A stretch of DNA of 64,000 nt from Sphagnum magellanicum (lineage: Eukaryota > Streptophyta > Sphagnopsida > Sphagnales > Sphagnaceae), in the NCBI GenBank assembly GCA_021904315.1, contig CM038925.1, positions 7,070,501 to 7,134,500 of the forward strand. The letters run 5' to 3'. Position 1 is the first letter of the stretch; each line of letters begins with the position of its first letter. The notes below the pieces were generated by a model. That model did no database searches, had not been told where the DNA came from, and saw only the letters and a program-made list of their open reading frames with translations. Both the position numbers and the translations under genes were made by a program. Below, in pieces: positions 1 through 64,000 of this stretch.

Positions 1-247
1 TCAGGTTTATACCTGCCATGTACCAGGCAAAATCAGCCTTGGACCAAATAGGCACGCATGCTCTTAGCAAAGGGGTATTAGTTCAGGCCAAAAATGGTGC
101 AGCTAACCAGTTTTAGAATACAATTTGCATGCAGCAAATGAGAGGGGTGAACATGCACTCAGGAAGCAGGGCAATCAAAATGGGCTGTTTGCAACCCCAC
201 CAAAAAAAACTTGGAGGCATTCCCACCCACAAGAAAAAAGAGCGAGA

Positions 248-352
248 CCCCTTCACTCCATGACTTGACTTCTCATTGGTTGCATGGAAATTCTATTCCT
301 AAAATTGGCTGCTAGTAATTTTGGCCTTCCTAAGAACACCCTAGCTACCTCT
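248..352 (+). repeat. Dispersed repeat R1, copy 1
   Basis: About 105 bp is shared with 61200-61320 on the same strand, including the blocks TGGAAATTC, ATTCCTAAAATNGGCTGC and CCTAANAACACCCTA. No termini or coding frame are recognisable, so the family is unknown. The two copies lie near opposite ends of the window. Confidence 0.6.
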
Positions 353-758
353 TAATAGAAGCGACAATAGATCCCCTAACAGCAGTGCTGGATGGTATGA
401 AAGTATTATTAAGACTGTACCAAATACCAATAGCTGTGAGGACGAGTCTGGTGTGTTCAAAAGTCGATTCTATTCCAACACTAGTAAAAACTACACTTCC
501 CAATCAATCCCTATTAATCCTTAGTATTTACAAGAGCCAGAAGAAGAAGAGGATTGAGGTTCAACTCCATAATAATCTTCCCAATGGAATCCTATGTATA
601 TTAGTATCATACATAACCACAAATGTGGAATGTCATGTTTCTTAAATGGAGATACTTAATGGAGCATTGTCCTCATTGGCAACATACCTATGGTATTTGA
701 ATGGTGGCTACTGGCTACCCCAACGTTTGGGATTTATATTTAATAGGTAGTCCGGTTA

Positions 759-810
759 GTGGCTCACCCACTATTCTTATGTGGTGGCCCCACCATAATA
801 GTGGGCCACC
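759..810. repeat. Imperfect hairpin around GTGGCTCACCCACTATT
   Basis: Arms at about 759-784 and 786-810 pair through CCACTATT and AATAGTGG with GGCC near the centre. The sequence GGTTAGTGGCTCACC loosely recalls the terminal motif of repeat R4 (GTGAACCAGCACC), so this may be a degraded MITE. Confidence 0.45.
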
Positions 811-1122
811 CAATATTCTCACAACTGCTATCATAAATTTCTTGAACTAGTAGCAAAAAAGAAGGCTTTTTTTGGGTGTAAAAATTGGCCACTTATTTTT
901 GTGGCATCATATTCAGGGCTTTTTTTTTCCCAGTTTTTTTTTTTTCCCGTGAATTTTCCCCCAAAAAAGAAATTTTAGTTGACTTTACAGTAGAAAAAGT
1001 TCCAAAATTTTCCCAATTTTCTAGTCGAAAACAAAACAATGATTCCATTGCACATGCATATTTGTTTTAATTCACCAGCTTTTCACCGCTGATTGGACAA
1101 GGAGCCACAAACCTAAACAAAT

Positions 1123-1349
1123 TACCTTACCCTAAGGGCAGTTTCATCATTAAATAATCCTCAAACTAATGAAATGAAAATTTATGAATATCATCATAAT
1201 TATCATAGGCTACACTCCAAATAATTTTACTACTCATATAACAATATTATAGTAGATGATGGAAATAATAATAATAATAATTTAAAAAGAATTATTTCTT
1301 GAAAAAAAAAATGTTTTGTCAATGTGTAAACTGACCCTGGGCTATGGTA
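1123..1349 (-). mobile_element. MITE family R2, whole copy (227 bp)
   Basis: The ends are inverted repeats: TACCTTACCCTAAGGGCAG on the left and the complement of CTGACCCTGGGCTATGGTA on the right. The interior is AT-rich with a short AAT run. The same element occurs at 37225-37484 and, truncated, at 25416-25625, both in the opposite orientation. Small size, terminal inverted repeats and lack of coding capacity fit a non-autonomous DNA transposon. A TA target duplication is possible but not certain. Confidence 0.75.
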
Positions 1350-4339
1350 TCCCCATTGTCTCCTATCACTTTAAGTGATTTTTATGTACCCTAAGCTTTT
1401 TTTTGCCATTTGGCAATGTTATGTTCTTTCAATTAGATTTGCATTGCCTTCTTCCTCTCTTGCCAAGGAATATGGTACCATGGCTCATTCATTGCTCTTT
1501 TGTTTCATTGTTGCTAGGGTAACTAGGCCTGTGACCAAACACCTAGTGTATGGAGAGCTAAAAATCCTTGGGCGTTGCTTGATTGCCCCTAGAATTCCAA
1601 GACAAATTGTAGAGCCCTCTCAGGCACATGTATAGTTGTGAAGAACAATAAAATTGGTCCAAAAATGGGAATATATGGGGTCTAGAAATAGGGGGTTATT
1701 TTGTTTGAAAAAAAATATGTCCATAAATTTTGTGACATTTGAACATGTAGGTTTCAACCATCTGCAAGCAAACAATCCAATGTTGTAAATTGGACATAAC
1801 TCATACCATTTTGCAAAAAATTCCAAGCATGAAGCCTTAACATTCTTCTTGCATTATTATACACATGTTCATGCACATGGTCCAAATTCAACTCTTACAA
1901 TGGGCTTTGAGATATATGCTCATGGGGAGGTAGGTGTTTGGAAAAACCTTAAAATCTTTAATGATGATGGGTTGGCACTGTTCTCTTCCTCACACTAGTG
2001 TGGCTAGGTTGCTTGCCTGAATTTATGCAAATTCAACTTTTACCAAACGATTCCATGACTCCAAAGTTACAAATATTTTCATTTGTGATTTGTGCATTAT
2101 AAAAGGTAGTGATTAAGATGTGTGCAAAATATTAACACAAAACAACTTAATTTTCATATGTTATGAACTTTTCAAAATATGATGTTTTTCAACATTCAAA
2201 AACCCATAACATAATACCTTAAATTAATATGATGCAAAATTACTTTACATTATTTCCATTGATACAATTCCACCTTGTAACTAAGTCCATGAGTCAATTC
2301 AAAGTCCATCATTGAACCAAATCAGGATCCATTACCCTATTTATTGTAGGTGTTACATTTCCAATGCTTTAACTTCAAAAGTCCATAGCTCTTGGGATTT
2401 CATAAAATTTTCATATCAAATTGTCCCATGTAGGTATTGAGGTTGATAATTTAAAATGAATTCACTTTAACAAATCCTGGTATATAATAAAAAACATACA
2501 CATTATCGCAAAAAAAATCACCTTTGTGACATCAAAATTGCTTCACTCTACCATGCGCCAACCCTTAACTATTCATTAAATGTCATAATGTGGGATTGCA
2601 AATAGTCCATTACATATTCCTTGCCCCTAATTGCAAATAGTACATGGTAGTGTTAGTAGGTTGGTAAAGGACAATTCTTGAATTGTGTTTATCATGTTCC
2701 TATAATTATTGTAGGGGGTTCAAATGTATTTGGTCCAAATCAACTAGCAAACTCATCAACTTCATGCAATCCTTCTTCTATGGGAACATGACTCCTTTGC
2801 ATTTCCACATAATATATTTGTTTAGGTGAAAAAGGTAGTTAAAATTCTTTCCACTTGTAGCAAAACTTGTTCTTGCAATATTCATGAGTGATTTGCTAGC
2901 ATGTTCTTCCCCATCTAGGATTGCCATAGTTTCATAGTCATAGTTATAATATTATTCATATGCCCAAGTTGTTTGTTATTATATATATTTCACCATGCAA
3001 TATAGCTTGTCATTCACTGCCCTAGGGTTTAGATGTCACATTTGTGTAACCTTGAACCCAAATTTGATATTATGTTTGAAAAATATTTGGTCCAATGTTT
3101 TGTCTACCCATCCAACCAATGTGATTTTGTTCAATTATATATGCAATTGTTTTTTTATTTCGTTGTCTCTTTCCTTTTTAACTCATGTTTTGAAAAGTTT
3201 GAAACATGACACATCTAGGGCTATAATATGTGTCATGTGTGGATTGGAGGTGTAATCATGTCTGACCCAAACTGATGTGCTTACTCTATTGCCTTTATAA
3301 TAACATGTAATCCATGCCTATGTAAGATTAAAAGATGTTGATTTGTTTGAGAAATCTAGTATAGATTTTGTAAACAAGTTTATAAATTCTTTGAACTTGA
3401 ACATTGTCAATTGGAGCCTTCTTTTGTAGTGTTGCAATCCAAATCCCTAGCTTTGAAATTGAGTTCAAAATTAAGTATTCATCCTTTGATAATTTTGTAA
3501 TGATCCAAAATCATACAAGCCCATTCATTACAATTATATTGTAGATGAATTATGATGTTCATACATAAAATATATGTTGGCACAAAACATGGGTGCTCTA
3601 TTTTGTATGTAATTTTGAATGATAGTACACCATCACAAGAACATGATTCGATTAAGAGGTAAAGCAAAACCAAATCTTCATTTTTTCCTAAAATCATTTA
3701 ATTTAATTTTTTAAATGTCTTGCTTTTGGGAGCTCCATTGGATGACAATATCTTTTGCACCTTCAAAACTTTATATAAACCTTGTAAAGTTGATGCACAA
3801 TCCTTTAGAAGCTTCATTCACAACTTTGTAGGTTATAATCTCCAAACTCAAATTAGATTATAAATTCAAAACTTATATTGAAAATTTTTTTAGACCCTTG
3901 CCCAATTGTTGTGTTTTCGTGTTGATGTCATTATGAACTAAAAGGGGATCATATATGTGTATATTACCTTTCTACTATAGTGGTTACATTAAGCTATGAG
4001 TTGCCAAATTGGTTGGCTACTTGCAAAATAAGGAAAAAAGATTTAAGTGATTTTTTTTTTCTTCTTTTAGCTAAACATTAGCAAGGTGACCTTAATTTCA
4101 GTAAGTGTATGTGTGACAATGAATAGGTCATAGTTCTTTCATTAGTGAAATTGAATTTTTTTCCTTAGATGCATGAATAACTTGAATTTGTTTGATTTCA
4201 AATTTTGAAGAACATCCATGTGAGGGAATCAAACCCTAACCAATCTAAGCATGTCCATTGTAGCACATGGTGGACCTACACATATAAACAACCTAAATAG
4301 ACAACAAAAAATAAATATTAAATATTAAATAATTTTTGC
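1350..4339. other. AT-rich intergenic DNA
   Basis: I see no sustained frame, tandem array or paired termini here. Open stretches such as 1375-1635 and 2995-3255 are under 90 codons, start arbitrarily and lack recognisable motifs. Part of 3.5-4.3 kb may be the decayed downstream flank of the hAT fossil, but no hAT terminal repeat could be identified. Confidence 0.5.
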
Positions 4340-6109
4340 AACTTACAAGAGTTGAGATTCAGCCTTGACATTGATCATCTTCCATAGAACCAAGAGCCTA
4401 TACAGTTGTAATTTTAGCCAACTTGATGTACTTTGACATCCTTTGCACAATAATTTGGGATGTGGTTTGTTGTTTTCACAAACATGTGAAAGCGTTTAAA
4501 AAGCAAGGTTTAACCATTACACCTTTGGAATTGTTTTTCATTGTCCAAAAATAAAATAAAATGTTGCATATTCAAAGTTGTAAGGTCCAAAACTAATGAA
4601 ATCCACACCTCCTTAGGACCACATCTTTTTAGCATATAATAATCATTTTTAATCAAATTAAAGTGCGATTGAAAGGAAGTTTCAAGGTTAGGGCTCAACT
4701 AGTGTTGGGGATAGAGCATGCCAAATGCATTCATCAATTCATGAAAAGAGAAACGGTTGTCAAGTTCAAAGATTAGTTTTTCAATTGTAGATGCAAATTA
4801 AAATTTCACCTTTGCCATTACCTTGGCATAAATAACTTGAGTTACAAAAAAAACTTTGAAGTGTAGGCATGGTCTTTATACCTTACCCAAATGTGTTGCC
4901 CCCCAATTCAAAAGTTAGTTGATCAATCTTAGTGTTCAAATTTGTGATCCATCTCATGGAGATGGTATCATCAATGTAGTCCACTAACCCATTGAAATGT
5001 TTCAAGGCATTCCCTTCAGCCTAGAAATTTGATCACAATACATCTAAAACAAATCCAATTTACAAAAGGAAACTATGGTAATGAAATCACACATGAAAAC
5101 ATTCTAGAGTTGGGCAAATTTGATGAGAGAATGCATAATAGTCAACATAAGTAGTAGGCAAGCCAAGCCAAACATCACTTAAACATTGGGTAACTAATCC
5201 AAATTGCTTGATACCAAGGCCACAATTGCATAATCAACCACCATTTTTGTCAACAAAGGGCAATATTTTTCAAGCACACACTTCAACAAATTCAACATAT
5301 TGATCCATCAAGCCTTTGTGTTATCAAGTAACTTATGGCCTTTTGTTTCTATGATCTTGGCTAGTTTAATGAACTTTAGGTGACACATTGGAAACTTGTA
5401 GAAAAATGTGTAAAGTGGATTAAAGCAAATCCTCTAGGTGTGTTTCCATAGGCAAACCAAAAATAGTATAAATTGCTAGATTGGTCCTATTTGCCATACA
5501 ATAGATCCCCATCAAAAAATGAATGTGAAAGTCTTGAGTTTGAACTATAAACCCACTTCAAGTACCTTGAAAAATAATCACACCACTTGCACCAAATCAT
5601 AGTAACTTAGAAGGCATTTCAACCTTTATTAAACCTCCAACATTCAATGAAAATTTCACACTATGAGAAATCATGTCACCAAAACCACACTGCCCTACAA
5701 TTAAAGCTCCAAAACAATCAATATACAACTACACTACAATGAAAACATGGAAATATGAACAAATTAATTTTTAAAATGTTATGTCAAAAAATCAAGAAAT
5801 TGTGTTATAATTACAACTTTGTTACAAATGGGACACCTATATGGTGTAATGTACATATCATACATACAGGTGTAATTAACCATGTTTGATTTATTGACAA
5901 ATTGCATTTTCGTTGCATGTGGCAATTACATTACAATTGGTGTAAATGTAGCACCAATCAACCACTACATTGAAATTAATGTATGATTTCAACACATAGG
6001 ATCATGCCACATGTGCACATTTCTAGTGCCCATTACATATCACACTTGCAATTAGTTGTCAACTATGATTCCCATTGATATAACTCATTGTGCAACTATG
6101 TTGCCTTTA

Positions 6110-6880
6110 TATAATCATTATTTTTCCATTATTTTGTGATTGTTGTTCAATTGTTAACAAGTCAGTAATTTTTTCAGTTAATTAATATTTAATCCTGAAT
6201 ATTTAACAATGAATTTTTTCAATAATATATTAATTATTACATATTGATTAATATTTAATAATTAATATGAATTAGTCAATATAATTTGGTCAATTAGTTT
6301 ATTAATTCACTCAAATAATTAATTATTTGATAACTATGTATTTTATCTAAACTCATATTTAGTTTTTAAATATTTAATAATTAATTAAATAATTTAACAA
6401 ATATTAATTAATACATATTTTACTTGATTTTTATGAAACAAATAATTCGACTAAGTAATGAGTTATTATTTTAATTTAATAAATTTAGTTCATATAAGTA
6501 TTTTTACTTTTTAATTTCGATAGCTAATTAAAAATAAAAATAAATGGAAAAAATCTTGAATTCAAATAATGAAATATACGAATTAAATATTTAAAATTAA
6601 TTATCTGAATTAATTCAAGTAACTAGCTTAGATAATTAATTCAAATAATTAAATATCATATAATTGAAATAATTAATTTTGAGAATACATATGATTGATT
6701 ATCTACATTTCATCTAAATACAAATCATTAATTATATTATGACTAATTAACTAATTATTTAAATTATTTAAATTATTATAAAAATTAATTCAAATGATTA
6801 TTTTACATATATAATTTTGAAATAATTATTTATTTCGTTGTACAATTTAAAGATATAAAAATAAACACAAAGAATGTGGG
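6110..6880. repeat. Extremely AT-rich block of TTAATTAATT words
   Basis: Nearly 800 bp is made of permutations of AATTAATTATTTAAA and TTCAAATAATTAA with very few G or C. Such DNA unwinds easily and can act as a matrix-attachment region, but here it may only be the interior of the insertion in the hAT fossil. No coding frame is present. Confidence 0.5.
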
Positions 6881-7135
6881 AAAACCTTTTCTAATTGCAA
6901 CCCAATTTGCAACTAACATGTAATTAAAAGATTTAACCCATAAGTTTTGTTCTTGAATTTCATCTCACAAATTATATAGAAAAGGTGTTTTTTTTGTGTG
7001 CTCACATTAAAATACGTGTGTCAATTTTGAGATGAGCTCAAAAATGTTTAACCCTAAAAACAAAACATTAAAAAAATACATATATTTACATGGTTACTCT
7101 TTAATATACTTACCCTTTCAGCTTCTTACCTATTT

Positions 7136-7275
7136 GCTTACCTAAGTAAGTAAGTAATTAGTCCTACTTTTTTTCCTACCTACCTAAATAGTTAAGTAGG
7201 TATGTATTGTAAGTAGGTAAGTATGTAGTTGAGGTTTGTAGGTATGTTTTACCTACCTACCTATCCATGCCTATG
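7136..7275. repeat. CTAC/GTAG tetranucleotide patch with inversion
   Basis: ACCTAAGTAAGTAAGTAA, CCTACCTACCTAAATAG, AAGTAGGTAAGTATG and TACCTACCTACC occur in alternating orientation. The inverted blocks can fold into hairpins. A much longer array of the same tetranucleotide lies at 14815-15520. Confidence 0.6.
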
Positions 7276-8390
7276 TATTGACTTACCTAACTAATAAAAT
7301 AGATTTTAATTTATTAAAAAATATTAATATGCCATGTGGCAATTTTTGATTGTGCCACATGTGACAATCTAAAACCATTATAAATGAATATTCATAATGG
7401 ATGGTTAATATTAATATTTCAAAAAAATAATGATTTTCACCAAAAAATCCCCATAGTGGTATGTGTTAAATTTTGATGGATCAGTGAAAAATGACATTAA
7501 GATGATGTTACCATGGTAGTTGCAAATTAGTTGCTTTAAAATTACACAATAGTTGTTATTACATAATTGTAATTGAGTTGCTTAAGTTGCATATGTATAT
7601 AGTTTCACATATGGTGAGTTGCATCCATTATAACTCATGCAAATTGTCCAATAGCACTCATGTCCATAAAAACATGTTAAGTTGCAATGAGTTACAAATG
7701 GTCATTGCAACTCAAAAACCTATTTGCAAGGCTAGTTGCAAATCATTCCATTTTCTCATATAATGTTCATTATCATCTTTGTCAAGTTCTACACATTGGA
7801 ACCTTAAGAATGTGTTCAACTAAAAACAAGACATGGATTTTGCACCAATTTTGAAAATGATGGCCATGGATAGAAATCCAATTCTAATTGTCCAATGTGA
7901 CTACCTCAACACAAGTTAATGCCACAAACTTGGTTGCTTGAATAACAAATTTGTTGGTTGCTAAAACTTGGTTGTTAACATGTTTAGTAATCTCCCACCT
8001 AGTTGTGCCACTCCAATGTTTTTTAGGATTTTTTTTCAACTTCAAAAAACTCAATAGGAGTTTGAAATCTTCATAGTTAATCATTGGCAACTAACATCAA
8101 AGCAAATGCAAATTGTATCACCTTCCTTTTGTTGTTTTGTTCACCTCCACTTTGAACTTGTTCCAAAATAGAAGGTCAATTCATGAAGACATATGCCATC
8201 TCATTTATGGCATGAACACATTTGGGATTCACAACTTTCACCCCATTCATTTTTCCTTTTCCCTACATGATTTTCAAATGAATATCGCATGGGGATTAAC
8301 AATTTCTCCTTGCACTCTATTTTGCAACAAACTTTGCATCAAATTGCTATCAAATTCCCATCAACATAAAAAAACTATTTAGCTCGAAGC

Positions 8391-11124
8391 ATTTTCACGA
8401 ATCACACATCCTATGACTTATTCACAACGTTGATTTTATCAAGTTTCTATTTGGTATTGGTAGGAATGGTAATTGGATTTGTAGGGACAAATTCAACATG
8501 TTAGTTACATGAGGGCACAAAGTAGCAAAACTAAGTTCAAGTTATCCACATCCATCTTAATAACAACAAAAGATGTCTAGGTTTAGGGATTTGTGCAAGA
8601 TAGTGTTGAAGCCCCCCTTCTTTGCTAGATTCTAGTTCATGAATCCCAAGGACCATTTCAAGTTTCAAATTTGTTGAACCTCCAAAATAAAAATCTAAAT
8701 GTAAAGTTTGTAGGTTTGCTAATTTTGGGTGCCATCTTGAAGATTTCTATTGGTGGACCACTAACCAAAAAAACCTTCAAAAGTTTAGAAAGTTTAACCT
8801 TAAAATTTTAACTTCTCAATCTTAAATCCTAACCAATTTCAAAACAATTCAATTGCAAAACAAGTAAAAATAGAATGGAGTTATGTAGCTTGGAAGAATT
8901 TAGCTTTCCGTGTTTGTATAATGTTATGTGCAACATGCACCAAGGTCCAAATTCCTAGCAACCAAATTGGATTCATTTGACACAAATTCAATCCTCCTTG
9001 CCTTGGACCCTCACTTTCATCTTGGTTTTCCAAATCATGAGCTCTCCCCTTTGAGCTTTTTTTTTGGGTCTCAACCAATTCATTTTCCCTCCAAAATGGT
9101 GCCCTATAGGTTTACCCTCAATTTGCCACTTTTTGGTCTTGGACCCTCATTTAAAGGTTGTGGGTCCAATTTATGACATAAGCCAATAGGATTGCTTTAC
9201 TTAATTGGACCTTGGGCTTTAGACTCTCACCTAAAGTGATCCTTAACATGTTTTTGTATGGTTAACTTGTCTAACATGTACTTTAATAAAAATTTCCCCA
9301 AATAAAGATCACTATTCTTGTTATTCATGAAAATGTTTTATTTTGAGGTGTGTGTATGTGGAGACATAATGAATATTCAAATAAGAAATCCCATGTCTCT
9401 CCATTGTCTTGGCTTATTATGAATAACATATTATAACTTAGAATCCAAATAAGAATGACAATGTTGGACCCTTGAGAATCCTATGTCATCACAATGAATG
9501 CCTTGCATAACGTTAGGACAAGACTTCTTTCTATAGGGCTTAGCATGTCACCTTATCGCTACCCTTAATTTAGTTGTGGCAATTGATTCAATCCCAAGTT
9601 TAACCACCAACCTTTCCTTTTTTGTAGCAAAGGTTTGGGTTACCCATTTAAATGTTTTTAAGGCTCTTCACCTAAGTCTTCCTTGCCAACGATTGTTCTT
9701 TTGCATTTTCACAAGACTCTATCAAGAAATATAAAAAGCCGTTATGCTTTTTCATTGGACAAGTTGAACCAGGACTTATGACATCACACTCATTTTAATA
9801 TTCCCACAATGGCCTCTAGTAATATCAATTCAAGGTGAATTAATAGGGCATGATTAAATTGAGTCCTAGTACGGGATTGAGAAATTTTGTGCGATAAACA
9901 TTTTTTTGAGCTCAAGCATTCACCCAACAAGTTCATCTTTTTAGCCATCCAATAAAATCGCCTTTCCACCCCAAAAGCACTATCATCAAAGTCTAGCTTT
10001 GGGTTGAATAAGTGTGTGCTCACTTGCAATGCATGTCCTTGCCACCTTTCTTTCGGCCCCACTTTCTAAGGCCAATTTGACCTTTAAAGCTCTTCACTTG
10101 GAATCAAATGGTTTTTTCCCTATACTCATGTAAGATTATGAACTTCATCAAGATGTAAAGATTTCTTCAACTATATACTTCAAATATTAGTTGGTGGTCC
10201 TCTTAATGTGGTATTTGAACATTTACATGATTGTTTTCATCTAAAAGATGTTAATTTGGTTTCCTATACTAATTATTCCAACTTTGTTTTCATATCATCC
10301 ATGTCCTTGGAATGGTTTGTCTCCTAGCCATAACCAAGCCTTTTAGTGCGTTCATCAATCACCATGGGGAAATCATTACATCATTTCAATTTTATGCTAC
10401 ATAATTTGTACATTTCCCTTTCATAAATAAATTGGCATAACAATCAGTTATTGATTTTTTTCATAACTATTAGGTATGTTATTATTATTTTTAAATTGGT
10501 TTTTGGATAAGTTACTAATATCAATATTTTAAAAAAATTGAATGTTAATGAAATTATCAATATTTAAAAAATAATGCATAAGGATAGATTATCAAATAAC
10601 CAATTGATAATTGTATTTATTATCCTATGGGTTACCAACTACTTATATTGAAAAAAATTAATTAAAACTTTAAATCATAAAATTATTAATCATTTTAGGA
10701 TTGATAACTACCTAGATGATAACTAAGTCATATGGATAGGTTTGGGTAGGTCATTATATTTTGAAATTTTAATACAACTTAGTTAGGTTATTAATTGGTT
10801 ATAAAAAAATCAATGACTAACTAATAGGTTATTAATAATTAGGTTGATAATCAAATCAAAACTCAATAATTAACCAACATAGGTTGTGACCAAAAGAGGA
10901 TGCAAAACAATGGTTCATGACACCTTCAATCTCAATCCAACTTGGGTGTTTTAGTAGGTTGATCATTCAATTTAATAACACAAGGTGTGATGTTTTAAGG
11001 GCTATGTGTTATTGGAGCTAACATTATTTAACTTCTTCCTTTTGTCTACATTTTACATGCATCAAAAAAAATAAAATTATAGTCACCATAACCTAGAGGG
11101 AGAGGTCATTATCATCCCCTTGGT
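8391..11124. other. AT-rich DNA with a weak coding-like patch
   Basis: Most of this stretch shows no structure. On the minus strand, about 10380-9790, reading gives protein-like text (MVIDERTKRLGYG, DMDDMKTKLE, then an open stretch 10062-9790 with LDFDDSAFGVERRFYWM) broken by stops. I do not recognise the family. At 8928-9176 the phrase CTTGGACCCTCA recurs with spacing. Between 10440 and 10870 the DNA is AT-rich with many short GGTTATNAA words. Confidence 0.3.
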
Positions 11125-11149
11125 TATGCATCACAAACTTAACATCCAA

Positions 11150-12072
11150 TGACGCACCCCTAGGCTCCTTAATGGACTCAAACGTGAGTTTAGACTAAAA
11201 ACAACGGAAAAACAAGGAGTCAGGGCACACTCTTTGGCTCGCAACATTGTGGGGGGGGGGGGGGGGGTAGAAGGGCGTGTTGGAGTTCCGGGATGGGACT
11301 AGGAAAAATGACAAGCACTTAATCACTCATTCGGATATGCACAAACCAAACAACAAGTTGGTTAGTGCATAGTTGAAGCACTTTTGGTGCTAAGATGAGC
11401 CACGGGCAAACTCGAACTCACAAGACTCACCACGGCCCGGACTTGGGGGAAGCCACCAGCTTTCCCCTTATAGTATACTATGTGCCTCTCCACGAGGCCC
11501 ACATCCAAATGGTTTTTTGTTCAAGGACTCCTAAATGGGAGTCCTGAAATTGTCAAAATTAGGACTTTCGTGGCTTTGGAGCCCCATAACTTTGTGTGCA
11601 GACCTCCGATCGCAATGAGGTCTGAAGCAAAGGTAGCCCTCGTTGAAAACTTTCCGACGGTATGTCTTACGCTACCTGCACACAAGGAAATTGGGTCGAT
11701 TCCTGACTTTTAGTGGTCGGGAGTCAAAATGCCAATTTGATTCCCGACCTTTCTTTTGGCCATAACTTGTGTCTCAGATGTCCAAATGGATGATGAGCCC
11801 ATTTTAGACATCTACGTTTCAATATCTTTTCAATGATATAAAGAACTATTCAAACCAATGGGTTTTGACACCTGTAATCATTCCCTAAAGGTTCGGGAGT
11901 CCTTGGGAAGTCCAACTCCCCAAGTGAGAGTTGCCTTGGGAGTGTGAGGGTTCATTCTCTCACATTCTCCTGCACTCCTGGGAGTATAAGATGTGCCTCC
12001 CAAGTGTCCCTCTTGTCTCGCCCTCTTGCAAGCCCTTGCTTTGGTCATAAGCCCAAAGTTAGGGTTGCAACA
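11150..12072 (-). mobile_element. Solo LTR, copy 1 of family L1 (923 bp)
   Basis: On the minus strand it begins TGTTGCAACCCTAAC and ends in CA. Perfect 5-bp duplications TCCAA flank it (11145-11149 and 12073-12077). It aligns along its length with the plus-strand copy at 38292-39207. A TATA-like TATACTATAAGGGG lies near 11465-11478, where a U3/R boundary is expected. There is no primer-binding site, polypurine tract or coding domain next to it, so it is a solo LTR left by recombination. Superfamily (Ty3 or Copia) cannot be told from the LTR alone. Clear divergence from its sister copies suggests an old insertion. Confidence 0.85.
11251..11267 (+). repeat. G17 run inside the solo LTR
   Basis: Seventeen consecutive G. 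The corresponding place in the sister LTR near 39100 has only a short run of five C on its plus strand, so the homopolymer seems to have grown within this copy. Confidence 0.8.
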
Positions 12073-12354
12073 TCCAATGATTTAATAATAGAAATCATGC
12101 AAAGTTTTTTTGTTCATAGGTTCATAAGTTTTGTGCAATGATCATGCATTGAAAACACATCTAAGACATGGATAAATGTGATGACAAATGAAATGTGAAT
12201 TTATGAATGAATAAACACTACATCATCCCATGTATTTGTGTGTTAAATGTGTTTTCAACTCATGATATCCATGTGTGAAAGATATGAACCAATATGAACA
12301 AATTTCACACATAATTTTGATTATTAAATCGTTGGATGTTAAGTTTGTGTTATG

Positions 12355-13934
12355 TGTATTCATCAAGGTGGCCCTATGATAGGCCTTTGGTTGCCCTTGC
12401 CCATTTTTGAACTTTTTATTTAGTCACAATTCCGTTTATTTCATGTTTATTCCTTAGCATTGTTAACGATACTCACATTCGAGGTCCTCCTTCCTTGGTA
12501 TCCATACTTCTTAAGTATCTAACATCCTAATTTAGTGAGATTGGTCTTTTAGTACAACCACAAAAATGTGTTGATTGATTCTCATTGGGCCAACCTAACA
12601 ATTTCACTCTACCAACATTATTTAACACCTCATTTGATGGCTTCAAGTCTTGGGTGTTCCAATGAGAGATTTCTTTTGTTCATATCTTCTTTCATTGATG
12701 ATTATTTATTAAAAGATTTCAAGCATGTTGATTCATTCCATAGGAGGGTGAAATCATGACTTTGTGTCAAATTGTTTTTTACAAGTAACCATTTTTAAAA
12801 AATGTAATTCAAGTAAAAATATTATTGTTCACAATAATTAATATCATGATAATATTTCACTTTATGATTATAATGTTGAAAAACCTCATTTTGAAAGTAA
12901 ATTTAAGTAGGCTTTTTAAAAATGCATCTACTTGCACAAGATTTTCGATCTTACAAAATGAGTTATAAATAGATGAAATATTGATTTTTTAAAACTTTCA
13001 AATTAATGAAGACCTAAAAGAAACTTATGTATTGCCAAATTATGCATGTTATAATCATAATATATCAAAATTTCAATGTGAAGTAGGTTTGAACACCACA
13101 TTAACCAGGCATTTTCATACATACTTTTAATCTACTTTTATGATACCAAAGTTCTTCAAATTTTGTATGTAACTTATTATAAACTAAATGCAATGATATG
13201 TGTTTCCATATTCCTACTTAAAGATATTTTGAACGTAATTTCTTGTGTTTATATTAAAAAATGTTTCATTTTAAATTTGGTCTACTTTAAATTGTTGACA
13301 CTTAGGATGGGTGAAATACATGTAATATTACAATTATAACTTGATGTTTTATGCAACACATGTTATACCTACTTTGATGCATCCTTCTTAGTTCACATTC
13401 TTAAATCGTCTTATGCCTTTCGACCTAGTTTTATTCATGTGTTTGGGTGTTTTATAGGTCATGAATCTTTTATTGGTTTTAATGGAAACACAAGCCATCA
13501 TCAAAATTCTTTGCCCATCTTGGGGGGTAGGGGGAGGGCGGGACGGAGCTAGTAGTTTCATTTCTATTTTCACCTCCACCGTCGCAACATTCTAAGGGAG
13601 TTCATTGGTTATTTCATATTTGATTTTTCATTTTTTGGTTTAATAACATCTTTTTTTTGTTGGAAGTTCTAGTTCACATTCATTATAACATGCTTTCTAT
13701 CCAATAATAATTGAAAGTAATTTGGGAACTCCTACCCCTTGTGGCAAATGGGTGCTTTTCTTTTTTTTAAATGCCTCATCAAGAAACAAATTGAATGACT
13801 TCAAGATTCCATTTTAAGATGTATGCACCATCACACACTTTCTAACATTTTTTAAAAATATGGCATCTAATGTCCATTGAACTCACATCGTTTGATGCTT
13901 AGGATTAAAGCTCACATTTCAAACAAATCTATGA
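12355..13934. other. AT-rich DNA without clear features
   Basis: No sustained frame or repeat is evident. Open stretches at 12568-12759 and 13388-13579 (minus) are short and have no recognisable motif. A G-rich interruption near 13526-13542 is notable only for composition. Confidence 0.4.
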
Positions 13935-14150
13935 ATGTTTTGCTTGTTATTAGATGTTTTCTCCACCACCCTACAAATTTGACTCATATTACACCATCCT
14001 TCAATCACAAGCCTCCCTCATTTTGAAGGCATTCATCTCATCAACCCTTTTGGTATCCATCTAATACAATGTTCCCATGGCAGTGAATGCACATGTATGC
14101 ATGATGTCATTTGTGATGTTTAGGTATACATGGCAAAAGAAACTATTTTA
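13935..14150 (-). repeat. Dispersed coding-like repeat R6, copy 1
   Basis: The reverse complement aligns with 59195-59400 over about 200 bp. Both contain GTGCATTCANTGCCATGGG and the tail AAGGATGGNGTA...AANTTTGTAGGG. One shared frame reads CIHCHG early and LKDGV...FVG later, so the source was probably protein-coding. Both copies are broken and the family is not recognised. Two closely spaced Cys and His residues hint at a metal-binding motif, which is inference only. Confidence 0.5.
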
Positions 14151-14641
14151 CTTTTCATGTGGTTTGAAAATATTTACACATTTTTCCCTGTTCCACATTT
14201 TAAACATCCAAAAGTTGGGTTGAAATTGCCTTCTCAAAGGATGGATTCCTAACCCTTACAAACATAGTCAGTGCTAATCCAACCTATGTAAACATTCTAT
14301 CCCAAACATCATGTGCATGGAGTTTTGCAGGTTTATAAATAGCTTAAACAAATGAATGGAATTATGAAAATCATCATTAGGTAAATCAATTCCTCCTCCT
14401 TTCGATAGAAGTTTTCAATTGTTTGCATGAATAAGGTGACAATTTCTTACAAGTTTGTGCCAACATTGTATGAGGAATGAAAGGTCCAAAAGGTCCCCCC
14501 TTTTCAATCCTAATCACTTTATTTAGAAAAAAGGTTTTCAATTCTATTCCAAAAGATGCAGGCTTCTATTGCTAAAAGTTGAGCAATAGCCATGGGACTA
14601 GTTCCATATCGAGTTCCACCACTTGTAGACCCCTACCCAAT

Positions 14642-14683
14642 TACGGCTAGAATGAACTAGTAGCCACCAATGCACCAGTTGGC
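14642..14683 (-). repeat. Terminal fragment of repeat R4
   Basis: The reverse complement CAACTGGTGCATTGGTGG followed by GTTCATTCTAGCC matches 20886-20930 and the complement of 42545-42585. All three end near a GNTTCANTCTAGCC phrase. This appears to be one end of a dispersed element whose other end was not found here. Confidence 0.5.
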
Positions 14684-14814
14684 CATTCTGTCCACTAGAT
14701 GGGCTGTGTTTTTTCCTTCGATGCTAGATGGGGTTCATCGCAATCCAGTTCTTTTCATTGTTGACCACTATATTTTTTTTTTTGGGTTTGTTCTTGGTTG
14801 TTTTTTCCCTAGAC

Positions 14815-15520
14815 CTAACCTCACACGTAGTTACCCTACTCACCTTCCTACCCTCATAAATATTGTACCAACCTTGGTACCTTATTAATTATCCCTTATT
14901 AACATAGCTACTTTAATAACTAGTTATCCTATTGACCTAACTACTATATTAAACTACCTATCCTACTAACCTAGCCAACCTATTAATTATATACCCTACT
15001 TATTTAACTTCCTTACTGACCTAATCATTATACTAACTACCTACCTTACTGACCTAGCTACATTACTATTTAGTAACCCTATATACACAACCACCCTATT
15101 GACATAAATACTTTACAAATTTAGTCACCTTGATAAAGTAACTTGTTTCCTATGTACTAACTTGCCTATCTACTTAGCTACCTTGCTAGTGTAACTTTCT
15201 TTCTACCTACAAGCCTACCTACTCTAATAACCTATTTACCTTGTTCCCTGAACTTTCTTTCTATTTACTAACTTGCCTATTAGCCCAACTACCTACCTAT
15301 ATACCTATTTACCTATGTACAAGCCTACCTACTTTAATAACTTATCTACCTTGCTCCTTGAACTTCCTTTCTATTTATTAACTCGCCTACTAACCCAACT
15401 ACCTATTTATATACCTACTTACCCACCTATGCACACACCTTTCTTACCTACCATTATGTTCACCTACCTACCTATGCTTTTTACATAACCAAATACCTAA
15501 TTAATTACCTACTCATTTTT
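14815..15520 (+). repeat. Degenerate CTAC/CCTA satellite
   Basis: About 700 bp is dominated by CTACCTA, CCTACT and ACCTA words spaced by short AT-rich links. It contains a better conserved tandem duplication at 15211-15430. Immediately after it come C runs (about 15521-15541). Open frames across it, such as 15273-15488, reflect low complexity rather than protein coding. Confidence 0.8.
15211..15430 (+). repeat. Two 110-bp tandem units in the CTAC satellite
   Basis: Unit 1 starts AAGCCTACCTACT at 15211 and unit 2 starts with the same word at 15321, giving a period of exactly 110 bp. The units also share the CTATTTA, ACTTGCC/ACTCGCC and CCAACTACCTA blocks. A partial earlier unit ends near 15210. 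This is a higher-order repeat within the tetranucleotide satellite. Confidence 0.8.
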
Positions 15521-16937
15521 CCCACCCCCCCAACCCCCCAATCCTACTTATTAATTTATTAAGGTTCACCTTAATTCATGGATGATGAACATAGGTCCCC
15601 ATACGTAAATATTACAAATAATTTATAGTGGAAACAATGTCATAATTGTAGCCATTTTGGTTTAGTTAATGCATGTTTTACTAAATTTTGTTTACCTAAT
15701 TTATTTATGGAATGGACATTACAATACATCTTTTCATGTAATTATTATAAGTATGTATTATTGGATTATGGTTTAGGTTTAACGTTGGGACACATAAATT
15801 AGTTAACGAGTTTTTCACAAATCTATAATAATTAACTTAAACTAAGCTAAATTTGGGGGGGGAAATTTTAAGGTTTAGACATATGTGAAGTAATATAATT
15901 TCATTCTATATCTTTTCAAATAGAATGGAAAAATTTAATTTGGAGAGATCACACAAAGGTAAAAAACATATATATATATATATGGTTTTTTGAAAAATTA
16001 TTTAATTTTTTTAAAGATTAAGGTTTTTTTTTGTTAGTAAATCTTTGTAATTAAAAACTTTAAAATTTGTTTTCTAAACCTTTTTTTTTTTGCATTATAT
16101 AATTTGTATAATTTGTATATTTGTTGGGTTTAAGGCATATATCATTAGGACTTTTTTTTGTTAGGGTTTGTATAGTTAGGGTTGTAATAAGGCTTATGGA
16201 AAGATATTATTTGGATTTTTAGGGTTATTCCTTATGATTTAATGTTTAAGAATTTTGTTCATATATATCAAATCTTAAGGTTTGTACTCTAGACTTTGCT
16301 CATTGTATTGGTTTTTTATTTTATCACTTGTTTAGATTTATACATAATTATGAATATTTTTTGTTTCCATATGTTCCATAGTTGTTAAAGTTCAATATTT
16401 CCTGACCCATATTTGTTTAAATGCAATACCCATATCATATTGTGATAATTCATTAACCATGAAATATAAAAATATTTTTTAAATATTTGATTCCCCATTA
16501 ATACATCATGAAATTCATATTTTCAAAATTATTTATTCACCTTATAGTATGATTTAACATATATAAAAATGAACATAATGCAAAATTAGTCACATTGATG
16601 ATATAAGGGGCTAGGTTTTAATGTTAAATTTACTATTTAATGTTAGAATTATGGTTTAGGTTTAAAGTTTAGGACACATAAATTAATTGACATGTTTTTT
16701 TACAAGTCTATAATAATTAAAATAAAATTGGGGTGCATTTTGGGCAGAATTTTTTAAGCTTAAACATATGTAAAACAAATGTCATTTTATATTTTTTTAA
16801 AGAAAGTGAAAAAACTTAATTTGAAAATATTACCAAATGGTAAGAGATATACCTTCTTTTGTGTTTTGTTATAAATTTTATTTAATTATTCAAAAAGTTA
16901 AGGCCAAATTTCTAATTTGCGAAAATAAGTATGTGTG

Positions 16938-17270
16938 CGAGTATTACAAAATATGAATACCTAGTCATAAATGCAATACCCATATTCAAGTTCGTTTTAA
17001 TATAACCCATAGGTGATTTAGGTAATTTGAGGTGTAGACCCAACTTTAAATGTAATACCCACATGTAGGGTTATTTTGAAATAACTAGTATATAATTTGG
17101 GTGGCCTTTTAATGAAAACCAAAACCTATATGTAATACTTACATGCAAGTTCATTTTGAAATAATTCATAGGTGATTTATACAACCTTAGGTGAAAAATT
17201 AACCTTAAATGCAATACCCACATGTAAGGTCACTTCAAAATAAGTGATTTGGGTACCCAAAATATGTCTT
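16938..17270 (-). repeat. About four 80-bp units carrying ATGYAATACCCACAT
   Basis: Unit starts fall near 16968, 17047, 17127 and 17207. Each holds ATGCAATACCCA or a close variant, then a GTTCATTTTGAAATAA-like block and usually ATAGGTGATTT. The core, read on the minus strand, is the GGGTATTGCAT word that is repeated in plus orientation at 17613-17830. Confidence 0.75.
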
Positions 17271-17612
17271 TTTATATACCTAAATTAGTTTTATGACAAT
17301 TAATTATCATGAATAATTATGTAAAATAATGATTTGAATAACTTATCAACATTAAAAATTTAATTAAAATATAAATGAAATATCAAATTATTGATTTGAT
17401 TTTTTAATCTAAGTTTTAATTATATGAATAATTAAGGTTCAACCAAATAATCAATTAATTAATATTTAAAAAGTGATTGTTTAAATATGATAATCAATCA
17501 TTTACATTATTTGAAATATTTTTTTAGTAATTCCTTAATTATGACATTATTTATTGATACTTAGACTAAATTATTATGTCATATGAATCCCATAAATATT
17601 ACAATGGAAACT

Positions 17613-17830
17613 TATATGCAAGTATTGCAAAAGATGTTAAAAGTCAACAACTAGATTTATATGCGAGTATTGCAGTGGATGTAAAAAAACTAATAACTAT
17701 TTACGAGACCTATATGCGGGTATTGCAATGGATGTAAAAAAATCAACAACTATTACGAAACTTATATGCGGGTATTGTAATGGATGTAAAAAAAACAACA
17801 ATTATTTACAAGACTTAAATGTGGGTATTA
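17613..17830 (+). repeat. Four to five 45-53-bp units carrying TATATGCGGGTATTGCA
   Basis: Unit starts lie near 17613, 17658, 17711, 17763 and 17816. Each contains TATATGCGGGTATTGCAATG or a variant, then GATGTAAAAAAA and a CAACAANTATT block. It is the inverted counterpart of the array at 16938-17270. Confidence 0.8.
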
Positions 17831-18239
17831 CATATTTGAAATGGCCTTATGGAAATTATAATAGAAAGGATGTAAGTATTGCACAATGTTCATTTTGATC
17901 TTTGTAAACCTTAAATAAATTAATGTTACCTATTCATAGGGGCCTATTTAAGTTTTGATTCTTACATTTAAAGTATTAAGAAAATTATGAAAAAGAAGAC
18001 ATATATAATTGACCATATACCCATCAAACAAGTGTGATTAGAAGAAATTATTATATTTATAAAAGATGTACAAACATGAGTGGATCAAAAAATGTTAAAA
18101 TGAAAGAATTTTTTTAAAAATAATATATCAAAGGATCAAAGTTTAAAAATTGGGTAGTCCAAAAAATGACAGGGTTGAAAAAACCTAACTAATTATATAA
18201 AGTGGAAACCTTAAACCATATCATTATCTACAATCATGT

Positions 18240-19112
18240 GTTTAACTTGATAAGTAGTTACTGCATTTGCAGCCCTTGTTGCATGACGAGTAATGTACAA
18301 ATGGCGACGTTGCATTTCAACCTAAATTACATTTGCAACAAACTCTTCCTTTGTTATGCCCTGGAGTTTATAAACACCCAAAAACCACCAAATTAAACCC
18401 TAACACACCTTGGATGAAACAAAATTATATAAAAAAACATTGATTATTATGTTTTCTTACCTTCCATGAATCATTTTATATTCATGGAAATCTAATACAT
18501 TAGTCAATTCTTATGTTCGATTTGTTTTAGTGGATTCTCGATCCCAATTTTTGACATCCCATGCCATTTTTAATCGTTGTGCATATGTAAAATGGGTGGA
18601 TCGAATCATCTTTTGAAATTTTTCATCCTTCTTCATTCGTGATGTTGCATCTCAAGGCACGCTTTCCACACCCTAGGCATTAAAACCTAACACCTGCAAT
18701 AATTGCTCTGAAGTTAATTTGACCAAAGTTGATTTTGGTAATGGTGGACATTAGTCTGTAACAATTATTAGCTTATCCCATCCGCATTGGGCTTTGGCAT
18801 GAGCACAACTAACAACCTTTTGATCATTCTACCTTTGCATGGCCATGGCATCTCCCAAGATGTGAAAGTTCATTTTAACATGGTCTTGATGTCAAAGACC
18901 TCCTGTAGAAGTTAAAGGCCTCCCAAGTTTGACTTTTTCTGCCACCAAACCATGCATCTCCTTCAAATGTTTAATCAACAACCATTTGGCAAAATATGCG
19001 ACAATGCAAGTGCCAACTTTACATTTCCATTTCAACCCAACCTTGGTTTATTCTTTGTCCTTTCGAATCATATTAAGTGGCAAGGAAGTGTCGGTGGCTA
19101 AAAGGCCTGGTT
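18240..19112 (-). pseudogene. Broken C2H2 zinc-finger gene, unknown family
   Basis: On the minus strand, 19112-18461 holds one long protein-like frame broken by several stops. A C2H2 finger lies at 19023-18952: CKVGTC (C-x4-C), then AYFAKWLLIKH (12-residue linker) and HLKEMH (H-x4-H). A basic KLGRP segment follows, then HQDHVKMNFHILGDAMAMQR, LPKSTLVKLTSEQLLQVLG, and KKDEKFQKMIRSTHFTYAQR. The frame ends at GGAAG|GTAAG (18461/18460), a good splice donor. About 98 bp on, CTCCAG|G opens a second patch (18360-18240) with a Cys-rich string ending CNKGCKCSNY, perhaps a second exon. C2H2 fingers bind DNA or RNA; the rest is unrecognised. It could be a mobile-element protein or a host regulator. No full gene remains. 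Confidence 0.55.
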
Positions 19113-19785
19113 AATTTCAAGTTCCGAACCTAAACCAAGAAATATATATTTTTAAATCATTATTTTGTAATAAAAAAAATTCTAACCCCTAAAACCTTAC
19201 ACATAAAAAGTTCAAAAAATAGAATGCGGGTATTACAAAACATAAAATCACACAATTAGATATAATTCCTACAAACTTTAACTATTTTCAAGTATTGCAA
19301 TAAAAAAATTTTGATAAAAAAAATCCTACACTTTCCATCAAATGATGCAAGGTGCGGATATAATTAAACTTTTAAAAACTTGTACAATTTTTTTAATTTT
19401 CATTTAATCTAATGTATGTAAATTCTAAAACAATCTAACCCACCATTTTTTGAGTAAAATTCTCAATATGTATTAGGAATGATTTCATCATTTGAATTAT
19501 AAACCGTCACCATTGTCAACTCTAAGCCACATAGATTGTTTGATTCATTAATTTTCAGTTTTGATGGAGCAACATTTTGTTCTTCAAGTCCCAGTTATAA
19601 TGGATCAACATTTTGCTTCCCAATTGTATGTTTCGATGAAACAACATTTTGCTTCTTAAATTCCAAATCACCACCACCTTTTTTCAATCTCCTTCCTCTA
19701 GCCATTACAACCTCCAACATTAAAAAAAACCACCATTTAATTGTTAATTCTAATGAACTAGACCAAAAGGACCAAGAAAAAAAGA

Positions 19786-20560
19786 GGCGATGGTAGCCTA
19801 CTGCCATTGCCTTCTCATAACACCACCACCATAGAAGAAGGTCATTGTTGTCGTCATTTTCTTCACAGCAAAACCACCAAAAAAGATGACGACAACTTGT
19901 AACAAAGTCATCAAAGAAGGTGATGGAAGTTGTCGTCGTTTTCTTTTTCTTCTCTGTAACACCACCACAAAAGAAGACGACGACACATTGTCGTCATTTT
20001 TTTCTTCTCAAACACAAAAAAGGCAATGGCCGTTGGTTTGTTCGTTGCAACACCACTAGATAAGAAGATGATGGCATGTTGCCATTGTTTTTTCTTCTTA
20101 AACATAGAGAAGAAGGTGACAATAGCTTACTGCTATTGCCTTTTTCATTATAACATCACCACAAAAGAAGATGATGGCACATTGCCATTATCATCTTCTT
20201 CTGAAACACAATAAAGGCAATGGCAGTTGTTGCCATCGCCTTCTTCTTTGCAATAAAACCACAGAAGAAGACGATGGTGCATTGTTGTCATCTTTTTCTT
20301 TTGAAACACAAAGAAGAAGGTGACAACAATAGCTGTTGTCGCTTTCTTCACTGCAATAGAACCACAGAAGAAGACAACGGTGCAATGTCCGTCTTTTTTT
20401 TCTCTGCAACATCACCATAGAAAAAGGTGATGGTAGCTAATGTCGTCGCCTTCTACTTGTTTGCAACAAAACCATAAAAGAAAAGGATGACACATTAATG
20501 TCGTCTTCTTCTTTTCCAACATAGAAAAGAAGGTGATGACAACAAGTTGCAAGAACCTTA
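19786..20560. repeat. Tandem hairpin array, about 100-bp units of two half-units
   Basis: The recurring phrase ACCACAGAAGAAGACGATGG or variants occurs at about 19956, 20048, 20152, 20252 and 20351, spaced near 100 bp, with AACACAAAGAAGAAGGTGAC half-units between. Most half-units hold a short inverted repeat: GACAACA/TGTTGTC near 20320, GATGATGGCA/TGCCATTATCATC near 20170, GACAATAGC/GCTATTGCC near 20118, and GGCGATGGTA/TGCCATTGCC at 19786-19811. Trinucleotide-like composition leaves several frames open on both strands, which explains eight overlapping 60-90-codon readings. None looks like a real gene. Confidence 0.8.
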
Positions 20561-20885
20561 TGCAAGAAAATAACAAAAAAAAAATGAAGAGAAGGGAAGG
20601 AGCTTACCTTCAAGCTCTTGTTTTGCCCTCTCATTTCTAGCTCTCGCTTCAAGTGCAATGTCCTGGCTACTAATTTTGCCCTCCCACTTCAAGCTTTCCC
20701 AAGTGTTGATGATGGAGTGAGCGCAAAATGAGGTGAGGTAGGTAGGAGGGAGGAGGCAAGTAGGAAGGAGGTAGGTAGGAGGAAAAACTTTGGGGCAGAG
20801 AAAAGGCTGAAAAGACCAAAAACCTTGGGTAGGGGAGGATGAGTTTTTGGTTCATCCTCAAAACAACTTGAATGGCCTCATCCTC

Positions 20886-20930
20886 AACTGGTGCACTAGT
20901 GGGTGTTGGTTCACTCTAGCCCCCAATTAC
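20886..20930 (+). repeat. Terminal fragment of repeat R4
   Basis: CAACTGGTGCACTAGTGGG and GTTCACTCTAGCCCCC match the complements of 14642-14683 and 42545-42585. It lies just after the hairpin array and a GGAGG-rich purine stretch (20725-20790). Confidence 0.5.
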
Positions 20931-21684
20931 CGCTTAAGTGGAGGCATTTACTGGCCCTTTTGTACTATTTAGAGGTTTAGAACTAAACCTAGTTATATAT
21001 TGTTTAAAGGTTGTACTTCATCTAAAGTACAATGTAAAGACCAATTTATTGATGCCATTGGAGATGGCCACCAACAAATGAATAATTTCCTAAATTATCA
21101 TGCTTATCTATGGTTCAAAGCTTTGGAAAAAGATTGTCACTATTTCATTTTATTTTTGCAAAAATTCGAAAAAAATAAAAAAGTATTTCAAATTGCCAAA
21201 TTTCTATAGATAGTTCAAGTTGGGAGCACAAAATATACATTGATGTTTTAAAATTTTCCTTCATTTTTATAGCCAAATTTGGCTAAATCAGCGTATTGAT
21301 AATCACCACCTTGGCTACATCCCAAAATTGAACAAAAAATACCCTGGTTCGAAGTTGAGAGTGGGGAGTTTTGGTGTCAGAGACTCCAGAGGCAGGTTGC
21401 ATCATTTTGCATAGTAAAAAAACTCAGAATCAAAGACAAGAAGTACAAAATAGTTGGTGAAATGGCACTTGCTAGGGATGGGATGTACTACCAGCTGGCA
21501 ATCCCATGCAACTTAGCATCTGAAGGCTTTGTCTCTGCAAAGTGTATATTACGCTCTGGAGCAATTCAAAAACATGCAAAGTATCTGTGATTGACTTGAG
21601 CACCGGGGTACCACAAATTACACTGATGCATAGAAAGTGGAGCCACATTGGCAACATACAAATGTACTTATTAGCAGATGCATA
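20931..21684. other. Unassigned DNA before the MITE cluster
   Basis: No repeats or recognisable gene. Overlapping open stretches on both strands at 21472-21799 (96 and 85 codons) contradict each other and match nothing I know. GC content rises from about 21.3 kb onward. Confidence 0.35.
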
Positions 21685-21687
21685 TAA

Positions 21688-21970
21688 GAGCATCTCCACC
21701 AACGCCACACCCATAAAACTGAAACTGGGACTTACTAATAGCAACCCACTTGGACCAATCAAACTATGTAGCCCATCACAAACAGAGAGCAGTCAGTAAA
21801 TACAATTTGACTGTGTTGTGTTTATTAGGCTGTTCCAGCCGCCTCCAGGGCTCTGAAAGCAGTGGGCTTTGTCCAGGGTCCCAGGCAGTCGTCTTCCACT
21901 GGATTCACTGATGAACCTCATCCGAGATTTCCAGTGCAGGGCCACATCCTGAGCGTTGATGGAGATGCTC
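21688..21970. mobile_element. MITE with GAGCATCTCCA termini (283 bp), TAA duplication
   Basis: Termini GAGCATCTCCACCAACGC (left) and the complement of GCGTTGATGGAGATGCTC (right) match at 17 of 18 bases. TAA stands immediately outside both ends (21685-21687 and 21971-21973). GAGCATCTCCA ends occur widely on plant MITEs, and 3-bp TWA duplications are typical of PIF/Harbinger. No transposase frame fits in 283 bp, so the element is non-autonomous. The well-kept termini suggest it is among the younger insertions here. Confidence 0.9.
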
Positions 21971-22287
21971 TAAGGACTAGTACTCGCGTACCCGTCTTCG
22001 GATATTCAATAATCTGGCAATGTTGCCCTCACACACCTTCTCTCCTTTTCATTCCTATACTGTCAGTTTATTGAATTTTTGTAGTCAAAGCTTTCATCTA
22101 GAAAGATTGTATGTTGCCCACTGCCCAGTCCAGCAACTGGCCCACTCTTTCCCATGAAGCGTTGGGAGATACTTGGAGGGCACTTATATCAATGAATATC
22201 CATTATAGAAATGAGGAGGGATCTTAGGCCTACTCCTTATGAGCGGGAGGGATTATGCATTATAGTAGTGCGAGGCAAATTATGTAA

Positions 22288-22751
22288 GAGCACGCCCAGT
22301 GCCAGCCCCCATTTGAGCCTCTCTCTATCTATCAGCTTTTAGCACATTATAAAGGTGTAGTGTTAATTCCAGTGTTGGGAGGGTACAATGATTTTTCATA
22401 CCCTTGGGGTAAAGGTATGTATGATTAGAAAGAGAAGTACTCGCAGGGTAAGGGGTATACATGACATTTAAAAGAAAAGATACCCTCACATTACAAGATA
22501 TATAGGATTTTGGTTCCACAAACCTTAGAGCAAGGTGTTTGATGTCAAACATCACTTAAGGGTATGGGTAAAATAGTGGTATGGGTATCCCTAGAACAAT
22601 CATGGATGGCAGGTAGATATTTTTCAGAATTTTTTGCAAATGAAAAAAATAAAATAAATTAATACCTAACCAGCTTAGGTACTATAATAATTTACTGCTT
22701 CATCCAAAATATAGTGAACAGGCCATTCTATTACTGCTACTGGGCATACTC
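22288..22751. mobile_element. Related MITE with GAGCACGCCCAGTG termini (464 bp)
   Basis: The left end GAGCACGCCCAGTGCCAG and the complement of CTGCTACTGGGCATACTC match at 14 of 18 bases. TAA flanks both sides (22285-22287, 22752-22754), and the outer AATTAT is mirrored. The terminus design matches the element 300 bp upstream (GAGCA start, TAA target), but the interiors differ. Probably PIF/Harbinger-like and non-autonomous. Confidence 0.8.
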
Positions 22752-22880
22752 TAAGAAATAATTTCCCTCCCACTCTTAAGGAGTAAGTTTAAGTGGACAT
22801 GGCTTGTAATCTATACATGTTTAAGTTCATCATATCATTCATCTCCCACCGGTGCACCATGAAGGATGGATGGTAAATGT

Positions 22881-22968
22881 ACTTTGGAACAGGCCCGTTC
22901 CACCCAGGAATGTCTCACCTGCGATTCCAGTAAGTAATAACAGGTTCTTTGGAGGCCTATTCCAAAGT
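22881..22968. mobile_element. Miniature hairpin element (88 bp)
   Basis: ACTTTGGAACAGGCC at the left is mirrored by GGCCTATTCCAAAGT at the right, 14 of 15 bases. The interior is GC-richer than the surroundings. It could be a very small MITE or the core of a longer decayed one. Confidence 0.6.
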
Positions 22969-23171
22969 GGAACCAAATTTTCACCTCCAATCCACATTTC
23001 AAGTACCTTTCTTAATTGTTGATTGGCATTAAAATTGATATCCATAGTACCAAAAGTAAAGCTTGTCCCATCTAGGAAAACACATGCAAAAGTGCTTGAA
23101 TAGGACACAAAAACCAGTTACATATGTAATATTGTGGATCAATGGCATACTATATTGGTTATGTGTAAGGT

Positions 23172-23264
23172 AATGCCCGGGCTGGGGAATTCCCAAAATA
23201 ATGGGCCTCCAAGGTCAGAAGCACAAGGCCTGTCATTTCATGAACGCCCCAACCTGAGGGCATT
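23172..23264. mobile_element. Miniature hairpin element (93 bp)
   Basis: AATGCCCGGGCTGGGG...TTC at the left pairs with the complement of GAACGCCCCAACCTGAGGGCATT at the right. GTAATGCCC recurs at 42228, suggesting a dispersed family. No coding capacity. Confidence 0.6.
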
Positions 23265-23654
23265 GCATGGCATAAAGCCTGCTCGATGAAGCAGGTGAAA
23301 TGCTCAATGAAAGCTCAACAAAGACATGTAATCCTTGATGAGAGAGCATAATTTTTTATATGAAGAACCGGAACTGCCTCCTGGGAGCTGGGAGGGAAAT
23401 TCAGTTTCACAAAACCAGCTGTTGGTAGTGTTAAAAATCCAGCCAAGGGCTTTATACACTCTGGAACTGGCCTTGGCAGGCCCATCCCTCTTTTGCTGCT
23501 TTTGTGGTTGGAAGGGTCCTTCCATAGTTCATAATGAAATGGGAGTGACCCTGCAGGTGGACTGCTAGTTTTGCTTGCAAGGCTCACCTGGTGGCTTATC
23601 CTGCATAATGGCACCCACTCCATTGCACAAAGAAAAAGGAAGACAAAAGACTGA

Positions 23655-24072
23655 GGCCAACACTACATACAACGAGTCAAGGCCAAGGTGGAATTCAAAT
23701 CAAGCATTCCTATTAGTTCAATCATTATGCTTGTTTGTGAATGATGAAAGGGTTTTTGTTTTTTTTATTTGGGATATGGTCATGAAAAACACAAGAGTTT
23801 CAAGAACCTTGTGTCTATGCTGATCCATGTTGATCTGACTTTTATTGTTTAGTTTGAGAAAGGAAGCAAAGATGATAGCAAGAAGGAAAGAATGTGAGGG
23901 GTTGAAGCCCTAGTCCCTACTTTTTTAACTTAATGGCTTTACACATGAACTCATTGGCCCCATACAACTAATATTTTATTAATAACTTGGGGTCAAACAA
24001 TGAGCCAAGAAGTGCTCAAATTATTATTGGCCCCAAGATTTTTTGACCCTAATTCATGGTCTAAAGCAGACC
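23655..24072. mobile_element. MITE family R5, copy without LTR (418 bp)
   Basis: It starts GGCCAACACTACATACAACG and ends TTTAAGC-like TCTAAAGCAGACC, a weak inverted pair of the family terminus GGCCYRCTTTACACTAGGAG. TGA flanks both ends (23652-23654, 24073-24075). From about 23725 onward it aligns with the element at 37933-39480 but lacks the solo LTR, so it preserves the unfilled site: CTATGCTGATCCATGTTGAT near 23820. Confidence 0.75.
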
Positions 24073-24107
24073 TGAGTGTGAAGTCAGCGTCATTTTGGAA
24101 ATGAAAG

Positions 24108-24118
24108 GGGGGGGGGGA
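24108..24118 (+). repeat. G-rich homopolymer
   Basis: A run of about ten G just outside the R5 element. Confidence 0.6.
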
Positions 24119-24162
24119 GAAGTTGACATTTCTTCTTCACCTGCCTCTTCACCAATTCTTCA

Positions 24163-24262
24163 AGTCCACTTCGCCAAGTCACCAAGTTCACATTGCCAAG
24201 TTGCCATGTCCACATTGCCAAGTTGTTCACCAAGGCCACATTGCCAACTTGCTAAGTCCACT
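24163..24262 (+). repeat. Minisatellite CCACATTGCCAAGTTG
   Basis: Four to five units of 22-26 bp start near 24166, 24189, 24211 and 24236, each a variant of CCACATTGCCAAGTTGNCA. Short frames over it read as low-complexity Ser/Pro/His text and are not genes. Confidence 0.7.
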
Positions 24263-24354
24263 TCATCCTATGCACCACACAGATGAGCAACAAACTGCTC
24301 ACAATTAGTTTTTATGAGCTGCCCTATATGCCTGATATGTATTCCTTCCCTAGT

Positions 24355-24440
24355 TGGGTTTCTACTGGGATTTCAAAGCCCTTCCCCAAAATAAGCCATT
24401 TTTATTGGGATCTCAACACACTGCCCTAAAGTAAGACTTT
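24355..24440 (+). repeat. Two 41-bp degenerate tandem units
   Basis: TACTGGGATTTCAAAGCCCT and TATTGGGATCTCAACACACT are each followed by NCCCNAAANTAAG. A third weak unit (AAATTGGAACTTCAAAG) follows near 24441. Confidence 0.5.
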
Positions 24441-25178
24441 TAAATTGGAACTTCAAAGTTGCTCCTTTCCAAGACCAAAAGCTGCCCGTGCAGAGCTCAT
24501 TGAGCTTACATCCAGTAATTACCCATCTTCAATAGTGACCTTGCATGGAATTTCTCCAGTGACTAACAAATTCCAGGCAAGGCCACTAATGAAATTGGGT
24601 CAATGCTGGATGCAAGCTCCAGTCTGCATGAGCCTCAATAGCTTTCAGCTTTGGAGGGAGCAGTCTTGATGTCTCAGTCCAAAAATTGGGCAAGGAAGGA
24701 ACAGATTCCAGGCTTTTGGGCAGCATGTAAAATATTTAATTATGGACAGTTCCTGGTGCATTGGGGCAGATCACTGGATGAAATGGACTTGGCAGGTTGG
24801 GTTTGATGAATTGATGAATTGGATGTGGACTTGACAATTTGGGAATATAGACTTGGACCAACTCTACCAATACATTTAACATGATATTTTGGATGAAGAT
24901 CAGTAAAAATTTCCTCATCAGGCTCAATAAAATAGTTGTGCCTAAACATTTTTGTTCAATATGCTGAGGTTGGCAAAACTCACAACACAGATTAACACTT
25001 GCTCTTGATTCATTAGATGTATTGAGTGGTCTACAATGCTAGGGTCATGTTTGTGGGTGGAGATTGGAATCATAAATAAATAATCTTAGATGGGAGAAAT
25101 ATTGTTGCAGTGCCAAATGCTGAGTATGTGTGGAGCTGTTCTTAGAGACCAGGTAACATTTCTGGATGCACCCTTTGA

Positions 25179-25271
25179 GAGTGGAAGAACCCATGGGGCA
25201 TTTCAGGAAATGAAACCCTCACATGTGCATGCATTTCATTTTCTGAAATGCCTTGCAGTTTTTTTCCACTC
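25179..25271. repeat. Long imperfect hairpin with ACATGTGCATG loop
   Basis: Arm 1 (25179-25215) starts GAGTGGAAGAACC and contains GGCATTTCAGGAAATGAAA. Arm 2 (25232-25271) contains TTTCATTTTCTGAAATGCC and ends TTTCCACTC. About 30 of 38 bases pair. A related GGGCATTTC hairpin lies at 45328-45391. Either a small foldback MITE or a transcript-forming hairpin. Confidence 0.65.
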
Positions 25272-25415
25272 TTGTGATACCCAGCGGGTATTCAACAATC
25301 ATTGCAAGAAATAATATAAAAATAAAAAATCCATCAATTTTTACACCATGTATTGCCCTCAGCTGCAGGTGTTACCAGAATTGGGCCCACCTTGACTCCA
25401 GCTCATGCAGGCCCT

Positions 25416-25625
25416 TACTGTAGCCTAGGGTCAGTTTCCACATTGACAAAACAATTTTTTTTTTTTTGAAAAATGATTTTTTTCTTTTAGTTTTGAAATT
25501 ATATTAATTTCCATCATCTAGTATAATATTGTGATATGAGTAGTGAAATTATTCACATTGTAGCCTATGATAATTAGGATGATTTTCAACATGTCAACTT
25601 CATATTGTCACAAAATTTCATTTGG
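25416..25625 (+). mobile_element. MITE family R2, truncated copy
   Basis: It shares TACTGTAGCCTAGGGTCAGT at its left end with 37225 and then about 200 bp, including ATGAGTAGTGAAATTATT and CAACATGTCAACTTCATAT. Homology stops near 25625 and no right terminal repeat is present, so the 3' end is missing. Confidence 0.75.
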
Positions 25626-26116
25626 ATATGACATGAATCACCGTATCAAGCTAAAAGTCATATTCAGGAGGTTATAGGAAAAGACTTGGATCCTCTTTTT
25701 TCATTACCAGAACTAAGGTCATTTGGGCGAGCGCTAAGGTCATTTGTGAACTACCTAGTCCTTGCACTGGTGATCCATACAAAATGCTCAAGCTTTTTTG
25801 TCTGACCTCTTGATGGAGTGTTTGCAATTCCAAACAATAAGTTGGCAGTAAGTAGCATATCAGTCAGCTGATTTGCTGCTCTGGCATGTCTAGGGTTTAG
25901 GGTAACTGAGCAAGGCAATAGGTGATTATTTAGTCCAATGTTAACCCCTAAACCTCAGAGAAAGCCTAATGTATACTAACAAGTGGACCAAATAGCTGAC
26001 AAACACTCATTTTTCTTCTTTTCCCCCGCATTCTCCAAACCAATCCCCAAGTTATATACTAGCTTCCTTGGGGAAGAGGCAGACTCTTGAACCCTAATGG
26101 GGATCACTAGCTCCCT

Positions 26117-26532
26117 GCTATGGAATAGCAAAAAGATCATGCATCACTGGTCATAACCCATGGTGTGGAATATTCCCATAACCAGGGTCAGGAGAGCTTG
26201 GTTATGGGAATATTCCTATATCCATGGGTAAAAGTCCAGAGCTTCTGGTGAATACTCTTTGTGACCGGGTCCAGGACCCTTGGTTGCAAAGAATATTCCC
26301 CCAAAAGCCTTGAATATAGAAACGACTCCTATTGTCTTTGGATCCTAGCTACGTCATGGGAATATTTCACTCTCAGGGTTCAGGTAACCCAAGCTTTTGA
26401 GAATATTCTTCATGACCAAGGGTATGAATATTCAGGATATTCTCAAAAGTCTAGGCTATCTGACCCTGTTATTGCAATATTTCCATGACTAGAGTACAAA
26501 GACTGGTGCATGGTCTTTTTGCTATTCCATAC
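26117..26532. mobile_element. Foldback element (416 bp) with long inverted arms and internal hairpins
   Basis: The left arm GCTATGGAATAGCAAAAAGA and the complement of TCTTTTTGCTATTCCATACC pair nearly perfectly. Pairing continues at lower identity for about 90 bp (CATGCA, GGTCAT/AGTCAT, GGAATATT, CAGGGTCAG). CCT stands outside both ends (26114-26116 and 26533-26535), a possible 3-bp duplication. The interior holds further hairpins, for example GGAATATTCCCATAACC against GGTTATGGGAATATTCC (26168-26218) and repeated GAATATTC words. The 75-codon open stretch at 26261 is not credible. It fits a non-autonomous foldback MITE. Confidence 0.75.
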
Positions 26533-26539
26533 CCTATGG

Positions 26540-27995
26540 GTAAAATGTGTGGTTGGTGGCCACTTTTTGGTTCACACTAGCCTAAGCTACACTTGTGTCT
26601 CAAGGGTCTATAGTTAGCTTTTATTTTGAAAGATAAGCACCTCTCCTAATTGTAGGCATTGACATTGTTGGAATCATCTCCATCGACCATGACACAAACT
26701 GGTCCAATCATAGGCCAACCATCAAATTCACCTCCACTAGAGTTGCCCCAAACAGTTACTTTAAACATTAAAAAACACCAAAGTTTTTTTTAGGGTTTGA
26801 GATCATATTGCCACATAATAGAAAGTCAACCTGGATATACCTCGTTGCTTTCAGTTTTGTAGGTTGCATGTTTAGATTATACTATGTGGACTCATTGAGT
26901 CTTTAATGTTTGATTTTTCATTCCATGATAACATGTCTATAACATGCATTATTTTGTATATGAGTACATTTGTTTCTACACTTCATTAGTGTACCCCATG
27001 GCCAAAGATTGGTCAATATCATCTAAAGCATCCAAAGATCTTACCAAGATTTCACAAATGTGCAAAGCAAAAATGTTCAAGAGGTTTAAGAAGGGTCATC
27101 AAAAATGTTCAATGTGAATTTGCCATTAGATAGTCAACATTTTACCTTGTTTCAACAAGTGAGTCGTGAGCCAATTAACCTAGGAGCAAGTTGATTGTTA
27201 GTTTGATACAATGGGCCTAATCAAGCAATCAATTGGTAATATACTTGCAAGACGTGTGACATCATCCTAGCTTCATCAAAATAACATGTTTAAGAACCAA
27301 GACTAACATTGTAAAATGTTTTGTTGCATTGTTTTTGCAAGAAGAAATAGGTTGGACACTCAATTAAGTTCATAAAGACACACACCTACATTTGGATCAT
27401 CATGATTATAATATGTGAAAAGTCAAAATTTGACCTTGAAAATAAGTTGTTTTCACGTATCTACACCCACCATAAAATTGTTAGTTGATCAAGAAATCCC
27501 CATAATTCATCATTTGCCAAACAAAACACTAACGTACCTTCATGGTGGTTGCATTCAACTAACTAACACAAAACTAATTACACGTTTGTTTAATAATCTA
27601 CAATTTTCCCTATAAGGTCCATTTGAAATTTTGCTTGAAAGAAACTTAAAACCCTCATTGAAAAGTTTCCATTTACACTATTACATAACTCTTTGTTCAA
27701 ATAGTCAAGCTATTAGTGTCTCCACCAATGGGACAAAAGTTAATATAGTATGTCTTTTGGGATATCTATGTCATTACTCAAAAACCTCTAGCTCAAGAGC
27801 TATGTGTTACAAAATGCCAAATCTCCACCTCAACAAGATTATTACATTGACAATTTTGATTAGTTTTCTATAGTAGCTACAAAAATAGTCACAAAAAATA
27901 ATTACCAAAAAAATAGTTTGAAAATTACTGAAAATTCCTACTTAAAGTAGTTGTAGACCACCAAAAAGTCATACCAAAATGTTTATCAAATTATC
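26540..27995. other. AT-rich DNA, no feature seen
   Basis: No paired termini, arrays or gene-like frames. Open stretches at 27415-27615 and 27631-27873 are short and without motifs. Confidence 0.4.
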
Positions 27996-28318
27996 TACCA
28001 AACTTTCTTTTTTTAATTTAAAAAAAAGAATTTTGATTCAGTTGAGTAATATGGTGTTGGAAATCTCTTTCGAATGGTTACAAAATGGACATTCAAAATA
28101 CTCAATTTAAAGTCTATTTAAAACAATTATGTATCAAAGTTTCCTTTTGAATTTTTTACCAAACTTTATCTTTTTGACAATTTTAAAGGTCAAATAACTC
28201 CAATCGGGATGAGTGATGTGGTGTTGAAACAATTTTTCCAAGGGCTACAAGATAGACTATTTTCAATCTGGATATTATTTAAGGAAGTTATGAGTTTTTG
28301 AAATTCCATGATGAAATT
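27996..28318 (+). repeat. Two diverged 161-bp tandem units
   Basis: Units start CTACCAAACTTTC near 27996 and TTACCAAACTTTATC near 28157. Both continue with a GAGTNATNTGGTGTTG block and end in a TATTTAAN(A/G)(A/C)A block. Divergence is strong, so the duplication is old. Confidence 0.55.
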
Positions 28319-31300
28319 ATTTATTTAGTCAACACTAATAAATGAAGGCAATTTTACAACTTTGATAGAGTTATCACATTAATGAATTTTGGATGACAAC
28401 CAACTTCTAACAGACATTAGGAGTTTATAAAGCAATATTAACAAATCTTTAAGATAACATTGCCCTATTAATTGGATAGTGCACCTTTTACAAATATGGT
28501 TGACAACGACTTTGAAATTAATATTTAAGATTTAGATTCTTAAACATTTTTTAGCTTTTCCTCCATTTTTCTTAAGTGTGTTTAAAAAATTATTTACTTA
28601 GTGTGTTGGAATATTAAAGTACATTTTATGGATTTTTTATTTTTATTTTTAAGAAAATCTTTGTGCATTGTTCTATTGCCAAATTCTATTGTAAATTTAA
28701 TTTGATCTATTTGATCATTTTCATTGTTCGTGGCACATACCTTTGTAATAGAAACTTGGTTGAAATTCATGCAAGTTTGATTATTTTTGCTTCTCCCCAA
28801 ACTTATTTCGGTAAATTTATTTTTTATAGATGTTATTCATATTAATTATTCCTTGTTATACAAGTTTATAGATTTGTTCCATTGAAGTATTTTTCTTGGT
28901 TCTACAAAAACCCTTTGAACACATGTGTATGAGATCATGTTAAGTTAGTATAATATAATCATCCCTGTTAAGGACAAACTTTCAACCAAACATGAACCAT
29001 GTTAATTTAATATATTAGTTTCATAAATGAAAATTCATTTCAAAGTGCATGCATTTCAAGAAAAATGGAATGACATAATCAATCATGCAAGAATTATCAT
29101 ATTGGAGGTGGAATGAAAAAGATAAATATTTCATGGTTAAAACACATAGGATAATGTGCATCATCAAGAATCTTTTCATTAGGCATCACTTTTGATTATA
29201 TGTTACATAAGAATGAAATTGTTATTAAATTATGTTCCTTAATTGAACTTTTAAGTGTAGACTTTAAGTCCTTGGTCATTTGACCTTGGCACCACATATC
29301 ATGTCATAATTCTATTTTTTTTTACCTTTTAAGGTTGGGAATATTGTTTGCATGATCATAAGGATATATTATAACATATTAGTTTTTGTAAATTGATGTG
29401 ATAGTATACCTAATCCTTTTAACATGTTTTTAATACCAAAAGCCTCAAGTGGAACTAGAAATTGGTTGCAAACATTCTTCTCTATAGGTATCATTTTTTC
29501 ATCAAACAAGTATTAATTGGTGTAGTTTCCTAAGTATGAAGGTTTTTTAAAATAATGATCATAAGCAATTTTTTTGCCAAGTATTTGTTGCAAAATGTTA
29601 AGTCTTTGTAGTTGTTCTTATTTGTCGTGGGAACCCAATCTAGTGTGAAAGGGGTTCTAGTTTATTGGCCATTAGTAAGGAATGCGACCTTGTTCACTAA
29701 GGAATTTGTTAGCCTTGAAGTGAATTTAGACACCTTTTAATGCCTTCAAATTGTAATGAAATCAACAAACTTACCTTAATGACTAAGGATTGATTGTTAT
29801 GGATAGGTTAAATCATTAGGTTCTACTCCATTGAAGTGATGGTGCTTTGGCTTTGGTCAAAGTTTATTCATTTATGCAAGGCCAAAAATTGACTTGTGCA
29901 CATGTATGTATCCATGGTTATGCATGTTTTAAATCATATGTTTGGGATTTTAATTTCGATGTTGTGCAATTATTTAAAATAAAAAACCCCCCATCAACAA
30001 TATATCCAATTGCCTAATGGAAGGGGGAAAACAAAAAAATAATAAATGCAACCAACCCCTCAACATGGTTTAGGCAATGCATTGAAAAACTCACAAGTGA
30101 AAAAACCTTGGTTACAAAGTTTTTCAAGGTTTTTTTTAGCCCCTCTTAAGATGTAGGAATTTGGAGTTGGTTTTTATAGTTCTTCATCTTGTGTTTTGAA
30201 TTGGGGGTGATAACTAGTAACATATGACATTCCTTTTAAGGTTAACAATCAATGCTAAAACATTGTTACATTGTGCATCATTTGAAAAGAGGCAATGTGG
30301 TGACAATCTCTCCTTGTTGATAGGTATGAAAGTTTTGTGTAATGGAAGAAAGAAAGGAAGAAGATGTTGAGATGTTGCAAAGCTCAATTTTTGTAATTGG
30401 GATTTTTATCATCTTTTTTGCATTTTGGGTGATTTGCATCACTCTTCACAACAATGTTCATTTTGGAAGAAAGATTTTGGTGTGCACAAACTTAGATTAT
30501 TGTTAAAGAAACACCCATGTTGACTTTTGTCATTGAAGGCACATGCTAATTGGTCTTTTGTTTTTCCACTTTTTGGAGTTTCAAATGTGTTGTATTGTTT
30601 TGTGAGAAGCAATATGCATATAGTTGGAATTTTGGGTTCTTTGTTTTGTGGATAGTAGGCATGTCATTGGTAATTGATAAAGATTTGAACATGGGTGAAT
30701 GCATCACAATTTAGGGCATTAAAAGTTTGATGTGTTGTCTTTTCAAGTTTGTGTGCTTTCAATGTTTGTGGTTGTGATAATGTCACAAATGTTTATGAGT
30801 GTGGTAATAGTGGTCCAATAGTGGAGCAATCATGATCATTTTGGTGATAGAAGATTTAAGGCAATGTGATGAACCGGTGGAAATAGGTTCATGATTAGGG
30901 CAAAAGGCCAAAATAGTAGTATGTGTTTAGGGATTTGTTAGATCTAGTGTGTGAAAGGTGGTGTTGAGGCATAAGATTTAAAAGAATGGCGAGATGGTAT
31001 TATGGGTGTGAAGAATTTTCATCGTAATGCAATTATGGATGATAATAAAAAATGGAAATTGGTGGTGATGGTTGTGAAAAAATGGTAGGAGCTTAGAAGG
31101 ATTTGAGGAGTGGATGGACATTCAACGTTAGGTAGGATGCATAGATAGGGGAACTTTTGTTTTTGTGAGGGTGAAAGCACAATTAACGAGATGATTTGGA
31201 TTATCATAATTGTGGTTTTTTTAATTATGAAAGAACTTGAAATTTAAAGTCATATTTCATGTTAACATTGTGAATTTTTTAATCATCAATGTTGCAATAA

Positions 31301-31968
31301 TTGTTTTTGGGAATCACATTAAAAATTATGGATGGATTATTATTTTTAAATGGACTCGGTGTGGACTTTTGAACCAATTGAAACTTTGAAAGTTTGACAT
31401 GTGATTTCAAAGAAAATGTCATAGTAGGTTTGTTTTCCTTTTACAAAATAGGATAACATCAAATGAGGTGTTCAAGAATAAGATCAATTGAAATTTTCCT
31501 TAGGAAAATATATGATTTTATATATTTAATATTGCACTATCAGGTCATATTAATCCATTTATCATTCAATACTTCATTTTTACATTGATTTTTTGAATGA
31601 GTATATGTTTAGTGGTATACACACTTGGACTTATTCGTATTTTTTAATGTGAGCATGGGGAAATGTACATTGGATGCATAATTAAGTTGTTGATTATCAA
31701 AATGTAAGAATTTTAGATAATGTTAAAAATGGACATTAATAATGCCAAAAGAGAGCCACCTAACCATGCTTTCACTTGTGTTGTTGTATTGCATTGAAAT
31801 TGTTAAAAGTCCAAATTGTCTGGTGTAGAAACCTTATGTGAATGTTGTCCCATCGTGTAATTGAACATTATAATGCATGTTTGCCAAGGTTGTAATTTGG
31901 AGATTGTTCCTAAGCATGTAACTTAACATCCTTACCTAGGAGGTCCATACCCTACATGCCTACATTAA
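28319..31968. other. AT-rich DNA, no feature seen
   Basis: Long stretch of T/A-rich sequence without sustained frames, inverted termini or arrays that I can support. Open stretches near 28.6-28.8 and 31.0-31.2 kb lie on AT-rich DNA and look random. Confidence 0.4.
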
Positions 31969-32064
31969 CTACCTACCTAATAGGTCATTACCCTATGTCC
32001 CTAATAGGTTCATACCCTACCTACTTAATAGGTCATTACCTTATGTCCTTAATAGGTTTTTAAG
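31969..32064 (+). repeat. Two 48-bp tandem units, CTACCTACYTAATAGGTCAT
   Basis: CTACCTACCTAATAGGTCAT starts at 31969 and CTACCTACTTAATAGGTCAT at 32017. Each is followed by TACCYTATGTCCYTAATAGG. A degenerate earlier unit starts near 31930. The CCTACCTA core links it to the CTAC satellite at 14815-15520. Confidence 0.8.
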
Positions 32065-32069
32065 GTATC

Positions 32070-33940
32070 TAATAATGTTGGTTGCTTTTTGGTTTTTTGA
32101 AGAAACATCAAGTTCAAGTTTAAATTTTTTTAAATGGAAGACCTTTTAATTCAAGGTTTAAGGAATATTCACAAAAACTAAAACTTGTCAATGTTAGGTT
32201 CAAGTTGAATTGTTTTGACCAATTGTATTGCATCCAATGTGTCCAAACTTTATAAGAACTTGCAATTTTAGGTTCAAACTTAAATGTGAGGACAATGTTG
32301 AGGTCGCGTTCAAGGCAAAGGACTTCCTTGCCCTATACTTTCTTCCTTTTTATATTCTTGCCCACCTTTAAATCTCTCATTATTTGCCTCGTTAGTCACC
32401 TATCCCTTCCTTTCCTCCTACCTCCTTTATCCTTTCCCATCCCATAATGTTATTCCTTTGCCCCATTTTACCTTTGAAGGGCAATTTGTTGAAAAGAAAA
32501 GAAACAAGGACTTAAAATGTGGAAAGAAGAAATAAAGGTGGAGGTGCTTGTTCACCAAGGCAAAATATAAAACCCATAATAATAGGAAAAGAGGTTATCT
32601 TCCCTAAACAATATTTCACATGTATTTTCCAAGTGTTTTGATTCATTACTAAAGGAGATTATGCTTGTGAAATTCATTATTACATAGGGAAGACCTTGTT
32701 TTTAATTGTCCTTTAAAAATCACATTACTGATAATGTATTTATTGTGAGGGAAGATAAGCCTAGGAACCTTAAACCCTATTTAAATCCATGACCTTAACC
32801 CTTACTTCAACCTATGACTTGGACTCAGTAAAACAACCCTTAAGACCTATCGGATCTACTTTTTAACAAAAACATTAAATCAAATTTGGTGATGTTTTAA
32901 GAAAAATCACCAATTGAAAATGTTTCCCTTAAATTTTTTTTACTAGTGAATTTTCATCTAATTTCAACTTGTACAATGTGATTTCAACTTATACAAAATT
33001 CCTAACATATTTGGTGAGAACATTATATTAGTGATGATCCTTCTTAGAAATGACAAGGGATATTACACCTATTCTTCACAAGTGAGAGGGATCTTACTTT
33101 TTGAAACTCAAAATTTCAACACATGCATACAATTGTGATGCACTTTTCACAATGAACGTGAGAAGACAAAGGCAAAAACTTTATTGCAAACCACAATGAC
33201 ACATGGAGCTCTACATACAAAAAAGCCATTTTAGGTTTTTGTCTATCAACCAAAACAAACACCATTGCAATAACATAATGAACAACAATCACCCACAACA
33301 TAAAAAAACCCAACCAAGAAGCTTGAACCCAAAAATGAAACTAATTAAACTAAATGGATTGATTTTTTTAATGTAACACAATTATTTTTCACTAATAATA
33401 ACTAAAGGAAATCAACTTGTTGAGTTTGAATTTTCAACACCTACACCTATAAATAGGTGTAATATTCCTTTTTTAAGTTGCACACCTTGGTGATCTTAGC
33501 CCAAAACATATACATTTCTACCCATGTATTGTGGGACATTTTTATTCATTTAATCTACCTTTGTGATAGGAGGAATTTATATTTAAAACAAGCTTCATAG
33601 ATCCAAACAAATATTTGTGGGTTCTTGAATTGATGTAGGTTCAAGTCAAGTTATAACATTAAGTTCTAGGGTATTGGGACTGAAGGTTCCAAGTTTCCTT
33701 GGAACTACCATTGAAACTTAATTGAAGTACCAACCTAGTATTTTAAAAATTGGATTATAACTTGATTCATGGGTGTTGCCCTATTTTAAAAAGGTTAAGT
33801 TTTTAAGGTACATAAATATAATTTTATTGAAAAAATAATAAACTTGATCTTGCATTTTAAACAAGTTATGGCATTTTATTGGTTGTACATAATATTTATC
33901 TCAAAGTGCATGGACTAGTTGAACAAACTAATTACACACT
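32070..33940. other. AT-rich DNA, no feature seen
   Basis: Nothing beyond scattered short A or T runs. The minus-strand open stretch 33116-33313 has a hydrophobic composition but no motif or conserved start context. Confidence 0.4.
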
Positions 33941-33942
33941 TT

Positions 33943-33971
33943 GGGGGGGAGAAGGGGGGGGGGGGGGGGGG
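33943..33971 (+). repeat. G7 and G18 runs
   Basis: G7 at 33943-33949 and G18 at 33954-33971, separated by AGAA. Four or more G tracts could form a quadruplex on the plus strand. Confidence 0.8.
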
Positions 33972-34639
33972 AGTTAGTTGTTTGTAATGGAGATGGAATC
34001 AAACCTTGTTATAAACTAGACCGACTCTAAATGTTTTTTGAAAATGATTGGAACCAAAGGTTTTAGAAATCCAAAAAACCAATCTTAAAACCAAATTGGA
34101 GGTTTTATAAAAAATTTAAATTAACAAAAAAAAAAGAAAAAAAAAAGAGGTTCCTTTTGAAATCAACAATTTGACAACATTAGTCCACATTAGTGTTGTG
34201 CATGTAAATGGTTTAGGACTTACACTACACATAAACCCCATAATGAAATTTATTTACGCTTGTTATAAACGTAACTATTTAATAGCCATTTATGTTCATG
34301 TAAGTGTAGAACACGAGACATGTAACTATAACTGCAAATCAGGTAAATGTATTTTATGCCATGTAAAACAATGTAAATGTAAATGTAAAAATAAATACAT
34401 TTATAGGATTTTAAATGTAAAAAAATGTAAAAAAATGTAAAAAATGTGATTTCTACTTGAGTAGGGGGGATTTCGTAATTTTTTGGTGAAATGGCCCATT
34501 ACCCAAAAAAAATAAAAAATAAAAAATCTATCAAAGCATTTGTGCATTTGTGCCATAACTAATTTAAGTAATTAATATGAATCACAATAAGTACCTAAGC
34601 TCTTGTAAAAGATTAGGCCAAAAATGGCCATGAACAAAA

Positions 34640-34860
34640 TTTTATTCGAGCAATGAGGTGAGGCAAAATGTACATTCAAGATAATCCTTGGAACAATACC
34701 ACCATAGTCCCATATTGGTAGAAAATGCTAATGCTTGGGGACTATCAAAGTGGCATGATTTTTTGTGAAGGACCAAAAAAATAGACCCATTACAAAAAAA
34801 ATAAAATTGAGCATTGGGATGCACTCATAACTAATTAATATGGATTTGCAAGAAGGTATG
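34640..34860 (+). repeat. Dispersed repeat R7, copy 1
   Basis: TTTTTTGTGA...GACC...and GGATGCAC...AACTAATTAATATG align with 44840-45020 on the same strand. A shared frame reads FFV...Q then GMH...LIN, so the source may have coded for protein; the family is unknown. It lies inside the possible element 34174-35100. Confidence 0.45.
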
Positions 34861-34966
34861 GTCATTAAAAGTATATAGTATATACACTTACACTTACATG
34901 CCCCAAAACATTTACATGGGGCTGTGTATTTGACAAATATTTACGTTGGCCTTGTGTAAGTGTATA

Positions 34967-34985
34967 TAGATAGATAGATAGATAG
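34967..34985 (+). repeat. GATA microsatellite
   Basis: About five TAGA/GATA units. Confidence 0.85.
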
Positions 34986-36152
34986 CAACAATGTAAGTGT
35001 AAAAACTTTGGATGTGAAATGTAAATGATTTACACTTACATAGGATTTATACACCACATATACAGCTATTGACACTTAAAATGCACAACATTAGTCCACA
35101 CTCGTCCTAGGCTACATGCTCATTAACACTTTCTATGCTCATCACCGACTCTAAGCATTCCTATAATGTTTATGATGGGATTTGATGCAACTGTAGCACT
35201 GTTCCCTTGCACAGTTTTATATCAGTACATGGTATCTTCCAAATCTCAAACTACTAACTAGCCTTAGCAAGAAAATCTGTCTTCAAAATTGAAACTTTCA
35301 AATGGCATGTATTCTCAAGCTGCCTCTGGCAATGGGCTTGTTCAAGAACCAAGCATGATCAAGTTGAATTTATGAGGAGCAGGCTCGAAATTCAGACTTG
35401 TTGAATGTTTCCCCAGATCCTCCACAATTTACATGCAAATTTTCCAAGTCTTATAATCATTGCATAAACATATTATGGTTTGCTCTTTGGAACTAGGGTC
35501 AATTTCCCAGTCTCAAAATCAACTTTCAAAATTCAAAAAGGCAGTTGGATCCCTCCTGCTACTCCAGCACAAATTGTCCTGGCCACAGAAGGGGGGACCT
35601 CCTATTGTGTCCAGCAAAGTGAGGATTCTAGCCCTTCAACTTTCTACTTGACCAAGTGCTTATGATGCCACTCCCTGCCATGAGTGAAGAAGTACTTGGG
35701 TCCTTGTTTCAGTGAAACTTTCTGTACATCATTTCAACATAGCCAAGAGTTATCATCAAATGTTTCCACTCAACCTATCCATACCCATCATTTTGGTTTG
35801 TTCAAAGCTGTTGTACATCATGACTTTAATTTGTTTGTTTGTTTGTTTGTTTGTATGTAGCATCACCACCTCCTCAGTTATGCTCTGAAATTTGCAGGTG
35901 TATGTACAACTGTGAAAAGTTCATGGCCATAAACTGGATTCTCAAAGTCTGGTGCATGGCCATGGTGAACCAGCCTACACTTGTACATTCACCTTGTTGA
36001 ATGAGACTTCTGAGTGGCCATCAAATTTAACCTTAAAATTTGGATTCCCAGACCCTGATGTATATAGTCTTAGGCCTGTTTCAGTCATACAGTTTAAACT
36101 TAGTGTATTTCCTGGACAATGATCGAGATGGAGGAATTTGTAAGGCCAAGTT

Positions 36153-36179
36153 GGGGGGGGGGGGGGGGGGGGGGGGGGG
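36153..36179 (+). repeat. G27 homopolymer
   Basis: Twenty-seven uninterrupted G, the longest homopolymer in the window. Another run of about eleven G follows at 36369-36379. Length may be an assembly consensus rather than exact. Confidence 0.85.
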
Positions 36180-36847
36180 TGGTAGAACTTGAAGTGCTTC
36201 TATTAGAAGTCTAACAGAAATATATATCATTCAATTTTACTTGAAGAGGAGGGGAAGGACAGAGACCAAATAAAAGAACTAATCTGTGCACACTGCATTG
36301 TCTGAGGTACACACACATGATAATTCTATGGTTGGGGTGACACTGACAGTAGCCATCCCAGGGGCCCGGGGGGGGGGGGTGGAGTGCTATTTTGAAATCT
36401 GGCCTTCTTTTCCTATACATAATTATAAATGTGCAAGGACCAAAATAACATAGGGGTGTCCTACAAGGACTGCTTGCTGTACACACGGCCTACGCCAAGC
36501 TCTCTAGCCAGTACGTTGGTGTCATGCTCTCTTGTAAGTTAAACTATGCACACTAGGCTACCCGCCATTCCTTCTTAGGATGTCCAGTCAGTTTCATCCA
36601 TCTCCCACAAACTAGAATGGAAACTCCACTTATGCCCATCGTGACACTTTTTGTGCATGGTCTGGCTGGCCAAGGGAAAGTCACTTAGTTTTTAAGTAGC
36701 TGCAACTTTTCTCTCTTGCCTGTGAGAGACACACTCAACACACACACACACTTCTTGCCTCCTCAACAACCCAACCTTATGGACTAGATAACCCTCAAGA
36801 GGTTACTGGTTACGAGAAATCTTGCGGGAGCTCCAAGGTTGTTCCCA

Positions 36848-36873
36848 CTAACCAGCGGCCTTCAGCTGGTTAG
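36848..36873. repeat. Perfect 9-bp hairpin
   Basis: CTAACCAGC and GCTGGTTAG pair perfectly around an 8-nt loop GGCCTTCA. No T tract follows, and the setting is a plant nucleus, so this is not a bacterial-style terminator. Confidence 0.6.
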
Positions 36874-37224
36874 CATGCATAATTGACTGTTGTGAGAATT
36901 GAGAGGAAACTGTCATACATACTAAGTCAGTCGAACATCCCATCTGTCACTTTTTAGTACTTTGTGTTTTTTTTAATTTCGTACCTATTTGCTGTCATCT
37001 TGTCATCAATGAAATATCTGCAATGGAAGTATGATGAATGTTTTTTCATCCATGAAGAAAATAATTATGATGTTTTCATCAAGAAGCAGTATTGTTATGG
37101 CCAAATATGGGAAAGAATAGGCTAATGAGAGTTGAAAGCAATACCTATAGTTGCAAATAGTAGGTCGTTAATAAAACTGAAGGTAATGAGTTTTTTTTTG
37201 TTTTGTAAACCTGCAAAACTTTAT

Positions 37225-37484
37225 TACTGTAGCCTAGGGTCAGTTTCCACATTGACAAAACGAATAATTCTTTATTTTCAAAACATGATTTTTAAAAAAA
37301 AACTTGAAATTATTATTATTTTCATCATCTATTATAATATTTTGATATGAGTAGCGAAATTATTTAGAGTTTAGTCTATGATAATTACAATGATATTCAA
37401 CATGTCAACTTCATATTTTCACAAAATTTGATTTCGTTATTTTGAGAATTATTTAATGATGAAACTGACCTTAGGGTAAGGTGA
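37225..37484 (+). mobile_element. MITE family R2, whole copy (260 bp)
   Basis: The left end TACTGTAGCCTAGGGTCAGT mirrors the right end ACTGACCTTAGGGTAAGGTG. GAATAATTC near the left and GAATTATTTAATGATG near the right continue the pairing. It aligns with 1123-1349 (reversed) and 25416-25625. Confidence 0.8.
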
Positions 37485-37932
37485 TAAACACACCATAGAT
37501 TTGGAAAATGTACAAAGGAGTAAGAAAAAGGAAGATGTCAACTTAGTTCAAACGAAGTGTCAAACTTTCTCCATGTCAAAACTCGATTGCTTGCAATAGG
37601 TGATTGTGGTGATGGGAGGTGTGTCCTAAAGGGGTGGAAGTTGAGAAATAGTTAAGCCTATGACTATCACCTAACTTAAGATGGAGGATGTTTGTATCCT
37701 TTGTAATGTGATTGAAACTTTTTGATGAAAAAAAGGAATCAAGATAGAAATATGAAAGCCTTATAGCCATTTCAAGCTTCAAATGACATTGTTTATGAAA
37801 ACTCATAACTCATGACTTATGACCAATTTAGTTGTTTGAAATTCCCACAATAGTTTGTTATGAAATTTAGGACAAACTCAAGATCAATAGCACAAAAATG
37901 TTGACTTCGACAAGCACATCAAAAGACCTTAA

Positions 37933-39480
37933 GGCCTACTTCACAGTAGGAGTCAAGGCTTTAAAAGAAAACAAGTTTCTTAATCTATGACTTGGTCCAA
38001 GGCAAAAAAAAAAAATACCTCTCAACTTGGGAGGCGAATTTGCAACCCTTGGGGCCTATGTTGCTACAATAAAATATTGTTGTTTTGATGAAATTCACAT
38101 TATAGGACCAAAGTAAACTTTAAACTAAACCTTATATCTTTTTTTCAATTTCATTTCATTTCATTTTTTTCTCTTTTTGTTGAGCTAATGTGTTTGTTTG
38201 TGAATGATGAAGTAGGTTTTTGTTTTTTCTATTTGGGATATCGCCAAAAAAACATAAAAATTTCAAGAATCTTGTATCTATGCTCATCCATTGTCACAAC
38301 CCTAGCCTTGGGCTCGCGACCAATGCAAGGGCATGTGAAGGTGTAGGTCAGGAGTGAGCTCGGGAATCACATTTCATGCTTCCGGGAGTGCAAGAGAGTG
38401 CAAGGGAATGAACCCCACATTCCCAAATGAGCTCCCACTTTGAAAGTTCGAATACCAATGGACTTTAGAATTTTTAGAGGGCAATTGTAGGGGTCAAAAT
38501 TCATTGGATTGAAAATTTCCTTATATCATTAGAAAGCTCTTGGAATGAAAATGTCTAAAATGGGTTCGCATGACTCATTTCAATACTTAAAAACATAAGT
38601 TATGGCCAAAAAAAGGGTCGGGAGTCAAATTGCCAATTTGATTCCCAACCATTAAAAGTTGAGGATCGCCCTGATTTCCTTGCGTGCAAGTGACGTGCCA
38701 CATACTATTGAAAAGCTTTTGACAAGGGTTACAATTTTGCTTTAGATCTCATCTCAATCAGAGGTCTGCACACAAAGTTATGGGCTTCCAAAGTTGCAGA
38801 AGTATCAATTTTGGGAATTTTGAAACTTCCACTTAGGAGTCCCAGGACAAAATGTCATTTGGGTGCTAGCCCCGTCACCAGGCACAATGTATATTATAAG
38901 GGGGAAGGTGGTGGTTTCCCCCAAGTTTGAGCCATGGTGAGTCTTGTGAGTCCGTGTTTGTTCGTGGTTCATTTGTGCATAAAAAATGCTTTAACTATGC
39001 ACTAACCAACTTGTTGTTTGGTTTGTGTAGGCTCATGTGAGTAATTAAGTTGCTTCTCAGCTTTCCTAGTTCTCATTTCAGAGCTCCAACACGTCCTTTT
39101 ACCCCCAAAGTGGTGTGAACCAAGGAGTGTGCTTCGACTCCTTACTTTTCCACTATTTTCACCTTAGACTTACATTTGGGTCTATCAAGGACCTTGGGAG
39201 TGTGTCATCCACGGTCATTTGACGTTCAAAGTTTATCTCAAGAAAGAAAACAAAGATGAGAAAAAAAATGATACTAAGAAAAAATGAATGAAAGCATATG
39301 AGAGGTTGAAGACTTGGTCCTAATTTTTGGCCTTAATGGGTTTACACGTGAACTCATTGGTCCCAAATAAATAATATTTTATCAATAATTTTGGGCCAAA
39401 GAATGAGCCAAAAAATACTCAAGTTTCTCATTATTGGTCTCACGATTTTTTGACCTCGACTCTTAATCTAAAATGGGTCC
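37933..39480. mobile_element. MITE family R5, copy interrupted by solo LTR
   Basis: The left terminus GGCCTACTTCACAGTAGGAG pairs with the complement of the right terminus CTTAATCTAAAATGGGTCC. TAA flanks both ends (37930-37932, 39481-39483). Without the 916-bp LTR and one 5-bp duplication it is about 627 bp. The right half aligns with 23725-24072. TAA duplication and terminus suggest PIF/Harbinger. Confidence 0.75.
38292..39207 (+). mobile_element. Solo LTR, copy 2 of family L1 (916 bp)
   Basis: It begins TGTCACAACCCTAGCC and ends GTGTGTCA. Flanks TCCAT (38287-38291) and TCCAC (39208-39212) are a 5-bp target duplication with one difference. A TATA-like TATATTATAAGGGGG lies at 38890-38904. The whole LTR aligns with the reversed copy at 11150-12072. 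The paralogous unfilled site near 23825 contains a single TCCAT, confirming the insertion boundary. No internal retroelement domains lie beside it. Confidence 0.9.
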
Positions 39481-39869
39481 TAATTGTTGATGCAAAGAGT
39501 GCTCGACAATGCTCAATTGTTTGGTTTTTTTTCATGGTTTGATTGATTTGACCTTGTGCATATGTGAAATTAAATTTTAAAAAAAAAAACAACAATCTCT
39601 GTTTTACATATGAATTTATGCTATTGATTGATACTTTTTTTTCATGAGAGAGGTGCTGGGTTCAAATTCAGCTTTAGACAATAAATCATGCAAAACAAAT
39701 GAACTAATGCTCTTTTTGAAGAACATGAAAAACATGAAAAAATACATAACACCATTTAATGCGAAATCATGCAAGGTGCAAATAGACAAGCTTGAAAGTG
39801 TGCCTAACAAAGTTGGTTAGGAAATATTCACAAGCACTCACACTATTCAGTTGACTGGTCTATGTCTAT

Positions 39870-40057
39870 GTGAACCCTGCCCATACTAGAACCTTCACCT
39901 TCTTGAGGGAGTCCTCTTAACGATAATTGTCAATTTTGAACTTGGTGATTTTTTAAAATTTCTAGGTTGGGGATATTTCTAGGTTGTTACAATGTTTGGA
40001 AGGAGCCCCAAAACATTTGGGGTTCTTGCTGTGACTCAGGAGTGGGTGCTGGTTCAC
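39870..40057. mobile_element. MITE-like repeat R4 (about 188 bp)
   Basis: GTGAACCCTGCCCATAC at the left is mirrored by GTGGGTGCTGGTTCAC at the right. The interior shares ACCTTCTTGA and a GGGATATTTCT block with 41934-42137. Family known here only by these ends; target duplication unclear. Confidence 0.6.
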
Positions 40058-41169
40058 CCAAAGGGACTACCAGAGTACCTAGGCTGGTTAGGCACTAATA
40101 AGTTTTTTTGAGAACTGCCAAAAATTCTGAAAAATGTGAGCCTGCCATGCCAAAAATCTGAATGAAGCTCTCAAGCACAATAGTTTCATTATGTAATATA
40201 AGGTCAAATTGTAAATTATTATTTATTTATTTACTGCTAAAACATAACATATTTTTAAAAAAAAAATTAGGCACCTTGCTGCTGATCCAGTCTAAGTACT
40301 AGGGTAGTCACTACGTTGAGTTTGAGTTGTTACATGCACCTCCAGGCTTTTGAACTTCGAGACCACAACTAGGCATGAGGCAAGTTATTTAGGATCACAA
40401 GGTACTTCAAATTGGTCAATTCAAGTTCACCCCCAATCAGAGTCAAGAGTGAAGTCGGATTGCTCATCGATACTTCTTGGGTTTTATAGGTTAGGTGTTG
40501 GAGCACCTTACCTATAACGAATAGGATCTAAAATAGGGCAAGGGTTGTACACTGTAAGCTGAAGCAATGTTGCCAATTTTGTGGCAAAGTGATGATGATC
40601 CAGGAAAAAAAATTCCAAATTTGGCTATATACAAGATATGAAAGTTTTAAAAAAAAAGGATCCTTATTGGTTACATCTTGAACTTATTGTACAAATTTGG
40701 CCTTCCTTGGGAGCATGCCTTCCCTAGCATGAAGCTCCAAAGGTTTTTTAATTAAAATGGCAGAGGTCTGCATTTGATCAGCAAAAGGCTCCTTCAACTG
40801 ACAGAAGGAATCTTCACACAAGGAGGTGCTTTAACATAATAATATCTTGGAGTGCTTTATGTAAATTCATCAAAAAGGGGATAATAGACTCCCATAATAT
40901 ATATTACTCTTTAGCAGTGGCAGAGACTTTATTAGTTATAAGTTGGCATAAGATCCCCCTTGTTTTGTTTGAGAGATATTTGTGAATATAAGATGCCCTT
41001 CCACATACACTTAGGAAGTTCCTCCAAGTGCTTTGCTGAATTTTTTTGGTTTCACTTCTTCTTCTTCTTCCTTTGTTCCCATGGAATCAATCACATTCAA
41101 TACACCAGGCTTGTTGTTAATGATAGTTATTGATTTCAAAACAACACTCCTCCCATAACTTAAGAGACC
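40058..41169. other. Unassigned DNA
   Basis: No supported feature. A CTTCTTCTTCTTCC run near 41057-41072 creates a glutamate-rich minus-strand reading that is low complexity. Confidence 0.35.
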
Positions 41170-41175
41170 TGAGGT

Positions 41176-41370
41176 CCAGTAGGTACCAGTGTTGTACTGG
41201 TACATGTCTCTTTTCACATACCAGTTGGGTACTGGTATTGAGTACTTTTATACCAGCCTGGTACTGGTATAAGGCTGGTATTGCCTCAGGTGAAACCAGA
41301 TTGATCTGTTCTTCCATATCAGTGTACATACCTGTACTATATACCTAGGTTGTTCCCTCCCTCTATACCA
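41176..41370. repeat. Cluster of TACCAGT/ACTGGTA palindromic words
   Basis: GTACCAGTG, TACTGGTAC, ATACCAGTTGGGTACTGGTA, ATACCAGCCTGGTACTGGTA and ATACCAGTACC alternate in both orientations within 195 bp. Several pairs form short hairpins. Open frames on both strands reflect this symmetry. Confidence 0.65.
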
Positions 41371-41489
41371 GTACCACAGTGTGAGGTACTTGTAGTAGTA
41401 TGCAGAGGAAGAAGTATTGCATTTGTACATATCTGAACCTATGGGGGTGTGCGCTGTGTGCAGGATTGTGGTGGATTTGATTGGGCACA

Positions 41490-41800
41490 AGAGGTAGCTA
41501 AACCTCACTTGGGGAACATCCGGCTGACTGGGAGCCTATAAATGACCATAACTGCAACTGGTTCAAGTCCAGTACGTCAGTTACCTGTGAAGAAGAGCCT
41601 TCACTTTCACAACTACCAGTCCGGACAAGCGAGACTGTGCTTATGGTGGGGCCCCCCAGGGGGGTGTCGCTAGCTAGCTAGCTAGCTGTCCCGCACAAAG
41701 CGCAAGGAACAGGTATTGGAAGGCCATTCACTTTCCGTCCTTGTGGGTGTTGAATCAGACAAGTTTATGACGGTCGAGCCTTGTCCGGTCCAACTAGTTT
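41490..41800 (+). mobile_element. tRNA-derived SINE-like sequence
   Basis: An A-box-like TAGCTAAACCTCACTTGG (41495-41512) is followed by GAACATCCGGCTGACTGG and a B box GGTTCAAGTCC (41560-41570). The B box sits in a perfect T-arm: ACTGG, loop TTCAAGT, CCAGT. The order and words match a tRNA D-arm, anticodon arm and T-arm, but the acceptor stem and a proper anticodon loop are absent, so this is not a functional tRNA. Such heads drive pol III transcription of plant SINEs. The tail and right end (about 41800) are guessed; no LINE-derived tail was recognised. Confidence 0.5.
41650..41687. repeat. C6/G6 hairpin and GCTA microsatellite
   Basis: CCCCCCAGGGGGG is a perfect inverted repeat at about 41652-41664, followed by GCTAGCTAGCTAGCTAGCT at 41669-41687. 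Both are self-complementary and lie within the possible SINE body. Confidence 0.8.
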
Positions 41801-41933
41801 TTGAAATCAGGCTTATTCTCTTCTCTGTACCTTGCACTAGATAGAAGGCGTACATTCCCTGCTACCTCCTCATCACTTTCTCTGTTTTTCCAACTAAAAC
41901 CTCCTGTTGGTCTAGGGATGCATGGTGGTCACA

Positions 41934-42137
41934 GTGAACCAGCACCACCACCAGTGGTACCTTCTTCACCTTCTTGATTGAGGCCTCTTCATGGCCAAAT
42001 GAAACCCAAGAAATGTTAGATTTGGACTCAGAGATCCTGATTTAGTCTAAGCATGGGATATTTCTTATATTTATTTGGAAGCAACCCAGATGAAATTTGG
42101 GGTTTTTACCATGCTACCACTGTGGGTCCTGCTTCAC
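41934..42137. mobile_element. MITE-like repeat R4 (about 204 bp)
   Basis: GTGAACCAGCACC at the left mirrors GGGTCCTGCTTCAC at the right. It shares ACCTTCTTGATTGAGGCCTC and GGGATATTTCTT with other copies. GCATG words sit just outside both ends. Confidence 0.6.
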
Positions 42138-42229
42138 CAAAGGCATGCATCATTGGGCTGTTTGTTGTCTCGGTTTTTCACCTGAATTCTGCTCTGGCAA
42201 TCCTTTGGTTTCAAAGGTTTTGTGTGGTG

Positions 42230-42590
42230 TAATGCCCGCCCCAAGAGCAGGGTCGGGTCTTTTCGGGAATGGTCTTGCAAGCTGGTGGCACTTAGTTTGG
42301 GAACAGCTCTGTTCTGAGGGTATAACCAGACATATAGCATCAGCAGAAAATTATTAGTTTTCATTTTTCCCAGTGACAATACTCAGCAGGAATCACTAAA
42401 AGAAAAATGAATGAAGAAATTGGGACATTGTGCAAAATATAAAAAAATTCCCTTTCTGTGGAGGAAACATTTGGCTTGATAATGTCCCCTCCAGATACAC
42501 TACAAAATTCTGCTCATGCTTTACATTAATCATGTGTTCTAGTTGGGGGCTAGAGTGAAGCAGCACCCACCAGCACACCATCCGCTATGA
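42230..42590 (+). repeat. Dispersed repeat R8, copy 1
   Basis: GCATCAGCAGAAAATTATTA, CTTGATAATGTCCCCTCCAG and ATACACTACAAAATTCTGC recur at 46680-46945 and 61835-62040. The stretch 42545-42585 near its right end is the complement of the R4 terminal fragment. No paired termini could be set. Confidence 0.55.
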
Positions 42591-42883
42591 CTCCGTTATG
42601 CATGAACCTCAACTTAATTAATATCTAGTCTCAACTTGGTAACCCATACTGTATGAAGTAGGTACTATATGTAGGTAGATAAGTAGGGGAATGATTGACT
42701 ACTAGGTAATTAGACTGTTTATAATACTTATCAGCTTGTTAGCAGGTAGTGAAAAAGCAACTGAGCCAACCACCATCCTTAGATAGGGGATTGGAACCCA
42801 ACAGAAAACTGTTTCATAAGCACTTACCATCCAACCTTCATGGTCAGTGCCGGTTTACTCTGGCCCTCATGTCTGGATTCTTA

Positions 42884-43112
42884 GGCCCACTTTACACTAG
42901 GAGTCAAGGCTGAAATGAAAAAAATCTTTCAATCTGCCCCAAGTTACTAAGCAATGTTGAACTTTATGGCCTTGTATTGGCCCCAAGGCCTAAAAAGGAT
43001 ACCAACGAATTTGGGAAGCCAATTTGCAACCCTTGGGGCCAAACAACAAGCCAAATATGCTCAAAGTTGGCCCCAAGTTTTTCCAGTCCTGACTCCTAGT
43101 TTCAAGCAGGCC
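42884..43112. mobile_element. MITE family R5, short copy (229 bp)
   Basis: Termini GGCCCACTTTACACTAGGAG and the complement of CTCCTAGTTTCAAGCAGGCC match at 16 of 20 bases. TTA stands to the left and ATA to the right, a weak TNA duplication. The interior shares CAATTTGCAACCCTTGGGGC with 37933-39480. Confidence 0.8.
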
Positions 43113-43587
43113 ATAGTCGCACACTAAAGGGGCAGTTTACACATGAGGGCTGGGGCCATGGCTGATCCAAATCTGAAATTGCTGATTGGTCCATACTAAT
43201 GCCTTGGGGTTCTTGCTTTGGTTTTATATAGTTTTGGGCAACAGCCCAATCAAATTTTTGAGGAAAGTCCCACATGGAACCCATACATAGCTGAATTGGG
43301 TAATGTTGGCTGAGAATGAGAGGCAAATTTTCAGGCCCGCCTCTTTGAGGTAGGCATGAACGAATTCATGGCAAATAGCAGCAGCCAAAATCTCAGAGCA
43401 ATCTTTTGAAAAAAAATAAAATTTGTTCATGTTTTATTTTCGACATGTGAAGTTCGAAAGCGCTTTAGATGGCTTCCCCCAAAACATTACTAAGTAACCC
43501 TTCTTCTTAATTGGAAAGGGGTGCAACTTAGTAGTGACAAATAAAAAAATGTGAGGTCTCCTATGGTATCTTCTCTGGTCTAATTCA

Positions 43588-43683
43588 GGTTTTACACTAG
43601 GAGCAAAGACCCTTGGGCGATAGCTTAGCCATGGTCTCATTCAAAAAGTGAGGTACAATGGCCCAAGCATTCAAGTGTAAACC
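43588..43683. mobile_element. Miniature hairpin element (96 bp)
   Basis: GGTTTTACACTAGGAGCAAA and the complement of ATTCAAGTGTAAACC pair at the ends, and CTTGGGC mirrors GCCCAAG further in. The ACACTAGGAG word is shared with family R5, of which this may be a reduced relative. Confidence 0.6.
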
Positions 43684-43699
43684 ATCCATCCCTAAGAGT

Positions 43700-44690
43700 G
43701 TATTTTTTTCTGGGGTTGTCCCAGATTGTAGTATCCTGAGGTCCTAGACAAATGTCATTTTTCCAAAGATTCATTTGAGATTTTGGAGTTAGCTATTATT
43801 TGGTACTTACTGCCATTGTACTTCTCTACTTCAAGCACCTAGGTTAACCAGTGAGAAGAGGAGGCCTGGGTGATATGCTTTGTTGTTGTTGCTGCTGGCC
43901 AAATTCATCATAAGAGGACACACAGAATTCAGGATCCCACTGGCTGATGTGCCAAGGGAGCAACTGGAAATCAGCAAAATAGACTCGTCATTCAAAGGAC
44001 AAGATATTCATTCCTAAGCTCCTTTGCACACTGTACAGGACAGAGTGTTTGTTGTTCGTCCTTCTTCATTCCCATACTCTTTTTATTCGTGCATCAACAG
44101 TCAATGGCACCTAAAACACATGGAGCATTATTGGAACATGGAGGGAGTAGGGACTATACACACAATATTCTCATGATCAAAGTAGTTTTCAACACATTGA
44201 ACTCCCAATGGACTATGCTGCCGCTAAGTTGTGTGGCAAAAATTTCTCATTTTCAAATCATGGAACATGTATGAGGGATAGAAAATTCATATTGTTGTAC
44301 CTATTCCATTCTGGCAGTAATGAATTTTTTTCCAATAAATGTTCATTTTTCTCAAAATCAGCTGCTCACAATGCTGAAAGTTCTAAAATCTTGTTTGACA
44401 TTATTATTTACTACCTGCCCTAAAGCTTGGTGGGCTTGGGGTTTCACTATTGGCAAGGCATCCTTACTATATATTTGCAAAATTGGAAGGTAAATAAGTC
44501 AAAGTATGTTTGTTTAAAAAAAAAGTTAAGGTCAATGCAAATATGCTCTTTCAAGCTCCACCTTTGAAAAGGGGTTATCGCTAACACAAGGAGCTGATTG
44601 TTGCAAGCTTCAGGAACTTTAACATTATTTTTTTAGGTCTGATTCCTTTCTTCATGATCTGTTTGTTGGTTAGTAGTGCACTGTGTTCCA
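43700..44690. other. Unassigned DNA
   Basis: No supported gene or repeat. Open stretches at 44089-44423 overlap in different frames and have no motif. Confidence 0.35.
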
Positions 44691-44694
44691 TTTT

Positions 44695-44775
44695 TGTTCT
44701 CCACATGTTCCCCAAGCTCTCAATTGGTTCTCTCACATGTTCCTCAAATTCCCAATGTGTTCCCCCAACATGTTC
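44695..44775 (+). repeat. 32-bp minisatellite, CACATGTTCC
   Basis: CACATGTTCC begins at 44702 and 44734, and CAACATGTTC follows near 44765. The spacer varies between copies. Confidence 0.5.
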
Positions 44776-44839
44776 ACAATAGCACCTCACTTTATTTCAT
44801 ATGCTTTGTCCAATGTTGTCTTCTTTGAACCTACATCGA

Positions 44840-45020
44840 TGGGCCAGTATTGGGGTTTATATGCTTCTATGTTTGGAGTGAATGTGTGTATATTGGGGAG
44901 GCTCCAAAGTTTCAAAACTTTTTTGTGATGGGCCAATCAAAGAGGTTCATTGAAAAAAGAAATTCTGAACTTGGAATGCACCCCCAACTAATTAATATGA
45001 TCACACTATGGTATATCATG
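44840..45020 (+). repeat. Dispersed repeat R7, copy 2
   Basis: It aligns with 34640-34860. The plus frame reads GEAPKFQNFFVMGQSKRF and then ELGMHPQLINMI, with parts conserved in the other copy, so the origin is probably a coding sequence of unknown family. Broken and without recognisable domain. Confidence 0.45.
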
Positions 45021-45327
45021 ATGAAGGTTCAAGGTTAAGCTTGAAGATTATTATCAAGAGTTTCCACAAACTCTAATATTTCTTTTTGTGGATTTGTTTC
45101 CTTCCTTTGTCATTTGTTCATTACTGTTACCCATCTCCCTTCTCATGGGTTGACATTCAACTCAGAACCAAACTCCAGATTATCAATGTAGCTAAACCCC
45201 AAGGTAGAAGACTTTAACAGAATAAGGGCTGATGCTGCCAAGGGCTTTACGAGCATAAAGATCTACTTGAAAATTTTATGTTTTATTTTGTCCTATAATA
45301 CTTGTTGGGTATATGGGAAAAAATGAG

Positions 45328-45391
45328 ATGGGCATTTCAAAAAAGTGCTGCCCATAAGGATGCAGGCTTTACATTTTTCGAAATGCCCATC
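45328..45391. repeat. GATGGGCATTTC hairpin
   Basis: GATGGGCATTTCAAAAAAG (45328-45346) pairs with TTTTTCGAAATGCCCATC (45374-45391), leaving a loop of about 27 nt. A third degenerate copy GTGGGTGTTTCACAAAATG (complement) follows near 45400-45421. Related to 25179-25271. Confidence 0.7.
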
Positions 45392-45429
45392 CTGTGAGCA
45401 TTACATTTTGTGAAACACCCACCATTTGT

Positions 45430-46180
45430 GAAAGAAAGATTATGTGCAATAGGGCACCATCCAAGGCTCCAACAACACTGAAAATTTTCAAGCAGGTCTT
45501 TACAATGTGATCAAAGGTATTGAAAATGGCCCCAAAAATTTGCATTGCCAATAGCTAGAAAATTTACAATTTTAGTTGTTGGAGTCTACTTTTGGCATGC
45601 TATATTTTTAGACTACTTCTCAATAAAATTGACATCAAATGGGGATTTGATCAGTAATATATTTAGATAGGTGTTTGTTTGGATGTGACCACAAAGTAAC
45701 CATCCCAAACTGTGGTGTCCCATGCCTCGCTTTTGGTACTGCTGAAAAATCCTCCACAATGCAATGTGCATGTTTGTTGTTTCACAAATTTTGGACCAAC
45801 ATACCAAAAATTTATTGAATTAAAAAATTCCTAAGAACTCTGGATTAGACCACTTTCACGAAAATATTATTGGGATAGGTGATATTTTAGGAGGTTTAAG
45901 TGTTTGGACACCGGCCTAGGTATCCTAAATGTTTCCATTCTCACATATAGTAAGTAATTCTGAAGGTTGATTTCTCTAGAATTTGAATAGGGTTTTGTTT
46001 AGTTAGATACTAACTAACTAACTGTAGGTTTTCCCCAAGCATAGAACCACAACAACTGTGAAAGGAGAATTGTAAAGCAAAAGAATTGAGGTCCCAATAA
46101 AAACTAGTGCATTTAAGAGTTTTAAGGTGATAGCTAAACGGTCATAATAAGTAAGCCGGACGTCTGTTCCAAAGATCATG
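45430..46180. other. Unassigned DNA
   Basis: No supported feature apart from a small ACTAACTAACTAACTG stretch at 46008-46024. Confidence 0.35.
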
Positions 46181-46394
46181 AATCATCAGGTGAAAAGATA
46201 TGGTGACTCGTGAGCCATGGAATCCTGGCCCCTTCGCCACCCCACCCCATGTGAGGATGTGAGTTCATTATGAGAGAGAGATGCATGTAACTGTCCCCAA
46301 TAACTGCAACCTACGGTATACAAGGTTCCCAGACCTACAACCCGCCCCCCATCCATGCCAATACCATTCATTCCCTTTAGCCAAAAACTCTTCC

Positions 46395-46470
46395 AAACAT
46401 GTATGTATGTATTACCGGAGTGAACCCCATACGGGGAGGGAGGCAGCAGCCATATGTATGTATTACCGGA
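46395..46470 (+). repeat. Direct repeats ATGTATGTATTACCGGA
   Basis: ATGTATGTATTACCGGA occurs twice about 53 bp apart (near 46400 and 46454). CCTCCTCTG...CCAATGAG(A/C)AAGTGAC is also duplicated nearby (about 46518-46541 and 46599-46623). The 149-codon minus-strand open stretch 46635-46186 translates these repeats and shows no domain. Confidence 0.6.
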
Positions 46471-46679
46471 TATAGTTGAGGCGTGACTATTTGTGTCAAG
46501 ACTATTTCTATAAGCTGCCTCCTCTGGTTTCTGGACCAATGAGAAAGTGACTAAAAACTGGAGGAGAGAAGGGAGAAAATTATGTGTTATAACCCCACCT
46601 CCTCTGAACCAATGAGCAAGTGACACGTTGGACAATGCAATGTAGAAATCAGTTACTTGTAGGGTAACCCCTAAGGAGT

Positions 46680-46945
46680 GGGGTGTTCCTTGAAATCAGC
46701 ACTCTTCCAAGGCAGAGCTTATGGGCATCTGCCACTGCAGAAGTGTGTTATCCTGCGTAAAGCATCAGCAGAATTTTATTTTGAAAAGTTTTCTAGTGAG
46801 GAAATTTTTATTTTTTTGAAAAAGCAGAGAATTTTGAAAAATGTTGCCTCACCCTTTTCAAAGGACAGATTCCGCTTAATAACATGCCCTGTAGATACTC
46901 TGAAAATTATCTGCCATTGCTTTAGGAACAGAAAAAACATAGGCC
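46680..46945 (+). repeat. Dispersed repeat R8, copy 2
   Basis: It shares AAGCATCAGCAGAATTTTAT, CTTAATAACATGCCCTGTAG and ATACTCTGAAAATTATCTGC with 42230-42590 and 61835-62040. Confidence 0.55.
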
Positions 46946-47028
46946 CTAGCTATCTCGCATGTAAGTATTCATCCAGTTTGTGATGAGACTCACTCATCAG
47001 TTCTGTGACTTAAGTGTTGTTCAGAAGA

Positions 47029-47054
47029 ATATATATATATATATATATATATAT
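47029..47054. repeat. AT microsatellite (AT)13
   Basis: Thirteen uninterrupted AT units. Confidence 0.9.
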
Positions 47055-47059
47055 TCCAT

Positions 47060-49654
47060 TTCTACAACTCATTATATCTCTCTACAAATAAGTACCCTAG
47101 TCCTGGACCTACTCTTATGCCACCTGCATAGAGTAGGTTGCTACACATTCGCACCTAACACCCACCTACCCTAGTCTACCTCTCATGGAAACAGCTCCTA
47201 AACCTAATAGCTTAAACCTAACCAGGTCGAAAGCTGCAGTTGTGGGATGGAGTTTGGTTGAGGTTGGTAACCAACCACAACTCGTTAACAAAGCCACTTA
47301 GCAATATCTTCTTGCTTTTTGACTTTGGGTAGTTGGCTCAACAAGTTTCTCCTGTTAAGACATTTGGGACTCAAAGGGTTTGTGATTGAAATTTCAGACT
47401 AATAACAATATGAATAATATCTAATGGGTCTTTGTGGTGTTGGCCCAAGTATGTGAAAGGGGATGATATGAAAGGGCAAATAGGATGATTGATGGGAAAT
47501 TCCCCATGCGACTTGAAAAGGCAAATCAAAAGTGTCAATATGATCAATAAATTCTTTTTGTAATTTCAATTTTCAATGACAAAAAGCTAATTTAAAATCA
47601 ATAACTTTTGCTTCGTTAGTTCAAAATTTTTGAATTGACAAACATGCAATCCTCCTTGTTTAGGGCTTTCTGACAATATCAAAAGTGTGGCAAGGGTCCC
47701 CAGGGTTTGGGAGAGTTAAGGTGTGGTTGACAACAAAACAAAACACCTACCTTTAATATGTAGATAATATGCATAATTTTACAAGTGCCTAAATGGTGAT
47801 CCATGTTTAATAATAATAGCATTGTCATATCCCACTAATCTTGCAGCATTGGGCATTCAAAGGTTTCTGGATATGAGAGTCTCTTTACTCATTTGATTTA
47901 TGCATACCTAGTAGGTACTGTGCAACTTTGACACATGTTTGTTGAATAATAAATTAACTTTGAAATTTTCATTTTGGCAAATAAAATATTTTTGAAGATT
48001 CAATAATTTGTGTGAATTTTTTTTTATTTAAGAGTTTTTATTTGAAAATTTCAACATATCTGAAAATAATATAATTAGTGTCAAAGCTGCCAAGGTATAT
48101 AGTAAGAGGGTGTTGCCCAACTTGCGGAAACCAGACTTGGGCCATTATCAATTTTCAGTCACATACAGCTTATGTTGGTGGTCACCAATCCCAACTCATT
48201 CACAAACAATGAGGGAAAAGCCTGCACTACATACTAGAAGAAATTGCCAGTAGCCCTATGCTTATTACTCAGAGGAATAGTTTTTCTTTTTCAATTTCTA
48301 AAGATATTTTTGGATACAACCTTTCTTTTTTTCAACATAAATTATACATATGTATTGATATTTATACAAGCAAATCTAAGGATTCATTAGTCATAATGAT
48401 TTGCTTACTTTTTAGGACTTTAACCTTGCAAGGAAACCAAATTCCTGACAAAAAAAGTTTAATTCATTTTTCCTCTACTCAAAGAAATTTTTTAATTTAA
48501 GCATCATTTAAAATCCTTACTATAATTCATTTTTAAAATATTTCACGTCATGCATTTCAACATTAGTTGGAAATTAAGTAGTTGCCTGACTAGAAATCAC
48601 ATATTTGATATACAAATATTATTATGCTTATTTCCAGAAAAAAAAATGCTTTCAATAAAACTTATCATACAATATTTCAAGAAAATAAATACCCAAAAAT
48701 GTTATTATTGAAAACTTATAATATGAACATGCAGTTGATTCATAATTGTGTCTTGTGTAAATTTTTCACCAATATTATTATAAGGTTGCTTAAAACACCA
48801 TGTTTGAAAAGAATATACTATTTTTCATTGATTGGAAAACTTCATTCTGTTTTGTAAAATGATTAAAACAACACTCAATCTTGAAATTAAAACAATGATT
48901 GTAACATTTACATCTTGAATGGACAAGAAAAATTACAACCATAAAAAATTATAATCATAATATGCTTCCCCAATTCAAGTATTCCTCAATGGGATTGGGA
49001 CAAGGGGTTTATAAGTGTCATAGTTCCCATAACTAGGTTGAAATGCACACCATTAGTTGCACATTCTTGGTGTAATATCAAAGGTTGGACATGGGGGGCT
49101 ACCAATTGTGTCTTTTAATCCATGTAGTAAATTCAAATGCATAGTAATAATATGCAAGGTGGTCATGATGAGTTCAAACTCTAAACCTTTAACATATTGA
49201 TTTTGTGTTTTGATTCAACTTTTGGTGTAGGACTTATACGTATTGTTCCTAACTTGATAAAAATTAGTGCATTGTTTTCAATAATCTTGACCTTGAACCT
49301 ATGGAAACTAAATTCCATAAATTATTACCCATGCATAGCAATTGCATACTAAGGTACAATGTATGAACACTTTAAAGTTAGGATTGTTCAAAATAAATCT
49401 CAATAATGAGAGGCTAGAACAGTTTAAATTAATCTTTAGCTTTGTGAATTGGATTTGAAAGGGAAAGCTTATCAATTGGGAGCTTCCTATACATAGAGTT
49501 GAACATAAAGTCATCAAAATTATTGAATAGTCACACTTGTTGGCATTCTTGTGCATGGAGGAAGTGGTACCCACACATTATGCTTGTTGCTTCTTAATTT
49601 GCATCAACCATTTCATAATTTATTTTTATCTTCCACTTTCAAACAAATGAAAGT
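47060..49654. other. AT-rich DNA, no feature seen
   Basis: No paired termini, arrays or gene-like frames. Open stretches at 48258-48500 and 48624-48857 are rich in Lys, Asn, Ile and Phe as expected from random AT-rich DNA. Confidence 0.4.
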
Positions 49655-49659
49655 TCATA

Positions 49660-50232
49660 TCTCATGACCTTAGCCTTGGCTTGCAACCAAAGCTAAGGCA
49701 TGAGAGGGGAAATAGGCTAAAAGAATGTTTTGAAATCCAAGAACACTTTCAATGTGGTATAAAGTTGAAAAGATCTCTTCAAGGATTACAATTTTTCTTT
49801 TGATAGCTTTTCAATCCAAGCTTGTATGTGAAAGTCATGAGCCCACAAAATTGTGAGACTTATAACTTGGGTAAGTTCTTAAAAAATTGGTCAAGAGTTT
49901 TTGCCATTTTGATGCAACCTTGCAGCTAGCTACAAAGTATATTATAGGAAAGGAGGTGGTGACTTTTCTTCAAGTTTGGATCATGGTGTGTCTTGTGAGT
50001 TTAACTTGAACATGAAACATTTTTATTTCAATTTGTGCTAATCATTTTTTTTCTTTAATTGATTTCACCTTTAATTTTTCACTTATCATTTTAGTCTCAT
50101 ATTGAAACTCCCAACCTATGTTTATTTCTTAGGAGTTAGGGAACATGTCTTGGGTTTGCATTATATTGCAAACTTGGGAGTTTGTAGGTTCTTTCACCCC
50201 CTATATCACTTGACAAACCTAAAGGTGTGTCA
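49660..50232 (+). mobile_element. Solo LTR, copy 3 of family L1 (573 bp, shortened)
   Basis: It follows the other L1 copies from CCTTAGCCTTGG through a TATA-like TATATTATAGGAAAGG (49939-49954) and TCAAGTTTGGATCATGGTG to GTGTGTCA. Perfect 5-bp duplications TCATA flank it (49655-49659 and 50233-50237). It is much shorter than the other two copies and strongly diverged, so it is an old, reduced solo LTR. No internal region is present. Confidence 0.8.
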
Positions 50233-50239
50233 TCATACA

Positions 50240-50989
50240 TGGTAACACTTGTAGTTTGAACCATGGCAACCACATGGTTTTTTACATCTTTATTTATAGA
50301 TGCACCAATGGAGAAAAATGCACAAGGATTGTTGTTTTGAAAAATGAAACAAGTGCACATTGAAAAATGTTTAATAGCTATAATATGTGACAAAAACAAT
50401 GAATTAACAAATTTGGCTCCTCTTGTCATGCCTTACATTTTACTTAGCTTCATGGTACCATCTTACCAACAAAATATATAATGTGCATGCTCCATCAATC
50501 AAGATGACCAATATCATAACAACCTATAGCAATGCACTTTTAACTTGCAATTGACCAGCTCTATCAACACCCATGTTGACCACCATTCATGCTAAAGATT
50601 ATGGAGGTCAATACTATATTGGAATTTCATTAGGTATTTGATGAGGAGATTGTTCAAGACCATATTCAAGAATTCATTTATTTTGTTTTAAGAATTTTTA
50701 ATTTTAAGAATCTTACAACACAAAAAATACCTAAAAACAAATACATTTTATTTTGTAAAATTCATGAAATTTGAAATGTGAAGTTCAACATGTTTAGTTT
50801 TAGGATGTGTGTCAAGTTACATGGGTGAAATTTAAAATCATTATGGAGATTTGAAAGGTTAATTCATAATCTTTGTCTAACATTGGAAATATATTTTCAA
50901 GGGTATAAGATGGCTACATAATCACATGCTAAAAAAAATGTGTTTCTTGGGAATTATGATCCTCTAATATTGCAAGACATCAACATGTC
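50240..50989. other. AT-rich DNA between two LTR remnants
   Basis: No supported feature. The minus-strand open stretch 50429-50136 starts here and overlaps the solo LTR end; it is not a gene. Confidence 0.35.
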
Positions 50990-51328
50990 CTAAAATTTGA
51001 AATGACTTGAGGGATTTTGGGGAAATGGATTTGGGTGTGGTCCCCATAACAAGCTACATAATATATACAATTGGGAGAGAAATGTTTTGGGAGTTTGGGT
51101 CATAGTGAATGAATGACCCAAATTTTGTCTCCAAATTGCACTAACCCTTTTTTTGTTTATTATTTGGAGTTGACGGGACCAAGGAATAATTACATTAGAT
51201 GTGGCACTTTGCTTATTCATTTCAAAGCTTTCACAACTTAGTCACAAGGAGTAATAGAACATTCCCCATGTTTGCAAATTTTGGTCTAATTACCATCAAT
51301 AACATGTGACAAATATATGGGTGTGTCA
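50990..51328 (+). mobile_element. Partial LTR of family L1
   Basis: TTGGGTGTGGTCCCCATAAC, ATAATATATACAATTGGGAG and GGGAGTTTGGGTCATAGTGA align in order with the middle of the other L1 LTRs, and it ends GTGTGTCA at 51328. The 5' part and left flank could not be found, so no target duplication is assigned. Old and broken. Confidence 0.6.
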
Positions 51329-51339
51329 CTATGCCACCC

Positions 51340-53620
51340 ACATGTGTTTCATCAAAGTTTAGTTCTTAGACATACAAAGGAATATTTGTTAGCATGCACA
51401 ATGTGCCATTAATCTTCTTTGTTTTGCTTCCAATTTCATCCAATTCCATTTCAACCCTTAGGATTCTAATTCATCCCAATTGAAATGGATTCTTTTTCCT
51501 TTGTAGATAATTTCAAGCCCAACACAAAGTTTGAACTTTCTTTGAAATTATCTAAAATGATGCTCAATGACTTGCTTCAAGTCTTAACTAGTGGTTCTTT
51601 AGGAAATGCTTTATACATTTATGTGCAATTTTTTTCTCTTCAAAGATTTTTAAATAAGTGGGTTTTGATAATTATTTCAACTTCATTATCACATGCACAA
51701 CATCACATACCGTAATCCATGGCATGTCATTATACATGCTTGGAACAATCCATTTTTTAGCCATGGTTTAAATTTCTAGGGTAATACATCCAATTGTGAT
51801 GAATGGAATGTTCTATTGTCTTCTTATGTTTTCAATTTGGTGATTCCCTTTTAACACACTTTTCTTCTAACTAATTTGTGGCTACCAAAAAAAGCAAATG
51901 TGAAACAATTATCCAGTATGACATATGATTTGACGTGTTTTCCATTTCAATTATATTATTTCACTAGTTGACATGGTGCACACATTCAATTTGGTTTGAG
52001 AGTTGTCATTCCAAAAAATTACAAATTGTGACAAGTGGCATTTTCAATTACCCTTAGTTGCACTAACTATTAAGAAAATGCATTCCCTTCTATAATAACT
52101 AGCATAACCACAATGGTGCAATGCATTGTCATTCCATTTCTTATTGGTATGTGTCAAAATGACCCCCTAAGAGGCCTTTGTTTGCTAGGTTGTTTGTTTC
52201 AAGGTCATTCAATCATCAAATGTTCAATTAACTTTTGATTTACCAAATATTATCATCTATTGTTGATGATATTTACATTTTAATCATTTGAAAAATATAC
52301 ATATATAATTTGCTTTTGGATATTTAAATTTTCAATTCAGATTATAGGTCTTTTTATGCAACTTTTCAAATGTCTTAATTAGTCAACCTCAAGATTTCAT
52401 ATTGACCTCATTCCTTACCATGTTTTATCACCCTTTCAAAGGGTATGAAAACTTTTAGTGTCCTAATTGATTTTCCTTATATACATCATTTCTCATTAAA
52501 AAAATTGTTCCAAGGCATTTGCCATTCATCTCTACACCATCAAATATGAGATGTTAAGGTTAAAGTTCTAATAGGTTAAATTTTATAATTGAATAGTATG
52601 CTATTAAAGTGTTTAAAGAAAAAAAATAGTATAATAGTGATGAAATTAACATTTTCAATGTACAAATAAATGAAAAATGTGTGTTAATCTTTCATCATTT
52701 AAAAGTAAAGTTAAATTTGAAATTTTACTTAAATTATGATGATGTTTTATTTTTTAAATGTATGATTATTTTAATTTTTATTCATGATCATTTTCTATGT
52801 GAAAGATTATATTTAACTTCATTTTGAAATGGAAATTTTCTAAGTGTATGTGAGAAAAAGGTGAGAATAATGGTAAAGAAATTGGGATTTTATAAAACTT
52901 AATAATCATTTTTAAAATATGAAATGTACTTTAATAGTTAAATTAATATTTCAATTGAATTTTTATATTTGTTTAGTTTCACATTGAAAGGGAAATTTTC
53001 CAAGGGTATTTAAGAAAGAGGTAAATATATTGGTAAAAGTAGTGGAGATTTTGAAAAGGTATTTGAAAAATAGTTGTAAAAGAAAAAATATTAGTAATAT
53101 GCATTTTCATATTCATGTTAGTTGGTAGGGGGAGGGAATAAAGTAGTTAGGGTTGGAAGATTCATTTAAACTATCGTGCACAGTATGATGTTATGAATGA
53201 TTTGAAACCATAGGCTCACCATAAATCCATAGAACATATTTTTACCTTTTTTCACATGCATCTTTCCTTCAAGTCTAGGTCAACTTCTAAGCTCAAGGTC
53301 CTAAGATAGTCTAGGAAAAGCCTTAACATGTTAATGATTGTTTTTTCCCATCTATTTAAATGGCAATGGCCTTGCATTTCAACTATAGTAGCCATTATCC
53401 TAATGACATATTTAAGGAATTGAACACTTGTAGTTTTATGTTTTCAAATTAGTCCTACAGTTTTATTTGAAAATGATTTTTTTTGTAAAAGCTTTTTTTG
53501 ATAATGATACCTTTCTTATTTAGCAACAATTTGTTAAAAACTTGTGTACTTTTGCCACCTCCAATTTAGGCATGTTTCCCTTTGTTTAAACACATTCACA
53601 AGTAAAATGTTTGCTTAATG
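51340..53620. other. AT-rich DNA, no feature seen
   Basis: A diverged repeat of TTGAAANGGAAATTTTC...AAGGTAANNAT appears twice near 52822-52890 and 52983-53045, perhaps an old tandem duplication. Otherwise nothing. Confidence 0.4.
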
Positions 53621-53936
53621 TTACATCACAAATTTAGCATCTCACGACTTAGTAATGGAAATTTCATGCAAAATTCATTCATTCACAATTCATACGTTTC
53701 ACACATCAATATCGTACATTGAACACACATTTAATGCACAAATTTATAGCAAGATGTGAAATTTGTGTGACATTTGTTTATTCATAAATTTGTATTTCAT
53801 TTGTCAACACATTGATTTATGTGTCAAATGTGTTTTCAACCCATGACATTTGTGTGTAAAATGTACAAACCTATGGATGAACGAACTTCGCACAATTTTT
53901 TATATTAATTCATTGCATGTTAAATTTGTGATGTAA
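53621..53936. mobile_element. Inverted-repeat element R3, uninterrupted copy (316 bp)
   Basis: TTACATCACAAATTTAGCAT at the left mirrors ATGTTAAATTTGTGATGTAA at the right, 19 of 20 bases. The interior aligns with 12094-12354, including GTGTTTTCAACYCATGA. It shows the state of the element at 11125-12354 before the solo LTR arrived. No coding capacity. Confidence 0.8.
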
Positions 53937-54550
53937 GACAAAACATTATGTGGAAAATTCATTGTAGTTAAGACTGATACCTTCAATTTTGTCAAAATTC
54001 AAGATGTGAAAACAATAAATGTTTTGAAAAAATACATTACTACAAAATAAAGTCTTAAACTCATACCAACAAAATTGTTGGTGTTTTGAGTTTCACCTCA
54101 AGTTTTCAAATTTCTTTCGGTAGATTTTGTTGTTGCCATTGACTAACCATAAAAAAATTAAATTTATGTGTAATAAATGTTTTGATGTTTTGTTTCAATA
54201 TTTCAAATTGATTTGCATTAACATTTATTCATTTTAAGGGTAACCAACAATTAAGGATGAAAAGGAAAATCCAAGGTAAACTCGAATCCACTTTTTGGAT
54301 AACTGTAAAATCTAAAAAACAATTGGATCATTAAATCTTATTTAGCATTATTTTTTATGAGTTTTCCAATGCCCATTATGCTCACATTTGTTCATGATTG
54401 GGACCAAGGGTGAATGGGTAGTTAAAACATGACCAAACATATAAATGTTTTTTTTTTCGTCAACTTGGGTTCCATGCTACTTTGCACTACCATTGACAAT
54501 GAATTGATGAAAAAATTGAGCTGATTTTATAGAAATTGGGTCAATTTGAA
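53937..54550. other. AT-rich DNA, no feature seen
   Basis: No supported feature. Confidence 0.4.
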
Positions 54551-54790
54551 TGAAAATATTGAATAAATTTGCATTATGAATTTTGAATTGAATGCAATTC
54601 AATCAAATTTGAATTGAAATCAAATTCCTAATTCAAATGAATTAAATTAAACATAATCTTCTCTTTTGGATCCAACAAAGTTAGTGTTTTTGTTGAAATT
54701 TTAATTGAATTTGATTGAATTGAATCAAATTGAATCAAATTGAATTGAATTTTCTTCATAATTGGGTTCAATTCAATTCAACCAAATTAT
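54551..54790. repeat. Degenerate TTGAATTGAATC array
   Basis: GAATTGAATGCAATTCAATC, TTGAATTGAAATC, TTGAATTGAATCAAATTGAA and TTCAATTCAACC recur with both orientations mixed. AATTCAATT/AATTGAATT pairs can form cruciforms. Confidence 0.65.
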
Positions 54791-55650
54791 GAAAAGGCAC
54801 TATGTTAATTGCATTTTCATATAGATTAATGTAGCTTTTGTGAACACGTTCCTTATTTTTCATATTTTAGAATGGAAATTTTCTAAATTTAGTAATGTGA
54901 ACACATTAAAGGGTCAATTGATTTTTCTTTCCAAACCCAAATTTTGCATTTCTTTGAATTTGGTAACAAAATTCACTAAAAAATCACATAGCTCTAAAAA
55001 TTATGAAATAAAATCTATTAAATTTAACTTGTTGAGGCTTTCCAAATTCCAAGAAAATTTTCAATTTCAAATTTATTTAATTTTCATTGAAAAATTGTTC
55101 AATAATCAGTAACTTCCACACCATAGTTCCAAACAATCTCAAACAAAGTTGATGCATCCTTATTCATTGGAAGATTTTTGAAAATACGAAGAGCTTAACC
55201 TAAAGCACCATGGTTTGAAAGATCTTAACATGACAAAACAAAACGAACTACCTTGTTTCATAGATAAATGCAAGTAGATTGGTGAAAGGAATGACATAGT
55301 TAAGTAATTATGGAATGTTGTCATAATTGTCACATGTATGACCTTATATAATAATCAAGTTGATGACCATTATTGGACCCTATACATGTTTTATTGAAAC
55401 CAATTTCAATTATCATTGTTAAATTATTTTTTTGGGTAATAGCCTTTCAAATTAGTCTAAATCCTCCCAATCTTTCATAAGCTTACGTTTTTCATTGCAT
55501 TTATTATCAATCCATTGAGGAAATTTGATATCCACTCTTTATGGCACACCTTACATTTTAAAATAGATGATGTGATGTGTAACACATTTTTGCTTTTAGT
55601 GTTCATAAAAAAAATTGCCACAATGTTCACAAACAATTGCAAAACACTTC
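54791..55650. other. AT-rich DNA, no feature seen
   Basis: The 90-codon plus-strand stretch 54840-55112 is Lys/Phe/Asn-rich and looks like random AT-rich DNA. Confidence 0.35.
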
Positions 55651-55655
55651 TTTCC

Positions 55656-55920
55656 TCAACCCTTTAGGCCTTTCATCGGTGTTTCAACATCGTGGTTTCC
55701 AAATATGATGTTCAAACCTTCATGAATGTCAATGAAGATTAATCCCACACAAATGAAACTTGTTGCCCACTCAACTTCATTCAAAGGTGTAACATCATAT
55801 GCAAAGGGAAAAAATTGCCATGAATGACACATTAGCAACCAATTCTTCCCATTACCAATAGGATCTTTGGTTGCTCACATAAGAAAACTAATGATTTTGA
55901 CATGTTTGTGCCAAAAAGGC
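55656..55920 (-). pseudogene. Unidentified coding fossil A
   Basis: The minus strand reads ATKDPIGNGKNWLLMCHSWQ, then FFPFAYDVTPLNEVEWATSF and IFIDIHEGLNIIFGNHDVE, ending near 55656. Balanced residue use (several Trp, Asp, Glu, Gly) is unlike the Lys/Asn/Phe text of random frames here, so it was probably once coding. It is broken and too short to be a gene. Family not recognised; a mobile-element origin is likely given the surroundings. Confidence 0.4.
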
Positions 55921-55954
55921 ATGGGACATCAAAAGTAAAAAGGTCCCCATTTCA

Positions 55955-56031
55955 ATCATTGATCATTGTTTTCAAACATTAAATCTTCATTGCATTTGAA
56001 GATTTAGTGTTTGAAAACAATGATCAATGAT
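55955..56031. repeat. Nearly perfect 35-bp hairpin with 7-nt loop
   Basis: Arm 1 (55955-55989) starts ATCATTGATCATTG and ends TAAATCTTCA. Arm 2 (55997-56031) starts TGAAGATTTA and ends CAATGATCAATGAT. The arms match at 34 of 35 positions, and the one difference becomes a G-U pair in RNA. The loop is TTGCATT. A transcript would fold like a short microRNA precursor; as DNA it is a foldback or template-switch product. Confidence 0.9.
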
Positions 56032-56039
56032 AATTCAAG

Positions 56040-58680
56040 CAACCATAGTTGGGGTTGGCCACCTTCCAACTTTCACCCATCACACACCCTCCTTCCATTC
56101 TCACTTGTGATTTTCTATTCACCTTTAATAGTCAATTGATATTGTTAGTGGGCAGGTGGCATTGCAACTAGGGCTTTAACATATAGTTGGGCAAAATTTA
56201 ACAAGATTATCATTTTATTTCATTTTCCTTTCATGTTATCTTTGAATTTATTGCCATAAAGTTTGGCAGGTGTTGATAGAAAAAAAACAGAGATGAATAG
56301 CTTTCCCAAGAGGTTAGAACAAATAACATTCACAATTAATTACTACAATATTATGCATCAAAGTGTAGGATGAAATGGAGTGGGATGTGATTGTTTTTGG
56401 AATGAATACTTAATGGATGAGAAAAACATACCATGTAGCCAAAAATAAAAAGCAACAAGGGAGTGGGTAGTTGATGGAATTTTTTCCTTTTTAGTGTATG
56501 TGTCTATTTATCTTTGTTTGATATAGGTTATTAATGACAAAAGGATTTGTGGTGTTGTGTTGTTTTGTGTGAATAAATTTCAAGACGGTAAAGGAACTAG
56601 TTTCTTGTTTTGGTGTTCTTAATGGTCTGTTGGCAATTGCAAATTTTGTGTGAAATGATGGTGGTGGAATTTGAAGAGAAGGTGCATGAAAGAGGGGATA
56701 AAAGACTTAGTGTTTGAAAAACTAAATACCTTTTTTTCTTTGAAGTTAAATATTTAACAATGTTGTTGCAATAGATGTTGGACATGTGTGTGTTGATTAG
56801 ACTATCTAGATGAATGCTCACAATAAAAAAGAAACTATATTTTTTCAACTTTTTCCCCTTTCCATTGTGCATTGGAGTTGGTAAATCAGACATTTGTAAA
56901 ACAAGAAGACATGAACAAATGTGTAAGTTTGGTGGAATTGATGAAGATCCATAGGGGACAAAAAGGATCAGGCTTGTCTAAATAACATGTCATTGAAGGC
57001 TTAGTGGCAAATGTGAGTGGGAAATTCAAAGCTTATTCTTCAAGAAGATAGAAACATACATTGGGAATTGCAAGAGCATTGTATGGCTCAAATTTGGGGA
57101 AGTAAAAGAACACATTGAGAATATGCATGGTTAGAACCTTGCTATCAAATTTTCTTGAATAAATTGTTTGGGTTGAGATGGGTTGAAAAAAAGAGCATTG
57201 TTCACAGTATTGTCAAATGAGACAACAATAACTTGAAAAAAATGATCTGAAATGATACGATCCACCAGACCTACAAAATTTAACATGTTGCTTTGATAGT
57301 TTAGAACTTATGATTAAGTATAGGATGTTATGTTGGTTACTATCTTTAAATTTGGGGCAACACTAAAGTATGGTGTTGGGTGTTGCTTTATGATGTTGTT
57401 TGGTGGACTATATGGAATTATAGAGTTGTTGGTAGTCTAAGTGTTCTTAGGGGAGCTAGTCATGAATTATCATTGAATAAAACATAGCCCCATTTGTTGT
57501 TACAAAAGGTTTTTCCACAACAAGCCCAATATTGTACATGTGCTAGGACTCCAACCCCTAAGGCTTGAAGTCAAGATATTCACCAAATATATGGCACAAA
57601 AAGATAAAATATTTTAGCTTTGAAGCAATAGTTTTTCAACGGGATTTTTTTTAACACAATGAATTTCTTTAATTTGAAAAAAAAGATTTTTGGGGTAATT
57701 TTGTGCTAGCATTTGAAATAAATTCCATAAAAATTGCTAGAATTTTATATCACAATGTATTGTAGTAGGTAACCAACAACATAGAAGCATGTTTAAATTT
57801 TGTAATCTCTTAATTCACTAATAAAAAACTGGCTAAACTTCTTTAAAATGATCACCACTTTAATTCCATAAAAAAATTTGTAGTTAATTAGTGTGCAAAC
57901 AAGATCATACCCTACAATTAGATCACCATACCTTATTTGTTACCCTAGTTTAATAGCAACTTCAATAGGTCTCTGCCAAATAATTATTCAATTTTGAAGA
58001 TTCCATTTCCACAAAATATAATATTTCAAAATATTGCCCTTCACAAATTTCTTTTTGAAAATTTCAGCACATTTAAAAATAATATTATTTTTGTTGAACC
58101 TATTATTGAACTATAATATGTGGATTAACTAACTATAAAGAACATGCATGCTACTATGAATAATGGAAAGAATGTACAAGTTACTATGAATATAATGATG
58201 CATGATAATAATTAGCGCACTTGAACTAGTTAATACACATAATCATTCCTTTTGAGAATTGAAATAACCTCTTTTCATTCAATGTAAATAATGATTATGG
58301 AATCCTCATCCAAGCAGGAAAGGGTTATGAAATCATTAGCCCAATGGGAGGCTAAGGTGGTACTTTGTGCTAATTACCATGTCACTAATTAAACAAAGGT
58401 TGAAGGTTATAAGCTTATGGGTTGTAATTTTATGACATGACAACCAATCAGAATCTCAATAATTTCATGAGGTATGATCGTAAAGACTATCTTTGAAAAA
58501 GGCAACTATAGTTATTGATATACATGCAAAGTTGATATGAACATATGCACATTTATTTGAATGAAAGGAGGTGAAAAAAAGAAAAAGGAACAACAAAAAG
58601 TGGAGAGGAAGGACATGGTATGGAATTAATTATTTATGACAAAATCTTAGAATGACCTAGAGGTAACCTATAAGTCTTTC
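56040..58680. other. AT-rich DNA, no feature seen
   Basis: No supported feature. The 98-codon minus-strand stretch 56893-56597 is not motif-bearing. Confidence 0.4.
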
Positions 58681-58681
58681 T

Positions 58682-59009
58682 TTAGCTATGTACTTGATAT
58701 AAAATATCCAACATCATATTGGGTAAGGGGTTTCCAAAATGTGGACCTCCAAAGGTAGTAAACTCCACTTTAATTGCTCGACTTAGAATACACATACAAT
58801 TCTTGAAATGTAAATGAAATCTTCGTCTGAAGAAGGCGGTTAGTATTGAAGGTCTTTCCAAACCTTTTGTCCCCATGTGCTCTTGCTTTAACATGTGAAA
58901 AATCGTTAGCTTGTTTGTACAAACAACCAATTGCTACTACTAGTAAAGGGAGGAATAATTTGGTTTTTTGAGTGTCAATATCATTAACTTTGTTCCTTTT
59001 TTTGGGCAA
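58682..59009 (-). pseudogene. Unidentified coding fossil B
   Basis: Two overlapping minus-strand frames carry protein-like text: LPLLVVAIGCLYKQANDFSH (59009 onward) and GLERPSILTAFFRRRFHLH then VEFTTFGGPHFGNPLPNMML (toward 58682). The switch of frame between them shows it is broken. Family not recognised. Confidence 0.35.
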
Positions 59010-59194
59010 TCTTTGAAGCTATGAAACCATGTGTAAAAGTTACTCAAAACAAAAGATATGCATGAATGGGATCAACAGTGATGATGTCCATAAAAGTGTG
59101 GACCCAAATACAATGTCAATGTGTTGTTTGGAGGCCAAAGATGTTTAGGTGGGAAAAACATATAGTTGCTTTTAGACCATATGGAAATTATTTT

Positions 59195-59400
59195 CTTTTG
59201 TTATGGTTGCATACATCACAAACAATATCATGCATCCTTGTGCATTCATTGCCATGGGCACAATGTAACAAATGAATACCCAATAGGTCAATTGATTGAA
59301 TACACAAATAATGAGGAAGGCTTCTTATTAAAGGATGGGGTAGTTAAAGTTGGATTTGTAGGGCAATGGAATATATTGCTAATGAAAGGCAAAACATTAG
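59195..59400 (+). repeat. Dispersed coding-like repeat R6, copy 2
   Basis: It aligns with the reverse complement of 13935-14150. The plus frame reads CIHCHG, then NEEGFLLKDGVVKVGFVGQW. Conservation of residues in this frame between two diverged copies supports a coding origin. Family not recognised. Confidence 0.5.
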
Positions 59401-59616
59401 TAAAAACAAGTTGAACTATGAACCATGTTCTTGAGCTAGGCCTTGAGCATGAATGATGTGAGTTTGATGAACATTGGATGTCCATCAATCAAAATTTTGA
59501 AGAAGGTGTGATGGTACAAATGGTTTGAAATGGGGTAGTTAAGATGTTTGCTTTGTTTTCGGATGTATTGTTTAGAAAGAAGAAGACATGAATGAACCGT
59601 GGGGGATAGGAGGAGG

Positions 59617-59880
59617 TCACAAGCAACTTTCAACTATTGTTGAAATGGGAGAATGTCAATATTGATGTACTAAACATTGGTTGAGCAAAAATCAATTTAG
59701 GTCAAAGATGAAACAATAATTGACCAACTCCAAGCCATTGGGGGCATATGATCACAAGGGGTTTTCAACTATTATTGAAAAAGGATGTTGTTTAGTATCT
59801 ATGTGAATTAAGGTTGTCAACAAGAAAAGTTATTGATCAAGCAATCAAAAAATCAAAGATGAAGCAACAATACTTAACTC
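59617..59880 (+). repeat. Two diverged tandem units of about 135-150 bp
   Basis: TCACAAGCAACTTTCAACTA (59617) and TCACAAGGGGTTTTCAACTA (59752) start the units. GTCAAAGATGAAACAATAAT (59701) and ATCAAAGATGAAGCAACAAT (59852) mark their ends. Confidence 0.6.
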
Positions 59881-60566
59881 CTTATAAAAATGAGATTAGG
59901 TAGTGGTAATGGTGAAGATGAGACCTATGCCCTTAGAGATGGGAAAAGAAGCTTGGTGTTGAGTTAGAATCCCTTTATAGACCGTCAATAAATATCATGA
60001 GGTGATAAGATGCCCTAGAACTTGAGAATAAACTTGGATAATATGAAACCTTGAACATTCCCCCAATCCCCACCCACAAACATGAAAGTTTTGAATTTGG
60101 AGAATATAAGGTGAAACTATTTAAATGCCATCATTTGGTCCAGTCATTATGTCTAGTCAACAAAAACTAGTCATTTGTTTTTACTAACCCTTTTGGAGAG
60201 AATTGTAACTTGTGCATATTTACATGTTCAAAACCAATTTCACATTATTTAAAATTTATTCATCCAAAATATTTCTATACATGCCACCATTTTGTTGCTA
60301 TTACATGGAAATGTTTTATGAATAACTTCAATGGATGAAGTCATCACCATAATGGTGTGAAATGGTTCTAGTTCCTATAATTTTTTGTAGAATACCATGA
60401 GTGTCGAAAGACCATGGACGCAAATTTGATTACTTCTAATTAGGAGCTATTATGATTTGGCCCATGTGTAGCATTTAAATGCTCGTTAAGTGTATATTAT
60501 TTAATATATGTTATTTAACAATGGAGAAAAGGTAAGCATTTAACATTAAATTTGGATATAATAAAT

Positions 60567-60600
60567 ATATCCCAAATATAATGTTATCCCAAATATAATA
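60567..60600 (+). repeat. 17-bp direct repeat
   Basis: ATATCCCAAATATAATG and TTATCCCAAATATAATA are adjacent, period 17. Confidence 0.6.
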
Positions 60601-60667
60601 CATTGTCGGAGCTATTTTTAAACACATTATCATTTTAAATCAATAATTAACTAGACAAATAATGAAA

Positions 60668-60925
60668 AGAAATAGTTCATCATGTAATGACTCCACTTTT
60701 TTTAAGGCAAGTTCAAACTTCCTTTCCCAGATTTTGAACTTATCATTTAGATGTATGCACTTCTATGGAACATGCCCATCCATCATATGCATACAAAATA
60801 TTTTAGATGTCACCTCAACAAAGTTCAAGCCAAACTTTGATACCCAAATCCCACATCAATGCATAATCTTTTCCCTATGGGGAAAGCCAACAAATGTCAG
60901 GAAACAAACCCATTCATTTCATCTC
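60668..60925 (-). pseudogene. Unidentified coding fossil C
   Basis: The minus strand reads VCFLTFVGFPHREKIMH, IWVSKFGLNFVEVTSKIFCM, then KCIHLNDKFKIWERKFELAL and KKVESL, with a small number of stops. Residue use is protein-like, more so than the 100-codon plus-strand reading of the same DNA. Together with fossils A and B on the same strand it may derive from one large element spread over about 5 kb. Family not recognised. Confidence 0.45.
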
Positions 60926-61199
60926 TCCTATTCATTAGATGAAGTGCATATCAAGTTCATTTAATTTTATTTTTTTCCAATGAATTAATTTGATTAGCCC
61001 ATCATTCAAAATAAAATAAAAGAGAAACTATGGAGGCTTCCCAAAATGGAAGGTTCTAGTTTGAAATATAGAGTTCCTCCCTTTTGCCCACCTATATAGG
61101 TGAAAGGAGGATAAAATTTGCCAAAGCATTAGGAATAAACGTGAGGTGCTAATGAGAACTCTTTGGGGAACATGTCAAGAACTTGAGAACTCTTTCCTT

Positions 61200-61320
61200 T
61201 CACCACCCTTCCACTCCATGGTGCACCTTCTCATTCGTTGTGTGGAAATTCAATTCCTAAAATAGGCTGCCACTGTTTTGGCCTGGACTAATAGCCCTTC
61301 CTAAAAACACCCTACCTATT
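61200..61320 (+). repeat. Dispersed repeat R1, copy 2
   Basis: Shares about 105 bp with 248-352 in the same orientation; it has an extra GGACTAATAG-like stretch. Confidence 0.6.
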
Positions 61321-61834
61321 CATGTGACCCATGGAATGATTCATAATTAATTTTAAAAAAATATCATATGAGAAGCCCAAAACTTTCTAAATTTCTCTTT
61401 ATGCCAAGTCACAAGCTAGAAGGTTTCTGGAATTTTGTTCATGTCAAGCTTGATAAAATCTACAGGTTGTCGCCCGAGGGAAAACACTTGGTGACATTTT
61501 CATTTGGTCTCACGCTTTGAGGAATGTTCATATGATTGGCCTTGGCTACCAAGGCAAGAAGGATATTGTGTTTAGATTCATTATAGAGTATAGTAGCTTA
61601 ATGGATTTTGGCCCCTGCAGAATAGGTCTATTTTTATATGAGGATTTTTTTAAGATGATATTTTGGCTTGTGTTGAAACTTGAGATTAGTTATAACAGAG
61701 TTGTAATATCTTGAAGGATTTTGGTTTCTTTTAGACGATTTGTTGAAGATTATATTTTTGCATGGTGAAATAATTGAGTTTCCATAATTCTTCTTTTACA
61801 TTAAGATACCTTTTAATGTAAATGGCAAGGCCAC

Positions 61835-62040
61835 AGTGTGACACACCCCTTGTTTTTTTTCATTTTTTCCCCCTGTGGTACCTGGCGGGCAGCACAGAAA
61901 AAAAAGAGGCAAGGTGTTTTCAAAGAATGAAATGCCTGTCCCTTTTTGCAGCAGAAAAAATTCCACTTGATAATGTGCCCTCCAGATACACTAGACATTT
62001 TCTGCCTGCACTCAATACGACATTAGGCTGGAGTGAACAG
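61835..62040 (+). repeat. Dispersed repeat R8, copy 3
   Basis: CTTGATAATGTGCCCTCCAG and ATACACTAGACATTTTCTGC match 42230-42590 and 46680-46945. It directly precedes the tandem units at 62050. Confidence 0.6.
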
Positions 62041-62049
62041 CAAGGGGGG

Positions 62050-62310
62050 CTGATTCTGCTGTGCTTGAGGATGGACTCCCCAGGCCAAATCGTGGAATCA
62101 TCATGCTGTCCAGGGAATTGACCTGATTTTTAACACTACGGAACTAGCAATTTATGCCACAGAATGGACTGTTGGTTGTCAATTTTGCCATCCCTGTGGA
62201 TTGATTCTCCAGGCAGATCCGTGAACTATGCTCCTGATTTTTAATCCTGAGGAACCAGCAATTTATGCCAAGAAATAGGCCCTTGGTGACCGATTCTGCC
62301 AGGCCTAGTG
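62050..62310 (+). repeat. Two tandem units (130 and 112 bp) plus a partial third
   Basis: Starts are CTGATTCTGC (62050), CAATTTTGCC (62180) and CGATTCTGCC (62292). Both full units contain CTGATTTTTAA and then CTAGCAATTTATGCCA or CCAGCAATTTATGCCA. Confidence 0.8.
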
Positions 62311-62420
62311 AGCTGCCTAGTGACCGCTTGCCTGGGAGCCGAGCGCCCGTTTTCTAGTACCTACGTAGAGGGTAGCGACGTAGGGTGTGGGGCTATTAGA
62401 AGGTGGGCACCAGCGGAGTC

Positions 62421-62477
62421 CGTTGCGTTGCGTTGCGTCGGATTGTTCTCCGTTGGGCGTTCCGTGCGTGCGTGCGT

Positions 62478-62515
<38 letters not shown>
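62421..62515 (+). repeat. CGTTG, GTGC and GT microsatellites
   Basis: CGTTGCGTTGCGTTGCG at 62421-62437, GTGCGTGCGTGCGTG at 62464-62478, then about seventeen GT units to 62515. Long frames over it on both strands (Cys-Val or Thr-His repeats) are artefacts. Confidence 0.9.
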
Positions 62516-62521
<6 letters not shown>

Positions 62522-63536
62522 TTTGCAGGAAATTCTCGTGTGCATGACGAGAGAAGAGAGAGTCTGTGGAGCTCTAGTGAAATTTTCTTTCAAGTCCTTC
62601 TGAGTACCCATTGGAGATATACACCAGGATGTGGAAGTGATGGCAGTGATGGCGGTGAATAGCTAGGCAGTTGTTGTGATATGTGAGTGAGAGCTTGCAA
62701 GCAAAAAATAGAGTGTGATATCTGTGTGACCAGTCTCTGTGGAGTCGACTTGATTGTTCATTGTTTTTGGGGTCCTGCATCTGTTGTGCTTTTCCCTTCT
62801 CTCAATTCTTTTGCAGAACTTGGGCTTAGAGGAATGCATAGTGTGTGTCCAATTTGATATTGCTTTTGAGGGGAGGTGGGGGGGGGGGACAACGAGATGC
62901 TGCTGGTGTTGGAGTGAACTTGGTGAGATTCTATTATTCGTGGGCGGTTTAAAATCTGCGTGAGAGACTGACTGAAGCAGCTCGGTAGAGCTGTCGTCTA
63001 GGTTCGTGTGCAGATCTTGGGGTGTTGCATGGCTTCTTGAGCTGCTTGTTTGTCCTGGAATGAGGAGCTGAGAGGCCTTCATTTTTGGAGAAGTTGCAGT
63101 GTGATCACCTGCAAGTAAAGTCGTTGAAGGAAGCAGCTCATTTTGGGAAAAGGAGAGAGAGGAGGGAGAGCAATCAATCTCCCATTTCCTCTCGGACTAA
63201 GGTTGTGCGTAGCACCAGAGCTCTGAGAGGACTTATTAGAGCTGGGGTGCTATAGTCTCCTTCAGCCTCTTCTCTCCTCCTTGTCTGAACTTGGCATAGG
63301 AAATCCAAATTTTGACAAGGAAATGCAATGGTGAAAAACTGAAAAGAAACGTGCAAGGCAAAGTCCCTAGCTAGTACACCTCTCTAGGCCGGCTCGCAGC
63401 TCCTAGCAAGCTGAAGAAGACAAAGTAGAATCGGGGACGAACAGAGTCTTGTGATATCGTGAGTGCCCTCTGTTATCTGAACCTCGAATTCTTCTCACAC
63501 TACGTTCCGCGCATCTTTATGCTATCTAACCAAAGA

Positions 63537-63540
<4 letters not shown>

Positions 63541-63582
<42 letters not shown>
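63541..63582 (+). repeat. AG microsatellite (AG)21
   Basis: Twenty-one uninterrupted AG units within the leader-like region. Confidence 0.9.
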
Positions 63583-63584
<2 letters not shown>

Positions 63585-64000
63585 TTTGTGGCTACAGAGA
63601 ATCGATGATGTTCACGACTTGTAATTCATTTTGTTGCCGGGTATGTTTGTTGGTTGAGATTGCAGTTTGTTGTGGTCGAGATAGACGGGTTTCACGGAGT
63701 GCGATAAGGTGCAGTGCAAGAAGTATGAGAACCCAGAAGTGCGCTCCGGGCCGTCATCGTCACCGGAGAGTTGCTTTCTGAGCCAATGGTAGAAGCTGCA
63801 CTGCGAATTTATTGATGTTTTTTCTGGGAGAAAGAGATCGAAGCTTGAAGGTAAGAGGAAGTAATCAAGGCTACTCACTGAGGCAGCTGGTCAGTCAATC
63901 CATGCCGCATCATTTTGTGACGAGATCTTCTTGTTCCGATACTGAATGAAGGCTGAAGGCTTCCCTCTGGCCAGCCACGAGACTTCTACGTCAAGACAAC

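Follow-up and report, generated by a model that had tools for sequence, protein, structure and literature searches.

The 64,000-nt window, the whole stretch of DNA analysed here, carries a real, single-copy hairpin with a nearly perfect 35-bp stem, and this is most likely the scar of a template switch within an old dispersed repeat. The hairpin is probably recent, and we give a probability of roughly 0.7 to its origin as a recent template-switch mutation, or fold-back copying, inside one copy of that repeat. The mechanism is already known, and the locus serves as an instructive example with no evidence for function. What is new here is the position of the hairpin inside an old dispersed-repeat copy, with family homology that, as aligned, reaches both of its edges.

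Structure and copy number of the hairpin

The two arms of the hairpin are complementary at 34 of 35 positions (97%) and are separated by a short loop (Table 1). Folded as RNA, the + strand forms all 35 pairs, consisting of 34 Watson-Crick pairs and one G-U pair, with a minimum free energy (MFE) of -49.1 kcal/mol and a z-score of -12.2; none of 200 shuffles is equally stable. On the - strand the odd pair is broken, and the MFE is -44.4. Given the local composition and a loop of at most 30 nt, such a hairpin is expected by chance about 2e-11 times per 64 kb, and a chance origin is excluded. The geometry given in the original prediction, namely the coordinates, the 34/35 match, the 7-nt loop and the single exception that becomes a G-U pair on the + strand, is thus exact. 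Its description of the surroundings as decayed DNA also holds, with old repeat sequence present on both flanks.

In the genome searched (438,994,042 bases in 31 contigs), the 77-nt hairpin finds no further copy but itself at E-values up to 10, and a search with its 201-nt context likewise returns only the locus itself. A 25-mer search allowing up to three mismatches recovers both arms and one site with three mismatches, compared with one site for the reversed-pattern control.

Table 1 Features of the hairpin, its host repeat and the adjoining repeats (window coordinates)
Feature	Position	Strand	Remarks
Hairpin left arm	55955..55989	+	35 nt; more probably retained ancestral repeat sequence (copy source)
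Hairpin loop	55990..55996	+	7 nt
Hairpin right arm	55997..56031	+	more probably new reverse-complement copy, family sequence overwritten
Host repeat, upstream part	55844..55954	+	85/109 aligned bases equal to family consensus
Host repeat, downstream part	56032..56121	+	60/84 aligned bases equal to family consensus
Host repeat copy wA, without hairpin	14316..14631	+	
Host repeat copy wC, without hairpin	58803..59035	-	
Host repeat copy wD, without hairpin	37614..37808	-	located via wA
High-copy dispersed repeat adjoining hairpin	54839..55270		outside hairpin
Low-copy old repeat adjoining hairpin	56358..57476		three paralogues, 68-71%; outside hairpin

The hairpin replaces sequence in one copy of an old dispersed repeat

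When the genome was searched with 55290-56357, many matches to the first 142 bases of the query were returned, together with a match on contig C11 that spans 55834-55956 and stops of its own accord at the hairpin's left edge. This C11 match (L066) belongs to an old dispersed repeat with further copies, three of which lie inside the window. The family profile was built from ten aligned copies, namely the three in the window, L058, L048, L066 and L067-L070, with the hairpin copy excluded; of the eight genome copies listed for the host stretch, from 40 of 96 candidates scored, five were read. With queries cut at the edges of the hairpin, alignment to the family reaches 55954 on the upstream side and resumes at 56032. 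The query for the downstream flank attains 50.5 bits, a score that none of 200 shuffles reaches (mean 20.1, maximum 32.0).

Between these two edges the family comprises 68 profile columns and the hairpin copy 77 nt. At the matching place, the ten other copies that were read hold 51-69 nt and no such hairpin in any case, and together with their flanks they fold at -2.6 to -21.7 kcal/mol, versus -49.1 for the hairpin. Since the family aligns to both edges and ten copies are without the hairpin, the hairpin formed at this site and within this copy, taking the place of family sequence. This replacement of family sequence is independent of which arm is taken to be the older one. The original prediction had named a template-switch product among its candidate explanations, and the lack of the hairpin in 10 of 10 other copies, together with the in-place replacement of the family stretch, bears this out. 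It had further suggested that the hairpin is either very recent or kept by selection; the same ten copies favour the first part, while selection is left without support, with no Rfam match at the gathering score.

One of the 35 sites differs between the arms (95% range 0.07 to 16%); compared with the family consensus, the upstream flank differs at 24 of 109 sites and the downstream flank at 24 of 84 (22-29%). Because the arms differ far less than the flanks, the hairpin is probably younger than the repeat copy in which it sits, with the range for the arms being wide.

Family signal in the two arms

The arms were compared with the family profile in ten anchored tests, each against 1000 dinucleotide shuffles and 1000 window segments and uncorrected for their number. 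With the anchor at the upstream edge, the left arm reaches 9.5 bits, a value that 20 of the shuffles and none of the segments match, and its outer 25 nt score 7.7 bits (8 shuffles and 9 segments as good). The left arm and loop together reach 12.0 bits (7 and 0), a value that is the same when eight more bases are included (3 and 1). For the right arm, anchored at the downstream edge, the score is -3.3 bits, with 358 shuffles and 479 segments as good. Its outer 25 nt give 1.5 bits and a weak family signal (39 and 138), and its outer 20 nt give 0.5 bits (115 and 193). The loop stretch 55980-56004 on its own shows no family signal in this test (3.9; 572 and 449). Control stretches of 35 nt just outside the two edges score 20.7 (0 shuffles, 1 segment) and 21.3 (0 and 0).

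Scores from the profile HMM are closer for the two arms. The intact copy scores 61.7 bits, falling to 54.0 without the left arm and to 56.4 without the right arm, and reaching 61.4 if the right arm is removed with its first four bases left in place. Added to the upstream flank, the left arm contributes 3.7 bits (37.1 to 40.8), a gain equalled by 10 of 200 shuffled left arms; adding the right arm to the downstream flank raises the score by 3.2 bits (10.2 to 13.4), a gain equalled by 39 of 200 shuffled right arms. In pairwise BLAST with two other copies, the alignment extends across the left arm, as far as 55987 in one case and 55989 in the other. When family members are left out and scored in turn, the left part of the hairpin copy, at 9.4 bits, lies below all ten (14.9 to 46.0) and is therefore more diverged than the flanks predict, and the right part, at 0.4 bits, lies inside their range (-2.8 to 29.8). 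In a comparison with L066 on its own, both arms fall short of significance; the right arm ranks ahead of the left, 64 and 91 of 500 shuffles matching the right and 329 and 471 the left. An old left arm and a new right arm, favoured by the anchored profile tests but opposed by the nearly equal HMM gains, the left-out members and the L066 comparison, are moderately supported, and we treat this assignment as the more probable one.

Proposed template switch

We propose that a single fold-back event in the course of replication or repair formed the hairpin. After synthesis of the present left arm and loop, the nascent strand would have folded back on a short inverted repeat, TTCA/TGAA, beside the loop, a priming site suggested by the alignment. 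From there it would have used its own left arm as template for about 30-35 nt before returning to the normal template near a CAATGAT-like stretch, which reads CCATGAT in the family and marks the putative return site; the slight resemblance of the outer right arm to the family (39/1000) would agree with a return here. Some 25 nt of the family stretch would thereby have been overwritten by a reverse-complement copy, now the right arm, producing the near-perfect stem in one step, and one transition would have followed since. We infer that the resulting hairpin is neutral.

According to PMC8794818, template switching in replication can create perfect stems in one event, microRNA loci included. The template-switch hairpins described there by Monttinen and Loytynoja (2022) resemble the present one in that a single event places a reverse-complement copy beside its source, and in having a long near-perfect stem with a short loop, whose mismatches stem from later point mutations. 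Unlike those cases, the outgroup here consists of paralogous repeat copies from one genome, with no species tree, and the ancestor is only approximated; the present locus is furthermore repeat DNA with no known RNA gene. If the proposal is right, the locus would offer a plant example of a long near-perfect stem that arose from one mutation, and decayed paralogous repeats would provide the outgroup. The same strategy could be extended genome-wide, as hairpins that lie in dispersed repeats can be polarised by the other copies, and would then give an estimate of how often raw material for foldback RNA genes appears. A single locus known from its sequence alone carries little functional weight.

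Alternative explanations

A young MIRNA or siRNA hairpin, whose stem is transcribed and diced into 21-24-nt RNAs, concerns present use and is compatible with a template-switch origin. The original prediction had raised it; the claim found no support, as the window is without any Rfam match at the gathering score and the 35-bp stem is marginal, and we consider it unlikely. Since young MIRNAs need not match known families, the missing Rfam match lowers the MIRNA claim only a little. The + strand RNA stem is indeed perfect at the MFE given above, its odd pair being G-U, and sub-threshold Rfam matches include many miRNA families, the best being mir-3145 with 47.5 bits and an E-value of 1.3e-8 (gathering score 98). 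In total, 34 sub-threshold matches were obtained at E-values up to 10 for the 601 bases around the hairpin, many of them miRNA families lying over the hairpin itself; we presume these to be what any long stem would give. Two points on processing would weigh against a MIRNA. According to PMC9893293, the first cut falls 15-17 nt from the stem base and the second 21 nt further, and the 35-bp stem is short for such a basal segment plus a 21-nt duplex, being marginal against the 36-38 bp that this rule gives; PMC1790633, in turn, reports that DCL1 has limited activity on perfectly paired dsRNA. The latter source also notes that young plant MIRNAs can arise by inverted duplication, and the loci it describes share with ours a local inverted duplication and a foldback with near-perfect arms. 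They differ from the present case, in which no parental protein-coding gene was found and the stem measures only 35 bp. The arms lie in repeat DNA, where a gene-like parental sequence was not found, and five pieces of the arms were not found in the main texts of the papers searched. Two 21-mers from the right arm have 11 and 9 genome sites within two mismatches besides the arms, and their reversed-pattern controls have 2 and 5. That the locus is a MIRNA-like gene at birth in a moss, where one template switch in a dead repeat gave a transcribed foldback that already yields small RNAs, seems very improbable to us; were it true, plant foldbacks could arise without duplication of a target gene.

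It is similarly doubtful that the hairpin is older and owes its near-perfect state to selection or to recurrent correction between the arms. According to PMC8794818, stems can be maintained by template switching as well, and both the excess divergence of the left arm and the small family gain from either arm would fit repeated events on a weak pre-existing stem. Yet none of the ten other copies holds such a hairpin, the genome contains no second copy of the locus, and at the gathering score it matches no Rfam family. MITEs and fold-back elements are short palindromic units in repeat DNA, and the symmetrical 77-nt unit with its sharp edges shares this appearance. Insertion of such a small transposable element into the repeat is nonetheless quite unlikely: unlike these elements, the hairpin occurs once in the genome and replaces the family stretch instead of merely interrupting it (68 columns versus 77 nt), and some family similarity is kept in the left arm. 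By eye, no exact target-site duplication was seen beside the edges; TTCA occurs in both flanks, a few bases off. Least probable is an assembly artefact, for instance a fold-back read joined into the contig, an explanation that the data do not require. The altered stretch is short, internal and normally flanked, and one site already distinguishes the two arms. According to PMC9946827, the published assembly of S. divinum, which we assume to be the present genome, is moreover based on long reads at ~70x.

Neighbouring repeats and other loci

The upstream dispersed repeat (54839-55270) occurs at 37 other places with 71-79% identity, among 40 of 980 candidates scored. The stretch 55290-55431 next to it has many genome matches too and may belong to the same repeat. 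Downstream, the repeat at 56358-57476 is old and about 1.1 kb long, with its paralogues on contigs C15, C2 and C4. Within it, 56702-56720 matches the right arm at 18 of 19 positions and was considered as the source of the arm, but was rejected, since all three paralogues have a different sequence at this point. A 14-nt inverted pair, 56024-56037 and 57463-57476, was likewise rejected as the termini of one element: in the three paralogues of the downstream repeat, no shared sequence was detected upstream of ~56358. On C11, a different and numerous repeat family follows the host-repeat copy at bases 315-561 of the reverse complement of L066, with 71-80% identity.

A Pfam search of ten open frames, out of 107 of at least 70 aa in the window, returned only a sub-threshold match to YqzL (13.8 versus 27 bits). 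Elsewhere in the genome, locus L036 (contig C20, ~3.3 Mb) contains an unbroken 475-codon rbcL frame at 1042-2469, and rbcL copies with stops are present on C4, C7, C11 and C20. These copies are plastid DNA insertions, probably of different ages. The closest solved structure to the L036 copy is 9chz, which we take to be a hornwort Rubisco.

Comparison with other inverted repeats

The original prediction had set the hairpin apart from other inverted repeats in the window, said to pair at 70-90% over long arms. This is accurate for long arms, as the other inverted repeats with arms of at least 30 nt are 71-87% complementary among the 25 longest of 48 pairs; it does not extend to shorter arms, where near-perfect pairs exist. 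A 28-nt pair at 26119/26504, also among the 25 longest of 48, is 93% complementary, and the GC-richer part at 26167-26216 contains an 18/18 inverted repeat with a 14-nt loop, found in the scan with loops of at most 30 nt. With the same loop limit, the window has six non-simple inverted repeats scoring at least 14, versus a total of one in ten whole-window shuffles. A 100-kb sample, made up of ten hand-picked 10-kb stretches, one per contig, out of 100 random positions on 16 contigs, has one (three including simple repeats), versus none in ten shuffles.

Across the window, this sample and 126.7 kb of other loci, many of them chosen as repeats, the hairpin is the sole case with arms of at least 30 nt besides one (AT)n run. 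For hairpins with arms of at least 25 nt and 95% identity inside dispersed repeats, the density of 1 per ~0.29 Mb seen here would amount to ~1,500 per genome (95% range 38 to 8,400), a rough upper guide, as the sample contains the prompting locus and is partly repeat-biased. A second non-simple near-perfect hairpin, with 27 of 29 positions complementary and an 8-nt loop, is present at L006:755-820 on contig C4, in a locus picked as a paralogue of 56358-57476. The base of this hairpin and the hairpin of the window have in common a short AAAACAATG(A/T)TCAAT-like stretch, perhaps by chance.
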